DNA from: Oxalobacter formigenes
Lineage (GTDB): Bacteria; Pseudomonadota; Gammaproteobacteria; Burkholderiales; Burkholderiaceae_D
DNA length: 64,000 nt
Assembly: GCF_002127965.1 (NCBI RefSeq)
Contig: NZ_CP018787.1
Span: 558,001 to 622,000, forward strand
Direction: 5' to 3'
Below, piece by piece: positions 1 through 64,000 of the stretch (positions are counted from its first letter, which is position 1; each line of letters starts with the position of its first letter). Made by a program: the position numbers and the translations under genes. The notes beneath the pieces are model-generated. The model saw only the letters and a program-made list of their open reading frames with translations. It was not told the origin of the DNA and made no database searches.

Positions 1-410
1 CCAACCGGAACTTCCCCGAAAACGGTAATACAGATATTCAGGGGGCCGCGGGTAGTGTCGCCACCAATCAATTCACAGCGACAGATATCGGCCATGGAAA
101 AAAGACCTTCCGAAAACGATTTCAACCAGGGTTCATCCGGGGAGGGAAGAGACAATGCCAGCGTAAAAGCAACGGGACGTGCCCCCATTGCCGCCAGATC
201 GGAAAGATTCACTGCCAGAGACTTGTGACCGAGTTGTCTGGGATCGGTGTCCGGAAAGAAATGGGTACCGGAAACCAGCATATCGGTCGATATTGCCATT
301 TGAGTTCCCGGAGTTGGAACCAGTAATGCACAATCGTCGCCGATTCCAAGAGATGCGGAAACAGCCGGTTTTTTGAAATATTTGGAAATGAGATCGAATT
401 CTGAAAGCAT
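1..410 (-). CDS. thiL: Thiamine-monophosphate kinase, N-terminal part (cut by window edge)
   Basis: ThiL phosphorylates thiamine monophosphate to the cofactor thiamine diphosphate in the cytoplasm. Reading the minus strand from the ATG at 408-410 gives about 136 residues, open to the window edge. Family landmarks are visible: the GIGDDCALL Mg-ATP motif near residue 23, STDMLVSGTHF near residue 43, the helix NLSDLAAMGARP, and GGDTTRG close to the edge. The C-terminal half lies outside the window. No strong Shine-Dalgarno is seen before the ATG, but residue 1 sits where the family normally starts (MLSEFDLI). It is divergent from the antiporter-like gene on the plus strand. Confidence 0.88.
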   Translation of the reverse strand, partial: MLSEFDLISKYFKKPAVSASLGIGDDCALLVPTPGTQMAISTDMLVSGTHFFPDTDPRQLGHKSLAVNLSDLAAMGARPVAFTLALSLPSPDEPWLKSFSEGLFSMADICRCELIGGDTTRGPLNICITVFGEVPV

Positions 411-544
411 AAATGCGAAAGGGTTTTAAAAGACGCTTAAAAATGATCAAGTAAATGTTTGTATTATGATGCTATCGATAACGAATCAAAGCAAGACAAT
501 GGTAGACTGTAAAGCCTAAATAACGTCGATTGAAAAAAGATAGT

Positions 545-582
545 TTGACATAACCGCTCTTCAGAACACGATCCGTTCTGAA
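545..582 (+). promoter_or_regulatory. Possible promoter with overlapping dyad upstream of the antiporter-like gene
   Basis: A consensus -35 hexamer TTGACA lies at 545-550. No good -10 is seen at the right distance. Just downstream is an inverted repeat with 8-bp arms, TTCAGAAC at 560-567 and GTTCTGAA at 575-582, separated by 7 nt. A regulator binding there would cover the expected -10 region. It could also form an RNA hairpin in the leader of the gene that starts at 642. The function is inferred only. Confidence 0.3.
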
Positions 583-641
583 AATGCAGTCATTTATTGC
601 CAGAAATCGGCTCAGATCTCATTACATAGGCGTATCGAATT

Positions 642-1904
642 ATGGGGCAGGTATCCTGGATTGAATATATCGGAGCAGTGCTGTTTTTTCTGGCGCTGGT
701 GCACACTTTTTCGACCAAATATTTTGTCAAGCTGGCGACGAAAGACAGCCATCATACGGGCTTGTGGCTGATGCTCGGTGAAGTTGAAGTCGTTTTCGGT
801 TTCTGGGCCTTTATTTTGCTTGCTTTCATGGCAGCCATCGGCGGATATGAAAGCGCCGTCGAATATCTTGATACACGCAATTTTACCGAACCCTTATTTG
901 TTTTCGTCATTCTGGTTATTGCCGGAACGCGTCCCATTTTGCAGGCAGTCCAGCTGTTGATCGACAAGATGGACAAAATCATTCCCTTGCCGGGAATGGT
1001 GTCATATTACTTCCTGACACTGTCCATCGTGCCGCTTCTGGGGTCTTTCATTACCGAACCGGCAGCCATGACCCTGGCCGCCATTATTTTGCGGGACCGT
1101 TTTTTCTCCAAAGGCATCCCAGAGGCGATGAAATATCTGACCATTGCGATCCTCTTGGTCAACGTTTCCATCGGTGGTGTTCTCACGTCATATGCGGCTC
1201 CTCCTGTATTGATGGTCGCCAGCAAGTGGGGTTGGGGACTCGATTTCATGTTAAGCATGTTTGGCTGGAAAGCGGCTCTGGCCGTATTCATCAATGCTTT
1301 GGCCGCAACATGGCTTTTCAGGAAAGTGCTGTTGTCGATGGATGACTTGAATGACGCTTATGAAATCGGAAGGGTTCCTCCTCTGGTATTGCTCGTTCAT
1401 TTGTCCACACTCATTCTGGTCGTTATTTTCAGTCATCATCCTGTTGTATTCATGGGACTATTCCTCTTTTTTCTTGGATACACAGAGGCTTATCACCGGT
1501 ACCAGAGCCCGCTGATGCTTCGGGAGGGATTGCTCGTGGCCTTTTTCCTTGCGGGACTGGTTGTTCTTGGCGGCATGCAAAAATGGTGGCTTGAACCGAT
1601 ACTGGCGGGGATGAACAGCGCAACGCTCTTTTTTGGAGCGACGGGGCTGACCGCCATTACCGATAATGCTGCACTGACTTATCTTGGATCACTTGTCGAA
1701 CATTTGTCGGATGCAAGCAAATATGCGCTGGTTGCCGGGGCCGTAACGGGGGGCGGATTGACTGTGATTGCCAATGCGCCGAATCCGGTCAGTTTTTCAC
1801 TGCTTAAAAATACTTTCGAACATGGATCGATCAATCCATTAATGCTTTTCCTGTACGCCTTGCCGCCGACAATTATTGCAGGATGCTGTTTCATGTTTTT
1901 GTAA
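642..1904 (+). CDS. Putative Na+/H+ antiporter, multi-pass membrane protein
   Basis: This 420-residue integral membrane protein resembles the family annotated as putative Na+/H+ antiporters (Pfam Na_H_antiport_3). The sequence is a succession of about 11-12 hydrophobic segments. Polar residues sit inside membrane stretches, for example SFITEPAAMT near residue 135 and GLTAITDNAALTY near residue 335, two similar motifs consistent with an inverted-repeat transporter fold. The ATG at 642 has only a weak ribosome binding site. It stands alone between thiL (divergent) and dnaB. Ion specificity is not shown by sequence. The nhaR regulator of sodium-proton antiport genes lies 5.6 kb away. Confidence 0.7.
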   Translation: MGQVSWIEYIGAVLFFLALVHTFSTKYFVKLATKDSHHTGLWLMLGEVEVVFGFWAFILLAFMAAIGGYESAVEYLDTRNFTEPLFVFVILVIAGTRPILQAVQLLIDKMDKIIPLPGMVSYYFLTLSIVPLLGSFITEPAAMTLAAIILRDRFFSKGIPEAMKYLTIAILLVNVSIGGVLTSYAAPPVLMVASKWGWGLDFMLSMFGWKAALAVFINALAATWLFRKVLLSMDDLNDAYEIGRVPPLVLLVHLSTLILVVIFSHHPVVFMGLFLFFLGYTEAYHRYQSPLMLREGLLVAFFLAGLVVLGGMQKWWLEPILAGMNSATLFFGATGLTAITDNAALTYLGSLVEHLSDASKYALVAGAVTGGGLTVIANAPNPVSFSLLKNTFEHGSINPLMLFLYALPPTIIAGCCFMFL

Positions 1905-2017
1905 AAGAAATGAACATTTTTTTACTCCTGTCGCCATTTCAGGCGTGCATGTAAAAAAAACTGTTTGTTGCAGGTATGTTCGTCAAGAAAAATGCCTGTC
2001 CAAAAACAATTAGGTAG

Positions 2018-2023
2018 TATAAT
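2018..2023 (+). promoter_or_regulatory. TATAAT -10 element just before dnaB
   Basis: A perfect TATAAT hexamer lies at 2018-2023, only 8 bp before the ATG at 2031. No convincing -35 is seen 16-18 bp upstream. If used, transcription would start at or next to the dnaB start codon, giving a nearly leaderless message. The alternative is that dnaB starts further upstream and this is a chance match. Confidence 0.3.
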
Positions 2024-2030
2024 GCGCGCC

Positions 2031-3413
2031 ATGAGTACCTCGACAGATCCCCAGATTGAATCCCTGCGTCTCCCGCCTCACTCGATTGAAGCGGAACAGT
2101 CTGTATTGGGAGGCTTATTGCTCGACAATGCGGCCTGGGACAGGATTGCCGATCTGGTCAATCAGGACGACTTCTACCGGTTCGATCATCGCCTGATTTA
2201 CCAGCATATTTCCAAACTGATCAACGCTTCCAAACCGGCTGATGTCATTACCGTTTATGAATCCCTTTCCGGAATCGGAAAGGCGGAAGAAATCGGTGGC
2301 CTTTCCTATCTGAATGCACTTGCCCAGAATACGCCTTCTGCTGCAAACATACGGCATTATGCACAGATCGTTCGCGACAGAGGGGTATTGAGAAGGCTCA
2401 TTACCGTATCGGATGAGATATCGGCCAGCGCTTTTCAATCCCAGGGCAAAGAAGTCAAGCAGATTCTGGATGAAGCCGAAACCAGTATTTTCGCGATTGC
2501 CGAAGAAGGTGCCAGGGGAACGCAGGGTTTTCAGGAAATCCAGCCATTGCTGACTCAGGTAGTCGAGCGTATCGATGAACTGTATAACCGCGACAATCGT
2601 AACGATATTACAGGTGTTCCGACCGGTTTTATGGATCTGGACAGAATGACCTCAGGCTTGCAGCCCGGTGATCTGATTATCGTGGCGGGACGTCCTTCCA
2701 TGGGTAAAACGGCTTTTTCCGTCAACATCGGAGAAAATGTGGCGATCGAAAGTGGTTTGCCTGTTGCCATCTTCTCGATGGAAATGGGCGGTGCACAGCT
2801 GGCCATGCGTATGCTGGGATCGGTCGGTCGTCTGGACCAGCATCGCCTGAGAACAGGACGATTGGCCGATGAGGACTGGCCACGATTGACCTATGCCATT
2901 CAGAAAATGAATGAAGCCCAGCTCTATATCGATGAAACACCGGCTTTGAGCTGTACGGATTTGAGGGCGCGGGCTCGAAGGCTGGCAAGGCAATGCAGCA
3001 AACTGGGCCTGATCATTATCGATTATCTTCAACTGATGTCGCCAAGCTCGGCAGGTGAAAACAGGGCAACGGAAATTTCCGAAATTTCACGAGGCCTGAA
3101 AGCGCTCGCAAAAGAATTGAATTGTCCTGTCATTGCCTTGTCGCAGTTGAACCGTTCCGTCGAGCAAAGACCGAACAAGCGTCCCGTCATGTCCGATTTG
3201 CGTGAATCGGGCGCGATCGAACAGGACGCCGATCTGATTTTGTTTATTTACCGGGATGAAGTTTACAATCCCGATTCTGCAGATAAAGGTACGGCCGAAA
3301 TTATTGTTGGAAAGCAACGTAACGGCCCGATTGGCAACGTCAGACTGACATTTCTGGGCCAATTCACCAAATTCGATAATTACGCGACGGGTTCAGGGTC
3401 GTATAATGACTAG
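2031..3413 (+). CDS. dnaB: Replicative DNA helicase DnaB
   Basis: DnaB is the hexameric 5'-3' helicase that unwinds DNA at the replication fork and recruits primase. From the ATG at 2031 it has 460 residues, the normal length. The N-terminal domain begins with LPPHSIEAEQSVLGGLL. The RecA-like domain has Walker A GRPSMGKTAFS near residue 219, Walker B LIIIDYLQLM, and the late motif SDLRESGAIEQDADLI. No intein is present. The open frame extends upstream to 1965, but those codons (MLQVCSSRK...) are not family-like and would run through a TATAAT element, so 2031 is preferred. An in-frame ATG at 2022 is another option. Confidence 0.95.
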   Translation: MSTSTDPQIESLRLPPHSIEAEQSVLGGLLLDNAAWDRIADLVNQDDFYRFDHRLIYQHISKLINASKPADVITVYESLSGIGKAEEIGGLSYLNALAQNTPSAANIRHYAQIVRDRGVLRRLITVSDEISASAFQSQGKEVKQILDEAETSIFAIAEEGARGTQGFQEIQPLLTQVVERIDELYNRDNRNDITGVPTGFMDLDRMTSGLQPGDLIIVAGRPSMGKTAFSVNIGENVAIESGLPVAIFSMEMGGAQLAMRMLGSVGRLDQHRLRTGRLADEDWPRLTYAIQKMNEAQLYIDETPALSCTDLRARARRLARQCSKLGLIIIDYLQLMSPSSAGENRATEISEISRGLKALAKELNCPVIALSQLNRSVEQRPNKRPVMSDLRESGAIEQDADLILFIYRDEVYNPDSADKGTAEIIVGKQRNGPIGNVRLTFLGQFTKFDNYATGSGSYND

Positions 3414-3485
3414 GTCTTTGAACCTTAAATACTGTTAAGACAGGTCTTTGTATTTAAAAACAAGCTGATATTCAGGGAAAGTGAT

Positions 3486-4112
3486 ATGTTCGGACGTTTA
3501 ATGCCTAAAGAAGAGAAGTTTTTCGACTTGTTCAATCAGCATGCAGAATTCTGCGTCAAAGGTGCAAAAGAGCTTGTAGAGCTCATGAAAGATTCGAATA
3601 ACATCGAAACAAGATTGCACGCTATTGAAGGTCTCGAAAAACAGGCAGACAAAATCACCTATCACACTATCGGAATACTTCATAAAACGTTTATCACCCC
3701 ATTGGATCGTGAAGACATCCATCGACTCATTACCAAAATGGACGATATTCTCGACTTGATGGAAGACGCTGCCCAGACTGTTTCCCTTTACGATATCCAG
3801 TTCATCACTCCTGAAGCCGTTCGTCTGGCTGAACTGTGTCTGGGATGCTGCAATAAACTCCAGGAAGGTGTTTCCCTGTTGCACAACATGAACAATTCGC
3901 GGCAGGTTCTGGAAATCTGTGAGGAAGTCGACCGGCTTGAATCGGATGCGGATCATGTCATGCATGCCGCCATGTCGAAATTGTTCCGCGATGAGCCGGA
4001 TGTCCGCAATCTGATCAAACTGAAAGCCTTGTACGAAATTCTGGAAAACGTAACCGATGTTTGTGAGGACGTTTCGAATATCATTGAAGGAATTGTTGTT
4101 GAAAATGCCTGA
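3486..4112 (+). CDS. DUF47/PhoU-like protein, phosphate transporter accessory
   Basis: This is a 208-residue all-helical protein of the DUF47 (PhoU-like, YkaA) family, commonly encoded directly before Pit-type phosphate transporters. It starts MFGRLMPKEEKFFDLFNQHAE and carries the acidic repeats of the family, including LITKMDDILDLMEDAAQ near residue 85 and CEEVDRLESDADHVMH near residue 143, where the D/E-rich helices of PhoU proteins bind metal clusters. It is followed after 58 bp by pit, so it probably modulates phosphate uptake. A terminator hairpin overlaps its stop codon, so transcription into pit may be attenuated there. Confidence 0.85.
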   Translation: MFGRLMPKEEKFFDLFNQHAEFCVKGAKELVELMKDSNNIETRLHAIEGLEKQADKITYHTIGILHKTFITPLDREDIHRLITKMDDILDLMEDAAQTVSLYDIQFITPEAVRLAELCLGCCNKLQEGVSLLHNMNNSRQVLEICEEVDRLESDADHVMHAAMSKLFRDEPDVRNLIKLKALYEILENVTDVCEDVSNIIEGIVVENA

Positions 4113-4142
4113 TTTCTTTCGAAATCAAGGCATTTTTTTTTA
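4102..4142 (+). terminator. Rho-independent terminator after the DUF47 gene
   Basis: A long hairpin with arms around AATGCCTGATTTC and GAAATCAAGGCATT (one bulged base) is followed by a run of T. It starts inside the last codons of the DUF47 gene and lies before pit, so it may partly separate the two genes. Confidence 0.75.
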
Positions 4143-4170
4143 TTTTCAGGTCAAATAAAGTTCACCATTC

Positions 4171-5178
4171 ATGCACGCCATTCACGTTAGTCTCTACACC
4201 ATCATTTTCCTTGTCGCTCTGGCTTTGATTTTTGATTTTATGAACGGCTTTCATGATGCGGCCAATGCGATTGCAACAGTCGTTTCGACCGGTGTGTTGA
4301 AACCGCATACAGCGGTGGCCATGACCGCATTCATGAATGTTGTCGCTATTTTCGTGTTTGACCTGCATGTGGCAACAACAGTTGGAAAAGGAACTGTCGA
4401 TCCAGCTATCGTCGATCATTACGTTATTTTTGGCGCACTGGTCGGCGCCATTGGCTGGAATATCATCACCTGGTATTACGGCATCCCTTCATCTTCTTCG
4501 CATGCCCTGATCGGTGGACTGATTGGTGCGGCCATTGCCAAAGCAGGAAGCGGTTCCCTGATGGCTTCCGGCATTTTGAAAATTATCGCCTTCATCGTTA
4601 TTTCCCCGTTACTCGGTTTCATTCTGGGATCATTGATGATGTTGCTGGTGTCGTGGATTTTTGTCCGTTCCCAGCCAAGGTCGATCGATAGATGGTTCAG
4701 ACGATTGCAACTGGTTTCTGCTTCCCTGTACAGCCTGGGACATGGGGGTAACGATGCACAGAAAACAATGGGGCTGATCTGGATGCTTCTGATCGCTTCA
4801 GGTTATGCCATGGATGATGGCCATTTGCCTGTTTGGGTCATTGTTTGCTGTTACGGGGCAATTGGTGTGGGAACCCTGTTCGGCGGATGGCGTATCGTCA
4901 AAACGATGGGACAGAAAATCACCAAACTGAAACCGGTTGGCGGTTTTTGTGCGGAAACGGGCGGCGCGCTGACTTTGTTTGTCGCAACTGCGTTAGGTAT
5001 TCCTGTTTCGACAACCCATACCATTACAGGCGCTATTGTCGGGGTGGGGTCCTCACAGAAAATGTCGGCAGTCAGATGGGGCGTTGCCAGCAATATTGTC
5101 TGGGCATGGATTCTGACTATTCCTGCATCGGCGTTTCTTGCTGCCATTGCATGGTGGCTCGGCACCCAGTTCTTATGA
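4171..5178 (+). CDS. pitA: Low-affinity inorganic phosphate transporter, Pit family
   Basis: This 335-residue inner-membrane carrier is a Pit-family phosphate (metal-phosphate):H+ symporter. Both copies of the PHO4-family signature are visible: FDFMNGFHDAANAIA near residue 24 and LGHGGNDAQKTMGLIW near residue 189. A serine-rich conserved loop, GIPSSSSHALIGG, lies near residue 108, with a partner, GIPVSTTHTITGA, near residue 276. About ten hydrophobic segments are present. It follows the DUF47 gene, the usual pairing. Its stop codon overlaps the end of the convergent DUF475 gene by 6 bp. Confidence 0.92.
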   Translation: MHAIHVSLYTIIFLVALALIFDFMNGFHDAANAIATVVSTGVLKPHTAVAMTAFMNVVAIFVFDLHVATTVGKGTVDPAIVDHYVIFGALVGAIGWNIITWYYGIPSSSSHALIGGLIGAAIAKAGSGSLMASGILKIIAFIVISPLLGFILGSLMMLLVSWIFVRSQPRSIDRWFRRLQLVSASLYSLGHGGNDAQKTMGLIWMLLIASGYAMDDGHLPVWVIVCCYGAIGVGTLFGGWRIVKTMGQKITKLKPVGGFCAETGGALTLFVATALGIPVSTTHTITGAIVGVGSSQKMSAVRWGVASNIVWAWILTIPASAFLAAIAWWLGTQFL

Positions 5179-6183
5179 TTTGCGCCGGTTGGCGATGATG
5201 GAACTGCCGAGTGCGGCAATGATCAACAAAGCTCCCAACAGGCCTGTAATCGCTTCCGGTACTGGAAAGAGCACTCCCAAAAGCATTAAAAGTGCCAGCG
5301 AACCGATTGCCCAGAAAGCGCCATGTTCAAGGTAGCGGTAATGACTTAAGGTTCCTTTTTCAACGAGCAGAATGGTGAAACTTCTGACAAACATGGCGCC
5401 CGCTCCCAGTCCAAGAGCAATGATGAACAGATTGTTCGTCATGGCAAAAGCGCCCAGAACCCCATCGAATGAAAAGCTGGCATCAATCAGTTCCAGATAA
5501 AGAAATCCACCTACACCCTGATGAACGATATGCTGTTCAATCTGCTGATCGTGCGGGCTGAGAAGCGATGCTACGCCTTTGGTAAGCACATAAACGACAA
5601 GTCCCCACATGCCGGCGAGAAGGAATTCAAATCTTTCGTCGGGTGAAACGAAGTACGTGATGGCAGTCAGGGTTATGAGCGTCAGGGCGGCCTGAATCGC
5701 TTCCATCTGGCCAAGGCGCGTCAAAGGTTTTTCGATAAATGCCAGCCAATGTTCGGTTTTGTGCCGTGCCACAAAAAAACTGAGAAAAACCATCAATAGA
5801 AAAACACCTCCGAAGGCGGCTACTTCGTGATGGGCTGATGCCATTATCCGGCTGTATTCATGTGGTAGATATATGGCAATGTTGAGCGCTTCGGCTGGGC
5901 CCATATGTCCAGCGACACAGACGATCAGAAGAGGAAAAACCAGTCTCATGCCGAAAACGGCAACAAAAATACCCCAGAGAAGGAAATGCTGGCGCCAGAT
6001 ATGACTCCAGTGTTTCAGAATGCCGGCATTGACAACGGCATTGTCGAATGACAGGGCGACTTCAAGAACGGTCAGAAAGAAAATGGTCGCAATAGCTGCG
6101 GGTCCGCCAATAGCATAGCCAACTACAAATGCAGCAACGCAAACAATAAATGATGATGTGAAATATGAAAGATAAGATTTCAT
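5173..6183 (-). CDS. DUF475 family integral membrane protein (TerC-like)
   Basis: This is a 336-residue polytopic membrane protein of the DUF475 family, related to the TerC group of putative metal exporters. The TerC-like signature is visible near the start: FFLTVLEVALSFDNAVVNA near residue 35. A second copy, LELIDASFSFDGVLGAFA, lies near residue 232. The repeated acidic SFDN/SFDG motifs within membrane helices suggest cation binding, but the substrate is unknown. A GGGAG ribosome binding site precedes the ATG. It is a single gene, converging on pit with a 6-bp overlap. Confidence 0.8.
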   Translation of the reverse strand: MKSYLSYFTSSFIVCVAAFVVGYAIGGPAAIATIFFLTVLEVALSFDNAVVNAGILKHWSHIWRQHFLLWGIFVAVFGMRLVFPLLIVCVAGHMGPAEALNIAIYLPHEYSRIMASAHHEVAAFGGVFLLMVFLSFFVARHKTEHWLAFIEKPLTRLGQMEAIQAALTLITLTAITYFVSPDERFEFLLAGMWGLVVYVLTKGVASLLSPHDQQIEQHIVHQGVGGFLYLELIDASFSFDGVLGAFAMTNNLFIIALGLGAGAMFVRSFTILLVEKGTLSHYRYLEHGAFWAIGSLALLMLLGVLFPVPEAITGLLGALLIIAALGSSIIANRRKS

Positions 6184-6298
6184 GGTACTCCCAGCATTTG
6201 AATTGTAAGCCTTGCCGACATTTTTTTCCCGTTTTATTTATAAAAAAGGCCATCCTTCACTGGTACGAGGAAGGATGGCCAGGCTCATGATTACGATT

Positions 6299-6988
6299 CT
6301 AATCAGAACGGCTTGCAAATCCAAGTAAATGCAAAAGGCTGGTAAAAAGATTGAAAATGGCAACGAACAGGGTCACGGTTGCCATAATGTAATTGGTTTC
6401 TCCGTTACGAACGATATTGTTCGTTTCATGCAAAATCAGACCGGACATCAATAAAACAAAAACGGATGAAACGGCCAGTGACAAGGCCGGGATATCGAAA
6501 AACAGGGCGATCAGACCAGCGAAGAAAGCCACCAGAATGCCTGTCGTCAGAAATCCGGACAAAAACGAAAAGTCACGTCTGGAAAAAAGTGCGATCCCTG
6601 ACATGACAAGGAAAATAAGAGCCGTGCCACCCAGGGCCATCATAACAGTCTGGGCGCCATTGGGCAGGCGCAAGTAATAGCCGACGATGGGACCGAGCGT
6701 ATAACCCATGAATCCCGTCAATGCCAATACAAACAGGATACCAAGTCCGCTATTTCGGTTTTTTGTCACCAGAAACAACAGGCCGAAATAGCCGACTATC
6801 GTGATCAGAAAACCGGGATAGGGCAACTGCAGGGCAATCGTAGCCGCTGTCGTAATGGCACTGAAGGCCAGACATATAGACAAAAGAAAATACGTATTTC
6901 TCAACACCCGTCTGGACGAAACGTCCAGTACGGAGCTGATATTGGCGTTCTCTGTCGTGTTATCGTAGAAGCGGTAACGTCTGGTCAT
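6299..6988 (-). CDS. Bax inhibitor-1/YccA family membrane protein
   Basis: A 229-residue inner-membrane protein with seven hydrophobic segments, typical of the Bax-inhibitor-1 (TMBIM, YccA/YbhL) family. The N-terminal cytoplasmic part ends in SSRRVLRNTYFLLSI. Family-like features include FVLALTGFMGYTLGPIVG and a C-terminal VTLFVAIFNLFTSLLHLLG. Bacterial relatives act as proton/calcium leak channels or as modulators of FtsH proteolysis. Which role applies here cannot be read from sequence. It starts 6 bp after the hpf stop codon, so the two genes are probably cotranscribed. Confidence 0.85.
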   Translation of the reverse strand: MTRRYRFYDNTTENANISSVLDVSSRRVLRNTYFLLSICLAFSAITTAATIALQLPYPGFLITIVGYFGLLFLVTKNRNSGLGILFVLALTGFMGYTLGPIVGYYLRLPNGAQTVMMALGGTALIFLVMSGIALFSRRDFSFLSGFLTTGILVAFFAGLIALFFDIPALSLAVSSVFVLLMSGLILHETNNIVRNGETNYIMATVTLFVAIFNLFTSLLHLLGFASRSD

Positions 6989-6994
6989 GGTATG

Positions 6995-7354
6995 TTAATT
7001 TAAATCCAGAATAGGCCGGTTAATGTATAACGGCATTGTCGTATGCGATATCTCTTTTGCCTTTGACAAGGTTTTGTTCAGAAGACGGGAGGCACGACGC
7101 GTTGCCGAATCGAATGCGCTCTTCATATCGGCCGCAAATTCGGTCACGACAATCGGAGACATCCCGGGCAGAGACAATTGAATCAGGCAGCGTTTCTTGA
7201 AGCCGCTTTTGATCCGGTTTGTATCTGACAAACGAATCATAATATAGTCGATGCTATTTTGGGTGTGAGATAACATCGTATCCATACGTTCCTGGATGTA
7301 TTCCTGAATAGCCTCACCGGCCTTGATACCCTTGGTAATAATAGTTGGTGCCAT
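6995..7354 (-). CDS. hpf: Ribosome hibernation promoting factor (HPF/RaiA family)
   Basis: This 119-residue protein belongs to the short HPF family, which binds the decoding region of the 30S subunit in stationary phase and helps form inactive 100S dimers. It begins MAPTIITKGIKAGEAIQEYI and has the basic strand-helix pattern of the family, including KKRCLIQLSLPGM and a DMKSAFDSATRRASRLLNK helix. An AAGGAG ribosome binding site about 8 nt before the ATG fixes the start. It is divergent from nhaR. In many proteobacteria hpf follows rpoN; here it does not. Confidence 0.88.
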   Translation of the reverse strand: MAPTIITKGIKAGEAIQEYIQERMDTMLSHTQNSIDYIMIRLSDTNRIKSGFKKRCLIQLSLPGMSPIVVTEFAADMKSAFDSATRRASRLLNKTLSKAKEISHTTMPLYINRPILDLN

Positions 7355-7463
7355 AAAAACTCACTCCTTAATTACTTCTTTATTGCTTTTTCAGTATATT
7401 ACCCATTCCCAAAAGAAATAAAAAGGGATGATAATAGTAATGTTACTTCAATAAAATAGAACA

Positions 7464-8366
7464 ATGAGCGCTTTAAACTTAAATTATAGACATCTTTATT
7501 ACTTCTGGGTGGTCGCAAAAGAAGGCGGAGTCACGCGTGCGGCAGAAAGGCTGGGCGTTGCGGTCCAGACAATCAGTATGCAATTGTCACTGTTGGAAAA
7601 AGCGGTGGGAAAAACTTTATTCGCCCCGCAGGGCAGGCGTCTTGTCCTGACAGAAGCCGGGCGACTGGCCTTGAATTATGCCGACCAGATTTTCCTGCTC
7701 GGTGAGCAGTTACAGGAAGCATTGGCGGAAGACGATATCGGCAAGAGTATGCGTCTGACGGTCGGTATTTCCGATTCATTGCCTAAAATGATCGCCTATC
7801 GTTTGCTTGAAACCGCTCTTGAAATGCCCCAGTTCGTGAGAATGGAGTGTTATGACGGTTCATTTGAAACGCTCTTGGCGGATTTGGCTTTGCATAAACT
7901 GGATGTTGTCCTGACGGATCGCCCGATCAATATGGGAAGCAGTTTGCGGGTTTTCAGCCATGAATTGGGGGATTGTCCTGTCTGGCTGTTCGGATCGGAA
8001 GAGTTGGCTGAAAAGTATCGCCCCAATTTCCCTGAATGTCTTACAGGAGCGCCGATTTTATTGCCAACTCGGGGAAATGCGATCAGAACCCGTCTCGATC
8101 AATGGTTTGAAGTGCATGGCATCCGGCCATTCATCGTCGGTGAATTTTCCGATAGTGCGCTGCTGAAAACATTCGGTCGCAATGGCTTGGGGATGTTCCA
8201 CGCCCCGATCGCACTTGAAAAAGAAATGAAAGACCAGTTCAGATCGGTTCCAATCGGAGAACTGACTGAAGTCAGGGAACAGTATTATGCGATTTCTGCG
8301 GAAATGAAGATCAAACACGCTGCTGTTGAAGCCATTCTTGCAGCACACAAGGGAAAAATCTTTTAA
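7464..8366 (+). CDS. nhaR: LysR-type transcriptional activator NhaR
   Basis: This 300-residue LysR-family regulator starts MSALNLNYRHLYYFWVVAKEGG. The helix-turn-helix GVTRAAERLGVAVQTISMQLS is close to NhaR of Escherichia coli, which activates the sodium-proton antiporter nhaA in response to Na+. The rest is the periplasmic-binding-protein-like effector domain. No nhaA is adjacent: the upstream neighbour is the divergent hpf and the downstream one the convergent rsmA. The 109-bp gap to hpf would hold its own promoter. NhaR-type proteins also control other genes, so the target here is open. Confidence 0.85.
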   Translation: MSALNLNYRHLYYFWVVAKEGGVTRAAERLGVAVQTISMQLSLLEKAVGKTLFAPQGRRLVLTEAGRLALNYADQIFLLGEQLQEALAEDDIGKSMRLTVGISDSLPKMIAYRLLETALEMPQFVRMECYDGSFETLLADLALHKLDVVLTDRPINMGSSLRVFSHELGDCPVWLFGSEELAEKYRPNFPECLTGAPILLPTRGNAIRTRLDQWFEVHGIRPFIVGEFSDSALLKTFGRNGLGMFHAPIALEKEMKDQFRSVPIGELTEVREQYYAISAEMKIKHAAVEAILAAHKGKIF

Positions 8367-8390
8367 AAGATTGAAGAACAGGCGCAGGAC

Positions 8391-9161
8391 CTAGTTCAGA
8401 TGATTGGCAAGCAGGATAAATTGCTCCACAGTCAAATCTTCCGGTCGTCTCGTTGGATCGATCCCCAATTCAATCAGACGCGATTCGGAGAACAACGGGG
8501 CCAGATTGTTCCTCAGCATTTTTCTTCTTTGGGAAAAGGCTTGCGTCACTGTTTTTTCAAGAGCAACAGACGAGCATGCTTCGGGGGTTTCACGCGGAAT
8601 CATCCTGACAATGGCTGAATCGACCCTGGGCATCGGATCGAATGCCGTCGGAGGGACGATAAAGAGCAATTCCATATCGTATTGCCATTGCAGCATCACG
8701 GAAAGGCGTCCGTAAGCCTTATTGCCCGGTTCAGCAACCATTCGTTCGACAACTTCTCTCTGTAGCATGAAGTGCTGGTCTTCTATACACGAAGAAAAAT
8801 TCATCAGATGAAACAACAAAGGCGAGGAGATGTTGTAGGGCAAATTGCCGACGATACGCCATTTGTTTTCACTGGATGCGCCTATCGTTCTGAAATCGAA
8901 AGATAATGCATCCCCCTGATGAATAGTCAGTTTATCCGCAGGGAAACGTTTTTTCAGGTAAACGACCAGATCCCTGTCCAGTTCGATCACGTCCATCTGT
9001 GACAAATACGGGAGCAGGTTTTCCGTCATGGCTCCCATTCCGGGACCGATTTCCAGCATGTGATCCGTTGGTTTCGGAGCTATCGCCGAAACGATATCGT
9101 CCAGAACGGATTGGTCTTTCAGGAAATTCTGTCCGAATCTTTTGCGGGGAATATGTTTCAT
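8391..9161 (-). CDS. rsmA: 16S rRNA (adenine1518/1519-N6)-dimethyltransferase
   Basis: RsmA (KsgA) dimethylates two adjacent adenines in the 3' hairpin of 16S rRNA late in 30S assembly; loss gives kasugamycin resistance. The 256-residue protein starts MKHIPRKRFGQNFLKD, the usual N-terminus. It has the SAM-binding motif MLEIGPGMGAMTENLL near residue 35, the acidic VIELDRDL, and the catalytic NLPYNISSPLLFHL near residue 104. It is last in the row lptD-surA-pdxA-rsmA and starts 3 bp after the pdxA stop codon. Confidence 0.95.
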   Translation of the reverse strand: MKHIPRKRFGQNFLKDQSVLDDIVSAIAPKPTDHMLEIGPGMGAMTENLLPYLSQMDVIELDRDLVVYLKKRFPADKLTIHQGDALSFDFRTIGASSENKWRIVGNLPYNISSPLLFHLMNFSSCIEDQHFMLQREVVERMVAEPGNKAYGRLSVMLQWQYDMELLFIVPPTAFDPMPRVDSAIVRMIPRETPEACSSVALEKTVTQAFSQRRKMLRNNLAPLFSESRLIELGIDPTRRPEDLTVEQFILLANHLN

Positions 9162-9164
9162 ATT

Positions 9165-10220
9165 CTAAAAATGAATATTGTTTCGCCAGTGGCTTGCCAT
9201 GAGGGCGGCCGTGTTGATGGCTTCAATCATACTGCCGTGATCGGCCAGACCCAAGCCTTTTTCAGCGATATCCAGAGCGGTACCATGATCGACAGACGTT
9301 CTGATCAGGGGAAGCCCCAAGGTGATGTTGACACCTTGTCCGAAAGTGGCATATTTCAGTACAGGCAAGCCCTGATCGTGGTACATGGCAAGAATGCAGT
9401 CTGCATTCTGCAAGAAACGGGGCTGGAACAAGGTATCTGCGGGAAATGGACCGCAAGCGTGAATGCCAGCCTTCCGTGCTTTTTCCAGTGCAGGAGAAAT
9501 CACGTCAATCTCTTCCATACCAAGGTAACCGTTTTCACCTGCATGCGGGTTCAAGCCTGTAACCAGTATTTTTGGAGAAGCGATCCCGAATTTGTTTTTG
9601 AGATCATTGTCGATGATAGACAGGATCTCCATTAAAGAGCCAATCGTAATAGCGCCTGAAACGTTTTTAATCGGCAAATGAGTGGTTGCCAGAGCAACTC
9701 TCAAGGCAAAGCCCGGGATATCGTTTCCCATCGGTTTGGTAGGTCCTGCCAGCATCATGACGACTTGTCTGGTCGCCGTTTTCTCCGCAAGGTATTCAGT
9801 ATGTCCCGTAAATGGAATACCGGCATCGTTAATCGTGCTTTTTTGTACAGGCGCCGTCACAATGGCATCGAAATTTCTTTTCAGGGCACCTTCAATGGCG
9901 ATATCGAGCGAGTTTAAAACGGTTATTCCATTTGCCGGATTCAACTTGCCCGGGGTCACAGTTTGTTCAAGCGGGCAGTCAACGACGTAAATCCCGTCGA
10001 AATGGTGTGAAGACTCCAGTCTTTCGGCATGAATTCGATCAATACGCTTCAAAACGATGACCGGATCGATTTTTTGTGCGAGCTCTTCCAGATAAGCGTA
10101 ATCGCCGATCAGGACAGGAAGGACGGTTTTACGACATTCCCATGCTCCGCGAATCGAGATTTCGGGACCAATTCCGGCAGGTTCTCCTGTCGTTATGGCA
10201 ATGACAGGCGTTCTGGTCAT
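9165..10220 (-). CDS. pdxA: 4-hydroxythreonine-4-phosphate dehydrogenase
   Basis: PdxA oxidises 4-phosphohydroxy-threonine with NAD in the DXP-dependent pathway to pyridoxal phosphate. The 351-residue protein has [13 protein letters not shown] near the N-terminus, [22 protein letters not shown] in the middle with metal-binding histidine, [13 protein letters not shown] near residue 226 and the late [12 protein letters not shown] motif. PLP made by this route is needed by the glyoxylate aminotransferase elsewhere in the window. The gene overlaps surA by 4 bp, the usual order in proteobacteria. Confidence 0.95.
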
Positions 10221-11596
10221 TGATGTTTTTCATCCAGACGATATTCGACGTAAGCCTTGTCACGCAGCTGGCGAAGCCATTCTTCAGTTGCTTCAGCCAC
10301 TTTACGTTCTCTCAAAGCCTGTTTTGCCGCAATACGTTTTCTTTCGGCTGAAACGTCATCCGTTTTCTTGTCCAGAACCTGAATCAGATGAAATCCAAAC
10401 TGCGTTTCGATCGGCTCACTGATTTCACCGGGTTTCAGAGCCACCATGGCTTTTTCAAATTCCGGAACGGTATCGCCGGGATAAATCCATCCAAGATCCC
10501 CTCCGCGGCTGGCAGAGCCATCGTTGGAATATGTTTTGGCCAATTCCTCGAATGTTGCGGATTTGTTGATGATTCTTTGTCTCAGGTCGATCAGTTTTCG
10601 TTTTGCCTCATCGGCAGAAACGAGTTGATTGACTTTGATAAGAATATGACGTGCGTGAATCTGCTGGACAGTATTTTTATCGGAAGCGCTTGCGACAGAT
10701 TCCGCGCCGTTCGTCATTTTGCGGCGATCCAGAACTTTCAAAATATGGAATCCATTCGGACTCTTGATGATGCCTGTCACATTTCCGGGTTTGACTCCCG
10801 CCAAGGCATCCACAAACGATTTTGGCAGACGATCGGTGCTTCTCCAGCCGATATCCCCGCCACTCAGGCCTTCATCTGCATCGGAATAACTGGCGGCAGT
10901 TTGTTGAAAATCGCCGCCCGATTTCAGAACGTCCAGAACTTTTTCGGCACGTGCACGTTTTTCAGCGATCTGTTCCGGAGAAGCATTTTCCGGAATACGG
11001 ATGAGAATATGGCCCAATCGGAGTTGCTCCGGCATCTGTAGCTGTGAGTCGGCGCCCAGGAGGTTATCAACCTCGGCGTCGTTGATCTGGATTTTATTGA
11101 CAACTTCACGATCACGCAATCGTGACATCGTGATTTCCTCACGGACTTTTTCCCTGAATTTTTCAAATGGCGTTCCGTTTTGCTCGGTTTGACGTTTGAA
11201 TTGAGCGAGAGACATATGATTTTGTTCGGCCATCAGGGCAATCGTACGATCCAGTTGTGTGTCGTCAACCCGCAGTCCCATGTCTTTTGCCAGTTGTAAC
11301 TGGGCCCTTTCGACAATCATATGTTCAAGAACCTGTTTCTGAAATTCTGTGCGTGGAGGAAGCGCGATATTCTGTTGTTTCAACTGTGCTTCGACCAGAG
11401 TAACCCGTTCATTCAATTCACCTTTCGTGATGACATCGCTATTGACGATTGCCGCAATCGAATCAACAACGACCTGTTTGGATGGCTGGGCCTGATTGTC
11501 CTGGGCAAGAACGGTGGCAGAGAAAAAGACACCGAAAGCCAAAATCAGGGCCGGGCATGAAACATGACAGCGACGAAAGAAATTTGCTAAAAACAT
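10217..11596 (-). CDS. surA: Periplasmic chaperone and peptidyl-prolyl isomerase SurA
   Basis: SurA carries unfolded outer-membrane proteins across the periplasm to the BAM complex. The 459-residue precursor has a signal peptide ending near ATVLAQ. The N-terminal chaperone domain includes [16 protein letters not shown], followed by two parvulin domains, recognisable by [13 protein letters not shown]...GGDIGWRS and ARHILIKV...[11 protein letters not shown]. The C-terminal helix returns to the chaperone module. It lies directly downstream of lptD, itself a SurA client, and upstream of pdxA. Confidence 0.95.
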
Positions 11597-11649
11597 AAGG
11601 CTGATCCTTCAGGGATGAAATTCGGTTCTTACTATATAGGAAAATTCAT

Positions 11650-13917
11650 TCAAGGTGAAAGCGGTTCATATCCGGGAATGCTTCTGCGCAAGGCATTTAA
11701 CGGGTTGGAGCCGATACTGGAAAGACCTTTCAGTTCAAGCTGGAAGTAAAGGGCTGTATTCGTTTCCACCGATGAGGTGGCATAACGTTGAGCCATGAGC
11801 CTGAAAATCCAGCAGTCCGCGTTATATTGGAATCCGAAAATATTTTCGATCGTTCTGCTATCAGCAAGGGAATAGCTGACTTGTCCGATAGCATACCAGC
11901 GCTTGGCAATAGGCCATTGGCCGGATACATTGACCTGATCCAGTTTGTTGCCGTAAAAGTCAACGGTGTCCCTCAGGTAGCGGTATTCCGCATTCAGCAA
12001 TTGCATCGGTCCCGGTTTCCATTGAGTGCTGAAGTTTGCACTATACATTTTCCTGGTACTCTGATTGTACTGAAATGCAGAGTCGACTGAAAAAGTCGGC
12101 AGGATTTTTCCACCGGCCATGACGAGCAAATCAGACCGGTTCTGGGACTCCTCAAGGTTGGTGTTATAAAGATAAACGCGTTGATCTGTGAAGTAATAAC
12201 GTTGGCCAATAGTGAAACGCATGCGTTCAGCACCATTTTCTTCAAGAAAACGTGTTGTCACAGCAGCGGTCAGATTATTCGCATCGGCGACACGATCATA
12301 GCCATCGAAACGGTTTTCAGTAAACAACAAGGGATATCCAAAGCTGGGTTCACCCGAATCGAAAATAGGATACTTGCTTTGATCCTTGTACGGGGTATAA
12401 ACATAGAACAAACGTGGTTCCAGTGTCTGGGTCATTCCCTTGCCAAAGAACGACGCGTCTCTTTCGAATACAAGACCACCATCCAGAGAGAATGTTGGCA
12501 AAACGCGTGTCAGCGACTTGACATTATAGGGCGATTCATCCAGGTCGTACTTCGCCATATTCAGGATGGCCTTTGGTGTGAAAAAATAACCGCTCTGATA
12601 AATCGGATAGGAAATTTCCGGTTTCATAATGAAACGGTTGCCGCGAGCCTGTTGCTGTTTCAAAGGCATTTGGTCCAGATATTCATTGGATAACCAGAAA
12701 CGGGTCATTTCGGCATACATTTGCCAGTCGAAGCCATGAACGTCTTCTTGCCCGCCAGTGATGGTCAATTGGGGCAAGCGGTCGAAAGGTTTGATGATAG
12801 GCGCTTCAACATCCTGAAGAACCTGGTAATTGGTCGCCCGCAGGGTTGCATTCCAGACTCCTAGCTTCTGTTTGAATCCACCTTCCCGCAAAAGCAGACG
12901 TTGCAAATCGCGGTTTTGTGGGCTCGAAAAATCGTCGGGATATTTATCATCCGATGCCGATTTTACGTCCCAGTAGTATGAGAGGCCGTTGTTAAAAGCC
13001 TGCTGGTGTTTGGTTGACAGAAAGTACCTGTCGCGGTCAGCTTCCTTGTCGTTGGGCAAATATTCCACATAAGTGGTGCCTGAATAATTATTCCCCATAT
13101 ATCTGGCTTCAGCACCTAATTGCAAACCTCTTCTGGCCATCAGATTAGGGAAAATGGTCAAATCGTAATTGGGAGCGAGGTTGAAATAGTAAGGGACGAT
13201 AACCTCTAAACCGTTTTTCGATGTCATGCCCATAGTCGGCGGCAAAACACCGGATTTACGCTCTGCCTTGATCGGAAAGGTCATTGCAGGTGCGCCTATA
13301 ATCGGCACATCCTTGAAGTAAAGCACTGGACTTGTGGCATAGCCAATGTTACGGGTGTTATCCAGATGAAGCTTGTTTGAGCTCAGGTACCAGTCAGGAT
13401 TGACACCCTCACAAGTACTGTAAGTGCTTTTGAAAATATTGGTCTTGTCATCACCGACAAGTTCGATTTTGCTGGCTTTGCCCTGACCGTTTGTCTCTTC
13501 GAATTTATAAGTCGTATTGAGCAGCTGGCCTTCGCCAGTATCAAGATTCAGATTGGCCCGTTCAGCCGTAAACTGGTCGCCGAATCGCTGTATGAAAACA
13601 TTTCCGATTAATTCGGTTTCGTTTTCCTCCTGACGGAAGATACCGTGATCACCTGTCAACAGTGTCTGGTCTCGCTGAACCTCGACTTCATAATCGAGAT
13701 ATAAGTCACGTGCGGGACGCCCTGTAATTTGCTCCGCCTGAAGAATGGTTGGCGCATCCTTGTTTTCAACCCGTTTTGGACGTTCGACTTTCTTTTTCGT
13801 GCCAGAACTGTTTTTGGATTTTGCCTGTGCTGTTGGAGAGACAACAAGACTCGCCGAGAACGTAGCCAGCAACGAAAATAAGACACACGGCGTAAAAGAT
13901 GCAAAAAAACGGCTCAT
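11650..13917 (-). CDS. lptD: LPS-assembly outer membrane protein LptD
   Basis: LptD (OstA/Imp) is the 26-strand barrel that, with LptE, inserts lipopolysaccharide into the outer leaflet. The 755-residue precursor has an N-terminal signal peptide ending near SPTAQA, then the periplasmic jellyroll domain (EVQRDQTLLTGDHGIF, LDTGEGQLLNTTYKFEE), then the barrel with alternating strands, ending in FQLELKGLSSIGSNPL. Cysteines near CEGVNPDWY and late in NADCWIFRL fit the inter-domain disulfides of the family. It heads the row with surA, pdxA and rsmA and is divergent from amgK. Confidence 0.95.
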   Translation of the reverse strand: MSRFFASFTPCVLFSLLATFSASLVVSPTAQAKSKNSSGTKKKVERPKRVENKDAPTILQAEQITGRPARDLYLDYEVEVQRDQTLLTGDHGIFRQEENETELIGNVFIQRFGDQFTAERANLNLDTGEGQLLNTTYKFEETNGQGKASKIELVGDDKTNIFKSTYSTCEGVNPDWYLSSNKLHLDNTRNIGYATSPVLYFKDVPIIGAPAMTFPIKAERKSGVLPPTMGMTSKNGLEVIVPYYFNLAPNYDLTIFPNLMARRGLQLGAEARYMGNNYSGTTYVEYLPNDKEADRDRYFLSTKHQQAFNNGLSYYWDVKSASDDKYPDDFSSPQNRDLQRLLLREGGFKQKLGVWNATLRATNYQVLQDVEAPIIKPFDRLPQLTITGGQEDVHGFDWQMYAEMTRFWLSNEYLDQMPLKQQQARGNRFIMKPEISYPIYQSGYFFTPKAILNMAKYDLDESPYNVKSLTRVLPTFSLDGGLVFERDASFFGKGMTQTLEPRLFYVYTPYKDQSKYPIFDSGEPSFGYPLLFTENRFDGYDRVADANNLTAAVTTRFLEENGAERMRFTIGQRYYFTDQRVYLYNTNLEESQNRSDLLVMAGGKILPTFSVDSAFQYNQSTRKMYSANFSTQWKPGPMQLLNAEYRYLRDTVDFYGNKLDQVNVSGQWPIAKRWYAIGQVSYSLADSRTIENIFGFQYNADCWIFRLMAQRYATSSVETNTALYFQLELKGLSSIGSNPLNALRRSIPGYEPLSP

Positions 13918-14011
13918 GAAAAAAGCACAAAGAAATTAGGCTGCAATATATTATTCAGAATCGCTTATTATATGGGAACTTTGTCATTAAAAACGTAACG
14001 TTTCATCTTTC

Positions 14012-15046
14012 ATGTCAATAACTTCTCAAAATACTTCAGATTCCCGGATGATTTCCCTGCTTGAATGGCTCGCGTCACTGTCGGAATTTCACCTTGATGT
14101 CCAAACAGTAAGACCGGCATCTTCTGATGCCAGTTTTCGCCGGTATTTCCGGGTCGATTCGCCAACCGGCTCATATGTTGTCATGGATGCGCCTCCTGAC
14201 AAGGAAAGAGTCGAACCATTTATTCATATCGCTGACATTTTCGGCCGGAGTGGGGTAGCTGTTCCAAGAGTACTGGCAAAAAATATCGAAAAAGGGTTCC
14301 TGCTTTTATCCGACCTCGGTGTGACAACGTATCTGAACGAATTGAACGATGAAACGGCCAATAGACTTTATCTGGATGCCATCGATGCCCTGATCAGTAT
14401 TCAATCGATCAGCCAGCCGGATATATTGCCGGAATATGACAGGGCCGCCCTGTTGCGTGAACTGGAACTTTTCCCGGAATGGTACATTGGCAAACATCTG
14501 AATGTTCAGATGAGCGAAAAACAGAAGGCAGAGCTTGACAAGGTTTTCAGGCTGATTCTGGCAAACAATCTGTCACAGCCTCAGGTCTTCGTCCATCGTG
14601 ATTACCATTCCCGTAATCTCATGCGTTTGGGACAGAATGACAATAATCCCGGAATTCTGGATTTTCAGGATGCCCTCTTTGGCCCTATTACCTATGATCT
14701 TGTTTCGTTATTGAAAGATGCCTATATCGAATGGGACGAGGAAAAAGTACTGGACTGGGTCATCCGTTACTGGGAAAAAGCGAAGAGGATCGGTTTGCCG
14801 GTCAATCCGGATATCGACCTTTTCTACAGGGATTTCGAATTCATGGGTATCCAGCGTCATCTCAAGGTATTGGGCATTTTTGCCCGTCTATATCATCGCG
14901 ATGGAAAAGAAGCTTATTTAAACGATATCCCGCTTGTCCTGAAATATGCCGATAAAACAGCGCGACGATACAGTGAATTGGCTCCTTTGGCCCGTTTGCT
15001 TGATGAAATTCAGGACAAGAAACAGGACGTCACTTATTCTTTTTAG
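14012..15046 (+). CDS. amgK: N-acetylmuramate/N-acetylglucosamine kinase AmgK
   Basis: AmgK phosphorylates the anomeric hydroxyl of MurNAc and GlcNAc recovered from cell-wall turnover. The 344-residue protein is an aminoglycoside-phosphotransferase-fold kinase. It has the nucleotide-binding start DASFRRYFRV, a catalytic loop HRDYHSRNLM near residue 198 and the metal-binding ILDFQDALFGPITYDLVSLL. Its position, divergent from lptD and followed by murU, is the arrangement known for the MurU recycling pathway in Pseudomonas. That context supports this over a generic phosphotransferase assignment. Confidence 0.9.
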   Translation: MSITSQNTSDSRMISLLEWLASLSEFHLDVQTVRPASSDASFRRYFRVDSPTGSYVVMDAPPDKERVEPFIHIADIFGRSGVAVPRVLAKNIEKGFLLLSDLGVTTYLNELNDETANRLYLDAIDALISIQSISQPDILPEYDRAALLRELELFPEWYIGKHLNVQMSEKQKAELDKVFRLILANNLSQPQVFVHRDYHSRNLMRLGQNDNNPGILDFQDALFGPITYDLVSLLKDAYIEWDEEKVLDWVIRYWEKAKRIGLPVNPDIDLFYRDFEFMGIQRHLKVLGIFARLYHRDGKEAYLNDIPLVLKYADKTARRYSELAPLARLLDEIQDKKQDVTYSF

Positions 15047-15077
15047 AATTCAAGTCATTTGCAGAGAGCGATAGAAA

Positions 15078-15794
15078 ATGAAAGCAATGATATTTGCAGC
15101 CGGGCGTGGAAATCGTATGCGCCCCTTGACTGACACTTGTCCGAAACCTTTGCTGAAAGTCAGGGGGCGTCCCCTTATTGTCTGGCATATCGTCAATCTG
15201 GTTCGTGCCGGCATTACTGAAATTGTCATCAATCATGCTCATTTGGGCGAGCAGATAGAAGAAATGCTGGGAGACGGTTCGCGTTATGGTGCTGCCATTT
15301 CCTATTCTCATGAGGAGTCGGCTCTTGAAACGGCCGGAGGCATTGCCAAGGCTCGTCATCTGCTTGGAGAAGATCCCTTTGTCACCATTGCTGCAGATGT
15401 ATATTGTCCTTACTTTGATTTTGAAGAAGTGAAAACCGTTCTTCAGGATAATGATGTCTGGGGGAAACCGTATGATCTGGCTTCCAGGGATGTCGCCTGG
15501 TTATATCTGGTTCCGAATCCCCCTTTTCATCCGCATGGGGATTTTGCGCTGAATTCTTTTACAGTCAAAAATGAAGGAGAACCAAAATGGACTTATTCAG
15601 GTATCGGTGTTTTCCGGATGTCGATGTTTGACTCCGTTCAGGCGGGAGAAAAAATGCAATTGGGCACGCTTTTGAGGGAATATATTTCAAGAGGACTTGT
15701 CGGAGGGGAAATCTACCGTGGTGAATGGAAAAACGTCAATACGATCGAGGAACTCGACAGGCTTAATGCAATAGCCAATAAAAAACCTGATTGA
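15078..15794 (+). CDS. murU: N-acetylmuramate alpha-1-phosphate uridylyltransferase
   Basis: MurU turns MurNAc-1-phosphate plus UTP into UDP-MurNAc, bypassing de novo synthesis and so fosfomycin-sensitive MurA. The 238-residue nucleotidyltransferase starts MKAMIFAAGRGNRMRPLT, the GxGxRMxPLT signature, followed by PKPLLKV with the catalytic lysine. The metal-binding aspartate lies in TIAADVYCP near residue 106. It follows amgK by 31 bp and surely forms an operon with it. A terminator begins in its last codons. Confidence 0.92.
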   Translation: MKAMIFAAGRGNRMRPLTDTCPKPLLKVRGRPLIVWHIVNLVRAGITEIVINHAHLGEQIEEMLGDGSRYGAAISYSHEESALETAGGIAKARHLLGEDPFVTIAADVYCPYFDFEEVKTVLQDNDVWGKPYDLASRDVAWLYLVPNPPFHPHGDFALNSFTVKNEGEPKWTYSGIGVFRMSMFDSVQAGEKMQLGTLLREYISRGLVGGEIYRGEWKNVNTIEELDRLNAIANKKPD

Positions 15795-15812
15795 TTTTCA
15801 ATCAGGTTTTTT
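15784..15812 (+). terminator. Rho-independent terminator of amgK-murU
   Basis: A perfect 11-bp stem, AACCTGATTGA / TCAATCAGGTT with a TTT loop, is followed by T residues. The murU stop codon lies inside the left arm. Confidence 0.9.
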
Positions 15813-15882
15813 ATGAACAGACCTTCACGCTTCAAATAATGATCAACAGTCGTTTGATCAAACTGATTGCCTGTTGAATCGC

Positions 15883-16242
15883 TTATTCCTTGACGGCAGT
15901 GATTTTGTTGTTTTCGTCAACCAGTACAACCTTGGGCTTCCATGTCTTGATTTCTTCATCGGTCATCGGGCCGAATGTACAGATAATCAACAGATCGCCA
16001 AGATGTGCGCGACGGGCAGCGGCGCCGTTCAATCCGATTTCTCCGCTTCCGCGTTTGCCCGGAATGGTATAGGTGGAAAAACGTTCGCCGTTGTTGACGT
16101 TGTAAAGATCAATTTTTTCGTACAAGGCCATACCGGCAGCTTCAAGCAGGTCTTCGTCAATTGAACACGAGCCTTCATAAGCCAAGTCACATTGTGTGAC
16201 GGTAGCACGATGAATCTTGCCGCGTAACATAATCCGTTGCAT
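15883..16242 (-). CDS. panD: Aspartate 1-decarboxylase precursor
   Basis: PanD makes beta-alanine for pantothenate from aspartate, using a pyruvoyl group formed by self-cleavage. The start at 16242 is set by an AGGAGA ribosome binding site and gives 119 residues, starting [20 protein letters not shown]. The self-cleavage site Gly24-Ser25 is present in [28 protein letters not shown] follows in the core. The open frame extends to 16293, but those codons are not family-like. PanB and a PanE-like protein are encoded elsewhere in the window, not in an operon with it. Confidence 0.93.
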
Positions 16243-16717
16243 TTCCAGTTTCTCCTGTTTACGAAATATTCGTTTTACATTGTAACGTTTCAACGATTTC
16301 GTTTTTTAAATCAAAAGCCCTGACACGCTGTTCTCAGGGTGACTAAAAGTCGTTTGAAGTAATCGCGTACGTACTATACGCACTTTAAAAACCAAAAGTA
16401 GTCGTGTTCTGGGATTTTCCATCCATGTTTTGCCTGATTATCAGGCCGGATTCAATTTTTCAGGTCGGTTCAAGTTGGTTAGCCCAAATTATTGAAACTA
16501 TAAATGGAATCTGGCAGAAAAGTCGATTTCCGAAAAAATCTTCTACACTTTGGAAAGTTTTTTATGATACACGAATTTTTTCGTCGAAAAATCAAAAAAT
16601 GGTAAAACCTGACCGAAAAATCATGCTTTTAAGCTATTTTACCTCTTCAGGCCTGGTTTTGCAGAAAGAAGCCCATTCCGAAATTTTCGGGAAAAACAAA
16701 GTAAAATAGAGGTCATT
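16243..16717. other. AT-rich intergenic region between panD and nudJ
   Basis: About 475 bp without a convincing gene. It must carry the panD promoter (minus) and the nudJ-mnmA promoter (plus). A dyad with arms CCCTGA / TCAGGG lies near 16318-16338, and an alternating stretch around 16365-16382 contains GTACGTAC. The sequence GAAAAATC or a close variant recurs three times between 16530 and 16625. A 101-codon open frame at 16404-16709 has no family resemblance and non-coding-like composition. Confidence 0.5.
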
Positions 16718-17179
16718 ATGATAAAGCCCGAGATAACCGTCGCGACCGTTATTGAAAAAGATAATCGTTTCCTGCTTGTCGAAGAGGAAACGGAATATGG
16801 GATTTTATTGAATCAGCCGGCAGGGCATCTTGAGGCAGATGAATCGCTGGCCGAGGCCGCTGTCAGGGAAACACTGGAAGAAACTGCTTGCGAACTGATT
16901 CCGGAGGCACTCGTTGGCGTTTATTTGCTTCAATATAATCTGAAAAATAATGAGAAGGTATCTTTTCTCCGTTTTACATTCACAGGCGATATCGGTTTGA
17001 AGCAGGATCGGCCATTGGACCCCGATATTTTGCGGACAGTCTGGATGACATACGAGGAAATTGTCGCGTGTCCGGAAAGACATCGCAGCGCTCTGGTTTT
17101 AAAGTCCATTGATGATTACCGGAAAGGACAACGCATGCCCCTTTCGGTTTTATCCACATTCTTTGTGGAAAGGAAATAA
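16718..17179 (+). CDS. nudJ: NUDIX hydrolase, NudJ-like phosphatase
   Basis: This 153-residue NUDIX enzyme is of the NudJ (YmfB) type, which removes phosphate from thiamine diphosphate precursors and nucleoside triphosphates in E. coli. The NUDIX box is at about residues 37-59: G(x5)E(x7)RE(x2)EE is intact, but the Gly normally following EEx is Ala (EETACEL). The gene ends 3 bp before mnmA, the same nudJ-mnmA pairing as in enterobacteria, which supports the assignment. The true substrate is not shown by sequence. Confidence 0.82.
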   Translation: MIKPEITVATVIEKDNRFLLVEEETEYGILLNQPAGHLEADESLAEAAVRETLEETACELIPEALVGVYLLQYNLKNNEKVSFLRFTFTGDIGLKQDRPLDPDILRTVWMTYEEIVACPERHRSALVLKSIDDYRKGQRMPLSVLSTFFVERK

Positions 17180-17182
17180 GTT

Positions 17183-18286
17183 GTGAGCAAGAAAAAAGTG
17201 GTTATCGGTATGTCGGGCGGTGTCGATTCTTCCGTATCGGCATGGTTGCTCAAAGAACAGGGTTATGAGGTCGTCGGGCTTTTCATGAAAAACTGGGAAG
17301 ACGACGATGACGGCGAATATTGTTCCGCCCGTCAGGACTGGCTGGATGCTGTCAGCGTCGCCGATGTCATCGGGGTCGATATCGAGGTCGTCAATTTCGC
17401 CGCAGAATACAAGGAACGGGTTTTTTCGGAGTTTTTACGCGAATATGAAGCAGGAAGAACCCCAAATCCGGATGTTTTGTGCAATGCTGAAATCAAGTTC
17501 AAGGCTTTTCTCGATCATGCCGTTTCTCTGGGGGCAGAGCAGATCGCAACTGGACATTATGCTCGTGTTCGGGAAAACAATGGTTTGTTTGAATTGATGA
17601 AGGCCGTGGACGATACCAAAGACCAGAGTTATTTCCTGCATCGCCTGAATCAGAAACAACTCTCGAAAGCCATTTTTCCTTTAGGAGAAATCCGGAAAAC
17701 GGAAGTCCGGAAAATTGCTGAAAAGCTTGGGCTTCCGAATGCGAAAAAGAAAGATTCCACCGGGATTTGTTTCATAGGTGAACGGCCGTTTCGTGCTTTT
17801 CTGAACCGGTATCTGTCATATGAACCGGGGCCGATCAAAACACCTGAAGGAAAGGAAATCGGCCAGCACGTCGGGCTCAGCTTTTACACGATAGGACAAA
17901 GAAAAGGAATCGGCATCGGCGGCCTGAAGTCGTTCAAGAATCCGGACGGTACCAGCGACGCATGGTACGTTGCCAGAAAAGACATTCAGAACAATACCCT
18001 GTATGTCGTGCAGGGACACGATCATCCCTGGTTATTGTCTCCTGAATTGATCGCAACGCAATCCAGCTGGATTGCGGGTTTTTCACCTGAAAATCAGGCT
18101 TTATCTGTCAAAACCCGATATCGCCAGAAAGATGTGGCGGGAACCTTGAATGTGAAAGGTGACGATGCGTTTTCCGTGAATTTCGATGCACCGCAATGGG
18201 CAGTAACGCCGGGACAATCTGCCGTGTTTTATAAAGGCGACGTTTGTCTTGGGGGCGGAATTATCGACAACAATTCCAAAGAGTAG
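17183..18286 (+). CDS. mnmA: tRNA-specific 2-thiouridylase MnmA
   Basis: MnmA thiolates U34 of tRNAs for Lys, Glu and Gln, using sulfur relayed from IscS/TusE. The 367-residue protein has the PP-loop [15 protein letters not shown] at the N-terminus and the two catalytic cysteines, in [12 protein letters not shown] near residue 103 and [12 protein letters not shown] near residue 200. The start is GTG at 17183, placed 7 nt after AGGAA in the end of nudJ. It is cotranscribed with nudJ. Confidence 0.95.
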
Positions 18287-18335
18287 TGCTTTCTCGTCAG
18301 GCCGGTTTCAGTCGGTGCTGCGACCGGTTGGCCGG

Positions 18336-18941
18336 TCACAAAGGCTTCGTTTCCCTAAACGATGGACGTTCTGAAAGTCTGTCGAAAAGTTGTGACAGGT
18401 TTTCATATTCTTTTCGCCATTCGATCCCGGGGAATCTGAATTCAAGCCAGCCTAACGCACATCCGACGGCAATATCCGCGAGTGAAAAAGCATTTTCGTG
18501 GCAAAATGACCGATTTCCCAAATGGAAAGACATCGCTTTTAAACCGGAATGGATTTTTTTCATTTGCCGGTCAATCCATTCCTGGCTTTGTTGTGCTGCC
18601 GGGCGCTTTCCTTCAAGGCGGATCAGAACTGCCGCGTCCATAATTCCATCAGCCAGGGCTTCCCAACATCTGACGTCAGCTCGTGAACGATTTGAATTGG
18701 GCAATAATTTACCGACAGGGGTAGTCGTATCGAGATAGGCAACGATGACGCGGGAGTCGTACAGTGTTTTGCCGTCATCCATCACCAGACAGGGAACCTT
18801 GCCCAGGGGATTGAATTCATTGATGATACTGTCGGGTGAATCCAGATCGGTAAGGACGAATTCGTATTCAATTTTCTTTTCATTCAATACAATTCGCGTT
18901 TTACGCACGTAAGGACTTGTGAGAATGCCAATCAGTTTCAT
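18336..18941 (-). CDS. Glutathione S-transferase family protein
   Basis: This 201-residue protein has an N-terminal thioredoxin-like domain, MKLIGILTSPYVRKTRI, with the conserved cis-proline in GKVPCLVMDDG near residue 51 and the glutathione-binding LYDSRVIVAYLD. An all-helical C-terminal domain includes FSLADIAVGCALG. The catalytic Ser/Cys position lies near SPYVRK. The frame extends 13 codons upstream, but the ATG at 18941 starts the family-like sequence. The substrate is unknown. It converges on mnmA. Confidence 0.85.
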   Translation of the reverse strand: MKLIGILTSPYVRKTRIVLNEKKIEYEFVLTDLDSPDSIINEFNPLGKVPCLVMDDGKTLYDSRVIVAYLDTTTPVGKLLPNSNRSRADVRCWEALADGIMDAAVLIRLEGKRPAAQQSQEWIDRQMKKIHSGLKAMSFHLGNRSFCHENAFSLADIAVGCALGWLEFRFPGIEWRKEYENLSQLFDRLSERPSFRETKPL

Positions 18942-19062
18942 AATGTGCCAGAACAGAAAAAAACGATGAAAGTATAACATTTTAGTGTCTGATTAACGTC
19001 AGTATGAAGTGAAGAATCGATAAATGACCTCAAGAAAATGTTAAACTATTCAACCGTACTGA

Positions 19063-20511
<1,449 letters not shown>

Positions 20512-20544
20512 GAATAACAACACTTTAAAATTGGAGAGTAAATT

Positions 20545-21084
20545 ATGCGATTTTTCCGTTATTGTGCTGGACTTTTGATCGCCGTTCTGGGATTCGCGGC
20601 TATTCCCGCCCATGCAGTTGACGGGACTTCTTTTGAAGTCGGTATGGGTGAACACGTTCAACTATATCGGGTGGGTTTGCAATGGGACTGGAACAAAAAA
20701 TGGCTCCAGACCGGTGGAATGCATCTGAACGGTTACTGGGACTTGAACCTTGGTTACTGGCACGGTGATCGTTACGAAGATCGCAACGCTTCCCAGAACA
20801 TCGGTGTAATCGGCATCACTCCTGTATTCCGTTGGGAAAACGATAACAAAAAAGGAATTTATGTTGAAGGCGGTATCGGTGCCAGCCTTTTCTCCAAAAC
20901 CTACAACAACAACGGCAATCGCATGTCGACAGCCTTTGAATTTGCGGATCACATCGGCGTCGGCTATGTTTTCAACAATAACTTCGATCTTGGTTTGAGA
21001 CTGCAACATTATTCCAATGCGGGCATCAAAAAACCGAATAGTGGTGAAAACTTCGTTGTTCTTCGCGGTGCTTACCGCTTCTGA
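20545..21084 (+). CDS. PagL-like lipid A 3-O-deacylase family outer membrane protein
   Basis: This 179-residue precursor has a signal peptide ending at about residue 24 (AHA). The mature part is an 8-strand barrel of the PagL/acyloxyacyl hydrolase family, ending in the aromatic terminal strand VVLRGAYRF recognised by the BAM complex. PagL enzymes remove the 3-O-acyl chain of lipid A with a His/Ser/Glu triad. Here HYS (H155, S157) and E168 in NSGENF are in the expected order. A GGAGAG ribosome binding site precedes the ATG. It follows purB without an obvious terminator between them. Confidence 0.8.
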   Translation: MRFFRYCAGLLIAVLGFAAIPAHAVDGTSFEVGMGEHVQLYRVGLQWDWNKKWLQTGGMHLNGYWDLNLGYWHGDRYEDRNASQNIGVIGITPVFRWENDNKKGIYVEGGIGASLFSKTYNNNGNRMSTAFEFADHIGVGYVFNNNFDLGLRLQHYSNAGIKKPNSGENFVVLRGAYRF

Positions 21085-21109
21085 TCCTTAAAAACATCAG
21101 GACAGTTTT

Positions 21110-22015
21110 TTGAAAACAGATATGTTACCTCGCATTGCTTTTGTCGGCATCGGTTTGATGGGTTTGCCTATGGCAAGCCGTTTGCTCAGGGCTGGATATC
21201 CTCTGTCCGCATGGAACCGGACAAAGGAAAAAGCGCTTCCTCTGACTGAGCTGGGTGCCGATGTGGCTGATTCACTCAAAGAAGCCGTCGCTTCTGCCGA
21301 TATCGTCATTACCATGCTTGAAGCAGGGCCTATCGTCAAAAGAGTGGTTCAAGACATGCTTCCCTCTTTAAAGGCGAGCGCGCTCGTTATCGACATGAGT
21401 TCCACCAGACAGTCGGAGGCGAAAGAGGTAGCCGGATTACTGGCCTCACGACAAATCGCCTTTCTTGACGCTCCGGTTTCGGGGGGCGTCGTTGGGGCCG
21501 AAGCCGGTACTCTTGCCATCATGGTTGGCGGATCAGAGGACGATTTCAAACGTGCAGAACCGGTATTCAAGGTCATGGGTCGTCCGACGCTTGTCGGCCC
21601 GAATGGTGCAGGGCAGGTTGCCAAACTGTGCAATCAGTTGATAGTCGGCGGGACTGTGGCGATCGTTGCTGAAGCCATGTTGCTGGCAGAGGCAGGAGGT
21701 GCAGATCCGGCCGCCATGCGCGCCGCTATTCGCGGAGGATTTGCGGAAAGCCGCATTCTTGAAGTCCATGGACAAAGAATGCTGGACCGGAACTTCAAAC
21801 CGGGAGGCCAGATAAAGAGTCAGGCCAAGGATCACGTCAATATCATGGCGGCGGCAGAAGATGCCGGATTGCAGTTACCGCTGACCGCTCTGGTCGCTGA
21901 TCTTTTTGACGGCCTGTTGGCTACCCATGAATCGGCTGACCAGGCAGCGGCATTGCTGGCACTCGAAGAGTTGAATAAAGGAATACGGCTTGGGGAAAAG
22001 CCGGATCAGTTTTAA
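21110..22015 (+). CDS. glxR: 2-hydroxy-3-oxopropionate (tartronate semialdehyde) reductase
   Basis: This 301-residue member of the beta-hydroxyacid dehydrogenase family has the dinucleotide-binding start IAFVGIGLMGLPMA, the substrate motif DAPVSGGVVGAEAGTLAIM near residue 122 and the catalytic-lysine helix GAGQVAKLCNQL. In glyoxylate assimilation, tartronate semialdehyde reductase makes glycerate after glyoxylate carboligase. Carboligase is not in this window, and related reductases act on other hydroxyacids. An AGGA site lies 7 nt before TTG at 21110 but 19 nt before the ATG at 21122, so the TTG start is preferred. It faces the glyoxylate aminotransferase gene. Confidence 0.8.
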   Translation: MKTDMLPRIAFVGIGLMGLPMASRLLRAGYPLSAWNRTKEKALPLTELGADVADSLKEAVASADIVITMLEAGPIVKRVVQDMLPSLKASALVIDMSSTRQSEAKEVAGLLASRQIAFLDAPVSGGVVGAEAGTLAIMVGGSEDDFKRAEPVFKVMGRPTLVGPNGAGQVAKLCNQLIVGGTVAIVAEAMLLAEAGGADPAAMRAAIRGGFAESRILEVHGQRMLDRNFKPGGQIKSQAKDHVNIMAAAEDAGLQLPLTALVADLFDGLLATHESADQAAALLALEELNKGIRLGEKPDQF

Positions 22016-22036
22016 ACAGATTACAAAACTCTTGAT

Positions 22037-22067
22037 AAAAAGGCACAACATGGCGTTGTGCCTTTTT
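22037..22067 (+). terminator. Terminator of the tartronate semialdehyde reductase gene
   Basis: A perfect 13-bp stem AAAAAGGCACAAC / GTTGTGCCTTTTT with a 5-nt loop, ending in T residues on the plus strand. Confidence 0.9.
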
Positions 22068-22115
22068 GTTTTGCCCGCGTGCGTTTGTCTGCTGGTGTAG
22101 GTGCTTCTGCAAAAA

Positions 22116-22141
22116 TACAAACGCCCGCGTTAAGCGGGCGT
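22116..22141 (-). terminator. Terminator of the glyoxylate aminotransferase gene
   Basis: An 8-bp GC-rich stem ACGCCCGC / GCGGGCGT with a 5-nt loop is followed on the minus strand by TTTGTATTTTT. It lies just after the aminotransferase stop codon. Confidence 0.8.
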
Positions 22142-22167
22142 ATGAATAAAGGGATAGAAGAGAGGAA

Positions 22168-23397
22168 TCAGGAGCGGGAGCGAGCCTTCTGAGCCATGGA
22201 CGTATGCTGATTGGCATAAGACTGATGAGCGGCAGCCTCAGCCTCACCGACCTTGACCGGATACCCCATCTTCGAGAGAATCGAACCCAGAGCCGACAGA
22301 CACAACATCACATTGGCCGAGTTCGCCGTATATCCCATCAGACCGAAACGCCAGACCTTGCCTGCCAACGGTCCCAATCCGGCACCGATTTCAACGTTGA
22401 ATTCAGACAACAATTTCGATCTGACTTCCGCTTCGTCAATCCCTTCCGGTACCATGATGGTACTGATCTGCGGCAACCTGTCTTTTTCTTCCTTGACCAG
22501 AAATTTCAGACCCATGGCTTCAAAGCCGGCTTTCAGGGCCTGATAGTGTCTCTGGTGTCTTGCCCAGGTGTTTTCGATGCCTTCTTCTTTCAGCAGCAAC
22601 AGGGCTTCGTGCAGGGCGAACAGGCCGTTGATCGGTGCAGTATGGTGATAGGTACGAACGGTGTGACCCCAGTAGTTCAGGATGAGATTCAAATCCATGA
22701 ACCAGCTCTGGACCTTGTCTTTTCTTCCCGTAACATAGTCGATGACGCGGTCGGAGTAGGTGACCGGGGACAGGCCCGGAGTGCACGACAGACATTTCTG
22801 GCTGGCGGAGTAGACGGCGTCCAGATCCCATTCCTTGACTTTCAACGGACAGCCTGCCAGGGAGGTGACGGCGTCGACGATGGTCAGACAGTCGTGTTTG
22901 TGAGCGACCTCTGCCAGGGTTTTGGCGTCGGAAACGCAACCGGTGGAGGTTTCGGCATGAACGAACGCGACGATTCTGGCGTCGGGGTTTTTCTTCAATG
23001 CGTCTTCCACAGCGTTCGGGTCAACGGGTTCTCCCCACGTGCCTTCGACGATGATCGGGGTGCCTTTGCAGCGTTCGACGTTTTCGATCATGCGACCGCC
23101 AAAGACGCCGTTTCTGCAGACGACGACTTTGTCGCCAGGAGCGACCATGTTGACGAAGCAGCTTTCCATGCCAACGGAACCGGGCCCGGAGATCGGGTAG
23201 GTCAGCTGGTTGTCTGTCTGGAAGGCATAACGTAACAGGGTTTTGAGTTCGGCCATCATGTCGACGAAGGCCGGATCCATGTATCCGATGACGGGGAGGC
23301 TCATTGCGGCCAATACGCGCGGGTTGATGTTGGAGGGGCCCGGGCCCATCAGGACGCGTTGTGGTGGATGGAATGAGCTGATTTTTTTTGCTGCCAT
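22168..23397 (-). CDS. Alanine/serine--glyoxylate aminotransferase family protein
   Basis: This 409-residue class V, PLP-dependent aminotransferase of the AGXT/SgaA group turns glyoxylate plus an amino donor (alanine or serine) into glycine. It starts with the family-typical RVLMGPGPSNINPRVL. HAETSTGCVSDA lies near residue 147, the PLP-ring aspartate in IVDAVTSLAG, and the Schiff-base lysine K201 in SASQKCLSCTPG. In an oxalate-using organism it would bring glyoxylate into amino acids. It lies downstream of a ketopantoate-reductase-like gene and fhs on the same strand. Donor specificity (alanine or serine) cannot be decided here. Confidence 0.85.
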   Translation of the reverse strand: MAAKKISSFHPPQRVLMGPGPSNINPRVLAAMSLPVIGYMDPAFVDMMAELKTLLRYAFQTDNQLTYPISGPGSVGMESCFVNMVAPGDKVVVCRNGVFGGRMIENVERCKGTPIIVEGTWGEPVDPNAVEDALKKNPDARIVAFVHAETSTGCVSDAKTLAEVAHKHDCLTIVDAVTSLAGCPLKVKEWDLDAVYSASQKCLSCTPGLSPVTYSDRVIDYVTGRKDKVQSWFMDLNLILNYWGHTVRTYHHTAPINGLFALHEALLLLKEEGIENTWARHQRHYQALKAGFEAMGLKFLVKEEKDRLPQISTIMVPEGIDEAEVRSKLLSEFNVEIGAGLGPLAGKVWRFGLMGYTANSANVMLCLSALGSILSKMGYPVKVGEAEAAAHQSYANQHTSMAQKARSRS

Positions 23398-23517
23398 GAT
23401 TTTATGTCTCTATAGGAAATAAAGGGTTTGTCAGGTTTCTTTTTGGGGCCTAACGAGAATTAATGTCCTAGGGCATTATTTTCCCCCATTTTGGGTCTCT
23501 TGGGATGCTTTCTGGTT

Positions 23518-23548
23518 GTCCTGTCCTGTTTGTTGGGACAGGACAGGG
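23518..23548. repeat. Inverted repeat between the ketopantoate-reductase-like and aminotransferase genes
   Basis: A 9-bp perfect inverted repeat, CTGTCCTGT / ACAGGACAG, with an 8-nt loop lies downstream of the 24584-23577 gene. On the minus strand no T run follows, so it is a weak terminator candidate there. It could be an RNA-stabilising hairpin or a processing site in the intergenic leader of the aminotransferase gene. Confidence 0.45.
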
Positions 23549-23576
23549 GTTTGTGTCGTTTTTTTTTATCGCCGAT

Positions 23577-24584
23577 TCAACAGGATTCCAGTTTGACTTT
23601 GCCGTTTTCTTCTTCCATGGTTTTGGCCAGCAGTTTGACCAACGCATAGACGGTGTTGATGTGCGGGGTGGCTGTGTTGGTGATGCGTCCCAGTTCAACA
23701 ACGGATCCAACGAGGGCGTCGATTTCCGGCGCTCTTCCCGCTTCTACGTCTTGCAGCATGGAGGTTTTGTGTTTGCCGACTTTTTCAGCTCCACGGATTC
23801 TCTTTTCCAGTGGAACACGGAATTCGATGCCGAGTTTGTTGGCGATTCTCTGGGCTTCTATCATCATGTCTCCTGCCAGCTCTCTCGATAACGGGAATTG
23901 GCAGATGTCGACCAATGTGGAGTGCGACAGGGAGCTGATGGGGTTGAAGGTGAGGTTGCCCCACAGCTTTAACCAGATTTCCGAACGGATGTTTTCCAGA
24001 ATCGGCGATTTGAAGCCGGCGTTGATGAAGGCTTCGGACACTTTCTGGGCCCGCTCGGTGATGCTTCCGTCGAGTTCGCCGATCGGGAAACGGTCTCCCT
24101 CGATGTGCTGGACGACGCCAGGAGCGATCAATGCGGAAGCCGGGTAGACGACGCAACCCAATATGCGGTCTGCCGGAATTTTGGCGCTGATGAGTCCTGT
24201 CGGATCGACGCTCTGGACGCGCTTGCCTTCGTGTGGACCTCCGTGTTTGTGGAAGTACCAGAACGGAATGCCGTTTTGCATGGTGACGACGACGGTGTCC
24301 GGCCCGAACAGTTTGGGCACGTCTTCCGCTACCGCGTCTACCTGATGGGCTTTCAAGGCCAGAATGACCATGTCTTGCGGACCCGCTTCATCGTAGCTGT
24401 TCGTGGCTTTGACGTTTTTTGCGACGTGCTCGGTTCCATCTTCCATTATCAGCTTCATGCCGTTGTTCTTGATGGCCTCGAGGTTGGCTCCCCTCACGAT
24501 GAAGGTGACGTCTTCTCCCGCTAACGCCAGTTTCACTCCTACGTAGCCTCCTATCGCTCCGGCTCCTATGATCGCAATTTTCAT
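23577..24584 (-). CDS. 2-dehydropantoate 2-reductase (PanE/ApbA family)
   Basis: This 335-residue NAD(P)-dependent reductase starts MKIAIIGAGAIGGYVGVKL. VVTMQNGIPFW near residue 99 and the central EIWLKLWGNLTFNPISSL, with the catalytic lysine helix, are typical of ketopantoate reductase. PanE would supply pantoate for coenzyme A, and panB and panD are present in the window. However, it sits between fhs and a glyoxylate aminotransferase, and PanE-family members often act on other 2-ketoacids, so a role in glyoxylate or hydroxyacid metabolism is equally possible. An AAGGGAAAG ribosome binding site precedes the ATG. By eye the region has a higher GC content than its neighbours. Confidence 0.75.
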   Translation of the reverse strand: MKIAIIGAGAIGGYVGVKLALAGEDVTFIVRGANLEAIKNNGMKLIMEDGTEHVAKNVKATNSYDEAGPQDMVILALKAHQVDAVAEDVPKLFGPDTVVVTMQNGIPFWYFHKHGGPHEGKRVQSVDPTGLISAKIPADRILGCVVYPASALIAPGVVQHIEGDRFPIGELDGSITERAQKVSEAFINAGFKSPILENIRSEIWLKLWGNLTFNPISSLSHSTLVDICQFPLSRELAGDMMIEAQRIANKLGIEFRVPLEKRIRGAEKVGKHKTSMLQDVEAGRAPEIDALVGSVVELGRITNTATPHINTVYALVKLLAKTMEEENGKVKLESC

Positions 24585-24981
24585 GTTCTTTCCCTTTTAA
24601 ATATAGTTCCAGCTTCGCGGCTATCGAAATTTTTTTCTTTTATGATCAGGTGGCGTGCGCCCACGCTTTTCCGATAATGCCGTTTACTTATTTTTAATAT
24701 ATTTTCGTTTTTTATGTATGAAGTTCTCGTACATATGAGAAAAACCCATGCCCATCATTCCAGAACCTTGCAGGTAACAAAAGGTTTATTGAACACTGTC
24801 TGATAGACAGTGTCGTGGAGGGCGGTTTTATCAAAACCTGACATCGAAATCGAATCAGGTTCAGCCTTCTTAAATTGTGTAACACAAATAATGGAAGGGC
24901 TAAATCATGCGCTGGTAGCGCAACAATAGCCCAACCAATTATTTTGTTTTTCAGCTTTTTCGGCCGAAAAATAACTCAAAA
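24585..24981. other. Intergenic region with several dyads between fhs and the PanE-like gene
   Basis: This 397-bp gap holds no supported gene. It contains a series of inverted repeats: GCGTG / CACGC near 24655-24668; ACACTGTC / GACAGTGT with a 5-nt spacer at 24793-24813; AACCTGA / TCAGGTT near 24835-24861; TTGTGT / ACACAA at 24875-24887; TGCGCT / AGCGCA near 24908-24923; and the 16-bp palindrome TTTTTCGGCCGAAAAA at 24956-24971. The last lies just beyond the fhs stop codon and may help end fhs transcription. The others could be operators for the PanE-like gene and the aminotransferase. Confidence 0.5.
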
Positions 24982-26655
24982 TCAGAATAATCCGACAATG
25001 CGTCCTTCTGCATCTATGTCAATCATAGTGGAAGATGGGACTTTCGGCAAACCCGGCATTAACATAACGTCACCGCACATCATGACAATGAACTCCGCCC
25101 CGGCAGCCAGTTGCACTTCACGGATGTTCACAGAATGGCCTGATGGAGCGCCACGCAATGCAGGATCGGTTGCAAAGGAATATTGTGTTTTGGCAACGCA
25201 AATAGGGTAATTGCCGTAACCGTCTTCTTCCAGTTTTTTGATTTGAGCCTTGACTTTGCTGTCTGCAACAACATCTCTGGCACCATACAGCTTGGTAGCC
25301 AAAGTCGACATTTTATCCCAGAGCGATTCTTTTTCGTCGTAAACGAATTTGAAATTGCTTGGAGTGGTATCGATGACGTTAACGACGGTTTTTGCCAGTT
25401 CTTCCGCTCCCTTGCCACCTTCGCTCCAGTGTTTGGAAACGACAATAGGCGCGCCACGGCTGGCCATTTTGTCTTTCAGCAACTGGATTTCAGCTTCTGT
25501 ATCCAGTGTGAAATGGTTAATGCAGATGACGCAAGGCAAACCGTAGTGATTGCGGATATTGTTGACGTGGCGTTCCAGATGCGCAATGCCTTTTTCAAGC
25601 GCTTCCAGATTTTCCTTGCCCAAATCAGGCAGGTTGACACCACCGTGATATTTCAATGCACGAATGGTGACGACAATGACAGCACAGTCAGGGCGCAGGC
25701 CGGATTTGCGACAAACGATATCGACAAATTTTTCAGCACCGAGATCAGCGCCGAAACCGCTTTCAGTCACGACATAATCCGCCAGTTTCAATGCCGCTTT
25801 TGTCGCGATGACGGAATTGCTGCCCGTAGCGATGTTGGCGAATGGGCCGCCGTGAATCAGGGCCAGATTGTTTTCCAGCGTTTGAACCATGTTAGGCTTG
25901 ATGGCATCTTTCAGAATGGCAGCCATGGCGCCATGCGCTTTCAGATCACTCGCCAGAACCGGTTTCAGATCGCGGGTATAACCGATAACGATTTTGCCCA
26001 GTCTTTCTTTCAGATCCTGCAAACTGTTGGCCAGACAGAGAATTGCCATCACTTCGGACGCGACGGCGATATTGAAGCCGTCAGCACGTGGGTAACCATT
26101 TGCAGGCCCACCCAGGCCGACAGTAACACTGCGCAGGGAACGATCGTTCATATCGACAACGCGTTTCCAGACAACACGACGGGCATCGATGCCGAGCTCA
26201 TTGCCGTGATGAATGTGATTGTCGATCAAGGCAGCCAGAAGGTTGTTGGCCAGTGCAACGGCACTGATGTCGCCGGTGAAATGCAGGTTGATGTCTTCCA
26301 TTGGAATAACCTGCGAAAAGCCGCCGCCAGCAGCACCGCCTTTCATGCCGAAAACCGGGCCCATGGATGGTTCGCGCAAACAGATAATTGCTTTCTTGCC
26401 AATGCGGTTCAGTGCATCGCCCAGACCGATAGTCGTCGTTGTTTTACCTTCGCCTGCCGGGGTCGGATTGATGGCCGTGACCATAACCAGTTTACCGTCC
26501 GGCTTGTCCTTCAGAGTGTCAAGGAAATCCAGGGAGATTTTGGCTTTGTAATGACCATACGGTTCCAGGTATTCTTCCTCGATGTCATAGCGTTGAGCAA
26601 CTTGGCTGATGCGAAGCATTTTCGCACTTTGAGCAATTGCAATATCTGATGTCAT
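24982..26655 (-). CDS. fhs: Formate--tetrahydrofolate ligase
   Basis: Fhs activates formate with ATP to 10-formyltetrahydrofolate, the entry of formate into one-carbon metabolism. The 557-residue protein has the P-loop [18 protein letters not shown] near residue 66 and [20 protein letters not shown] near residue 94. Further family blocks follow: [14 protein letters not shown] near residue 270 and [15 protein letters not shown] near residue 305. Formate is the end product of oxalate breakdown and is exported by OxlT, so this enzyme fits diversion of some formate into biosynthesis. It is first of three minus-strand genes with the PanE-like and aminotransferase genes. Confidence 0.96.
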
Positions 26656-26978
26656 GTTTGAGTCTCGCTTTCTCTGCAGGAAAAAAGGTTACAGGAATTC
26701 AAAGTTAAAGGCCATTGTAGAATATACAAAGTACGGTTCGCAACTAAAAATGCCTGTCAGAAGCATTTATTCTTCATTATTCTTTTTTTCCCTGTAAAAA
26801 TGAATAATGTCTGTAGAACAAGAAGCGTTGAAAATAGAGTAAATTCAGCAGAAATGAATCGGGAATAAAGAGAAAAGCCCCTGAATTTTTCTGACAGATT
26901 CAAAATACGATTACAATATCGGCGAAGTTCCAATGTCCTGGACATTGACCGGTTAATCTCATCATTTTTTATATTGAT
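26656..26978. other. AT-rich divergent promoter region between fhs and ffh
   Basis: This 323-bp gap must hold the fhs promoter (minus) and the ffh promoter (plus). The only clear element is a dyad, CAATGTCC / GGACATTG around a single T, near 26932-26948, about 30 bp before the ffh start. No riboswitch or small gene could be supported. Confidence 0.4.
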
Positions 26979-28343
26979 ATGCTTGATAATCTGACCCAGC
27001 GGCTGGCCAAGGTCGTTAAAACCATTCGTGGTGAAGCCCGTTTAACGGAAACCAACACAGCGGAAATGCTTCGCGAAGTCCGCCTGGCCCTTCTTGAAGC
27101 CGACGTTGCCTTGCCTGTCGTAAAAAGCTTTATCGGTAAAGTCCGTGAAAAGGCGGTCGGAAAAGAGGTAATGGATTCATTGTCTCCTGGGCAGGCGCTT
27201 GTCGGTGTCGTCCAGCAGGAATTGTCACAGATAATGGGCGCCGATCTGGGTGAAAAGGCATCGCAACTGAATTTTGCGACGCAACCCCCGGCGATTATCC
27301 TGATGGCAGGTCTGCAAGGGGTGGGTAAAACGACGACCGTCGGTAAATTGGCACGCTATCTGAAACAGGAAAAAAAGAAAAAAGTACTGACTGTTTCAAC
27401 TGACGTATATCGTCCTGCGGCAATCAAGCAGCTGGAAACGGTATCGGGACAAAGCGGTGTCGATTTTTATGGATCCGATGCTTCCGAACCCATCCAGATT
27501 GCAAAAGCGGCACTGGATCATGCCAAACGTCATTTTTACGATGTCCTGATTGTCGATACAGCCGGTCGTCTGGGTATCGATGAGCAGATGATGCAGGAAA
27601 TCTCCGGATTACACAAAACTCTCTCGCCTATCGAAACCCTGTTTGTTGTCGATGCCATGCTTGGGCAGGATGCCATCAACGTTGCCAAAAGTTTTAACGA
27701 TGCATTGCCTCTGACAGGGATCGTTTTGACGAAGCTCGATGGCGACTCGCGCGGGGGGGCTGCCTTGTCGGTTCGTCATATTACAGGCAAACCGGTCAAA
27801 TTCGTCGGCGTTTCTGAAAAACTGGATGGTCTTGAAGAATTCGATCCGGTCCGGATGGCCAATCGCATTCTCGGTATGGGCGACATTCTCGCGCTGGTTG
27901 AGGAAGCCCGCAAAAATGTCGATATCAAGGCTGCACAGGCACTGGAAAAGAAACTCAAGGTCGGAGGACGTTTCGATCTCAATGATTTTCTGGCACAGAT
28001 TGGTCAAATGAAAAATATGGGCGGCTTGTCGAGCATGATGAGCAAAATGCCTGCACAGTTTCAGCAGGCTGCCGCTGGAACGAATATGGATCAGGCTGCA
28101 AAGCAGGTTCGAAGAATGGAAGGCATCATCCATTCCATGACACCGCAGGAACGCAGCAAACCTGAAATTATCAAGGCAGTCCGCAAACGTCGAATCGCTG
28201 CAGGAGCTGGTGTCCAGGTACAGGATGTCAACCGGCTGTTATCCCAGTTCGAGCAAATGCAATCGATGATGAAAAAAATGAAAGGCGGCGGAATGATGAA
28301 AATGATGCGTGGCTTGAAAGGAATGATGCCGGGTATGCGTTAA
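26979..28343 (+). CDS. ffh: Signal recognition particle protein Ffh
   Basis: Ffh is the GTPase of the signal recognition particle and delivers nascent inner-membrane proteins to FtsY and SecYEG. The 454-residue protein has the N domain, then GTPase motifs GLQGVGKTTTVGKLA near residue 108, DTAGRLGIDEQ near residue 191 and TKLDGDSRGGAALS near residue 249. The methionine-rich M domain at the C-terminus (MKKMKGGGMMKMMRGLKGMM) binds 4.5S RNA and signal peptides. It is a single gene; no rpsP operon follows directly. Confidence 0.96.
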   Translation: MLDNLTQRLAKVVKTIRGEARLTETNTAEMLREVRLALLEADVALPVVKSFIGKVREKAVGKEVMDSLSPGQALVGVVQQELSQIMGADLGEKASQLNFATQPPAIILMAGLQGVGKTTTVGKLARYLKQEKKKKVLTVSTDVYRPAAIKQLETVSGQSGVDFYGSDASEPIQIAKAALDHAKRHFYDVLIVDTAGRLGIDEQMMQEISGLHKTLSPIETLFVVDAMLGQDAINVAKSFNDALPLTGIVLTKLDGDSRGGAALSVRHITGKPVKFVGVSEKLDGLEEFDPVRMANRILGMGDILALVEEARKNVDIKAAQALEKKLKVGGRFDLNDFLAQIGQMKNMGGLSSMMSKMPAQFQQAAAGTNMDQAAKQVRRMEGIIHSMTPQERSKPEIIKAVRKRRIAAGAGVQVQDVNRLLSQFEQMQSMMKKMKGGGMMKMMRGLKGMMPGMR

Positions 28344-28481
28344 GCGATTTTAAGGGGTGGAGAACGTCTTTTAAATCAATAAATTGGCGTTTATACCACT
28401 AAAAAATTTGGGTTTGATGCATTGCCTGCCATATTAAGAAGCACATTAGCCACACTTTGTTAAAGGATGGGGAAAAAGTGC

Positions 28482-28511
28482 TTGCATTGTGCCGGATTTA
28501 GCACCTATATT
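28482..28511 (+). promoter_or_regulatory. Sigma70-type promoter of the SWIB gene
   Basis: TTGCAT at 28482-28487 and TATATT at 28506-28511 are separated by 18 bp, a good vegetative promoter match. The SWIB start codon lies about 50 bp beyond the expected transcription start. Confidence 0.5.
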
Positions 28512-28568
28512 TGTTCCTGCAGCAAGTTACATAAATTCCCTTTCGTACTTTGTATATGAGGCATCGTT

Positions 28569-28955
28569 ATGGCAACAACAAAATCTGCAGCAAAACCTAA
28601 AAAAGCATCCCCAGCTAAAAAAGCAGAACCAGCCAAAAAAAGTGCTGCGCCTGCCAAAAAAGCTCCCGTAAAGGCGGCTAAAACCGCAGCACCAGCAAAG
28701 AAACGTACCCCAAATGCAGCATTCATGAAACCGGTAACTCCTACGGCCATGCTGGCAGCTATTGTGGGTGCAGCGCCTTTGCCGCGTACTGAAGTGACCA
28801 AGAAAGTCTGGGATTACATCAAGAAATACAATTTGCAGGACAAGGACAATCGTCGCATGATCAATGCCGACGACAAACTGAAACCGGTTTTCGGTGGTAA
28901 AAAACAGGTTTCCATGTTTGAAATGACAAAACTGGTTTCCGCTCAATTGAAATAA
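28569..28955 (+). CDS. SWIB/MDM2 domain protein with histone H1-like basic tail
   Basis: This 128-residue protein has two parts. Residues 1-45 are Lys/Ala/Pro-rich with repeated PAKKA units, like the tails of eukaryotic H1 and bacterial H1-like proteins. Residues 50-128 form a SWIB/MDM2 domain (FMKPVTPTAMLAAIVG, WDYIKKYNLQDKDNRRMI, FEMTKLVSAQL). SWIB proteins are known in chlamydiae and many betaproteobacteria, but their bacterial role is unsettled. The basic tail suggests nucleic-acid binding. It is monocistronic with its own promoter and terminator. Confidence 0.85.
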   Translation: MATTKSAAKPKKASPAKKAEPAKKSAAPAKKAPVKAAKTAAPAKKRTPNAAFMKPVTPTAMLAAIVGAAPLPRTEVTKKVWDYIKKYNLQDKDNRRMINADDKLKPVFGGKKQVSMFEMTKLVSAQLK

Positions 28956-29084
28956 GCGTCGACCCGTGTTTGAAAGGCTGGAATGAAGGCCAGTTTCACT
29001 GGCATGGCGGGTTTTTTCCGTGCGAAAGAGAATGCTTTTAACGGTGCCATGCAATAACTAACTTGCGTTTCCGGCCAGTTCAAT

Positions 29085-29116
29085 AAAAAAACGCCAGAGC
29101 AATCTGGCGTTTTTTA
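29085..29116. terminator. Bidirectional terminator between the SWIB gene and proS
   Basis: Hairpin ACGCCAGA / TCTGGCGT with a 4-nt loop, preceded by A residues and followed by T residues, so it can work on both strands between the two convergent genes. Confidence 0.9.
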
Positions 29117-29170
29117 TTCTGACCGATGAACCGGCATTCGTTGAATGCCGGTTTGAAAAGCTTCAGGCCA

Positions 29171-30910
29171 TCATTTTTCAGCGGCTACTTTGGCAATGAC
29201 AAATTGTGCCATGTCTCCAACCGGTATCGCCGTGGCTTCGGTATCCCGTCTTCCCTGATATTCAAGCTTGCCATCTTTCAAGCCGCGGTCGCCGATAACG
29301 ATCCGGTGAGGTACCCCGATCAGTTCCCAGTCAGAGAACATCACGCCAGGACGTTCACCACGGTCATCCATAATAACGTCGATGCCCGACTGTTTCAGGG
29401 ATTCGTACAGTTCGTCAGCCGTTTTCTTGACCGCTTCGCTACGATCGTATCCCAACGGACAGAGGACAACTTCAAACGGAGCAATCGACGTCGGCCAGAT
29501 AATGCCCTTGTCATCATTATTCTGTTCAATAGCCGCACCCACAATACGAGTGACGCCGATTCCATAACAACCCATCTGCATTAACTGGGGTTTTCCGTTT
29601 TCGTCGAGATAGCTCGCATTCATATCCTCGGAATAACGCGTTCCCAGCTGGAAGACGTGGCCGACTTCAATACCTCTCTGAATGGCAAGCGTTCCCTTGC
29701 CGTCCGGAGATGGGTCGCCTTCGACAACGTTACGAAAGTCAGCGATATTTTCAGGCAATGGCAAGTCGCGTTCCCAGTTGACACCGGTAAAATGCATGTC
29801 TTTTTCATTGGCTCCGCAGATGAAGTCACTCATGACAGTCACGGCATGATCGGCATAAAGAGCGATGTCTTCCCGTTTTTCAAGACCGATTGGGCCCAGA
29901 TAACCTGCTGGACATCCCAGATGGTGAATGATTTCGCTTTCACTGGCAAAACGGAATTCACCGATGATTTTTTGTGTTTTGACTTCATTTAAGTCATGAT
30001 CGCCGCGCATCAGGATGACGACAAAATGTCCTTTTTCGCCTGCGGCAATATCCGTACGGATCGCGGCGATGACTTTCAGTGATTGGGAAAGTGGCTGGTT
30101 CAGGAAATTGGTGACATCTTCACAGGCTTTCTGACCCGGCGTAGCCACTTTTTGCATTGACCGGGTAGCTGCTGCACGCTCTGCAGAAGGAGGAAGTGCA
30201 ATAGCCGCTTCCATATTGGCGGCGTACTCCGATTCCCTTGAATAAACCAGCGCGTCTTCACCGGTTTCTGCAATAACGTGAAACTCGTGCGAACCCGATC
30301 CGCCAATAGCCCCATTGTCTGCGGCGACCGGACGGAATTTAAGGCCGAAGCGGGTAAAGATTTTGACGTAGGCGTCAAACATGATCTGATACGATTTTTT
30401 CAACCCGTCAACATCGCGATCGAAAGAGTACGCATCTTTCATCGTGAATTCACGGCCGCGCATCAAACCGAAACGCGGGCGTCGTTCATCACGGAATTTC
30501 GTCTGTATATGATAAAAATTGATCGGCAACTGTCGATAGGATTTGATGACATTACGTGCGATGTCGGTAATCACTTCTTCCGAAGTCGGCTGGATAATGA
30601 AATCACGGTCGTGTCTGTCCTTGATGCGCAGGAGTTCCGGGCCGTATTTCTGCCAGCGTCCGGTTTCCTGCCAGAGTTCTGCCGGCTGGACGAGAGGCAT
30701 CAGCAATTCGACAGCTCCGGCGCGATTCATTTCTTCCCGGATGATATTTTCGATTTTGTGAATGACACGCAAACCCATTGGCATATAGGCGTAGATACCG
30801 GACCCAAGACGTCGGATCATGCCGGTTCTGACCATGAGTTTATGACTGATAATTTCAGCGTCCGCTGGAGCCTCTTTCAGAGTAGAGATAAAAAATTGTG
30901 ATGCGCGCAT
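29171..30910 (-). CDS. proS: Prolyl-tRNA synthetase
   Basis: ProS charges tRNA-Pro. From the ATG at 30910 it has 579 residues, starting [19 protein letters not shown], the typical bacterial start; the open frame runs eight codons further upstream without family likeness. Class II motif 2 ([18 protein letters not shown]) is near residue 137. The INS editing domain lies between about 225 and 405, with motif 3 [17 protein letters not shown] after it. A C-terminal anticodon-binding domain follows. It is divergent from rppH. Confidence 0.95.
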
Positions 30911-31105
30911 GAGAGTGAATTCTTTTCTTGACATAACAGGGTTATAATTCCTGTAATTTTAAAGGATTGGCTGGCAGATGCGTTCACAGTTTGTCTAATC
31001 AGGCAAAATAGATGTTTGTTTTGTTGTAACTATCGTAAAGAGTTTTGCCGATGACAAAAGATCAAACTGGTGAAATGACAATCTGCAGAGACATTGAGGT
31101 GAAAA

Positions 31106-31711
31106 ATGTTGGACCGAGAAGGTTACCGCCCCAACGTCGGTATTATTCTGCTTAACACCAATAATGAAGTCTGGTGGGGTAAAAGGGTACGGGAACATTC
31201 CTGGCAATTTCCACAGGGTGGCATCAAGTATGGCGAAACACCGGAACAGGCCATGTACCGTGAATTGCAGGAAGAAACCGGTTTGCGGCAGGAACATGTC
31301 AAGGTTGTCGGGCGAACCCGAAACTGGCTGCGTTATGAGGTGCCACCTCATTTCATCCGTCGGGAAATCAGGGGGCATTATCGCGGGCAAAAACAAATCT
31401 GGTTTTTGTTGCGGATGATTGGTCGCGACAGTGATATCAATCTCAGAATAACGAATACGCCCGAATTCGACGCATGGCGCTGGCACCAGTATTGGGTACC
31501 GCTGGATGTCGTGATCGAGTTCAAGCGAGACGTTTATCTGAAGGCATTACAGGAATTGTCCCGTTTTCTGAACCCGGCGCCAAAACCTGATAACCAGAAT
31601 TATTTCAGGATTTACACTCCCCAATCCGGTATTCCTGTAAAAGACAGGAACACCGGAGAAGGAGTAAAAGAAAATGGAGCCGTTAAAGATGGTGGAACGG
31701 ATACAAAATAG
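31106..31711 (+). CDS. rppH: RNA pyrophosphohydrolase RppH
   Basis: RppH removes pyrophosphate from triphosphorylated 5' ends of mRNA, opening them to RNase E decay. The 201-residue protein starts [17 protein letters not shown] and has an intact NUDIX box ([20 protein letters not shown]) near residue 38. [14 protein letters not shown], typical of RppH, follows. A GAGGTG ribosome binding site fixes the start. The C-terminus is longer than in E. coli and its last 38 nt overlap the next gene. The rppH/proS divergence is usual in betaproteobacteria. Confidence 0.93.
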
Positions 31712-32288
31712 ATTCTTTGTCTGTCTGAAAATATTGGCCAGAATGTTGCTGGCAGCGATGATTGTCTCTGCCAGCATTCATGCCGCGCATGCTGAAATCT
31801 TTTTTGGCGAGCGTGGTCTTGACGAAGATGAAGAAGAGGCGCCAAAAGTAAAAAAGGAAATGCCCCTTGTCCTTCCTGCCTTTCCAAAAGAAGAAAATCT
31901 TTTGCCTTTCGAAGTCAGTCCTACCCAGACACAGGAATTTTTTATCGACAGTAATTCCCTGACTGTCGGAGAAGATGAAATCCGTTACACGATGGTTTCA
32001 AAAAGCCGTGCCGGAGCTGTCAATATCACCTATGAAGGCATGAAGTGCGCAACGTTTGAAATCAAAAGATATGCTTACGGTTCAAAAGACGGCAAGTGGA
32101 CGGTATCCAAACATGCCGTTTGGCGTGACATTCAATTTTATTCATCCAACAGGCCACACGGCGCATTGGCCCAGGATTATTTTTGTGAAGAAAAAGCCAT
32201 TGCCGGCAAGAAGGAAGATATGATTTTCCGGATCAAATACAACCGTTCCATCAAGAATAAGAACACCTGGCGTGTCGATGGGATGTAA
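31674..32288 (+). CDS. CNP1-like family secreted protein
   Basis: This 204-residue protein has an N-terminal signal peptide whose hydrophobic core ends near HAAHA (residue 40), so it is exported. The body resembles the CNP1-like family of betaproteobacterial secreted proteins of unknown role, with [23 protein letters not shown] and [14 protein letters not shown] containing two cysteines that could pair. An acidic linker (DEDEEEAP) follows the signal peptide. The start is uncertain: ATG at 31674 overlaps rppH by 38 nt, and ATG at 31689 also keeps a basic n-region. Confidence 0.7.
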
Positions 32289-32296
32289 TCACTGGG

Positions 32297-33415
32297 TCAA
32301 AGAACAATCATATTGTCCCGGTGTATGAGTTCGGGCGCACCATCATAACCGAGTATAGTCATGAAGTCTGATGACTTGTGCCGCAAAATCAGCAGGGCTT
32401 CTGCGCTGGAATAATTGGAAAGGCCTCGTGCGATTTCCCTGCCGGATTCATCCAGACAGGAAATGATTTCACCACGGCCGAATTCGCCTTTAATACGTGT
32501 TACCCCGATCGGCAAAAGAGATTTTCCTTCGTGGATGACTTTCTGGACTGCGCCTGAATCGAGAATGGCGCTTCCTGCTGTTTGCAAATGATCGGCCATC
32601 CATTGTTTGCGGGCTTGCAAATGGCTATTGGGTGCGACAAGTTGCGTACCGATCAGTTCGCCATTCGCCAGACGGATAAGAGCGTCATTTTCACGACCCC
32701 AGGCGATAACAGTATGGGCACCCGAGCTTGAAGCCCGTTTGGCGGCCAATATTTTAGTCAACATGCCGCCACGGCCAATGCTGCTACCCGCACCGCCTGC
32801 CATTTCCTCCAGTTTCGGATCGCCCGCCTGCGCAACCGTCACGAATTTTGCGTCGGGATTTTTGCGGGGATCAGCAGTAAACAGGCCTTTCTGATCAGTC
32901 AGGATGATTAAGGCGTCCGCCTCGATCAAATTGGCGACAAGCGCTCCCAGCGTATCGTTGTCACCGAATTTGATTTCATCGGTTACAACGGTATCGTTTT
33001 CATTGATGATCGGAATGACGCCCAGACGAAGCAACGTGAACAGGGTCGAGCGTGCATTCAGGTAACGTTCGCGATCGGCCAGGTCGGCATGCGTCAGCAA
33101 AACCTGTGCAGTTTGCAATCCATGACTCTGAAAGCTGGTTTGGTAAATCTGCGCCAGTCCCATCTGGCCGACTGCCGCACAGGCCTGCAATTCATGAATA
33201 TCGCTGGGGCGTTTTTCAAAACCCAGCTGAAGCATCCCTTCGGCAATGGCCCCGGAACTGACCAGAATAACTTCTTTTCCCTGTAGTCGCAATCTGGCGA
33301 TCTGGTCAGACCACTTCGATATGGCTGCATGATCAAGACCGTGTCCGTCGTTGGTGACAAGAGAAGAACCGACCTTGATAATGAGGCGCTGGGCGTTTTG
33401 TATGACCGAATTCAT
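32297..33415 (-). CDS. proB: Glutamate 5-kinase
   Basis: ProB phosphorylates glutamate as the first step of proline synthesis. The 372-residue protein has the kinase domain ([13 protein letters not shown] near the start, [33 protein letters not shown] near residue 135) and a C-terminal PUA domain from about residue 285. It is last in rplU-rpmA-obgE-proB, starting 17 bp after obgE. It converges on the CNP1-like gene with a gap of only 8 bp. Confidence 0.95.
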
Positions 33416-33432
33416 GATGGCAGAGTCAAGTT

Positions 33433-34551
<1,119 letters not shown>

Positions 34552-34560
34552 TCAATATGA

Positions 34561-34585
34561 AAAGGCTCTGCCATCGGCAGAGCCC
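34561..34585 (-). terminator. Terminator or attenuator between rpmA and obgE
   Basis: A strong hairpin GGCTCTGCC / GGCAGAGCC with a 3-nt loop is followed on the minus strand by TTTTCAT. It probably ends most rplU-rpmA transcripts and lets a fraction continue into obgE. Confidence 0.75.
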
Positions 34586-34631
34586 TCTCGTGTCTGAAAA
34601 GGCTCGCATGAATCAAGCCTGTAAACAGTTT

Positions 34632-34898
34632 TTATGCAGCGGCTGCTGGAACAACCATTGCAAAATGTTTGTTGGCTTCGCCCTTGCGAACGAATTTGAC
34701 CGTACCGTTTACCAAAGCAAACAGGGTGTGGTCTTTGCCCATGCCGACGTTTTCGCCGGGATGGATAGTGGTGCCGCGTTGACGCATGATGATGCTGCCA
34801 GCGTTAATGGCCTGTCCACCGTAAACTTTTACGCCCAGTCGTTTCGATTCCGATTCACGACCATTGCGGGTGGTACCGCCGCCTTTTTTATGTGCCAT
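34632..34898 (-). CDS. rpmA: 50S ribosomal protein L27
   Basis: L27 lies near the peptidyl transferase centre of the ribosome. The 88-residue protein starts [20 protein letters not shown], the canonical N-terminus, so the upstream in-frame extension to 34961 is ignored. Typical blocks [22 protein letters not shown] and [13 protein letters not shown] follow. An AGTTTTAAA leader precedes the start without a strong Shine-Dalgarno. It lies 59 bp after rplU. Confidence 0.97.
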
Positions 34899-34957
34899 TT
34901 TAAAACTCCAGTATAAATTCTTTATGACCTGATTCAAACAATGAATCAAGGCCGGTA

Positions 34958-35269
34958 TCAAGCATTGATCGAAACGATTTGCAGTTCAGTATAATTCTGG
35001 CGATGGCCCTGACGCTTCTGGTAATGTTTGCGACGGCGCATCTTGAAAATCTTGACCTTGTCGTGGCGACCTTGTGCTACAACCGTAGCCTGAACCTTGG
35101 CACCGTCAACCAGTGGAGCGCCGAAGCGAATGGATTCGCCTTCGCCTACTGCCAGAACCTGATCGAGAGTGATTTCGGAACCAATGTCTGCCGGTATCTG
35201 TTCTACTTTATATTTTTTGCCAGCGACAACTTTATATTGTTTGCCACCGGTTTTTATGACCGCGTACAT
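34958..35269 (-). CDS. rplU: 50S ribosomal protein L21
   Basis: L21 binds 23S rRNA in the large subunit. The 103-residue protein starts [14 protein letters not shown] and ends with the basic [19 protein letters not shown] region of the family. A near-consensus promoter lies 66 bp upstream. It heads rplU-rpmA-obgE-proB. Confidence 0.97.
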
Positions 35270-35334
35270 GGAAACTCCATCAATAAATGTGTAAAAAATC
35301 CTGAAAACTCAGGGGTGAAACTGGAAAACGTCAA

Positions 35335-35363
35335 ATTATACAGTGGCTTGGAGCCTCCGTCAA
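35335..35363 (-). promoter_or_regulatory. Sigma70 promoter of the rplU operon
   Basis: On the minus strand TTGACG (35363-35358) and TATAAT (35340-35335) are separated by exactly 17 bp, giving an expected start near 35328 and a leader of about 58 nt before rplU. The leader contains a small hairpin, CCTGA / TCAGG, near 35299-35313, which could be a regulatory element. Confidence 0.75.
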
Positions 35364-35455
35364 AGGAATTTGGCGGTTTGATGTTTATTTAACTCATTAA
35401 AAATAAAGAGATAAGCAAGTATATCAACTATAGTTGAGCGCTATAATGCCGCAAC

Positions 35456-37006
35456 ATGAATTTGCTTAGAACATTGTTGACCATTTCGGGCATGACCATG
35501 CTTTCGCGCATAACCGGTTTGTTGCGGGAGCTGTTGATTGCACGCGCTTTTGGCGCATCGGGTTTTACCGATGCGTTTTTCGTCGCATTCAGGATACCGA
35601 ATTTGTTAAGACGCCTTTTTGCGGAGGGCGCCTTTTCGCAGGCATTCGTTCCCATTCTGGCTGAATACGCCAATAAAAAAGGAACAGACCCGGCAAAAGA
35701 GCTGATCGATAAAGTGGCGACAGCGCTTATGTGGACGCTGCTTTTGATCACGGTTGTCGGAATTCTTGCCGCTCCGGCTGTCGTTTATCTGGTTGCGACA
35801 GGTCTGGATGGCAATTCCGAAATTTTCGGACTATCCGTGTTGATGACGCGGATTATGTTTCCCTACATTCTCTTTATGTCGATGGTCGCTCTGGCAGGCG
35901 GCATTTTAAATACCTGGCGTGAATTTCGTATTCCGGCCATCACGCCAGTGCTGTTGAACGTATCGTTCATTATCGCTTCCCTGTTTGTCGCCCCTTATTT
36001 GTCACAACCTGTTCTGGCATTGGCAGGAGCCGTGTTTATCGGCGGTCTGCTGCAGCTGGCAATCCAGATTCCGGCATTGAAGAAAATCGGCATGTTGCCT
36101 CGCATTTCCTTCAATATTGTCGGGGTTTTCAGCGATGCGGGTGTCCAGCGCATCATCAGACAGATGATCCCGGCCGTTTTCGCCGTCTCGGTCGCGCAGG
36201 TCAGTCTGATGATCAATACCAATATCGCATCGAGACTGGTTCATGGCAGCGTGTCATGGATTTCGTATGCAGACCGCCTGATGGAATTTCCCAATGCCTT
36301 GCTGGGCATCGCCTTGGGTACGATATTATTGCCAAGCCTTTCAAAGGCGCACGCCAATAATGACGATAAAGAATATTCTTCCCTTATGGATTGGGGGCTT
36401 CGGCTGACGTTTTTGCTGGCAATGCCGGCATCGATCCTCTTGATGACGCTGGCTGTTCCGTTTACGGCGACCCTGTTCAATTACGGGAAATTCAATGCGG
36501 TGGACGTTAACATGACAGCTTACGCAGTCATTGCCTATGGGGTCGGTTTGATTGGCCTGATAGTCGTACGGATTCTCGCGCCGGGTTTTTATGCCAAACA
36601 GGATATCAGGACGCCCGTTAAAATTGCCGTATTCGTCCTGATTCTGACGCAGCTGATGAACCTGTTTTTTGTGCCGATTTTTGCTCATGCCGGTCTTGCG
36701 CTGTCTATCGGAATTGGAGCCTGTGGTAACGCAGCCATTCTGTTTTATATGCTCAGAAAGAAAGGGATTTACCAGCCTGAAAAGGGATGGAAAATCTTCT
36801 TTCTGAAGCTGGCTGTAGCGCTGGTTCTGCTGGCAGTTGTATCCATCTGGTCGGCCAGCTATTTCGACTGGATCGGGATGCAGGCACACCCGCTTTACAG
36901 AATGGGTGCGCTTGCTATCGTGATGATTGTATGTGGGGTCGTTTATTTCGGCGCACTCTTGCTGCTCGGTTTCCGGATACGGCATTTTCGCCGGATTGCC
37001 CAATAG
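35456..37006 (+). CDS. murJ: Lipid II flippase MurJ
   Basis: MurJ (MviN) moves the peptidoglycan precursor lipid II across the inner membrane. The 516-residue protein has 14 hydrophobic segments. The N-terminal SGMTMLSRITGLLRELLIARAFGAS and LRRLFAEGAFSQAFVPILAEY near residue 50 are diagnostic, with the conserved arginines of the central cavity. It is divergent from rplU and ends 5 bp before the convergent uup. Confidence 0.95.
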   Translation: MNLLRTLLTISGMTMLSRITGLLRELLIARAFGASGFTDAFFVAFRIPNLLRRLFAEGAFSQAFVPILAEYANKKGTDPAKELIDKVATALMWTLLLITVVGILAAPAVVYLVATGLDGNSEIFGLSVLMTRIMFPYILFMSMVALAGGILNTWREFRIPAITPVLLNVSFIIASLFVAPYLSQPVLALAGAVFIGGLLQLAIQIPALKKIGMLPRISFNIVGVFSDAGVQRIIRQMIPAVFAVSVAQVSLMINTNIASRLVHGSVSWISYADRLMEFPNALLGIALGTILLPSLSKAHANNDDKEYSSLMDWGLRLTFLLAMPASILLMTLAVPFTATLFNYGKFNAVDVNMTAYAVIAYGVGLIGLIVVRILAPGFYAKQDIRTPVKIAVFVLILTQLMNLFFVPIFAHAGLALSIGIGACGNAAILFYMLRKKGIYQPEKGWKIFFLKLAVALVLLAVVSIWSASYFDWIGMQAHPLYRMGALAIVMIVCGVVYFGALLLLGFRIRHFRRIAQ

Positions 37007-37011
37007 CTTCT

Positions 37012-38925
37012 TCAATCTTTCGTTTTGGCTTCGAGTTCTTCCCAGCGGACCATGCAATTCATCAGCTCTTCCTCGATTTCGACAAAACGCTGGTTAAGGC
37101 GTTTACCTTCAGACGCATCTTTTTTATAAAGCTCCGGGTCGTTCAGGCGTGTGGAAATCTGGTCTTGTTCATTTTCAAGCGCTGAAATTTTACCGGGAAG
37201 CTCATCCAGTTCCCGCTGATCCTTGTAACTCAGTTTTTTTCGTCTTGCCGTGCCTGACATTTCTTTTTTTGCCTCGGGGGCAGGTGGTTCTTTTTCCGTT
37301 GTTTTTTTCACAGATTCGTCAACGAGCGGGGCAGGACGTTGTTTTTCCCAGTCGCTATAACCGCCGATATATTCGCGCCAGATACCGTTTCCTTCAGCTG
37401 CAATAACCTGTGTGACGACATTGTCGAGAAAGGCGCGGTCATGGCTGACAAGGAAAACCGTTCCGCTGTATTCTTCCAGCAGTTCTTCCAGCAATTCAAG
37501 TGTATCGATATCAAGGTCGTTTGTAGGTTCATCCAGAACCAGAACGTTGGCAGGACGCGCGAAAAGACGAGCCAGCAAAAGCCGGTTTCTTTCTCCTCCC
37601 GACAGGGATTTGACCGGCGATCTCGCGCGTTCAGGTGTGAAGAGAAAATCGGAAAGATAACTCATGACGTGTTTTTTCTGCTCGCCGATTTGCACCCATT
37701 CACTGCCGGGCGAAATGGTGTCGATCAGACTGGCTTCATCATCCAGTTGTGCGCGCATCTGGTCGAAATAAGCGACTTGAAGCTTTGTGCCAAGCCGGAT
37801 ATTGCCTGAATCGGGAGCAAGTTCTCCGAGAATCATTTTCAGAAGAGTTGTTTTGCCGATGCCGTTGGGACCGATAATGCCGATCTTGTCGCCACGAAGA
37901 ATCGTTTCGGAAAACGCTTTCACAATAGTCTTGTCTCCGAATGATTTCGACACATCCGTCAGTTCGGTAACCAGTTTCCCGGAACGTTCGCCAAGGGACA
38001 CGTCCATCTTTACTTGTCCCTGATGTTCCCGGCGGCCAGAGCGGGTAAGTCGCAGGGCTTCCAACCTGCGGACACGTCCTTCGTTGCGGGTACGGCGCGC
38101 TTCCACGCCTTTTCTGATCCAGACTTCTTCCTGTGCCAGAAATTTGTCGAATTTGGCATTTTCCACTTCTTCGACTGCAAGCTGTTCCGCTTTTGTGGTT
38201 TTGTAACTGCTGAAATTACCCGGAAACGACAAAAGCTTTCCACGGTCAAGTTCTACAATTCGGGTCGCAATATGATCCAGAAAGCGGCGGTCATGCGTAA
38301 TGAAAATAAGGCTGCCGCGAAATTCTTTCAACAATTCTTCAAGCCAGAGAATGGATTCAAAATCGAGATGATTGGTCGGTTCGTCCAGTATGAGAACGTC
38401 GGGTGAGCTGACAAGGCCTTGAGCCAGCGCGACTCTTTTGTGCAAGCCGCCCGAAAGAGTGCCGACTTTATCTGTTCTGTTTAAGGAAAGGCGGTTTAAA
38501 ATGGTTTCAACCCGGTTATTCAGATTCCATGCATCAGCAGCGTCAAGACGGGTTTGCAATTCATGAAGTCGTTCAAGTGTCCTTGAATCGTCATTCTGGC
38601 CGAGTGTCGCGGTCAATGTTTCATAATCTGCCAGCAGTTTCTGAACGTCGGACAATCCGGAGGCAACGGCTTCATAAACGGTTTGTTCCGGCGGAAAATA
38701 TGGTTCCTGCTCCACGTAGGCTATTTGCAAACCGTTTTGTACCTGTAAAATGCCATCGTCAAGGTGCGCTTTTGCTGCGAGTATCTGAAGCAATGAGGAT
38801 TTACCCGTGCCATTGCGTCCGATCAGGCCGACTTTCTCGCCTTCTTCAAGAGAAAATTCCGCATGATCCAGCATGGGAAAATGACCGAAAGCGAGTTGAG
38901 CGTCTGAGAGCGTAATAAGAGCCAT
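37012..38925 (-). CDS. uup: ABC-F family ATPase Uup
   Basis: Uup is a soluble ABC-F protein with two ATPase domains. It acts on ribosomes or branched DNA and limits precise excision of transposons. The 637-residue protein has Walker A GRNGTGKSSLLQIL near residue 36 with signature LSGGLHKRVALAQ, and a second pair, GPNGIGKTTLLKM near residue 352 and SLSGGERNRLLLA. The linker between them is of Uup type (EEVWIRKGVEARRTRNEGR). The C-terminal coiled coil (from about residue 570) is the DNA-binding extension that separates Uup from EttA. Confidence 0.92.
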   Translation of the reverse strand: MALITLSDAQLAFGHFPMLDHAEFSLEEGEKVGLIGRNGTGKSSLLQILAAKAHLDDGILQVQNGLQIAYVEQEPYFPPEQTVYEAVASGLSDVQKLLADYETLTATLGQNDDSRTLERLHELQTRLDAADAWNLNNRVETILNRLSLNRTDKVGTLSGGLHKRVALAQGLVSSPDVLILDEPTNHLDFESILWLEELLKEFRGSLIFITHDRRFLDHIATRIVELDRGKLLSFPGNFSSYKTTKAEQLAVEEVENAKFDKFLAQEEVWIRKGVEARRTRNEGRVRRLEALRLTRSGRREHQGQVKMDVSLGERSGKLVTELTDVSKSFGDKTIVKAFSETILRGDKIGIIGPNGIGKTTLLKMILGELAPDSGNIRLGTKLQVAYFDQMRAQLDDEASLIDTISPGSEWVQIGEQKKHVMSYLSDFLFTPERARSPVKSLSGGERNRLLLARLFARPANVLVLDEPTNDLDIDTLELLEELLEEYSGTVFLVSHDRAFLDNVVTQVIAAEGNGIWREYIGGYSDWEKQRPAPLVDESVKKTTEKEPPAPEAKKEMSGTARRKKLSYKDQRELDELPGKISALENEQDQISTRLNDPELYKKDASEGKRLNQRFVEIEEELMNCMVRWEELEAKTKD

Positions 38926-39418
38926 AGTGAATTAAACGGTAATCGTGCGAATGGGTGAGAACGGTATTGTAACGGCAAGTATTTTGCAGATATAGTCCGG
39001 AAAATTATTTGCGTGGGTCAATATGCGTCATAACACTCCGGGACACGGGCGTTTACTGTCCTGTTGAAAAGCATTTGAGATGTTTAGTGGTTACCGCTTG
39101 AATGCATGAACGATAGAGTGATATCAAACACAGGTGCAGATTGGCGCGGATGATTGGTATCCCCGGCCGGAATCGAACCGACATCTAATTCTTAGGAGGA
39201 ACTCGTTCTATCCATTGAACTACGGGGACACCGAACTAGCAACTATAGCATCAGAAAAGGTTTGCAGACAATGAGTTTGATAAACGGCGTTTGAAATTTT
39301 TAAAAACAAATTTTTTTTCAATTCTTTGCTGCATCAAAATCAACATCTGTTTGGGCATATAAATACTAACTGTTCTGATTCAATTGAAACCGGCTCAGAA
39401 GAGACAAGCAGCAGGCTA
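38926..39418. other. Intergenic region containing tRNA-Arg(CCT)
   Basis: Apart from the tRNA gene at 39155-39229, nothing could be supported here. The part before it holds the uup promoter. The part after it (39230-39418) is AT-rich and should hold both the tRNA promoter and that of the PAP2 gene. No integrase or att-like repeat is next to the tRNA. Confidence 0.5.
39155..39229 (-). tRNA. tRNA-Arg (anticodon CCT)
   Basis: The minus strand folds into a full cloverleaf of 75 nt. The acceptor stem is GTCCCCG / CGGGGAT with a G-T closing pair. The D arm is GTTC-AATGGATA-GAAC and the anticodon loop CTCCTAA gives CCT, which reads AGG. The T arm is GTCGG-TTCGATT-CCGGC and the 3' CCA is encoded. AGG is a rare codon in many proteobacteria. 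Confidence 0.95.
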
Positions 39419-39988
39419 ATGAATAATTTTCTTTTTTGTATCATCAATCAATACCGATATCCATCCCTCGACATTTTTATGAATGTCGGAACGGTGCTGG
39501 GCAATTTTTTCAATATGTTCTGGGTGCTTCCTCTTTTTCTCGTGGCCGGACTGTTTTTTCCGATGCGGAAAATAGCCATTCCCGGATTCAGAAAAATACA
39601 GATATCCGAAATAGTGTTTTTGCTTTTGGTCGGCTATATCATCACGGGCATCCTTGTAACAGTCCTGAAGTTCGGATTGCATATGCCGAGACCTTCAGTT
39701 GTCTTCGGTTCATATGTCGTTCATTCATGGGAAATACCGGATTCACCATACAGTTTTCCAAGTGGCCATTCGGCTTTCGCCATGCTGATAGCCGCCACAT
39801 TCTGGATGAGAACGAACAAGATCATGCTGAAAGCAATTCTGCTCATATATATAGTGTGGGTCGGACTGTCGCGGATCAATCTGGGAATGCATTTCCCGTT
39901 TGACGTTGTGTCAGGATTCGCTATCGGAGCATTCAGTGCGTGGCTGGCAAACAACGTTCTTTTCAGTCTGAAAAAACGTTATCTGTGA
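39419..39988 (+). CDS. PAP2 family membrane phosphatase
   Basis: This 189-residue protein has about six hydrophobic segments and the three phosphatase motifs of the PAP2 superfamily: KFGLHMPRP (KxxxxxxRP), SFPSGHSAF (PSGH) and SRINLGMHFPFDVVSG (SRx5Hx3D). Such enzymes dephosphorylate lipid phosphates such as undecaprenyl diphosphate, phosphatidylglycerol phosphate or lipid A; which one cannot be decided. The ATG at 39419 is preferred because the 31 codons before it are not membrane- or family-like. It lies before the oxc regulatory region. Confidence 0.82.
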   Translation: MNNFLFCIINQYRYPSLDIFMNVGTVLGNFFNMFWVLPLFLVAGLFFPMRKIAIPGFRKIQISEIVFLLLVGYIITGILVTVLKFGLHMPRPSVVFGSYVVHSWEIPDSPYSFPSGHSAFAMLIAATFWMRTNKIMLKAILLIYIVWVGLSRINLGMHFPFDVVSGFAIGAFSAWLANNVLFSLKKRYL

Positions 39989-40307
39989 TAAAAGAAGAAA
40001 ATCCGTGTCATCAGTCAGCTGACTTTTTGCTCCCTGATCTTTGCTGAGCAAGATGAGATGTCCTTCCTCTGTGGCAATCAGGAATATATTGACGGCACGT
40101 GTTTTCCCTACTTCCGGTGTGCCAGACATCTCCAAAGATCTCATGTGGTTTTGGAATCCATTTTTGCCGCCGGTATCCCGGCTATTCCTTACTTTTCCAA
40201 ATTGGGTGTAATGCAATGAATCTATGGTTTTTAATGCTGTATGGACAATTTTCCGGCAGTGAAATTTTCAGATGCATTTCATTTGTATTCAGGCGGATTT
40301 GTTTAAA

Positions 40308-40393
40308 TTGACCTGAATCAATATTGCCGGATTGATCTAGGTCAATGAAGTCAAATTGACTTATGTCAATGGTGCCAAATTGACCTAGGTCAA
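40308..40393 (+). promoter_or_regulatory. Four tandem FNR/FixK-like operator boxes upstream of oxc
   Basis: Four 14-bp palindromes begin at 40308, 40332, 40356 and 40380: TTGACCTGAATCAA, TTGATCTAGGTCAA, TTGACTTATGTCAA and TTGACCTAGGTCAA. All share the frame TTGAY-N4-RTCAA, the site type bound by FNR/FixK/DNR-type CRP-family regulators. The spacing is exactly 24 bp in every step, and short flanks (AAAT before, G-rich after) are partly repeated too, so the array looks like a duplicated unit. The last box is centred 41-42 bp before a possible transcription start near 40428. Regulator identity is inferred from the motif alone. Confidence 0.7.
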
Positions 40394-40408
40394 CGGGATT
40401 TTTAAAGG

Positions 40409-40422
40409 GTATGCGGCATACT
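40409..40422 (+). promoter_or_regulatory. Possible oxc -10 region within a small dyad
   Basis: CATACT at 40417-40422 matches the -10 consensus in four of six positions and lies at the distance from the last FNR-like box expected for class II activation, with no recognisable -35. It overlaps a perfect inverted repeat, GTATGC / GCATAC around one G (40409-40421), which could be an additional operator. The start site is predicted near 40428-40429. Confidence 0.4.
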
Positions 40423-40476
40423 CGGAATTGACGTTAAACAACGTTTATCAAAACCAACCAAAGAAAGGTATTACTC

Positions 40477-42183
40477 ATGAGTAACGACGACAATGTAGAG
40501 TTGACTGATGGCTTTCATGTTTTGATCGATGCCCTGAAAATGAATGACATCGATACCATGTATGGTGTTGTCGGCATTCCTATCACGAACCTGGCTCGTA
40601 TGTGGCAAGATGACGGTCAGCGTTTTTACAGCTTCCGTCACGAACAACACGCAGGTTATGCAGCTTCTATCGCCGGTTACATCGAAGGAAAACCTGGCGT
40701 TTGCTTGACCGTTTCCGCCCCTGGCTTCCTGAACGGCGTGACTTCCCTGGCTCATGCAACCACCAACTGCTTCCCAATGATCCTGTTGAGCGGTTCCAGT
40801 GAACGTGAAATCGTCGATTTGCAACAGGGCGATTACGAAGAAATGGATCAGATGAATGTTGCACGTCCACACTGCAAAGCTTCTTTCCGTATCAACAGCA
40901 TCAAAGACATTCCAATCGGTATCGCTCGTGCAGTTCGCACCGCTGTATCCGGACGTCCAGGTGGTGTTTACGTTGACTTGCCAGCAAAACTGTTCGGTCA
41001 GACCATTTCTGTAGAAGAAGCTAACAAACTGCTCTTCAAACCAATCGATCCAGCTCCGGCACAGATTCCTGCTGAAGACGCTATCGCTCGCGCTGCTGAC
41101 CTGATCAAGAACGCCAAACGTCCAGTTATCATGCTGGGTAAAGGCGCTGCATACGCACAATGCGACGACGAAATCCGCGCACTGGTTGAAGAAACCGGCA
41201 TCCCATTCCTGCCAATGGGTATGGCTAAAGGCCTGCTGCCTGACAACCATCCACAATCCGCTGCTGCAACCCGTGCTTTCGCACTGGCACAGTGTGACGT
41301 TTGCGTACTGATCGGCGCTCGTCTGAACTGGCTGATGCAGCACGGTAAAGGCAAAACCTGGGGCGACGAACTGAAGAAATACGTTCAGATCGACATCCAG
41401 GCTAACGAAATGGACAGCAACCAGCCTATCGCTGCACCAGTTGTTGGTGACATCAAGTCCGCCGTTTCCCTGCTCCGCAAAGCACTGAAAGGCGCTCCAA
41501 AAGCTGACGCTGAATGGACCGGCGCTCTGAAAGCCAAAGTTGACGGCAACAAAGCCAAACTGGCTGGCAAGATGACTGCCGAAACCCCATCCGGAATGAT
41601 GAACTACTCCAATTCCCTGGGCGTTGTTCGTGACTTCATGCTGGCAAATCCGGATATTTCCCTGGTTAACGAAGGCGCTAATGCACTCGACAACACTCGT
41701 ATGATTGTTGACATGCTGAAACCACGCAAACGTCTTGACTCCGGTACCTGGGGTGTTATGGGTATTGGTATGGGCTACTGCGTTGCTGCAGCTGCTGTTA
41801 CCGGCAAACCGGTTATCGCTGTTGAAGGCGATAGCGCATTCGGTTTCTCCGGTATGGAACTGGAAACCATCTGCCGTTACAACCTGCCAGTTACCGTTAT
41901 CATCATGAACAATGGTGGTATCTATAAAGGTAACGAAGCAGATCCACAACCAGGCGTTATCTCCTGTACCCGTCTGACCCGTGGTCGTTACGACATGATG
42001 ATGGAAGCATTTGGCGGTAAAGGTTATGTTGCCAATACTCCAGCAGAACTGAAAGCTGCTCTGGAAGAAGCTGTTGCTTCCGGCAAACCATGCCTGATCA
42101 ACGCGATGATCGATCCAGACGCTGGTGTCGAATCTGGCCGTATCAAGAGCCTGAACGTTGTAAGTAAAGTTGGCAAGAAATAA
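40477..42183 (+). CDS. oxc: Oxalyl-CoA decarboxylase
   Basis: Oxc is the thiamine-diphosphate enzyme that decarboxylates oxalyl-CoA to formyl-CoA and CO2, consuming a cytoplasmic proton and so driving the oxalate-based proton gradient. The 568-residue length equals that of the O. formigenes enzyme. E56 (FRHEQHAG) activates ThDP; Y120 and E121 (QQGDYEEM), and S553 and R555 near the C-terminus (ESGRIKS) match its known active-site residues. The ThDP motif [19 protein letters not shown], ending with NN, is near residue 450. AAGAAAGG lies 8 nt before the ATG. Proline is mostly CCA, unlike most neighbours. The coenzyme A transferase gene is not nearby. Confidence 0.98.
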
Positions 42184-42231
42184 TTAGCCCAACTTTGATG
42201 ACCGGTTACGACCGGTCACATAAAGTGTTCG

Positions 42232-42267
42232 AATGCCCTTCAAGTTTACTTGAAGGGCATTTTTTTA
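42232..42267 (+). terminator. Terminator of oxc
   Basis: A perfect 13-bp stem, AATGCCCTTCAAG / CTTGAAGGGCATT, with a 4-nt loop is followed by a run of T. It makes oxc monocistronic. Confidence 0.92.
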
Positions 42268-42446
42268 CCTTGCAGTTTATAAACAGGAAAAATTGAAGTA
42301 TTCAGAGCGGAAAAGCAGATTTAAGCCACGAGAAACATTCTTTTTTATTGAAAATTGCCATAAACACATTTTTAAAGCTGGCTTTTTTTTCCATGAAACG
42401 GGATAATCAAACCGTTTCGAATGTTGTCCGGATCATCGGTCAAATC

Positions 42447-43256
42447 ATGCTTCTTAAACGAAAGTCTATTGAAAAGGAAGAGTCACTCCGACCTCCTGTC
42501 GATGGAATCAAAAAAACCAGGACGCGTAAAATCAGATACGCCCCAGTTACCCTTTCAGAACAAGGTGGCGTGCGCTATCTCCATTTCGGAACTGAATGGA
42601 TTCAGGGTGCCATGCGTTTGAGAAAACCGAACTGGCTCGAGCTGGAATACAGCCGGAAAATGATGGCATGGCTGCTTTTCAATCTGAATCCCCGTTCTAT
42701 TGCACAACTGGGTCTGGGTGCCGGTTCATTAACCAAATTCTGTTATCACGAGTTTCCCGATAGTATCGTTACAGCCGTTGAATTGAATCCGGATGTGATC
42801 GCTGTTGCCCATTCCATGTTCGCTGTACCTGAACCCGATGAAAGATTGGGTATTTTGGAAATGGATGCCATGAACTTCGTGCAAGATGAGCACAATTTCA
42901 ATCATTTTGACGTTTTGCATGTTGATTTATACGATGCAACGGCAAAAGGCCCTGTTCTTGATACACCTGAGTTCTATGCGGCATGCAAGCAATGTCTCGT
43001 TTTTAATGGAATGATGACAGTCAATTTGTTTGGCGATCATCCCAGTTATGAGAAAAATATAGACGCCATGAAGAAAACATTTGCGGAGGTCATTTGCCTG
43101 TCACCAAGCAAGGAAGGCAATGTCGTCGCGCTTGCTTTCAGGAAAAAACCCGAATTGAAGATTGACGATTTGAACGCCCGCGCTGTGCAAATCAGCGAAA
43201 AGTATGGTTTGGACGCGAAAAAGTGGTTAAAAGATTTGAAAAATAGCCTGATGTGA
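42447..43256 (+). CDS. Spermidine synthase-like protein
   Basis: This protein of about 269 residues (from the ATG at 42447) belongs to the spermidine synthase/methyltransferase fold family. The nucleotide-binding motif AQLGLGAGSLTKFCYHEFP, followed by VTAVELNPDVIAVAH, is clear, as is the DVLHVDLYDATAKGP acidic loop. It lacks parts of the substrate-binding region of true SpeE, so aminopropyl transfer is not assured. The frame is open upstream to a TTG at 42348 and has another ATG at 42393. The upstream codons are AT-rich and none of the starts has a clear ribosome binding site. Confidence 0.72.
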   Translation: MLLKRKSIEKEESLRPPVDGIKKTRTRKIRYAPVTLSEQGGVRYLHFGTEWIQGAMRLRKPNWLELEYSRKMMAWLLFNLNPRSIAQLGLGAGSLTKFCYHEFPDSIVTAVELNPDVIAVAHSMFAVPEPDERLGILEMDAMNFVQDEHNFNHFDVLHVDLYDATAKGPVLDTPEFYAACKQCLVFNGMMTVNLFGDHPSYEKNIDAMKKTFAEVICLSPSKEGNVVALAFRKKPELKIDDLNARAVQISEKYGLDAKKWLKDLKNSLM

Positions 43257-43299
43257 TTAAACCTGCCGATAACGATTTCTAAATTTCAAGAGAGCCGAC

Positions 43300-44013
43300 A
43301 TGCCAGATAAATTTAATGAATACGATCCACTGGATATTGAACTAAAACAACTGTTTGAGCGCAATAAAGAATGGGCAGCTCAAATGGTTGAAGACGATCC
43401 TGCCTATTTTTCACGTCTGGTAACACAACAGTTGCCAAAATATTTCTGGATCGGTTGTTCAGACAGTCGTGTTCCTTCGACCCAGATTACCAATCTGCTG
43501 CCGGGTGATATTTTCGTTCATCGAAATGTGGCCAATGTCGTGTCATATACCGATCTCTCCTGTCTCTCCGTTATGCAATTTGCAGTGGATGTCGTCAGGG
43601 TTCGCCATATTATGGTGACAGGCCATTATGATTGTTCGGGTGTTCACGTTGCCATGATGCGTCAGCGTGTCGGTCTGGCTGACAACTGGTTGCGTCATGT
43701 TCAGGACGTTCATCAAAAACATGAAAAATACCTTGGCGATACCTTGCCTCCAAGGGTGAAATACGATCGCCTGTGTGAGTTGAACGTTATCGAATCGGTT
43801 GCCAATGTTTGCCAGACGACTATTGTTCAGGACGCATGGAATCGCGGTCAGCAACTGACCGTCCACGGTTGGGTTTATGGCGTTCATGACGGCCTGATCC
43901 GTGATCTGGGCATGACAATCAGCTCAATGGAAGAATTGCATGCCAAAAAAGCGGAAAGTCTTGCCCATTACGAAACCGACCCTCCAAAAGAGCGGCCAAT
44001 CGGTATGCCTTGA
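43300..44013 (+). CDS. can: Beta-class carbonic anhydrase
   Basis: This enzyme interconverts CO2 and bicarbonate. The 237-residue protein has the zinc ligands of the beta class: CSDSRVPSTQI near residue 55 and GHYDCSGVHVAM near residue 107. The sequence resembles E. coli Can, including HRNVANVV near residue 76 and LTVHGWVYGVHDGLIRDLG near residue 187. Lying 1.1 kb from oxc, it could help hydrate CO2 from oxalate decarboxylation or supply bicarbonate for carboxylation; the link is inferred from position only. Confidence 0.93.
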   Translation: MPDKFNEYDPLDIELKQLFERNKEWAAQMVEDDPAYFSRLVTQQLPKYFWIGCSDSRVPSTQITNLLPGDIFVHRNVANVVSYTDLSCLSVMQFAVDVVRVRHIMVTGHYDCSGVHVAMMRQRVGLADNWLRHVQDVHQKHEKYLGDTLPPRVKYDRLCELNVIESVANVCQTTIVQDAWNRGQQLTVHGWVYGVHDGLIRDLGMTISSMEELHAKKAESLAHYETDPPKERPIGMP

Positions 44014-44028
44014 GATAGCGTCGGGTAG

Positions 44029-44238
44029 TTAATCCACTCCCACCATGACTGAATCAGCTTTAATAAGCGCGTATGCCGGTTTTCCTATAGCCAGTTGCAG
44101 TCGTTTGACCGAAGATGTCGTGATTTGAGCTGTGATCATGATTTCCGGCGCGATTTCGATTTGAACTTCTGAATTGATTGGGCCTTCCTTGATAGATCGA
44201 ACGATACCTTCGAGCTGATTGCGTGCACTGATTTGCAT
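44029..44238 (-). CDS. Small molybdenum-pterin/TOBE domain binding protein (Mop)
   Basis: This 69-residue protein is a single TOBE (Mop) domain: QISARNQLEGIVRSIKEGPINSEV and TSSVKRLQLAIGKPAYALIKADSVMVG. Free-standing Mop proteins bind molybdate or tungstate as hexamers and serve as intracellular stores. An AGGAGA ribosome binding site fixes the start at 44238 against a longer open frame to 44304. No molybdate transporter or molybdoenzyme lies next to it. Confidence 0.85.
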   Translation of the reverse strand: MQISARNQLEGIVRSIKEGPINSEVQIEIAPEIMITAQITTSSVKRLQLAIGKPAYALIKADSVMVGVD

Positions 44239-44353
44239 GGCGTTCTCCTGTATTTGACTGTAAGCGTTTCCTGATTTAGATGAGGATGTAAAGCGATTAT
44301 TCAAGAGGCCGAATTGGACACAAAGAAAGAAGTCAGATGAATTTCAGAAATAG

Positions 44354-44390
44354 ATAAAGCCGACATGATGTCGGCTTTATTTATTTTTTT
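44354..44390. terminator. Hairpin terminator between the Mop and panB genes
   Basis: A perfect 12-bp stem ATAAAGCCGACA / TGTCGGCTTTAT with a TGA loop. The T-rich tract follows on the plus strand. On the minus strand it lies just after panB but has only a weak T tract, so it may act in both directions. Confidence 0.75.
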
Positions 44391-44395
44391 TCATG

Positions 44396-45208
44396 TCAGA
44401 AACAATGTTCTTCTGCAGGGAATGTTCCATCCTTTACAGCGGCGACATACGCCTTGATGGCGCCTTCGATGGTCGTTTGCCCTTCCATGAAATTACGGAC
44501 AAATCGCGCTTTTTTACCGGGATAAACGTTCAGCATATCGTGCATGACCAGAACTTGACCTGAACAATCAGGCCCGGCGCCAATACCGATGGTTGGAACC
44601 GATATGGCCTCGGTTACTCTTTTGCCCAATTGAGAAGGAATCGCTTCAAGAACGAAAATACTGGCACCCGCGTCCTGAAGAATCTTTGCGTCTTCAATAA
44701 TACGTTCCGCATCTTCCTCGGTTTTGCCCTGTACGCGATATCCGCCGAACTGGTGCACCGACTGGGGAGTCAGGCCAAGGTGGCCGCATACCGGAATAGC
44801 ACGTTCAGTCAAAAAGCGTATCGTATCCTCCAGCCATCTGCCGCCTTCGATTTTGACCATATGGGCACCGGCCTTGATCAGTTCAGCCGCATTTTCATAG
44901 GCGGCTTCCGGAGTGGGATACGTGCCGAAAGGCATATCGGCCACGATCATGGCCGTTTTATTGCCATTTGCAACACATTCGGTGTGATAGGCGACTTCTT
45001 CTATGGAAACCGGAAGCGTTGAATCCTTGCCCTGACAGACCATGCCAAGCGAATCGCCGATCAGGAGAATTTCCACCCCGCAGAGATCCATCAGCGATGC
45101 AAAACTGGCATCGTAACAAGTCAGCATTGTGATTTTTTCCTGTTTTTTGTAAAGAGCCGCCAGCGTATTGCCTGTAACGGTTTTGCGTTCCTGAAGATAG
45201 CTTGCCAT
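44396..45208 (-). CDS. panB: 3-methyl-2-oxobutanoate hydroxymethyltransferase
   Basis: PanB transfers a hydroxymethyl group from methylene-tetrahydrofolate to ketoisovalerate, making ketopantoate for coenzyme A. The 270-residue protein has [17 protein letters not shown] near residue 25, [19 protein letters not shown] with the metal-binding Asp near residue 50, and a catalytic Glu in VKIEGG near residue 118. [20 protein letters not shown] lies near residue 201. It uses one-carbon units that Fhs can supply from formate. panC is not adjacent. Confidence 0.95.
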
Positions 45209-45303
45209 ATCGAATCCTTATTAAAACTAAAACATGGTGGCGTACCGCTTGTAAAACGTAACCATATCCTGTTGTTTTGTGATCTGTCACGATGTCATGT
45301 CAA

Positions 45304-45654
45304 TTATGAGCGAAATATGAAATAAACCGCTCCGACAAGGCATAAGGCGGCCCAGACATAATCCAGTTTGAAAGGCTGATCCATGTAATAAACGGCAAAC
45401 GGGACAAAGATGCTTAAGGTAATGACTTCCTGAAGAATTTTCAGCTGGGCCAGACTGAACTGGGAAAAACCGATACGGTTGGCCGGAACCTGAAGCAGAT
45501 ATTCGAACAGGGCGATTCCCCAACTGATCAGGGCGGCAACCAGCCAGGATCTTGAAGAAAGATTCCTTAAATGGCCGTACCAGGCAAACGTCATGAACAC
45601 GTTTGACAGAACGAGCAATCCGGCGGTTTGCAGAAAAACGGGAATATGAAACAT
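45304..45654 (-). CDS. DMT family small membrane protein (DUF486)
   Basis: This 116-residue protein has four hydrophobic segments and belongs to the DUF486 group of small drug/metabolite transporter-like proteins. It contains the family-typical NVFMTFAWYGHLRN near residue 18 and YLLQVPANRIGFSQFSLAQLKILQEVI in the middle. It probably dimerises like SMR proteins; no substrate is known. It lies between folK and panB on the same strand, with modest gaps. Confidence 0.82.
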   Translation of the reverse strand: MFHIPVFLQTAGLLVLSNVFMTFAWYGHLRNLSSRSWLVAALISWGIALFEYLLQVPANRIGFSQFSLAQLKILQEVITLSIFVPFAVYYMDQPFKLDYVWAALCLVGAVYFIFRS

Positions 45655-45673
45655 GACAAACTCCTGAAAGTAC

Positions 45674-46159
45674 TTATGCCGTCACACGTTTGATTTTTTG
45701 ATGGGCGAGATGCCTGATAAGCGTATCGAGTGAATCTTTTCCGGGAATATTCAAATCCGGTGCAATTTCATGAAGCGGTACCAGAACGAAAGCGCGTTCC
45801 GTCATGCGGGGATGTGGGATGCAGAGGCGCTCTGTCTGGATACAGTCCGAATCGTAAAGAAGGATATCCATATCCAGTGTTCTCGGCGCATTTCGGAAAG
45901 GGCGCTCGCGGCCGAAAAGGGTTTCAATACGCCATAATTCTTCAAGAAGCGTCAAGGCATCGAGTTCTGTTTTCAATCGGACAACGGCATTGATGTAATC
46001 GTCACCGGACGCATCCACCGGTGCGGTCTGGTACAAGGACGAAGATGCCTCCACGCTGGTTTTCGGGATTTTTCGCAGAAGATCAATGGCCTGTTGCGTA
46101 TTTTGAAGGGCGTTCCCCAAATTCGAACCGATGCCGATATAAGCTGTATGACTCATCAT
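45674..46159 (-). CDS. folK: HPPK, 2-amino-4-hydroxy-6-hydroxymethyldihydropteridine diphosphokinase
   Basis: FolK pyrophosphorylates 6-hydroxymethyl-dihydropterin in folate synthesis. The 161-residue protein starts with AYIGIGSNLGN and has GRERPFRNAPRTLDMDILLYDS near residue 93, with the two Mg-binding aspartates. HPRMTERAFVLVPL follows. Two adjacent ATG codons (46159 and 46156) are possible starts. It lies 8 bp after pcnB, the usual proteobacterial pair. Confidence 0.94.
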   Translation of the reverse strand: MMSHTAYIGIGSNLGNALQNTQQAIDLLRKIPKTSVEASSSLYQTAPVDASGDDYINAVVRLKTELDALTLLEELWRIETLFGRERPFRNAPRTLDMDILLYDSDCIQTERLCIPHPRMTERAFVLVPLHEIAPDLNIPGKDSLDTLIRHLAHQKIKRVTA

Positions 46160-46167
46160 CCGGGTGG

Positions 46168-47559
46168 TTATTCCGTTTTTTCAATAATATCTTGTGTTTC
46201 AGAAGCTGTTTTAGCTGACGATTTTTTGCGATGTCTATGTCCTGAACGTCTTGAACGTTTTTTGGCCTGACTTCCTGCAGGAGCCCTTTTCATCTGCGTA
46301 TCGATCATTTCCTGCCGGCGATCGCCTGACGCGTCGATAAACTCGGTCCACCATTGGCCCAGTTCAGCTTCGAGTTCACCGGCTTCACAACGGATCAGCA
46401 TAAAGTCGTAAGCGGCACGGAAACGCTCGTTTTCGAGCAAACGGTAAGGGGATTTGCCTGTCCTGCGTTCCAGTCTCGGCTGTAAAAGCCAGATATCCCG
46501 CATATCGGTTGCAATGCGGCGCTGGATAGCCAGTTTTTCCGTTTGAACGTCGAGTACATCGCTGGAAGCGGCTACCAGTGCAGGGATAGGATGTTCGCCC
46601 TTTGCACGATACTCGGCCCATTTTTCTTCAACCTGGGTCCAAAGCAATGTCGCGAATAAAAATCCCGGTGAAATGCGCTTGTTTTGCCTGATACGCTGGT
46701 CGGTTTTTTCAAGAGAAAGTTCGATAAAATGAGCCGCCTCTGGCTGTTCGAGAGCCACATCCAGCAAAGGAAGCAAGCCCTGATGCAATCCTCTGGCGCG
46801 TAATTCCTTCAGGCAGGACATCGAATGTCCGCTCATCAGCAATTTCAGCATCTCGTCGAAGAGGCGTGCGGAGGGGACATTGTTCATCAACGGTGCAAGT
46901 GCGGCGATCGGTGCGCCGGTTGTCTTGTCTATGGAAAAACCCAGTTTGGCAGCGAATCTGACGATACGCAGCATACGCACAGGATCTTCCCTGTACCTTT
47001 GTTCCGGATTGCCGATCACTCTCAGCGTTTTGCTGCGAAGATCCTTGATCCCACCGTGATAATCGAGCAATACCTGATTGGCTGGATTGTAGTACATGGC
47101 ATTGATCGTAAAATCGCGTCTGGCCGCATCTTCGGATTGGGTTCCGAAATTATTGTCGCGAAGCAGTCTGCCAGACTCATCCTTGATGGCGGGTTTGTCG
47201 GAAGCTCCCCGAAATGTCGTGACCTCGATCAGATCCTGACCGAACATGACGTGAACGATCTGGAAACGGCGACCGATCAGGAATGCACGCTTGAAAAGGC
47301 GTTTGACCTGTTCAGGTGTTGCATTGGTGGCGACATCGAAATCCTTGGGCTTCAAGCCAAGCAGGAGATCACGAACGGCACCCCCGACAATGAAGGCATC
47401 GTAGCCTTCGTTTTGTAAAATACGTACGACTCTGACCGCATTATTGGACAAAAGACGGGGATCGATCCCGTGTTCTTCTTTAGAGAGCGAAACGGGTTTC
47501 CCTGATGGCCGTGTTTTGGGTGTCGAGCCAAAAATCTTTTGGATCAGCTTGTTAATCAT
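46168..47559 (-). CDS. pcnB: Poly(A) polymerase I
   Basis: PcnB adds 3' poly(A) tails that promote RNA decay. The 463-residue protein has the nucleotidyltransferase core FIVGGAVRDLLLGLKPKDFDVATNATPEQV near residue 55, where DFDVAT carries the catalytic aspartates. RDFTINAMYYNP lies near residue 149 and the tRNA-nucleotidyltransferase-like body follows. The tail is strongly basic (KKRSRRSGHRHRKKSS), as in other PcnB proteins, and separates it from CCA-adding enzyme. It overlaps the HAD gene by 8 bp. Confidence 0.93.
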   Translation of the reverse strand: MINKLIQKIFGSTPKTRPSGKPVSLSKEEHGIDPRLLSNNAVRVVRILQNEGYDAFIVGGAVRDLLLGLKPKDFDVATNATPEQVKRLFKRAFLIGRRFQIVHVMFGQDLIEVTTFRGASDKPAIKDESGRLLRDNNFGTQSEDAARRDFTINAMYYNPANQVLLDYHGGIKDLRSKTLRVIGNPEQRYREDPVRMLRIVRFAAKLGFSIDKTTGAPIAALAPLMNNVPSARLFDEMLKLLMSGHSMSCLKELRARGLHQGLLPLLDVALEQPEAAHFIELSLEKTDQRIRQNKRISPGFLFATLLWTQVEEKWAEYRAKGEHPIPALVAASSDVLDVQTEKLAIQRRIATDMRDIWLLQPRLERRTGKSPYRLLENERFRAAYDFMLIRCEAGELEAELGQWWTEFIDASGDRRQEMIDTQMKRAPAGSQAKKRSRRSGHRHRKKSSAKTASETQDIIEKTE

Positions 47560-48229
47560 GGAACAAATGCATTAAAGGCCAGCCTTGTGTTCTGGCATAT
47601 TCAGTCAAACGACTGTTTGGGTTAACAGCAACGGGATGATTTACTTTCGACAATAGAGGGAGATCCCGATCCGAGTCACTATAGAAATAGGTATCGTCGA
47701 AACTGTCGAAAGACAGGTTCATCTGCCTTAACCAGTTTTCCGTATGGGCAATTTTACCTTCACCTGACGTTGGCGCGCCAATCAGTCCGCCTGTGAATTC
47801 ACCACTGTCCGTTTCTTCAGGCAATGCGGCGATCAGATGATCGACGCCGAAAGCTTTGGCAATCGGTTCGGTGACAAATTTGTTGGTTGCGGTCACGATA
47901 GCGACAAGATCATTGTTTTTAAGGTGATTTTCTATCAGATTCCGTGCAGAAGATCGGATAGCTGGAGAAATGACCTCGTCCATGTATTGCTGTCTCCAGC
48001 GGTTTAGCCGGGGTCTTGGAAATTGTGCCAACGTTCCCAGCGCGAAGGCGAGATATTCGGCCGCATCAAGCGTGCCTGCCTGATACTGGGCAAAAAATTC
48101 GGCGTTGCGTTTTTCAAACCGGTCTTTATCGACTGCGCCGATACGGACGAGAAACTGTCCCCACTCATAATCGGAATCGATTGGAAGCAATGTATGGTCC
48201 AGGTCAAATAAGGCGAGCGTCTTGGTCAT
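47552..48229 (-). CDS. HAD-IB family hydrolase (phosphoserine phosphatase-like)
   Basis: This 225-residue phosphatase of the HAD-IB subfamily has motif I FDLDHTLLPIDSDYEWG, motif II IVTATNKFVTEPIA and motif III/IV SDSDRDLPLLSKV. The nucleophile is D10. The family is often placed between hda and pcnB in betaproteobacteria and is close to SerB-type and histidinol-phosphatase-like enzymes; the substrate is unknown. The ATG at 48229 overlaps the hda stop codon as ATGA, so translation is probably coupled. The longer open frame to 48484 runs inside hda and is discarded. Confidence 0.85.
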   Translation of the reverse strand: MTKTLALFDLDHTLLPIDSDYEWGQFLVRIGAVDKDRFEKRNAEFFAQYQAGTLDAAEYLAFALGTLAQFPRPRLNRWRQQYMDEVISPAIRSSARNLIENHLKNNDLVAIVTATNKFVTEPIAKAFGVDHLIAALPEETDSGEFTGGLIGAPTSGEGKIAHTENWLRQMNLSFDSFDDTYFYSDSDRDLPLLSKVNHPVAVNPNSRLTEYARTQGWPLMHLFHD

Positions 48230-48900
48230 ACAGCAGGCTCCTGTTTTTGCTGCAGAAGATCGTGCAGCAAAGGCAATGTAATCGTACGTTTTGTTTGCAG
48301 GGAATAACGGTCGAGCGCGTCCAGTATCATGGAAAGGGAATGCATATCGCGTTGATAATGGGTAATGAGATAGGGTAGCACACCTGGCGAAATCGTGAAT
48401 CCCCTTTGCCTGGCTTGTTCGTTCAACGCGGCCATTTTTTCTTCGTCGGACAGGCTTTTTATCTGATAAACCAGTCCCCAGCAAAGCCGGCTTTTCAGAT
48501 CGTCTCTCAAATCAAGAGCAAGTGGTGTGCATGGGCCCGAAGTGATCATGTAACCGTTGTTTTCACGGACCTGATTGAAAAGATTGAAAGCGGCAATCTG
48601 TTTTTGGGAATCGAGGCGTTCGCAATCGTCCAGCAGATACAGATTACATTGTGGGGAATAACTGAAATCGGTTTCTGGCGCGTCAGAAGGTATATAGCGT
48701 GCGGGAGAAAACTGCGACAGGGCTTTTAGCAAATGCGTTTTGCCAGTAGCGTTGTCGCCCCATAAGTAAACGAAATGCTCCCGGGATGTACGGTAGGCTA
48801 TTTCTCTTAGAAGATGCACGACTTCTCCGTTTTGTCCCGTCAGATAGGTATCCAGGGACGGTGCATTCCCGGTGTCCAGGTTTAACAGCAGTTGTTGCAT
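48226..48900 (-). CDS. hda: DnaA regulatory inactivator Hda
   Basis: Hda binds the DNA-loaded sliding clamp and triggers ATP hydrolysis by DnaA, preventing re-initiation. The 224-residue protein starts MQQLLLNLD, where QLLLNL matches the clamp-binding motif. The AAA+ domain has Walker A GDNATGKTHLLKAL near residue 49 and Walker B LYLLDDCERL near residue 92. It is shorter than DnaA and lacks the DNA-binding domain. It lies 8 bp after the AI-2E-type transporter gene. Confidence 0.92.
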   Translation of the reverse strand: MQQLLLNLDTGNAPSLDTYLTGQNGEVVHLLREIAYRTSREHFVYLWGDNATGKTHLLKALSQFSPARYIPSDAPETDFSYSPQCNLYLLDDCERLDSQKQIAAFNLFNQVRENNGYMITSGPCTPLALDLRDDLKSRLCWGLVYQIKSLSDEEKMAALNEQARQRGFTISPGVLPYLITHYQRDMHSLSMILDALDRYSLQTKRTITLPLLHDLLQQKQEPAV

Positions 48901-48908
48901 GGTTGAAA

Positions 48909-49988
48909 TCAGTTTTTATAGAAATTGCTGTCGAGATAGAGGGCTCGTAAATGTTTATAGGCTACCGACAGTATGGCTGAAGACGGCAAGGCGAGCAAAA
49001 TTCCCACAAATCCGAAGAGCTGTGCGAAAGCGAGCAGGGCGAAAATAACGAAAAGCGGATGCAGCTGAATCCGGTCGCCAACCAGTTTCGGTGTCATCAA
49101 CAACCCGTCGAAAGAATAACCGAAACCGTAAATGATACCCAGCGTTACCCATGCTTCCATGCCGGAAAACTGCACCAGAGTTGCCGTAATGGCCAGAAAA
49201 AGGCCGATACAAATGCCGATATAGGGAACAAAAGCCATCAGGCCGGTCATGATACCGACTGGCAATGCGACGTTATATCCTGCGAGTGCAAGAGCCAGCG
49301 AATAATAAATGGACAAAATCAGCATGACCAGCAACTGTCCGCGAAGATATTGGGCCAGCATGGTGTTGACTTCGTGACAGAAACGGATAGTCTTGCCTAC
49401 CCAGCGACGGGGAATCATGTCTCGCAGCTTGCGAGTCAGGATATGCCAGTCCAGCAAGAGGTAAAACAGCACGACAGGAATCAGGATCAGATTCCATGCC
49501 CACGTCAAAACAGCGGTACCGCCGAATTTTGCCGAAGCAATCAATGATTTCCAGACGCCATCGCCCTTGGGAAAGAATTGCTCGGTCAGGATTTTTTTGA
49601 CGCCTGCATTATCGACCGGCATCTGTATGCCGATTTCATTTAAGACAGGGTTCAGGTGATTGCTTACCTTTGCGACGAAAGCAGGAATCTGTTCATAAAG
49701 AATGGGCCATTCCTTGAGCAGCATCGGGATCATGATCAGAGCAAAAGTCGTGACAAGCGAAATCAGAAAGAGGACGACGATAACAACAGATGCGAGACGG
49801 GGAATCCGGAAGCTGCCTATGCGCAGGGAACGCAACCAGTCAACGACAGGATTCAAGGCGTAGGCCAGAATGGCTCCCGCAATGAATGGCGTCAGAATCG
49901 GACCCAGCAGCAAAAGGAGTAATATCAGTAAAATACCGATACCCGTCCAGAGTGCCGTTTGTCTTTGTTGTGGGGTAAATATTGCCAT
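48909..49988 (-). CDS. AI-2E family transporter (PerM-like)
   Basis: This 359-residue inner-membrane protein of the AI-2E/UPF0118 family has about eight hydrophobic segments. Family blocks include [18 protein letters not shown] near residue 34 and [24 protein letters not shown] near residue 232. Members export small molecules or act as Na+/H+ antiporters, and the substrate here is unknown. The divergent purM and downstream hda are the usual betaproteobacterial context. Confidence 0.85.
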
Positions 49989-50046
49989 TGCCTCGTACTT
50001 GCGGAATCAATTTGTTAAAATACTACACTACTGTATAGTACATTAT

Positions 50047-50052
50047 TATAAT
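50047..50052 (+). promoter_or_regulatory. TATAAT -10 element of purM
   Basis: A perfect TATAAT lies 27 bp before the purM start. The -35 is poor (TACACT at 50024-50029). A small dyad, ACTA / TAGT, lies just upstream in the divergent region. Confidence 0.4.
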
Positions 50053-50079
50053 TTTACGCTTCACCAGCCCATTTTCATC

Positions 50080-51123
50080 ATGAATTCAACCACAAATCAA
50101 TCTCTTTCCTATCGCGATGCCGGTGTCGATATCGACGCAGGCGATGCACTGGTAGAGGCTATCAAACCGTTTGCCAAACGTACCATGCGCGAAGGCGTGC
50201 TGGGCGGCATTGGCGGATTCGGCGCTCTTTTTGAAATCAGCAAGAAATACAAGGAACCTGTACTTGTTTCCGGTACCGACGGTGTAGGTACGAAGCTCAA
50301 GCTCGCATTTCATCTTAACCGACATGATACGGTCGGTATCGATCTTGTGGCAATGAGTGTAAATGATATTTTGGTTCAAGGTGCAGAACCTTTGTTTTTT
50401 CTCGACTATTTCGCCTGTGGAAAGCTCGATGTCAAAACAGCGACCGATGTCGTCAAGGGGGTAGCTCTTGGATGTGAACAGGCTGGTTGTGCATTGATTG
50501 GCGGTGAAACGGCAGAAATGCCGAGTATGTATCCGGATGGTGAATACGATCTGGCCGGATTTGCCGTCGGTGCGGTTGAAAAATCGAAGCTTATCAACGG
50601 CACCACGATTGTTCCTGGTGACGTTGTGCTTGGACTGGCTTCCTCCGGCATTCATTCCAATGGTTTTTCACTGGTTCGAAAAATTATCGAAGTCGCCAAC
50701 CCGGATTTGAACGCCGATCTGGATGGTCGGTCTCTGGCAGATGCCCTGATGGCGCCAACGAGAATTTACGTCAAACCGCTGCTGGCGCTGATGGATTCCA
50801 TGCAAGTAAAAGGAATGGCTCATATTACAGGTGGTGGCCTTGTAGAAAATATCCCACGTGTTTTGCAAAAACATCTGACCGCCGTTCTGAAAAAAGAGGC
50901 ATGGCCGATGCCGCCGTTGTTCAGCTGGCTGCAAAAACATGGCAATGTGGCTGACAGTGAAATGCATCGCGTCTTTAACTGCGGTATTGGCATGGTGGTT
51001 ATCGTGTCCAGGGAAAATGCAGATGCAGCAATGGCTCAACTGAAATCAGCCGGTGAAACTGTTTACCGTATCGGTGAAATCCGTCAGCGTACAGGTGACG
51101 AACCTCAGACTATTGTCGAATGA
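50080..51123 (+). CDS. purM: Phosphoribosylformylglycinamidine cyclo-ligase
   Basis: PurM closes the imidazole ring of purines (FGAM to AIR) with ATP. From the ATG at 50080 it has 347 residues. It starts with [21 protein letters not shown], and the upstream open frame overlaps the divergent transporter gene and is not family-like. Family blocks: [13 protein letters not shown] near residue 39, [15 protein letters not shown] near residue 57 and [24 protein letters not shown] near residue 138. [13 protein letters not shown] lies near residue 247. Confidence 0.96.
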
Positions 51124-51143
51124 CGGCTGTTTGCTGAATTGTT

Positions 51144-51198
51144 CCCGTCCGGATTGCTCGGTTGACCAAATGGCCGAATACATCCTGACGGGTTTTTT
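51144..51198 (+). terminator. Terminator of purM
   Basis: A long interrupted stem (CCCGTC/GACGGG, GGAT/ATCC, TCGG/CCGA) is followed directly by six T residues. Confidence 0.75.
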
Positions 51199-51271
51199 AT
51201 CGGCGATTCTTCTGTTTTCAGGAAACTTAACTCAGTTTTTACCTGATGTTTCTTCCAGAAATATCAGGTTA

Positions 51272-51417
51272 TCATTGCACCGCTTTTTCAATCGGATCAT
51301 TCCAGATCCATTCAATCTGCCACTCATCAATCAACCAGTCGTTTTTCAATAACGAATCCGGTAAATAAAAGAATAAATAGATGTTGCTTTTTACGGCATA
51401 TGAAATATAACAGCATA
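51272..51417 (-). pseudogene. Decayed 3' coding remnant, unknown family
   Basis: On the minus strand a frame open for at least 40 codons ends in a stop at 51274-51272. Its last residues, PDSLLKNDWLIDEWQIEWIW and then NDPIEKAVQ, have protein-like composition and codon use, but no start codon is found in frame upstream before the sequence becomes simple AT repeats. A 13-bp hairpin (ACCTGAT / ATCAGGT core, 51241-51270) lies just beyond the stop codon, as expected after a real gene. I do not recognise the family. It may be the tail of a gene lost by deletion. Confidence 0.35.
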
Positions 51418-51600
51418 TGTTATGAAATGTAATATGAATTCGCATGCCATTTTCTGCTCTGTTTTATATGCCTGAAAATCATAATCCACAGAGACAATAT
51501 GAAATATATTTATTTGAAGTAATTGCTAATGTGAAATATGATCTCATATGTAGCACACATAATATGTAGTCTGAGTTCATATGTTGTGCAACATAATATG
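51397..51600. repeat. ATATG motif array upstream of oxlT
   Basis: Ten copies of ATATG on the plus strand lie within 204 bp, many in the context RATATGAAAT or CATATGT. Two larger units, 51545-51566 and 51578-51600, share CATATGT at the left and ACATAATATG at the right, 33 bp apart. The second is an imperfect dyad with arms ATGTTG / CAACAT. The array ends 118 bp before the oxlT start codon and could be a multi-site operator or a curved AT-rich upstream element. Confidence 0.5.
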
Positions 51601-51718
51601 AAATTTCGTTGTTAGTGTTTTGAAATGCCATTTCTAGCACGTTTCAATACGCGACTTCCAATGACAGTAACACTTAGAAATTTCTGTTTCGGATTAACTA
51701 GATTGGGAATTTGTAAAA

Positions 51719-52975
51719 ATGAATAATCCACAAACAGGACAATCAACAGGCCTCTTGGGCAATCGTTGGTTCTACTTGGTATTAGCAGTTTTGCTGATGT
51801 GTATGATCTCGGGTGTCCAATATTCCTGGACACTGTACGCTAACCCGGTTAAAGACAACCTTGGCGTTTCTTTGGCTGCGGTTCAGACGGCTTTCACACT
51901 CTCTCAGGTCATTCAAGCTGGTTCTCAGCCTGGTGGTGGTTACTTCGTTGATAAATTCGGTCCAAGAATTCCATTGATGTTCGGTGGTGCGATGGTTCTC
52001 GCTGGCTGGACCTTCATGGGTATGGTTGACAGTGTTCCTGCTCTGTATGCTCTTTATACTCTGGCCGGTGCAGGTGTTGGTATCGTTTACGGTATCGCGA
52101 TGAACACGGCTAACAGATGGTTCCCGGACAAACGCGGTCTGGCTTCCGGTTTCACCGCTGCCGGTTACGGTCTGGGTGTTCTGCCGTTCCTGCCACTGAT
52201 CAGCTCCGTTCTGAAAGTTGAAGGTGTTGGCGCAGCATTCATGTACACCGGTTTGATCATGGGTATCCTGATTATCCTGATCGCTTTCGTTATCCGTTTC
52301 CCTGGCCAGCAAGGCGCCAAAAAACAAATCGTTGTTACCGACAAGGATTTCAATTCTGGCGAAATGCTGAGAACACCACAATTCTGGGTTCTGTGGACCG
52401 CATTCTTTTCCGTTAACTTTGGTGGTTTGCTGCTGGTTGCCAACAGCGTCCCTTACGGTCGCAGCCTCGGTCTTGCCGCAGGTGTGCTGACGATCGGTGT
52501 TTCGATCCAGAACCTGTTCAATGGTGGTTGCCGTCCTTTCTGGGGTTTCGTTTCCGATAAAATCGGCCGTTACAAAACCATGTCCGTCGTTTTCGGTATC
52601 AATGCTGTTGTTCTCGCACTTTTCCCGACGATTGCTGCCTTGGGCGATGTAGCCTTTATCGCCATGTTGGCAATCGCATTCTTCACATGGGGTGGTAGCT
52701 ACGCTCTGTTCCCATCGACCAACAGCGATATTTTCGGTACGGCATACTCTGCCAGAAACTATGGTTTCTTCTGGGCTGCAAAAGCAACTGCCTCGATCTT
52801 CGGTGGTGGTCTGGGTGCTGCAATTGCAACCAACTTCGGATGGAATACCGCTTTCCTGATTACTGCGATTACTTCTTTCATCGCATTTGCTCTGGCTACC
52901 TTCGTTATTCCAAGAATGGGCCGTCCAGTCAAGAAAATGGTCAAATTGTCTCCAGAAGAAAAAGCTGTACATTAA
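51719..52975 (+). CDS. oxlT: Oxalate:formate antiporter
   Basis: OxlT is a major-facilitator exchanger that imports divalent oxalate for monovalent formate, making the membrane potential that powers the cell. The 418-residue length equals that of the O. formigenes protein. Twelve hydrophobic segments are visible. The substrate-binding charges are present: R272 (GGCRPFWGF) and K355 (FWAAKATAS), the latter in helix 11. The cytoplasmic loop NRWFPDKRGLASG is typical of the family. Codon use favours GGT and GTT, consistent with high expression. It is monocistronic, with its own strong terminator, 9.5 kb from oxc. Confidence 0.98.
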   Translation: MNNPQTGQSTGLLGNRWFYLVLAVLLMCMISGVQYSWTLYANPVKDNLGVSLAAVQTAFTLSQVIQAGSQPGGGYFVDKFGPRIPLMFGGAMVLAGWTFMGMVDSVPALYALYTLAGAGVGIVYGIAMNTANRWFPDKRGLASGFTAAGYGLGVLPFLPLISSVLKVEGVGAAFMYTGLIMGILIILIAFVIRFPGQQGAKKQIVVTDKDFNSGEMLRTPQFWVLWTAFFSVNFGGLLLVANSVPYGRSLGLAAGVLTIGVSIQNLFNGGCRPFWGFVSDKIGRYKTMSVVFGINAVVLALFPTIAALGDVAFIAMLAIAFFTWGGSYALFPSTNSDIFGTAYSARNYGFFWAAKATASIFGGGLGAAIATNFGWNTAFLITAITSFIAFALATFVIPRMGRPVKKMVKLSPEEKAVH

Positions 52976-53045
52976 TCAGAATGTTAAGCTAGCAACATGT
53001 GATTCCCGAAACATGGGATAGCAATCAGGCGCATAGCGTCAAGAG

Positions 53046-53080
53046 ACAAAAAAGCCCGGCTTTCCGCCGGGCTTTTTTAT
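53046..53080 (+). terminator. Terminator of oxlT
   Basis: A GC-rich stem, AAGCCCGGC / GCCGGGCTT with a short TTTCC loop, flanked by A and T runs, lies about 70 bp after the oxlT stop codon. Confidence 0.92.
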
Positions 53081-53130
53081 TTTTTGAAACAGGGCAATCG
53101 ATGGTTTTATGCTGTCGTGAGCTTTGTATC

Positions 53131-53418
53131 ATGAAAAAGCTTTTTCTGATTTTTGCAGTCTTCTTTCAATTGGAGCAGCAGGAAGCATAGGGAAAACCGG
53201 GGTTCAAATTTACGACCAACTGGAAAGAAGATGCCATTTTTGCGGCAGGGCGACAATTGCGTCCGGGATGCAAAACCTTCGGGATTTTTGTAAACCGGTA
53301 CAACGTTCCACTGAGCAATGCGACAGTAAATGCCTGTCGGGAAGCCCTTGTCGATCGTGGCGTTTCTCCTGGCAACATTCATGAAATATCCATGATGCAA
53401 ACGCCACTACGGATTTGA
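53131..53418 (+). pseudogene. Secreted protein gene interrupted by an amber codon
   Basis: From the ATG at 53131 a signal-peptide-like start, MKKLFLIFAVFF, runs 19 codons and meets TAG. The same frame then continues for 74 well-composed codons (GKPGFKFTTNWKEDAIFAAG, then GRQLRPGCKTFGIFVNRYN and so on) to a TGA at 53416-53418. This looks like one gene broken by a single nonsense codon. The stretch IFVNRYNVPLSNATVNACRE with NIHEIS slightly recalls the N-terminal part of lumazine synthase, but the diagnostic PGAxE is absent, so I do not assign a function. It overlaps the start of the next open frame. Confidence 0.45.
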
Positions 53419-53783
53419 ATGTCATGCAGGAGGTTGATGGAATCCGGGTATATTACACTTTTATGCTCCAATCTTTGTTACCCCCCCCCCCCCCCCCCCC
53501 CCGTCTGAAAAAAGTCTGTGATCTGAAAAGGCTTCATGTGGATGGGGTTTCATTTATAGAAGACTATACGATGATGCAATCGATTTATTCGCATGTAGAG
53601 GGCGGGTTTGAATCTTTGTTCGGTTCCTTCCAGTATCATCCTCTGGATGGAACACAACTTGCCCGTAGGGGTACTGAAATCGCTCTGGGTGCGATCAGAA
53701 ATCCTGACATGCATGTTTTTGAGGAAAAACTTGTCTGGAAACATTCTCCTGAAGAATTTGCTGTCAAAAAAGCTTTCTTATAG
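53415..53783 (+). CDS. Unrecognised ORF with a 22-C tract, probably phase-variable
   Basis: A 122-codon frame starts at TTG 53415 (or ATG 53424). It crosses 22 consecutive C (53481-53502), read as seven prolines, and continues as RLKKVCDLKRLHVDGVSFIE to KKAFL and TAG. Codon use after the tract is like that of real genes. With one C more or less the frame ends within seven codons (TGA), so full translation needs 22 C modulo 3. No family is recognised. An alternative is a start after the tract (for example ATG 53568), which would put the C run in the leader or promoter; TATATT-like elements lie just upstream of it. Confidence 0.5.
   Translation: MNVMQEVDGIRVYYTFMLQSLLPPPPPPPRLKKVCDLKRLHVDGVSFIEDYTMMQSIYSHVEGGFESLFGSFQYHPLDGTQLARRGTEIALGAIRNPDMHVFEEKLVWKHSPEEFAVKKAFL
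53481..53502 (+). repeat. Homopolymer of 22 C
   Basis: An uninterrupted run of 22 C is the only such tract in the window and stands out strongly in a genome near 50 percent GC. Runs of this kind mutate in length by slipped-strand mispairing and act as on/off switches in contingency genes. The exact length in the assembly may be imprecise. Confidence 0.9.
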
Positions 53784-53858
53784 AAGAGCAGACAAAAAAA
53801 CTTATAAGGCTTTTATTTCCGGGAGATATATTGAAAAGGTTTGGTGGAGAGAAGGTAA

Positions 53859-53934
53859 TGGCGCGCTCGGCGGGGATCGAACCCACAACCCCTGCCTTCG
53901 GAGGGCAGTACTCTATCCATTGAGCTACGAGCGC
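53859..53934 (-). tRNA. tRNA-Arg (anticodon CCG)
   Basis: The minus strand gives a complete 76-nt cloverleaf. The acceptor stem is GCGCTCG / CGAGCGC with discriminator G and encoded CCA. The D arm is AGCTCAATGGATAGAGT and the anticodon arm CTGCC-CTCCGAA-GGCAG has anticodon CCG, reading CGG. The T arm is GTGGG-TTCGATC-CCCGC. Confidence 0.96.
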
Positions 53935-54053
53935 GGAAAGAAACGTCGTTCAAGCCGACCAAACTCCTGACTCGAACAATGCAGGCAGTATTCTACCTCA
54001 ATTGGCCTGCCGATACCCGGTTTTTTAAACCGGGCCAATTAATTAAATCTGCC

Positions 54054-55373
54054 TCAAATCAGGTTGTTTCTGGCACGCGGCGGGTTCTTCGCGAAGTATT
54101 TTTTCACCCCGTTCATGATGGCATCGGCAACACGATCCTGATGGGCATCATCGTTTAACTTGGCTTCCTCTTCCGGGTTGGAAATAAAGGCGGTTTCCAC
54201 CAGAATGCTGGGGATATCAGGCGCTTTGAGGACGGCGAATGCCGCCTGTTCGACGGAACCTTTATGCAGTTTGTTGATACCGCCCATCTCTCTTAAAACA
54301 GCATTACCCAGCTTCATACTGCTGTTGATTTGCGCCGTTGTTGAAAGGTCGAGCAAGACACTTGCCAATTGACGGTCGTGTTTCTTGATATTGACGCCAC
54401 CGATCAGGTCAGCTGCATTTTCGCGTTTGGCGAGCCAGCGTGCCGCTGTGGAAGATGCGCCCTTTTCAGACAGGACAAAGACAGAGGAACCTCGTGCCGA
54501 AGGCTGAACGAATGCATCGGCGTGAATGGAAATGAACAGGTCTGCCTGTACGGCTCTCGCTTTTTGTACGCGCGTTCCCAGCGGAACGAAAAAGTCTGCA
54601 TTACGAGTCATGACCACGCGCATGTTCGGTTGCTGCTCGATTTTGGCCTTGAGGCGTTTTCCGATTGAGAGCACGACGTCTTTTTCCTTGCTTCCCCTTG
54701 CTCCGATAGCGCCCGAATCTTCACCGCCATGACCCGGATCGATCACGATGGTGACCATTCTTTTCAGCTGCATTTTTTCGGGTTTGGACGCAACTGGTGG
54801 CGAGAAAGACGTTTTAGAAGTCGATGCAGGCGGATCGATGACAGCCGATTTTTTAGGTGGGGTGATAACCGCTGTTTTTGCCGGCTCGGGTTCGGTTTTC
54901 CATTCGCCCTTTAAAATGAGTGCTGCAATCGGATCGATCGGATCTTTCGGATAAAGATCCAGAACGAGACGGTGCTTGTATTTGCCGACCGGATTCAAGG
55001 AGAATACCTGAGGGTTTACCGCAACTTTCAGATCGAAAACCAGACGAACGGTAGAGGGGTTCAACTGACCGACACGCACATGCTGGATATAAGGATCGTC
55101 TGCCTGAATTTTTGAAATCAGTTCTTTCAATGCGCCATTGAGTTGTGAACCTTCTACATCGACCACCAGCCGGTTGGGGTTTGAAAGCAGGAAATGTTTG
55201 GCCTTGACGTTCCCGTCATGTTCCAGCGTGATACGGGTATAGTCTTCTGCAGGCCAGGTTCTCACAGCCACAATATCGCCACTGATTGCCGATGTCGGAA
55301 AGGACATCGCACAGATGAACGACAGTAAGAATAAATAAGCCCAGCTGAGGGGTTTGCTAAATGACAGTTTCAT
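54054..55373 (-). CDS. amiC: N-acetylmuramoyl-L-alanine amidase AmiC
   Basis: AmiC cleaves the amide bond between MurNAc and the stem peptide to separate daughter cells. The 439-residue precursor has an N-terminal signal peptide (hydrophobic residues 11-30), then an AMIN septal-targeting domain with VVDVEGSQLNGALKELIS near residue 70. A proline/lysine/threonine-rich linker follows, and then the zinc Amidase_3 domain: VIDPGHGGEDSGAIG near residue 211, FISIHADAF near residue 280 and the catalytic SILVETAFISNPEEE near residue 392. It is 8 bp after tsaE, a common order. Confidence 0.93.
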   Translation of the reverse strand: MKLSFSKPLSWAYLFLLSFICAMSFPTSAISGDIVAVRTWPAEDYTRITLEHDGNVKAKHFLLSNPNRLVVDVEGSQLNGALKELISKIQADDPYIQHVRVGQLNPSTVRLVFDLKVAVNPQVFSLNPVGKYKHRLVLDLYPKDPIDPIAALILKGEWKTEPEPAKTAVITPPKKSAVIDPPASTSKTSFSPPVASKPEKMQLKRMVTIVIDPGHGGEDSGAIGARGSKEKDVVLSIGKRLKAKIEQQPNMRVVMTRNADFFVPLGTRVQKARAVQADLFISIHADAFVQPSARGSSVFVLSEKGASSTAARWLAKRENAADLIGGVNIKKHDRQLASVLLDLSTTAQINSSMKLGNAVLREMGGINKLHKGSVEQAAFAVLKAPDIPSILVETAFISNPEEEAKLNDDAHQDRVADAIMNGVKKYFAKNPPRARNNLI

Positions 55374-55381
55374 CTTTCAGC

Positions 55382-55867
55382 TCATTGGTGAGGCACAAAA
55401 CGCAAATTTTCCAGACAGCGGAAACCTTTTTCGGATAAAGATCGCAACTCGACCGTTCTGCCATCCCCGCTTATTTCAAAAGAAACATCGATATCGGCGG
55501 CAGGCAAAGCGGATTCCGCTTTTTCCGCCCATTCGATGAAACAGACCGTTTCTTCGTTAAAATGATCCCGAAAACCAGCTTCCAGAAACTCTTCGGGACA
55601 ACTCATTCGATATAAATCAAAATGCAGCAAATCGACGGTATGGCCGTTCAATTCGATGACGTAAGGTTCAACCAGAGTATAAGTCGGGCTTTTGACTTTG
55701 CCCGTATGTCCCGCTTCTTTCAGTAAGGCGCGGGTCAAAGTCGTTTTTCCAGACCCCAGATCGCCATGCAAATAGATTTTCAGACCACTTTCCAGAACAC
55801 GGGCGAGGGATTTTCCCAGTTCACACGTATCGGATTCGTCGTTTAAATAAAATGTCAGTTGTTGCAT
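55382..55867 (-). CDS. tsaE: tRNA threonylcarbamoyladenosine biosynthesis ATPase TsaE
   Basis: TsaE is the ATPase that drives turnover of the TsaBDE complex making t6A37 in ANN-decoding tRNAs. The 161-residue protein has the P-loop LHGDLGSGKTTLTRALLKEAG near residue 34, SPTYTLVEPY near residue 60 and the Walker B-like LLHFDLYRM. FIEWAEKAESALP near residue 110 is diagnostic. It is upstream of amiC and divergent from queG. Confidence 0.94.
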   Translation of the reverse strand: MQQLTFYLNDESDTCELGKSLARVLESGLKIYLHGDLGSGKTTLTRALLKEAGHTGKVKSPTYTLVEPYVIELNGHTVDLLHFDLYRMSCPEEFLEAGFRDHFNEETVCFIEWAEKAESALPAADIDVSFEISGDGRTVELRSLSEKGFRCLENLRFVPHQ

Positions 55868-55979
55868 TGATAAAGATGTTTCAAATCACTCGCAAGGGAC
55901 AATTTTTACTATTCATGAGCGATTCGTCATATAGTACCAACAATCCTCCCATTCTAGGCAACAAGTTTTGTTAATTTTG

Positions 55980-57077
55980 ATGAAATTCGAAGGGCAATTA
56001 ACTGATTTTGTTGTAAAAATCAAATCCTGGGCACGTGAGCTGGGATTTTCGGAACTTCGTATTGCCGATGTCGATCCCGGTATCGCCGAGATCCGGCTTC
56101 AGAAATGGCTTGCATGTCATTTCCACGGGGAAATGAATTACATGGCCGGGCACGGGACGAAGCGGTCGCGGCCGGATGAACTGGTGCCAGGTACCCGTCG
56201 TGTTATTGTTGCCCGTATGAACTATCTGTCTTCTGACGCATTGGACTGGAAGGATACAGAACAGGCCAGAATGAGTGATGTACTCGCTGCAAGAGTTTCC
56301 ATGTATGCCCGGGGCCGGGATTACCATCGGGTTATCCGTTCCCGTTTGCAAAAACTGGCCGACCGCATGCAAGAGGAAATCGGATCATTCGGTTATCGGG
56401 TATTTGCCGATTCCGCTCCGGTCATGGAAGTTGCATTTGCCAGTAAAGCCGGCCTGGGCTGGCAGGGAAAAAACAATCTTTTGATAAACAGGAATGCTGG
56501 CTCCCTTTTTTTCATTGGAGAAATGCTGGTTGATTTGCCTTTGCCTGTCGATGAGGCAGTCACGTCGCATTGTGGCCAGTGTCGACGGTGTATCGATGCC
56601 TGTCCGACGGGGGCGATTATCGGGGATAAACTGATCGATGCACGAAAATGCATCTCTTATCTGACAATCGAGTTCAAAGGCGTTATTCCAATAGAATTCC
56701 GTCCATTGATGGGTAACCGTATTTATGGTTGCGATGATTGTCAGCTCGTCTGTCCGTGGAACAAGTTCGCCGAAAAAACACATATAGACGATTTCAGTGT
56801 GCGTCATGAACTGGACAGCGCCACACTTTGTGATTTGTTTGCATGGACGGAAAAGGAATTTTTGAACAATACAGAAGGGAGTCCCATCCGTCGTATCGGT
56901 TATGAATGCTGGTGCAGAAATATTGCAATTGCCCTTGGAAATGCCTTGAGGAGCAAACTGGATGACGAAACCGGAAAACAAATTTTGAACATGTTATCTG
57001 AAAAAAGAAAACATGCGTCGGAGATGGTGACCGAACATATCGACTGGGCAATGAACCAGTCCAATGAAAGTGATTGA
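55980..57077 (+). CDS. queG: Epoxyqueuosine reductase QueG
   Basis: QueG reduces epoxyqueuosine to queuosine at position 34 of GUN tRNAs using cobalamin and two 4Fe-4S clusters. The 365-residue protein has the N-terminal cobalamin-binding region (RVFADSAPVMEVAFASKAGLG near residue 137) and two ferredoxin-like cysteine groups, CGQCRRCIDACPTGAI near residue 197 and CDDCQLVCPWN near residue 251. A C-terminal HEAT-like segment follows. The start at 55980 (MKFEGQL) is preferred over a TTG four codons upstream. It is divergent from tsaE, a frequent arrangement. Confidence 0.94.
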   Translation: MKFEGQLTDFVVKIKSWARELGFSELRIADVDPGIAEIRLQKWLACHFHGEMNYMAGHGTKRSRPDELVPGTRRVIVARMNYLSSDALDWKDTEQARMSDVLAARVSMYARGRDYHRVIRSRLQKLADRMQEEIGSFGYRVFADSAPVMEVAFASKAGLGWQGKNNLLINRNAGSLFFIGEMLVDLPLPVDEAVTSHCGQCRRCIDACPTGAIIGDKLIDARKCISYLTIEFKGVIPIEFRPLMGNRIYGCDDCQLVCPWNKFAEKTHIDDFSVRHELDSATLCDLFAWTEKEFLNNTEGSPIRRIGYECWCRNIAIALGNALRSKLDDETGKQILNMLSEKRKHASEMVTEHIDWAMNQSNESD

Positions 57078-57143
57078 ATATTTCAGCATTATTTTTTATT
57101 CTGGAGTCACTTTTTTTAGAAGCGGCTTATTCAGCCGAAAATC

Positions 57144-57644
57144 ATGAACAATAAAGTCTTGTTGCCTGAAACCTGCAGTGCCGTTGTCAAAACTTCTTTT
57201 GGATCTATCGGTGTATTGACACAATTCGGAAAAGTTAAGGCCATTCATATTTTTCCGGGTATGTTTCTGGAAAAAATGCCTCATGACGCCTTATCAGCTG
57301 AAGCGGTCAGACAGATACAACATTATCTGGCAAAGCCCGGAATGCGTCTGGATTTGCCGGTCGATATGGACGGTATGGAGATCCACCGAAAAATATGGAT
57401 GGAATTGATGGCGATTCCCTGCGGAGAGGTCAAAACCTACGGGGAATTGGGCAGTATTCTCCATTTTTCCCCTAAAGTGATCAGTGAGGCTTGCGAGGCA
57501 AACCCGCTGGCGCTTTACATCCCGAGTCATCGTGCCATCGCCATTTCAGGACCGAAAGGGCCCGTCGGAGAAGGCGATCCATCCCATCCTCTGGTTCGAA
57601 TCAAATACTGGCTTTTGAAACATGAAGGTTTTCTGCACGTATGA
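57144..57644 (+). CDS. O6-alkylguanine-DNA alkyltransferase homologue without catalytic cysteine
   Basis: This 166-residue protein aligns with the Ogt/MGMT family: MEIHRKIWMELMAIPCGEVKTYGELGS near residue 81 is the DNA-binding part, then EACEANPLALYIPSHRAIAIS. In active enzymes the last block is IPCHR or VPCHR; here Ser128 (AGT at 57525-57527) replaces the acceptor Cys. The later G-rich loop is also changed (GPVGEGDPSHPLVRIKYWLL). It cannot transfer alkyl groups by the known mechanism and may act as an alkyltransferase-like (ATL) lesion-recognition protein, which usually has Trp there, or be degenerate. It overlaps xerD by 4 bp. Confidence 0.82.
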   Translation: MNNKVLLPETCSAVVKTSFGSIGVLTQFGKVKAIHIFPGMFLEKMPHDALSAEAVRQIQHYLAKPGMRLDLPVDMDGMEIHRKIWMELMAIPCGEVKTYGELGSILHFSPKVISEACEANPLALYIPSHRAIAISGPKGPVGEGDPSHPLVRIKYWLLKHEGFLHV

Positions 57645-58579
57645 CGGAAAAAGACAGCAGGCAGGCGTCTTCTGCCAATCACTCTTTTGTTGACGAATTT
57701 TGCGATACGGTCTGGCTGGAAGACGGACTATCGAAAAATACGCTTGACGCCTATCGTCGCGATCTTCTGCTTTTTGCCCGCTGGCTGGAAAAAAACTGTC
57801 CTGACATCGATCTTTTAAAAGTCGATCAAAACCATCTGAACGATTACTTCTGGGCTCGTCATGCCGAATCGAAGGCAACTTCGGCAAATCGCCGTCTGAC
57901 TGTATTGAAACGCTTTTATCGCCTGCAACTCCGCTTGGGACGCATCTCTGAAAATCCCTGCCTGAAACTGAAGGCAGCCAAACAAGCTGCCCGGTTTCCG
58001 AAAACACTATCCGAGACTCAGGTCGAAGCGCTTCTGGGTGCTCCCGATCAGGAAAAGTCGCTTGGTTTGCGTGACCGTGCCATGATCGAACTGATGTATG
58101 CGAGCGGCTTGCGCGTGTCTGAACTGGTGGACCTGAAACTGGTGGAAGTCGGCATGAACGAGGGCGTATTGCGTATTATCGGAAAAGGGGAAAAAACACG
58201 GCTTGTCCCGTTCGGTGAAGAAGCGCGGGTTTGGCTGGAACGGTATATGCAGGACGCTCGCAGCCTGATTCTTGCCGGGAAAATGTCAGATTATCTGTTT
58301 GTGACGGCGAGAGGAACGGCCATGACCAGGCAAATGTTCTGGACACTGATCAAAAAATACGCATTGAAATCAGGTATTCATGAGCCTCTTTCCCCACACA
58401 CGCTAAGACATGCGTTCGCCACCCATTTATTGAATCATGGAGCTGATCTGAGAGTGGTTCAATTATTACTGGGCCATGCGGATATATCGACGACCCAGAT
58501 TTATACGCATGTGGCCCAACAGCGTCTCAAACAGTTGCATGCCATGCATCATCCAAGAGGAAGCACATCAGGAGATTGA
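57641..58579 (+). CDS. xerD: Site-specific tyrosine recombinase XerD
   Basis: XerD, with XerC, resolves chromosome dimers at dif under FtsK control. The 312-residue protein has the N-terminal SAM-like core-binding domain (FCDTVWLEDGLSKNTLDAYRRDL) and the catalytic domain with R in ASGLRVSELVDL near residue 165, K in GKGEKTRLVP, HTLRHAFATH near residue 260, GHADIS and the nucleophile Tyr in TQIYTHV near residue 291. It starts with an ATGA overlap on the alkyltransferase-like gene, so the two are translationally coupled. It is a housekeeping Xer protein, not a phage integrase, by length and context. Confidence 0.93.
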   Translation: MTEKDSRQASSANHSFVDEFCDTVWLEDGLSKNTLDAYRRDLLLFARWLEKNCPDIDLLKVDQNHLNDYFWARHAESKATSANRRLTVLKRFYRLQLRLGRISENPCLKLKAAKQAARFPKTLSETQVEALLGAPDQEKSLGLRDRAMIELMYASGLRVSELVDLKLVEVGMNEGVLRIIGKGEKTRLVPFGEEARVWLERYMQDARSLILAGKMSDYLFVTARGTAMTRQMFWTLIKKYALKSGIHEPLSPHTLRHAFATHLLNHGADLRVVQLLLGHADISTTQIYTHVAQQRLKQLHAMHHPRGSTSGD

Positions 58580-58622
58580 GCTGACGTACGGATAAATTTT
58601 GTCTTTGCAGTTTTCTGTATGT

Positions 58623-59588
58623 CTAACTGAGACGAATTGTCGCCAGTGCAAGAGTATGGTCAGACATTTCGATTCGTTCCGGACCCGCTTCATTTGGAAG
58701 GTAAATCATCCGTTTTACCGCCCCTGTAATGTATCCCGTTTCTGGCGTGAATTCTTCGGAAACAAAGATATGATCGATTCTGGCTGTTCCGTTTTCTTCC
58801 ATAAAACGCAGAATCTTGTCCTGATTTTTGGCCGGGTCGGTCTGGATTTCGTAACAGTCGTATAGCTTGTAGAAAGGAGGAAGTGGTTGCTCACTTTCAT
58901 GTTCCTGCCCGGAAACGATTGTCGTTGTAATGGCAAGGGAGAAATCGTTGAAGTCTCCTAAAATGGCGATTGGCAGCGCGTTATTTTCCCTGAATTCGGA
59001 TACCAGTGCACGGACACCGAGCGCATCGGCAGAGCGTCTCATCAAAGAACGCAAGGCGGCAAGACCATATTGATACGGGTCCGATTTGTTGACGAAATTA
59101 AGGAAATCCGGGCGTTTCGATTTCAGGTGAACGACGAAAATATTCAGTATCTGTCCGTTTGGAAGCAAAACGGGCGCTTCAAGAACCGGGCGGGAAAACT
59201 GGTTGATGACGGTTTCCGTTATCGGGAGAGTGATCTCGAATTGTCTGGGAAATGTCTTGTGTGACTGTGGTGAACCGGCCAGTGGCAGTCGTGTCAGTAA
59301 AGCGACCTGTGGTTTCAACGTTGCAGGAGGATTGTTCTGATCGAAACAGATCAGTTCGGCATCACGGTAAAGCCGGGATTTTTCAATCACATGTTCCAGC
59401 GCCTTTTTGGAAAAGATTTCCTGAAAACCGATGACATCCGCATCGGACTGATCGATCTTTTTGGCGATCCATTCCGTTTTCGCTTCATACTCGTCATGAG
59501 TATAGGCGGCGAGATCGTCGTAATAGGCGGTATCCGGCAATACAAGATTACGCACGTTAAAGGTCGCAAGTCGAATTTCCTGCTGCAT
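58623..59588 (-). CDS. Endonuclease/exonuclease/phosphatase family protein
   Basis: This 321-residue protein has the EEP-superfamily metal site: RLATFNVRNLV near the start, DVIGFQEIFSKKAL near residue 55, VVHLKSKRPD near residue 153, ILGDFNDFS near residue 214 and RIDHIFVSEEFTPE plus SDHTLA at the C-terminus. No signal peptide is seen, so it acts in the cytoplasm on nucleic acids or phosphoesters; the substrate is unknown. A GAAAGGA ribosome binding site precedes the ATG. Confidence 0.83.
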   Translation of the reverse strand: MQQEIRLATFNVRNLVLPDTAYYDDLAAYTHDEYEAKTEWIAKKIDQSDADVIGFQEIFSKKALEHVIEKSRLYRDAELICFDQNNPPATLKPQVALLTRLPLAGSPQSHKTFPRQFEITLPITETVINQFSRPVLEAPVLLPNGQILNIFVVHLKSKRPDFLNFVNKSDPYQYGLAALRSLMRRSADALGVRALVSEFRENNALPIAILGDFNDFSLAITTTIVSGQEHESEQPLPPFYKLYDCYEIQTDPAKNQDKILRFMEENGTARIDHIFVSEEFTPETGYITGAVKRMIYLPNEAGPERIEMSDHTLALATIRLS

Positions 59589-59722
59589 AATTTTCCTTTC
59601 GCCACTACAATGCGGACATAGGCAACAATTTTCTTTTTTGCTATCTTAGCAAACGCTACCATTATTTCTAATGCCATCGTAACCATATTTTGTTTTGTCA
59701 CAAGATATGGCCCCTTGAAAAT

Positions 59723-60334
59723 ATGAATACGGTTTTATTTGTCATTGCAGCTTATCTTGTCGGTTCCGTTTCCTTTGCACTGGTTTTCAGCAAAATATTC
59801 GGACTGGCCGATCCACGCACCTATGGTTCCGGCAATCCCGGAGCGACCAATGTTTTAAGGAGCGGGAACAAACTCGCTGCCCTGCTGACACTGCTTGGGG
59901 ACGCTGCAAAGGGTTGGTTTGCCGTTTGGATGGCGTTTCATTTCGGCCCGGATTTTCAATTGAATGAAACCGGTATTGCCATGGTTTGTGTTGCGGTATT
60001 CCTTGGACATCTCTTTCCTGTTTTCGCCCGTTTCAAGGGCGGAAAAGGTGTCGCGACTGCATTGGGTGTCTTGCTGGGAATCAGTCCCTGGCTGGGTCTG
60101 CTCGTTCTGGCGACCTGGCTGTGTGTTGCGGTTTTGACACGCTATTCGTCATTGTCAGCCCTGATTGCAGCGATTCTCGCGCCGATCTATTACGGATTGC
60201 TTTACGGATTCAATCTCTATTTCATGGCGATTGTGGTCATGAGCGCTTTTTTGATCAGTCGTCACTGGAAAAATATCGGCAATCTGCTTTCCGGAAAAGA
60301 AAGCAAAATCGGCAGCAAGAAAAAAGCAGGCTGA
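59723..60334 (+). CDS. plsY: Glycerol-3-phosphate acyltransferase PlsY
   Basis: PlsY acylates glycerol-3-phosphate from acyl-phosphate, starting phospholipid synthesis in the inner membrane. From the ATG at 59723 it has 203 residues and about five hydrophobic segments. Signature blocks are present: [36 protein letters not shown] near residue 12 and [23 protein letters not shown] near residue 92. The upstream TTG start is less likely. plsX is not adjacent. Confidence 0.94.
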
Positions 60335-60346
60335 CCGGCGCAATAA

Positions 60347-60991
60347 TCAGCCTTCAAAAGGGGCGAGCAGGTTCTGCGTAACAGCGTACTGGACGATCTC
60401 GGCCAGAGAGTGCATCCCCATTTTAGTGAGAATTCTCGATTTGTGAGTGCTTACTGTCTTTACGCTCAAGTGTAGTTGGGCGCCGATATCCGTAATGGAT
60501 TTGCCACTGGCAAGCAGATTGAAAACCTCGAATTCCCTGTCCGAGAGCTGCGTATGCGGCATTTCCTTTTCGGGAGTCATGATGCCGAGAGCGAGTTGTT
60601 CGGCCACTTCCATGCTGATGTAAGGGCGTCCGGAAGCCACTTTTTTGATGGCATTGACGAGCTGGTCGCCGGCACTTTCCTTGGTGAGATAACCTTGCGC
60701 TCCGGCACGAATGGAGCGTACGGCGTATTGCTCTTCTTCATACATCGTCAGCACCAGAATGGGCAGTTTGGGTGCTTCGGTCCTGATCTGGCGGATCAGA
60801 TCGATTCCGCTTCTTCCCGGCATCGACAGATCGAGCAACAACATATCGAATCCGCCTTTTCTGACCTGACTGATCACGGAAAAACCATCGATGGCTTCGC
60901 CGACAACCGTAATTTCATCATTGCCTTCGAATATCCGTTTCAGGCCTTCGCGCATCAGGGTATGGTCGTCCGCAATAACAATTCTGATCAT
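60347..60991 (-). CDS. NarL/FixJ-type response regulator (UvrY/GacA-like)
   Basis: This 214-residue two-component regulator has a receiver domain with the acidic pocket IADDH, phospho-acceptor D54 in LLLDLSMPGRSG, T in VLTMYEEEQ and K in YLTKESAGD. A LuxR-type helix-turn-helix follows from about residue 148 (LSDREFEVFNLLASGKSITD, then IGAQLHLSVKTVSTHKSRI). No histidine kinase is next to it, so the sensor is elsewhere. The start at 60991 is chosen because the receiver begins there. The 31 codons upstream are not family-like. Confidence 0.88.
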   Translation of the reverse strand: MIRIVIADDHTLMREGLKRIFEGNDEITVVGEAIDGFSVISQVRKGGFDMLLLDLSMPGRSGIDLIRQIRTEAPKLPILVLTMYEEEQYAVRSIRAGAQGYLTKESAGDQLVNAIKKVASGRPYISMEVAEQLALGIMTPEKEMPHTQLSDREFEVFNLLASGKSITDIGAQLHLSVKTVSTHKSRILTKMGMHSLAEIVQYAVTQNLLAPFEG

Positions 60992-61141
60992 ATCGTTGTC
61001 CAGGGATGAATGATTGAAAAGCCGGATTAATCCGTGTTTAACAGCCGATGGTGCCAATAAGTCAAACAGATACTGTGACGACACTATACATTATGCATTG
61101 TCGCGGTAAAATGTAGCTTACTCGTTTTTTAAATTCAAGTC

Positions 61142-62899
61142 ATGAACGCCGATAACAAAAACAGCAATTCCACGCCAACATCCAATTTTCTGCGTGCCAT
61201 TATCGAATCCGATAACGAAAAAGGCACTTATGCTCGTCCGGGGATGCCCAAAGTCATCACCCGTTTTCCTCCTGAACCGAACGGTTATCTTCATATCGGA
61301 CATGCCAAATCGATCTGTCTGAACTTCGGTCTGGCAAGAGACTATGCAGGTCGTTGCCATCTGCGCTTCGACGATACCAATCCGACCAAGGAAGATCAGG
61401 AATTCGTCGATACGATCAAGGACAGTGTCCAGTGGCTTGGATTCAGCTGGGAACAGGACGGAACACCTTATCTTCATTACGCCAGTGATTATTTCGATAC
61501 GCTTTATATGATGGCGGAATATCTGATTGAGGCAGGTTACGCTTATGTGGATGACCAGACTCCTGAAGAAATGGCCAAAAACCGTGGCAGTTTTTCGGAA
61601 CCCGGCAAAAACTCGCCATTCAGGGATCGTCCGGTAGCGGAATCGCTCGATCTTTTCAGACGGATGAAAGCGGGAGAATTTCCTGACGGTTCCCGGGTCC
61701 TGCGAGCCAAAATCGACATGGCTTCCCCTAACATGAATATGCGTGATCCGGTCATTTACCGTATTCGTCATGCACACCATCACCGGACGGGCGATAAATG
61801 GAACATTTATCCAATGTACGATTTCACGCATCCGATTTCCGATGCACTGGAAAACATCACCCATTCGATCTGTACGCTGGAATTTCAGGATCACCGGCCG
61901 TTTTATGACTGGATTCTGGAACGTCTTTCGGAAACGACGACATTGCCGGACGGTCGGGTTATCGGCGGGTTCCTTGAGAAGCCTGTGCCTCATCAGTATG
62001 AATTTGCCAGACTGAACCTGACATACACGATTACGAGCAAGCGCAAACTCCTGCAGCTCGTCGAGGAAAAAATCGTCGACGGCTGGGACGATCCTCGCAT
62101 GCCGACCATTGTCGGTATCCGCCGCCGGGGCTATACGCCGGAATCGATCCAGCTTTTCTGTGAACGGATCGGTGTTGCCAAGGCTGACGGCTGGATCGAC
62201 ATGAGTACGCTTGAAGGCAGTCTGAGAGACGATCTCGACCCGAAAGCGCCAAGAGCGGCTGCTGTTTTGCATCCGCTGAAACTGATTATCGACAATTTTC
62301 CTGACAACTTGCAGGAAGAGTGCACATCACCGGTTCACCCGCATTACCCGGAACGGGGCTTGCGCCGCTTCCCGATTACCAAAGAACTGTGGATCGAGCG
62401 TGAAGATTTCATGATCGATCCTGAAAAAGGCTATTTCCGTCTGTTCCCGGGAAATCGCGTTCGTCTGCGTTATGGTTACGTCGTCGAATGTACCGGCTAC
62501 GATCAGGATGAAGCCGGTAACGTCACTGCAGTTCATTGCAATTACTTTCCTGATTCCAGAAGCGGGACGGAAGGCAGCGCCACATACAAGGTAAAGGGCA
62601 ACATTCACTGGGTCAGTTGTGCCCACGCGGTCGAAGCCGAAGTCCGGATTTACGACCGTCTGTTCATGGATGAGTCGCCGGACGCCAATAACAGGGATTT
62701 CCGACAGTCACTGAATCCGGATTCGAAGGAAATCGTCAAGGCCTATCTGGAGCCGGGATTGGCGGCAGCACAGCCGGGAGACATCTACCAGTTCGAGCGG
62801 CACGGTTATTTTGTCGCCGACCTCAAGGATTCCCAACCCGGAAAACCGGTATTCAACCGTTCCGTTACCCTGCGGGATTCATGGGGTAAAAAGAAGTAA
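61142..62899 (+). CDS. glnS: Glutaminyl-tRNA synthetase
   Basis: GlnS charges tRNA-Gln directly. The 585-residue class I enzyme has the HIGH motif in [19 protein letters not shown] near residue 42. [18 protein letters not shown] and the KMSKS-equivalent [12 protein letters not shown] near residue 300 follow. The C-terminal double beta-barrel for anticodon reading follows from about residue 370. Its presence with no need for the amidotransferase route to Gln-tRNA is typical of proteobacteria. A bidirectional terminator follows. Confidence 0.95.
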
Positions 62900-62920
62900 A
62901 TCTTCCGAAGTAATGAAATA

Positions 62921-62952
62921 AAAAAATCCCGCTTTCAAAGCGGGATTTTTTA
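62921..62952. terminator. Bidirectional terminator between glnS and the M48 protease gene
   Basis: A perfect stem AAAAATCCCGCT / AGCGGGATTTTT with a 5-nt loop sits between the two convergent genes, with A and T runs at either side. Confidence 0.9.
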
Positions 62953-62978
62953 TATCCGTTTTTACATATCAGGGTTGC

Positions 62979-63827
62979 TTATTTCTTTTTCTTTCGTGTC
63001 ACGGCAGCTGTTTTGCCTTTGGTTTTGGTGGCCTGATAAAGCGGCATCACTTTCGGCAACTGCGCCTGCAGATTGGCTATGCGTGAGGAATCGGACGGGT
63101 GAGTTGAAAGGAATTCCGGTGACGAGCCACTGCCGAGTTTTGCCATTTTTTTCCAGACGTTGATGGCAGCTTCCGGGTTATAACCGGCACGGGCCATCAA
63201 TTCCATTCCCATGACATCCGCCTCGGTTTCCATTTTTCTCGAAAACGGCAATCCGATGACCAGCTGGCTTGCCTGTCCTGCCAGCGACTGGGAAGTGGAA
63301 CCGAATCCGGCCAGTGCGCCGACGAGCGATATGGTCTGTTCTGTCGCAATCTGCTGGGAAATCTGTTCGCGGCTGTGTTCACGGAGGGCGTGAGCGATTT
63401 CATGTCCGATGACGGCGGCCAGTTCATCGTCCGTCAGATTCAGCTTGCTGATGATGCCGGTATAAACCGCGATTTTTCCGCCGGGCATGCAGTAAGCGTT
63501 CACTTCGTTGCTGTTCAAGACATTGACTTCCCAGTTCCATTTCAGGGCGTCAGGCCGGAATACGCCGACCTGTGCGATAAGACGTTTTGAAACATTGTTG
63601 ACTCGTCTGGTATAGCTGGCATTCGTATTCAGTGCGTTGGATGCACGGGCTTTGGTCAGTTCTTTTTTATAAGCTGTGGCGGCCCCTTCATTGACATCCG
63701 CTGACGAAATCAAAAGCAGCTGGCTGCGGGATGAATTGGTGGCGCCACCGGCGGTCGTGCTTTGACATCCTGAAAGAAAAAAGGCTCCCGATAAAATCGC
63801 AGCCAGTAAAAGCGTCACTCGTTTCAT
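62979..63827 (-). CDS. M48 family metalloprotease lipoprotein (LoiP/YcaL-like)
   Basis: This 282-residue precursor has a lipoprotein signal peptide with lipobox LSGC near residue 20. The M48 peptidase domain contains the zinc motif HEIAH (VIGHEIAHALREHSREQIS near residue 147) and the downstream glutamate ligand in KMETEADVMGMELMARAGY near residue 203. A basic C-terminal tail ends in TRKKKK. Relatives in the periplasm degrade misfolded outer-membrane proteins. An AAGGAG ribosome binding site fixes the start. The 173 bp to the window end hold nothing recognisable. Confidence 0.9.
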   Translation of the reverse strand: MKRVTLLLAAILSGAFFLSGCQSTTAGGATNSSRSQLLLISSADVNEGAATAYKKELTKARASNALNTNASYTRRVNNVSKRLIAQVGVFRPDALKWNWEVNVLNSNEVNAYCMPGGKIAVYTGIISKLNLTDDELAAVIGHEIAHALREHSREQISQQIATEQTISLVGALAGFGSTSQSLAGQASQLVIGLPFSRKMETEADVMGMELMARAGYNPEAAINVWKKMAKLGSGSSPEFLSTHPSDSSRIANLQAQLPKVMPLYQATKTKGKTAAVTRKKKK

Positions 63828-64000
63828 ACAACGACTCCTTCAATATGGAAAAATATCGGTAAAGAGATAATTGTTAATTTTTTAATATTATTTCTGTTTC
63901 TGCAATGATTTTTGGAAAAGATTGGTCTGAATTAACGCGAAATGACGTTAAAGAGCAAAAATATGACACGAGATGTTTAAGATACTTGAGAAACGGGCGC

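Follow-up and report, generated by a model that had tools for sequence, protein, structure and literature searches.

An array of four CRP/FNR-type palindromes upstream of oxc in Oxalobacter formigenes and a candidate regulator linked to boxes of this type

Oxalate breakdown bears on kidney stones, and the question raised by this locus is what four regularly spaced palindromes might do in front of oxc, the gene for oxalyl-CoA decarboxylase in Oxalobacter formigenes, and which protein might read them. The window, by which we mean the whole 64-kb stretch of DNA analysed, contains four matches to the pattern TTGAY-N4-RTCAA. All of them lie upstream of oxc, the step between them is exactly 24 bp, and the end of the array is 83 bp from the ATG. 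The features are listed here, with centres numbered from a presumed transcription start.

40308..40321, no strand: box 1, TTGACCTGAATCAA, the distal box; centre about -113.5; same distance from the ATG in genome G003
40332..40345, no strand: box 2, TTGATCTAGGTCAA; centre about -89.5; position kept in G003
40356..40369, no strand: box 3, TTGACTTATGTCAA; centre about -65.5; position kept in G003
40380..40393, no strand: box 4, TTGACCTAGGTCAA, the proximal box; putative class II activator site, centre about -41.5 to -42.5; present in 12/12 promoters
40322..40379, no strand: stretch from box 1 to box 4, with 10-bp spacers at 40322-40331, 40346-40355 and 40370-40379; spacer length kept between the source genome (G000) and G003
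40417..40422, plus strand: putative -10 element CATACT, 23 nt after box 4; offset 22-23 nt in 12/12 oxc promoters
40428..40441, no strand: degenerate box TTGACGTTAAACAA with 1 mismatch, over the presumed start, 48 bp (2 x 24) past box 4
40477..42183, plus strand: oxc, oxalyl-CoA decarboxylase, 568 aa; NCBIfam models at 912.7 and 887.9 bits, both over cut-off

An earlier note on this DNA had placed the palindromes at 40308, 40332, 40356 and 40380 with an exact 24-bp step, and this is confirmed. Among 100 shuffled windows none had four boxes (mean 0.53, sd 0.78, largest 3), and the analytic expectation for four boxes in register at a step of 24, from base composition only, is about 2.5e-17. All four match exactly the TTGA-N6-TCAA palindrome with a YNNNNR centre that marks a CRP/FNR-type operator. 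The whole 2.47-Mb genome holds 16 places with TTGAY-N4-RTCAA, against 7 for a reversed control pattern; since four of the 16 are the oxc array, many of the others may be there by chance. The partly repeated flanks from which a tandem duplication had been proposed are real (41-nt units, 63% and 78% identity), but they only suggest such an origin for the array. It had also been argued that a step of about 2.3 helical turns keeps the boxes off one face of the DNA. This is right for neighbours, which are 103-111 degrees apart (10.5-10.4 bp per turn), but not for the two ends: 3 x 24 = 72 bp is 6.9 turns, and boxes 1 and 4 are therefore only about 28-51 degrees off the same face (10.4-10.5 bp per turn).

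The genus sample comprised 13 genomes, several of them drafts, all with an oxc match, and 12 have a readable upstream region (that of G002 is cut). A proximal box occurs in all 12 of these promoters, 93-99 bp before the ATG, with CTAG as its N4 in 9/12 and TTAG in 3/12. Conservation in other strains, on which the earlier note had staked its proposal, thus extends to the proximal box but not to the array, which among these species representatives is found in two of the 12 promoters, those of G000 and G003. Two boxes are present in G006 (72 bp apart) and in G004 (74 bp apart, 17-42 degrees out of phase at 10.5 and 10.4 bp per turn), and the other eight promoters have a single box. The G000 and G003 arrays align with no indel. 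Their fixed box positions are identical in 32/32 cases, compared with 5/8 of the Y/R positions, 11/16 of the N4 positions and 16/30 of the positions in the 10-bp spacers, and the difference between 32/32 and the 27/46 of N4 and spacers together has a p of 7e-6; fourfold sites within oxc are 65% identical. Because the fixed positions are all kept while the spacers diverge, all four boxes appear to be held by selection in this pair, and the box nearest oxc is, judged by its distribution, the ancient core of the array.

A sample of 392 family genomes, taken from a larger group, was searched for exact boxes with 2-31 bp between them. Two such boxes occur in 51/392 genomes, against 3/392 for the reversed control, a single pair at 24 bp is present in G347, and four consecutive boxes occur in G000 and G003 alone. 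Two-box pairs are therefore scattered through the 392 genomes, and the 24-bp four-site array is unmatched elsewhere in the sample.

The proximal box is followed in every readable promoter by a -10-like hexamer, CATACT (CATAAT in G004), at 23 nt in nine and 22 nt in three. If transcription is assumed to start 6-7 nt past this hexamer, box 4 is centred at about -41.5 to -42.5, and on this spacing it is a candidate class II CRP/FNR activator site. That a single class II box is conserved argues for activation as the core function, and conservation and spacing together bear out the earlier assignment of the boxes to oxc. No sigma-70 -35/-10 pair was found in 40200-40480, which is weak evidence as shuffles average 1.1. 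An array of -35 hexamers was also considered, each box starting with TTGAC, and was set aside on this empty promoter scan, as was an RNA element in the same interval, where there is no Rfam match at gathering score.

Class II FNR/CRP-dependent promoters of E. coli, such as narG, dmsA and nirB, carry a palindrome of the TTGAY-N4-RTCAA type, centred near -41.5 like that of oxc. The oxc promoter differs from them in having four sites at a fixed 24-bp step and a likely regulator other than FNR. Class III CRP-type promoters have several activator sites, and they resemble oxc in combining one proximal class II site with upstream sites that may contact RNA polymerase alpha. Upstream activator sites at class I positions have a preferred helical phase. 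The middle boxes of oxc, at about -65.5 and -89.5, are off the phase that we take to be that of class I, and in contrast to class III promoters four copies seem unusual. In the accessible part of one survey (PMC3688515), 19 of 23 FNR-activated E. coli promoters with a known start have a site no more than 4 nt from -41.5; in the direct regulon, one site is found in 89% of the FNR peaks.

The source genome does contain CRP/FNR-family genes, for which the earlier note had proposed to look. There are three such proteins. One is FNR-like, and one is of CRP type, with scores below cut-off for its best NCBIfam models (CRP, 49.7 bits; YeiL, 45.3 bits). The other we call OxaR, a working name (the same string in the literature is unrelated by title, among the matches listed). 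OxaR is a wing-less protein of 202 aa encoded at G000:C1:362646-363254, outside the window. Orthologs are present in 9/13 genus genomes including G000, with 76-97% identity to the G000 copy; that of G011 is split over two contigs, and the search match in G001 is the FNR-like protein and is excluded from the nine. In G000, oxaR lies between the 3' part of an oxalate/formate-antiporter-family gene (TIGR04259, 256 bits on 213 residues, cut-off 335) and a divergent formyl-CoA-transferase paralog (TIGR03253, 520.7 over a cut-off of 504.2). The CoA-transferase copy beside OxaR in G003 (G003:C1:143295-143814) was matched only as two end pieces. A distant oxlT relative is also found in the window itself, at 51761-52909; it is 35% identical to the OxaR-linked copy of G012 and has no exact box.

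Both PF00027 and PF13545 are detected in 12/12 aligned OxaR members at E up to 0.01, and the OxaR profile matches the structures 3dn7 (1.1e-10), CRP (6.4e-6) and DNR (4.5e-5). The last 24 residues, which include a SxETLSR helix, contain 22 that are invariant in 12 sequences ranging from Oxalobacter to Herminiimonas, and the E..SR of this helix is presumably the pattern of FNR. The predicted structure has a pLDDT of 57.7 and is too poor to use. These weak but consistent matches place OxaR in the CRP/FNR superfamily, at some distance from its known members. It resembles the wing-less CRP-type protein 3dn7 in its length, its cNMP-binding-like domain and a C-terminus just past the recognition helix, and differs from regulators of that type in its linkage to oxalate genes and in Pfam domains that, in the G000 member, fall below the curated cut-off. 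The half-site of FixK/DNR-type regulators is TTGAY/RTCAA. OxaR shares with them this half-site and the weak profile match to DNR, and is set apart from them by the genes to which it is linked, namely oxc and those of the CoA-transferase and the antiporter family; genes for nitrogen oxides were not noticed in the stretches that were read.

In 9/9 genus genomes with OxaR a box is present between oxaR and the CoA-transferase gene, as two copies 38-40 bp apart in eight of them and as a single copy in G010. In each of the nine, TATGAT follows the copy on the CoA-transferase side at exactly 23 nt. The N4 of these boxes varies, and its constraint at oxc, as opposed to oxaR, may reflect a second reader or selection for tighter binding. 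The same arrangement is seen in another genus (g41), where the three genomes that the family-wide sample brought in with OxaR all show a box pair with TATGAT at 23 nt, the CoA-transferase being in view in two. An identical box 23 nt before TATGAT precedes an operon for a TPP enzyme and a CoA-transferase in G000 and G003. In G000 this operon (L032, G000:C1:551155-554202) encodes a second formyl-CoA-transferase copy and an unclassified TPP enzyme, which shares 27% identity with Oxc and is below the cut-off of all of its 25 best NCBIfam models.

The association extends to more distant oxc loci. Nine of 80 oxc loci from named genomes (the best 80 of 592, some with short upstream flanks) contain an OxaR ortholog, seven from Herminiimonas/Oxalicibacterium/Oxalobacteraceae and two from other MAGs (L136 and L168). 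All nine have a box in the interval from oxc to the likely oxaR start, at most 420 bp from oxc; in L136 and L168 an open frame spans the box, and the ATG that fits the orthologs lies downstream of it. The box is followed by TATGAT at 23 nt in seven of the nine and at 22 nt in L136, and by TACCAT at 23 nt in L168. The oxc box that aerobic relatives carry in the oxaR-oxc intergenic region mostly has CGGG as its N4. Of the 71 loci with no OxaR in view, 67 have no box near oxc and four have one: L116 (O. paraformigenes), L139 (TATGAT at 23 nt), and L175 and L185 (no good -10 at that spacing). With one of the nine scored as a miss, the Fisher p for the association is 1.5e-7, the loci being related and not independent. 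Thus oxaR adjoins a box-bearing oxalate-gene promoter in 9/9 Oxalobacter genomes with OxaR and in 9/9 OxaR-bearing loci.

On the basis of these observations, we think it reasonably probable that the four palindromes are operators of a CRP/FNR-superfamily activator, OxaR, which would serve the oxalate genes. What the sequences show is the boxes, how they are conserved and spaced, and that OxaR is linked to such boxes; that OxaR binds them and activates, where transcription starts and what boxes 1-3 do is inferred. A dimer of OxaR would sit on box 4, whose centre is about 41.5-42.5 bp ahead of the presumed start, and would recruit RNA polymerase in the class II manner to a promoter that seems to have no good -35 element. 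Boxes 1-3 would be extra copies, the full set of which is found only in what is probably the O. formigenes / O. paraformigenes lineage. They might raise the local concentration of activator and attract more dimers upstream, and box 1 is on nearly the same face of the DNA as box 4. The outcome would be a very high and steady transcription of oxc. The most economical reading of the array would be that oxc output is made higher and steadier by having several activator sites. The earlier interpretation is therefore right at the level of the superfamily and for oxc, and probably wrong as to FNR.

The obvious alternative is that an FNR-like protein, and not OxaR, activates oxc from the boxes as a global regulator of the anaerobic type, which we consider rather unlikely. 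The protein in question (G000:C1:883576-884445, L001:1402-2271) has an FNR-type recognition helix, LETVSR, its best PDB match is FNR (4.6e-35), and the motif of the oxc boxes presumably fits the FNR consensus. It is also the sole CRP/FNR-family protein found in G001, where the oxc box is kept, but OxaR is missing there next to a scaffold gap 1.3 kb after oxlT. An ortholog is present in only 8/13 genus genomes, as against a box in 12/12 readable promoters; four of the five genomes where it was not found are drafts at 76-91% completeness, and the fifth, G006, is 99% complete. FNR has four cysteines that bind a [4Fe-4S] cluster. In five aligned orthologs of the FNR-like protein the four ligand cysteines are not all present, the only conserved ones being C42 and C134. 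We take C122 to be a ligand position of FNR; C134 does not align with it, and with no conserved cysteine there redox sensing is doubtful. A box upstream of the FNR-like gene in G000 might have pointed to auto-regulation, and it has no counterpart near the gene in G003. Patchy presence and cysteine loss thus weaken a redox FNR as the obvious reader. A motif of FNR/FixK/DNR type had been claimed for the boxes. Their look as CRP/FNR-superfamily operators stands, but FNR itself is less likely as reader, given an FNR-like protein in 8/13 genomes, its two conserved cysteines and a gene neighbourhood that points to OxaR. The FNR-like protein has, to judge from its sequence, probably lost the [4Fe-4S] redox sensor, in an anaerobe.

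A difficulty for OxaR comes from G004, G005 and G006, which keep the oxc box and in which no OxaR, FNR-like protein or PF00027 match was found at E up to 0.01. A box with no OxaR found is therefore seen in four genomes, these three and, at its scaffold gap, G001. In G004 oxlT is intact and the neighbouring gene is not OxaR. In G005 and G006 oxlT is cut by a contig end, and in G004 and G006 fragments of a second CoA-transferase copy are found at the ends of contigs. The expected place of OxaR is thus incompletely assembled and its absence is unproven, yet the pattern counts against a pure OxaR model. The TPP-enzyme promoters of G004 and G006 have no box, as expected if OxaR is gone; the oxc box nonetheless stays. 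When open reading frames were read by eye, no transcription factor was recognised within about 7-9 kb on either side of oxc in these three genomes. Weak HTH matches in them, those inspected by eye, looked like proteins of other kinds: two ATPases or ATPase-like proteins, one of which has an HTH at its C-terminus, a MarR-like protein, an activator of sigma-54 type and an unclassified HTH protein. There are 44 box sites in G005 and G006, 23 of which were placed relative to genes, and three belong to oxc. In both genomes TTGACCTATRTCAA boxes precede a gene for a membrane protein of 202-205 aa (L200:1501, L201:1501), and by a count made by eye a second half-box there is followed at 22-23 nt by a -10-like hexamer. 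A further box in G006 lies upstream of an oxlT copy (L231:396-409, G006:C48), on a contig that starts inside oxlT.

These genomes would be explained if an unrecognised regulator of another family read the extended palindrome TTGAYYTAGGTCAA at oxc, leaving OxaR to its own divergent promoter and a few others. We hold this to be unlikely. It would account for the box in three genomes with no detected CRP/FNR protein, for an N4 of CTAG or TTAG in 12/12 proximal boxes when the N4 of oxaR-linked boxes is free, and for the TTGACCTATRTCAA boxes before the membrane-protein gene in G005 and G006, which is unrelated. However, the half-sites and the 23-nt spacing are identical at the oxaR-linked and oxc promoters, the oxc box of the aerobic relatives sits between oxaR and oxc and mostly has CGGG as its N4, and the three genomes concerned are drafts with the contig breaks described above. 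It is improbable that the main role of the upstream boxes is instead to titrate the regulator, as decoys or dose-setters, and not to serve as activator sites. Neighbours 103-111 degrees apart are not simply stacked, which would suit such a role, but box 4 is universal and has class II spacing, box 1 is near the same face, and box pairs recur at 72 bp (G006) and 74 bp (G004). Finally, a chance or neutral tandem repeat is scarcely credible: the flanks are indeed partly repeated, but the in-register expectation is of the order of 1e-17, and 32/32 fixed positions are kept as against 27/46 others.

For OxaR as the activator of oxc, the known protein levels cut both ways. In the accessible part of PMC4764995, the two strongest bands of O. 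formigenes are those of Oxc and Frc, and neither changes from log phase (with oxalate) to stationary phase (with no oxalate); the steady abundance of Oxc fits a strong, steady oxc promoter. However, the main frc gene has no exact box within 500 bp in 6/6 genomes where its start was found (that of G007 was not found). An abundant Frc with no box means that high expression of an oxalate gene does not need one, which counts against our explanation, and since Frc reaches its level in this way we can only infer that the boxes drive the output of oxc. A native regulator of oxc in Oxalobacter was not found in the open-licence literature, among the matches listed, nor in the accessible parts of PMC9812493, PMC12927642, PMC7190790, PMC8899768 and PMC10192776. 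The one source where FNR and oxc occur together, PMC8899768, concerns, in its accessible part, an engineered E. coli promoter and not the native one.

What is new here is a candidate regulator, OxaR, that is linked to oxalate genes and to boxes of this type. With a candidate regulator, an operator and natural promoters that have one, two or four boxes, the control of oxalate degradation can be tested directly, and the natural promoter series bears on the number of activator sites that are of use to a bacterial promoter. A bolder proposal, which we put forward tentatively and regard as rather doubtful, is that oxalate breakdown across the Oxalobacteraceae is under the control of wing-less CRP/FNR-type activators that form a family not described before. 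In the O. formigenes / O. paraformigenes lineage, the single oxc operator would then have been multiplied to a helically spiralling array of four sites in 24-bp steps, turning an inducible gene into a permanently maximal one, and the number of operators at a promoter would be a tunable trait of gut bacteria that degrade oxalate.

Two minor observations may be added. In G005, C32 carries three copies of TTGACAAGGGTCAA with steps of 20 and 22 bp (L230:4546-4601), and two more copies 8.6 kb off. In G003 the degenerate box TTGACGTTAAACAA has a counterpart, TTGACGTTGAACAA, with a similar half-site in G003, G004 and G006, and the degenerate box could be a repressing site.
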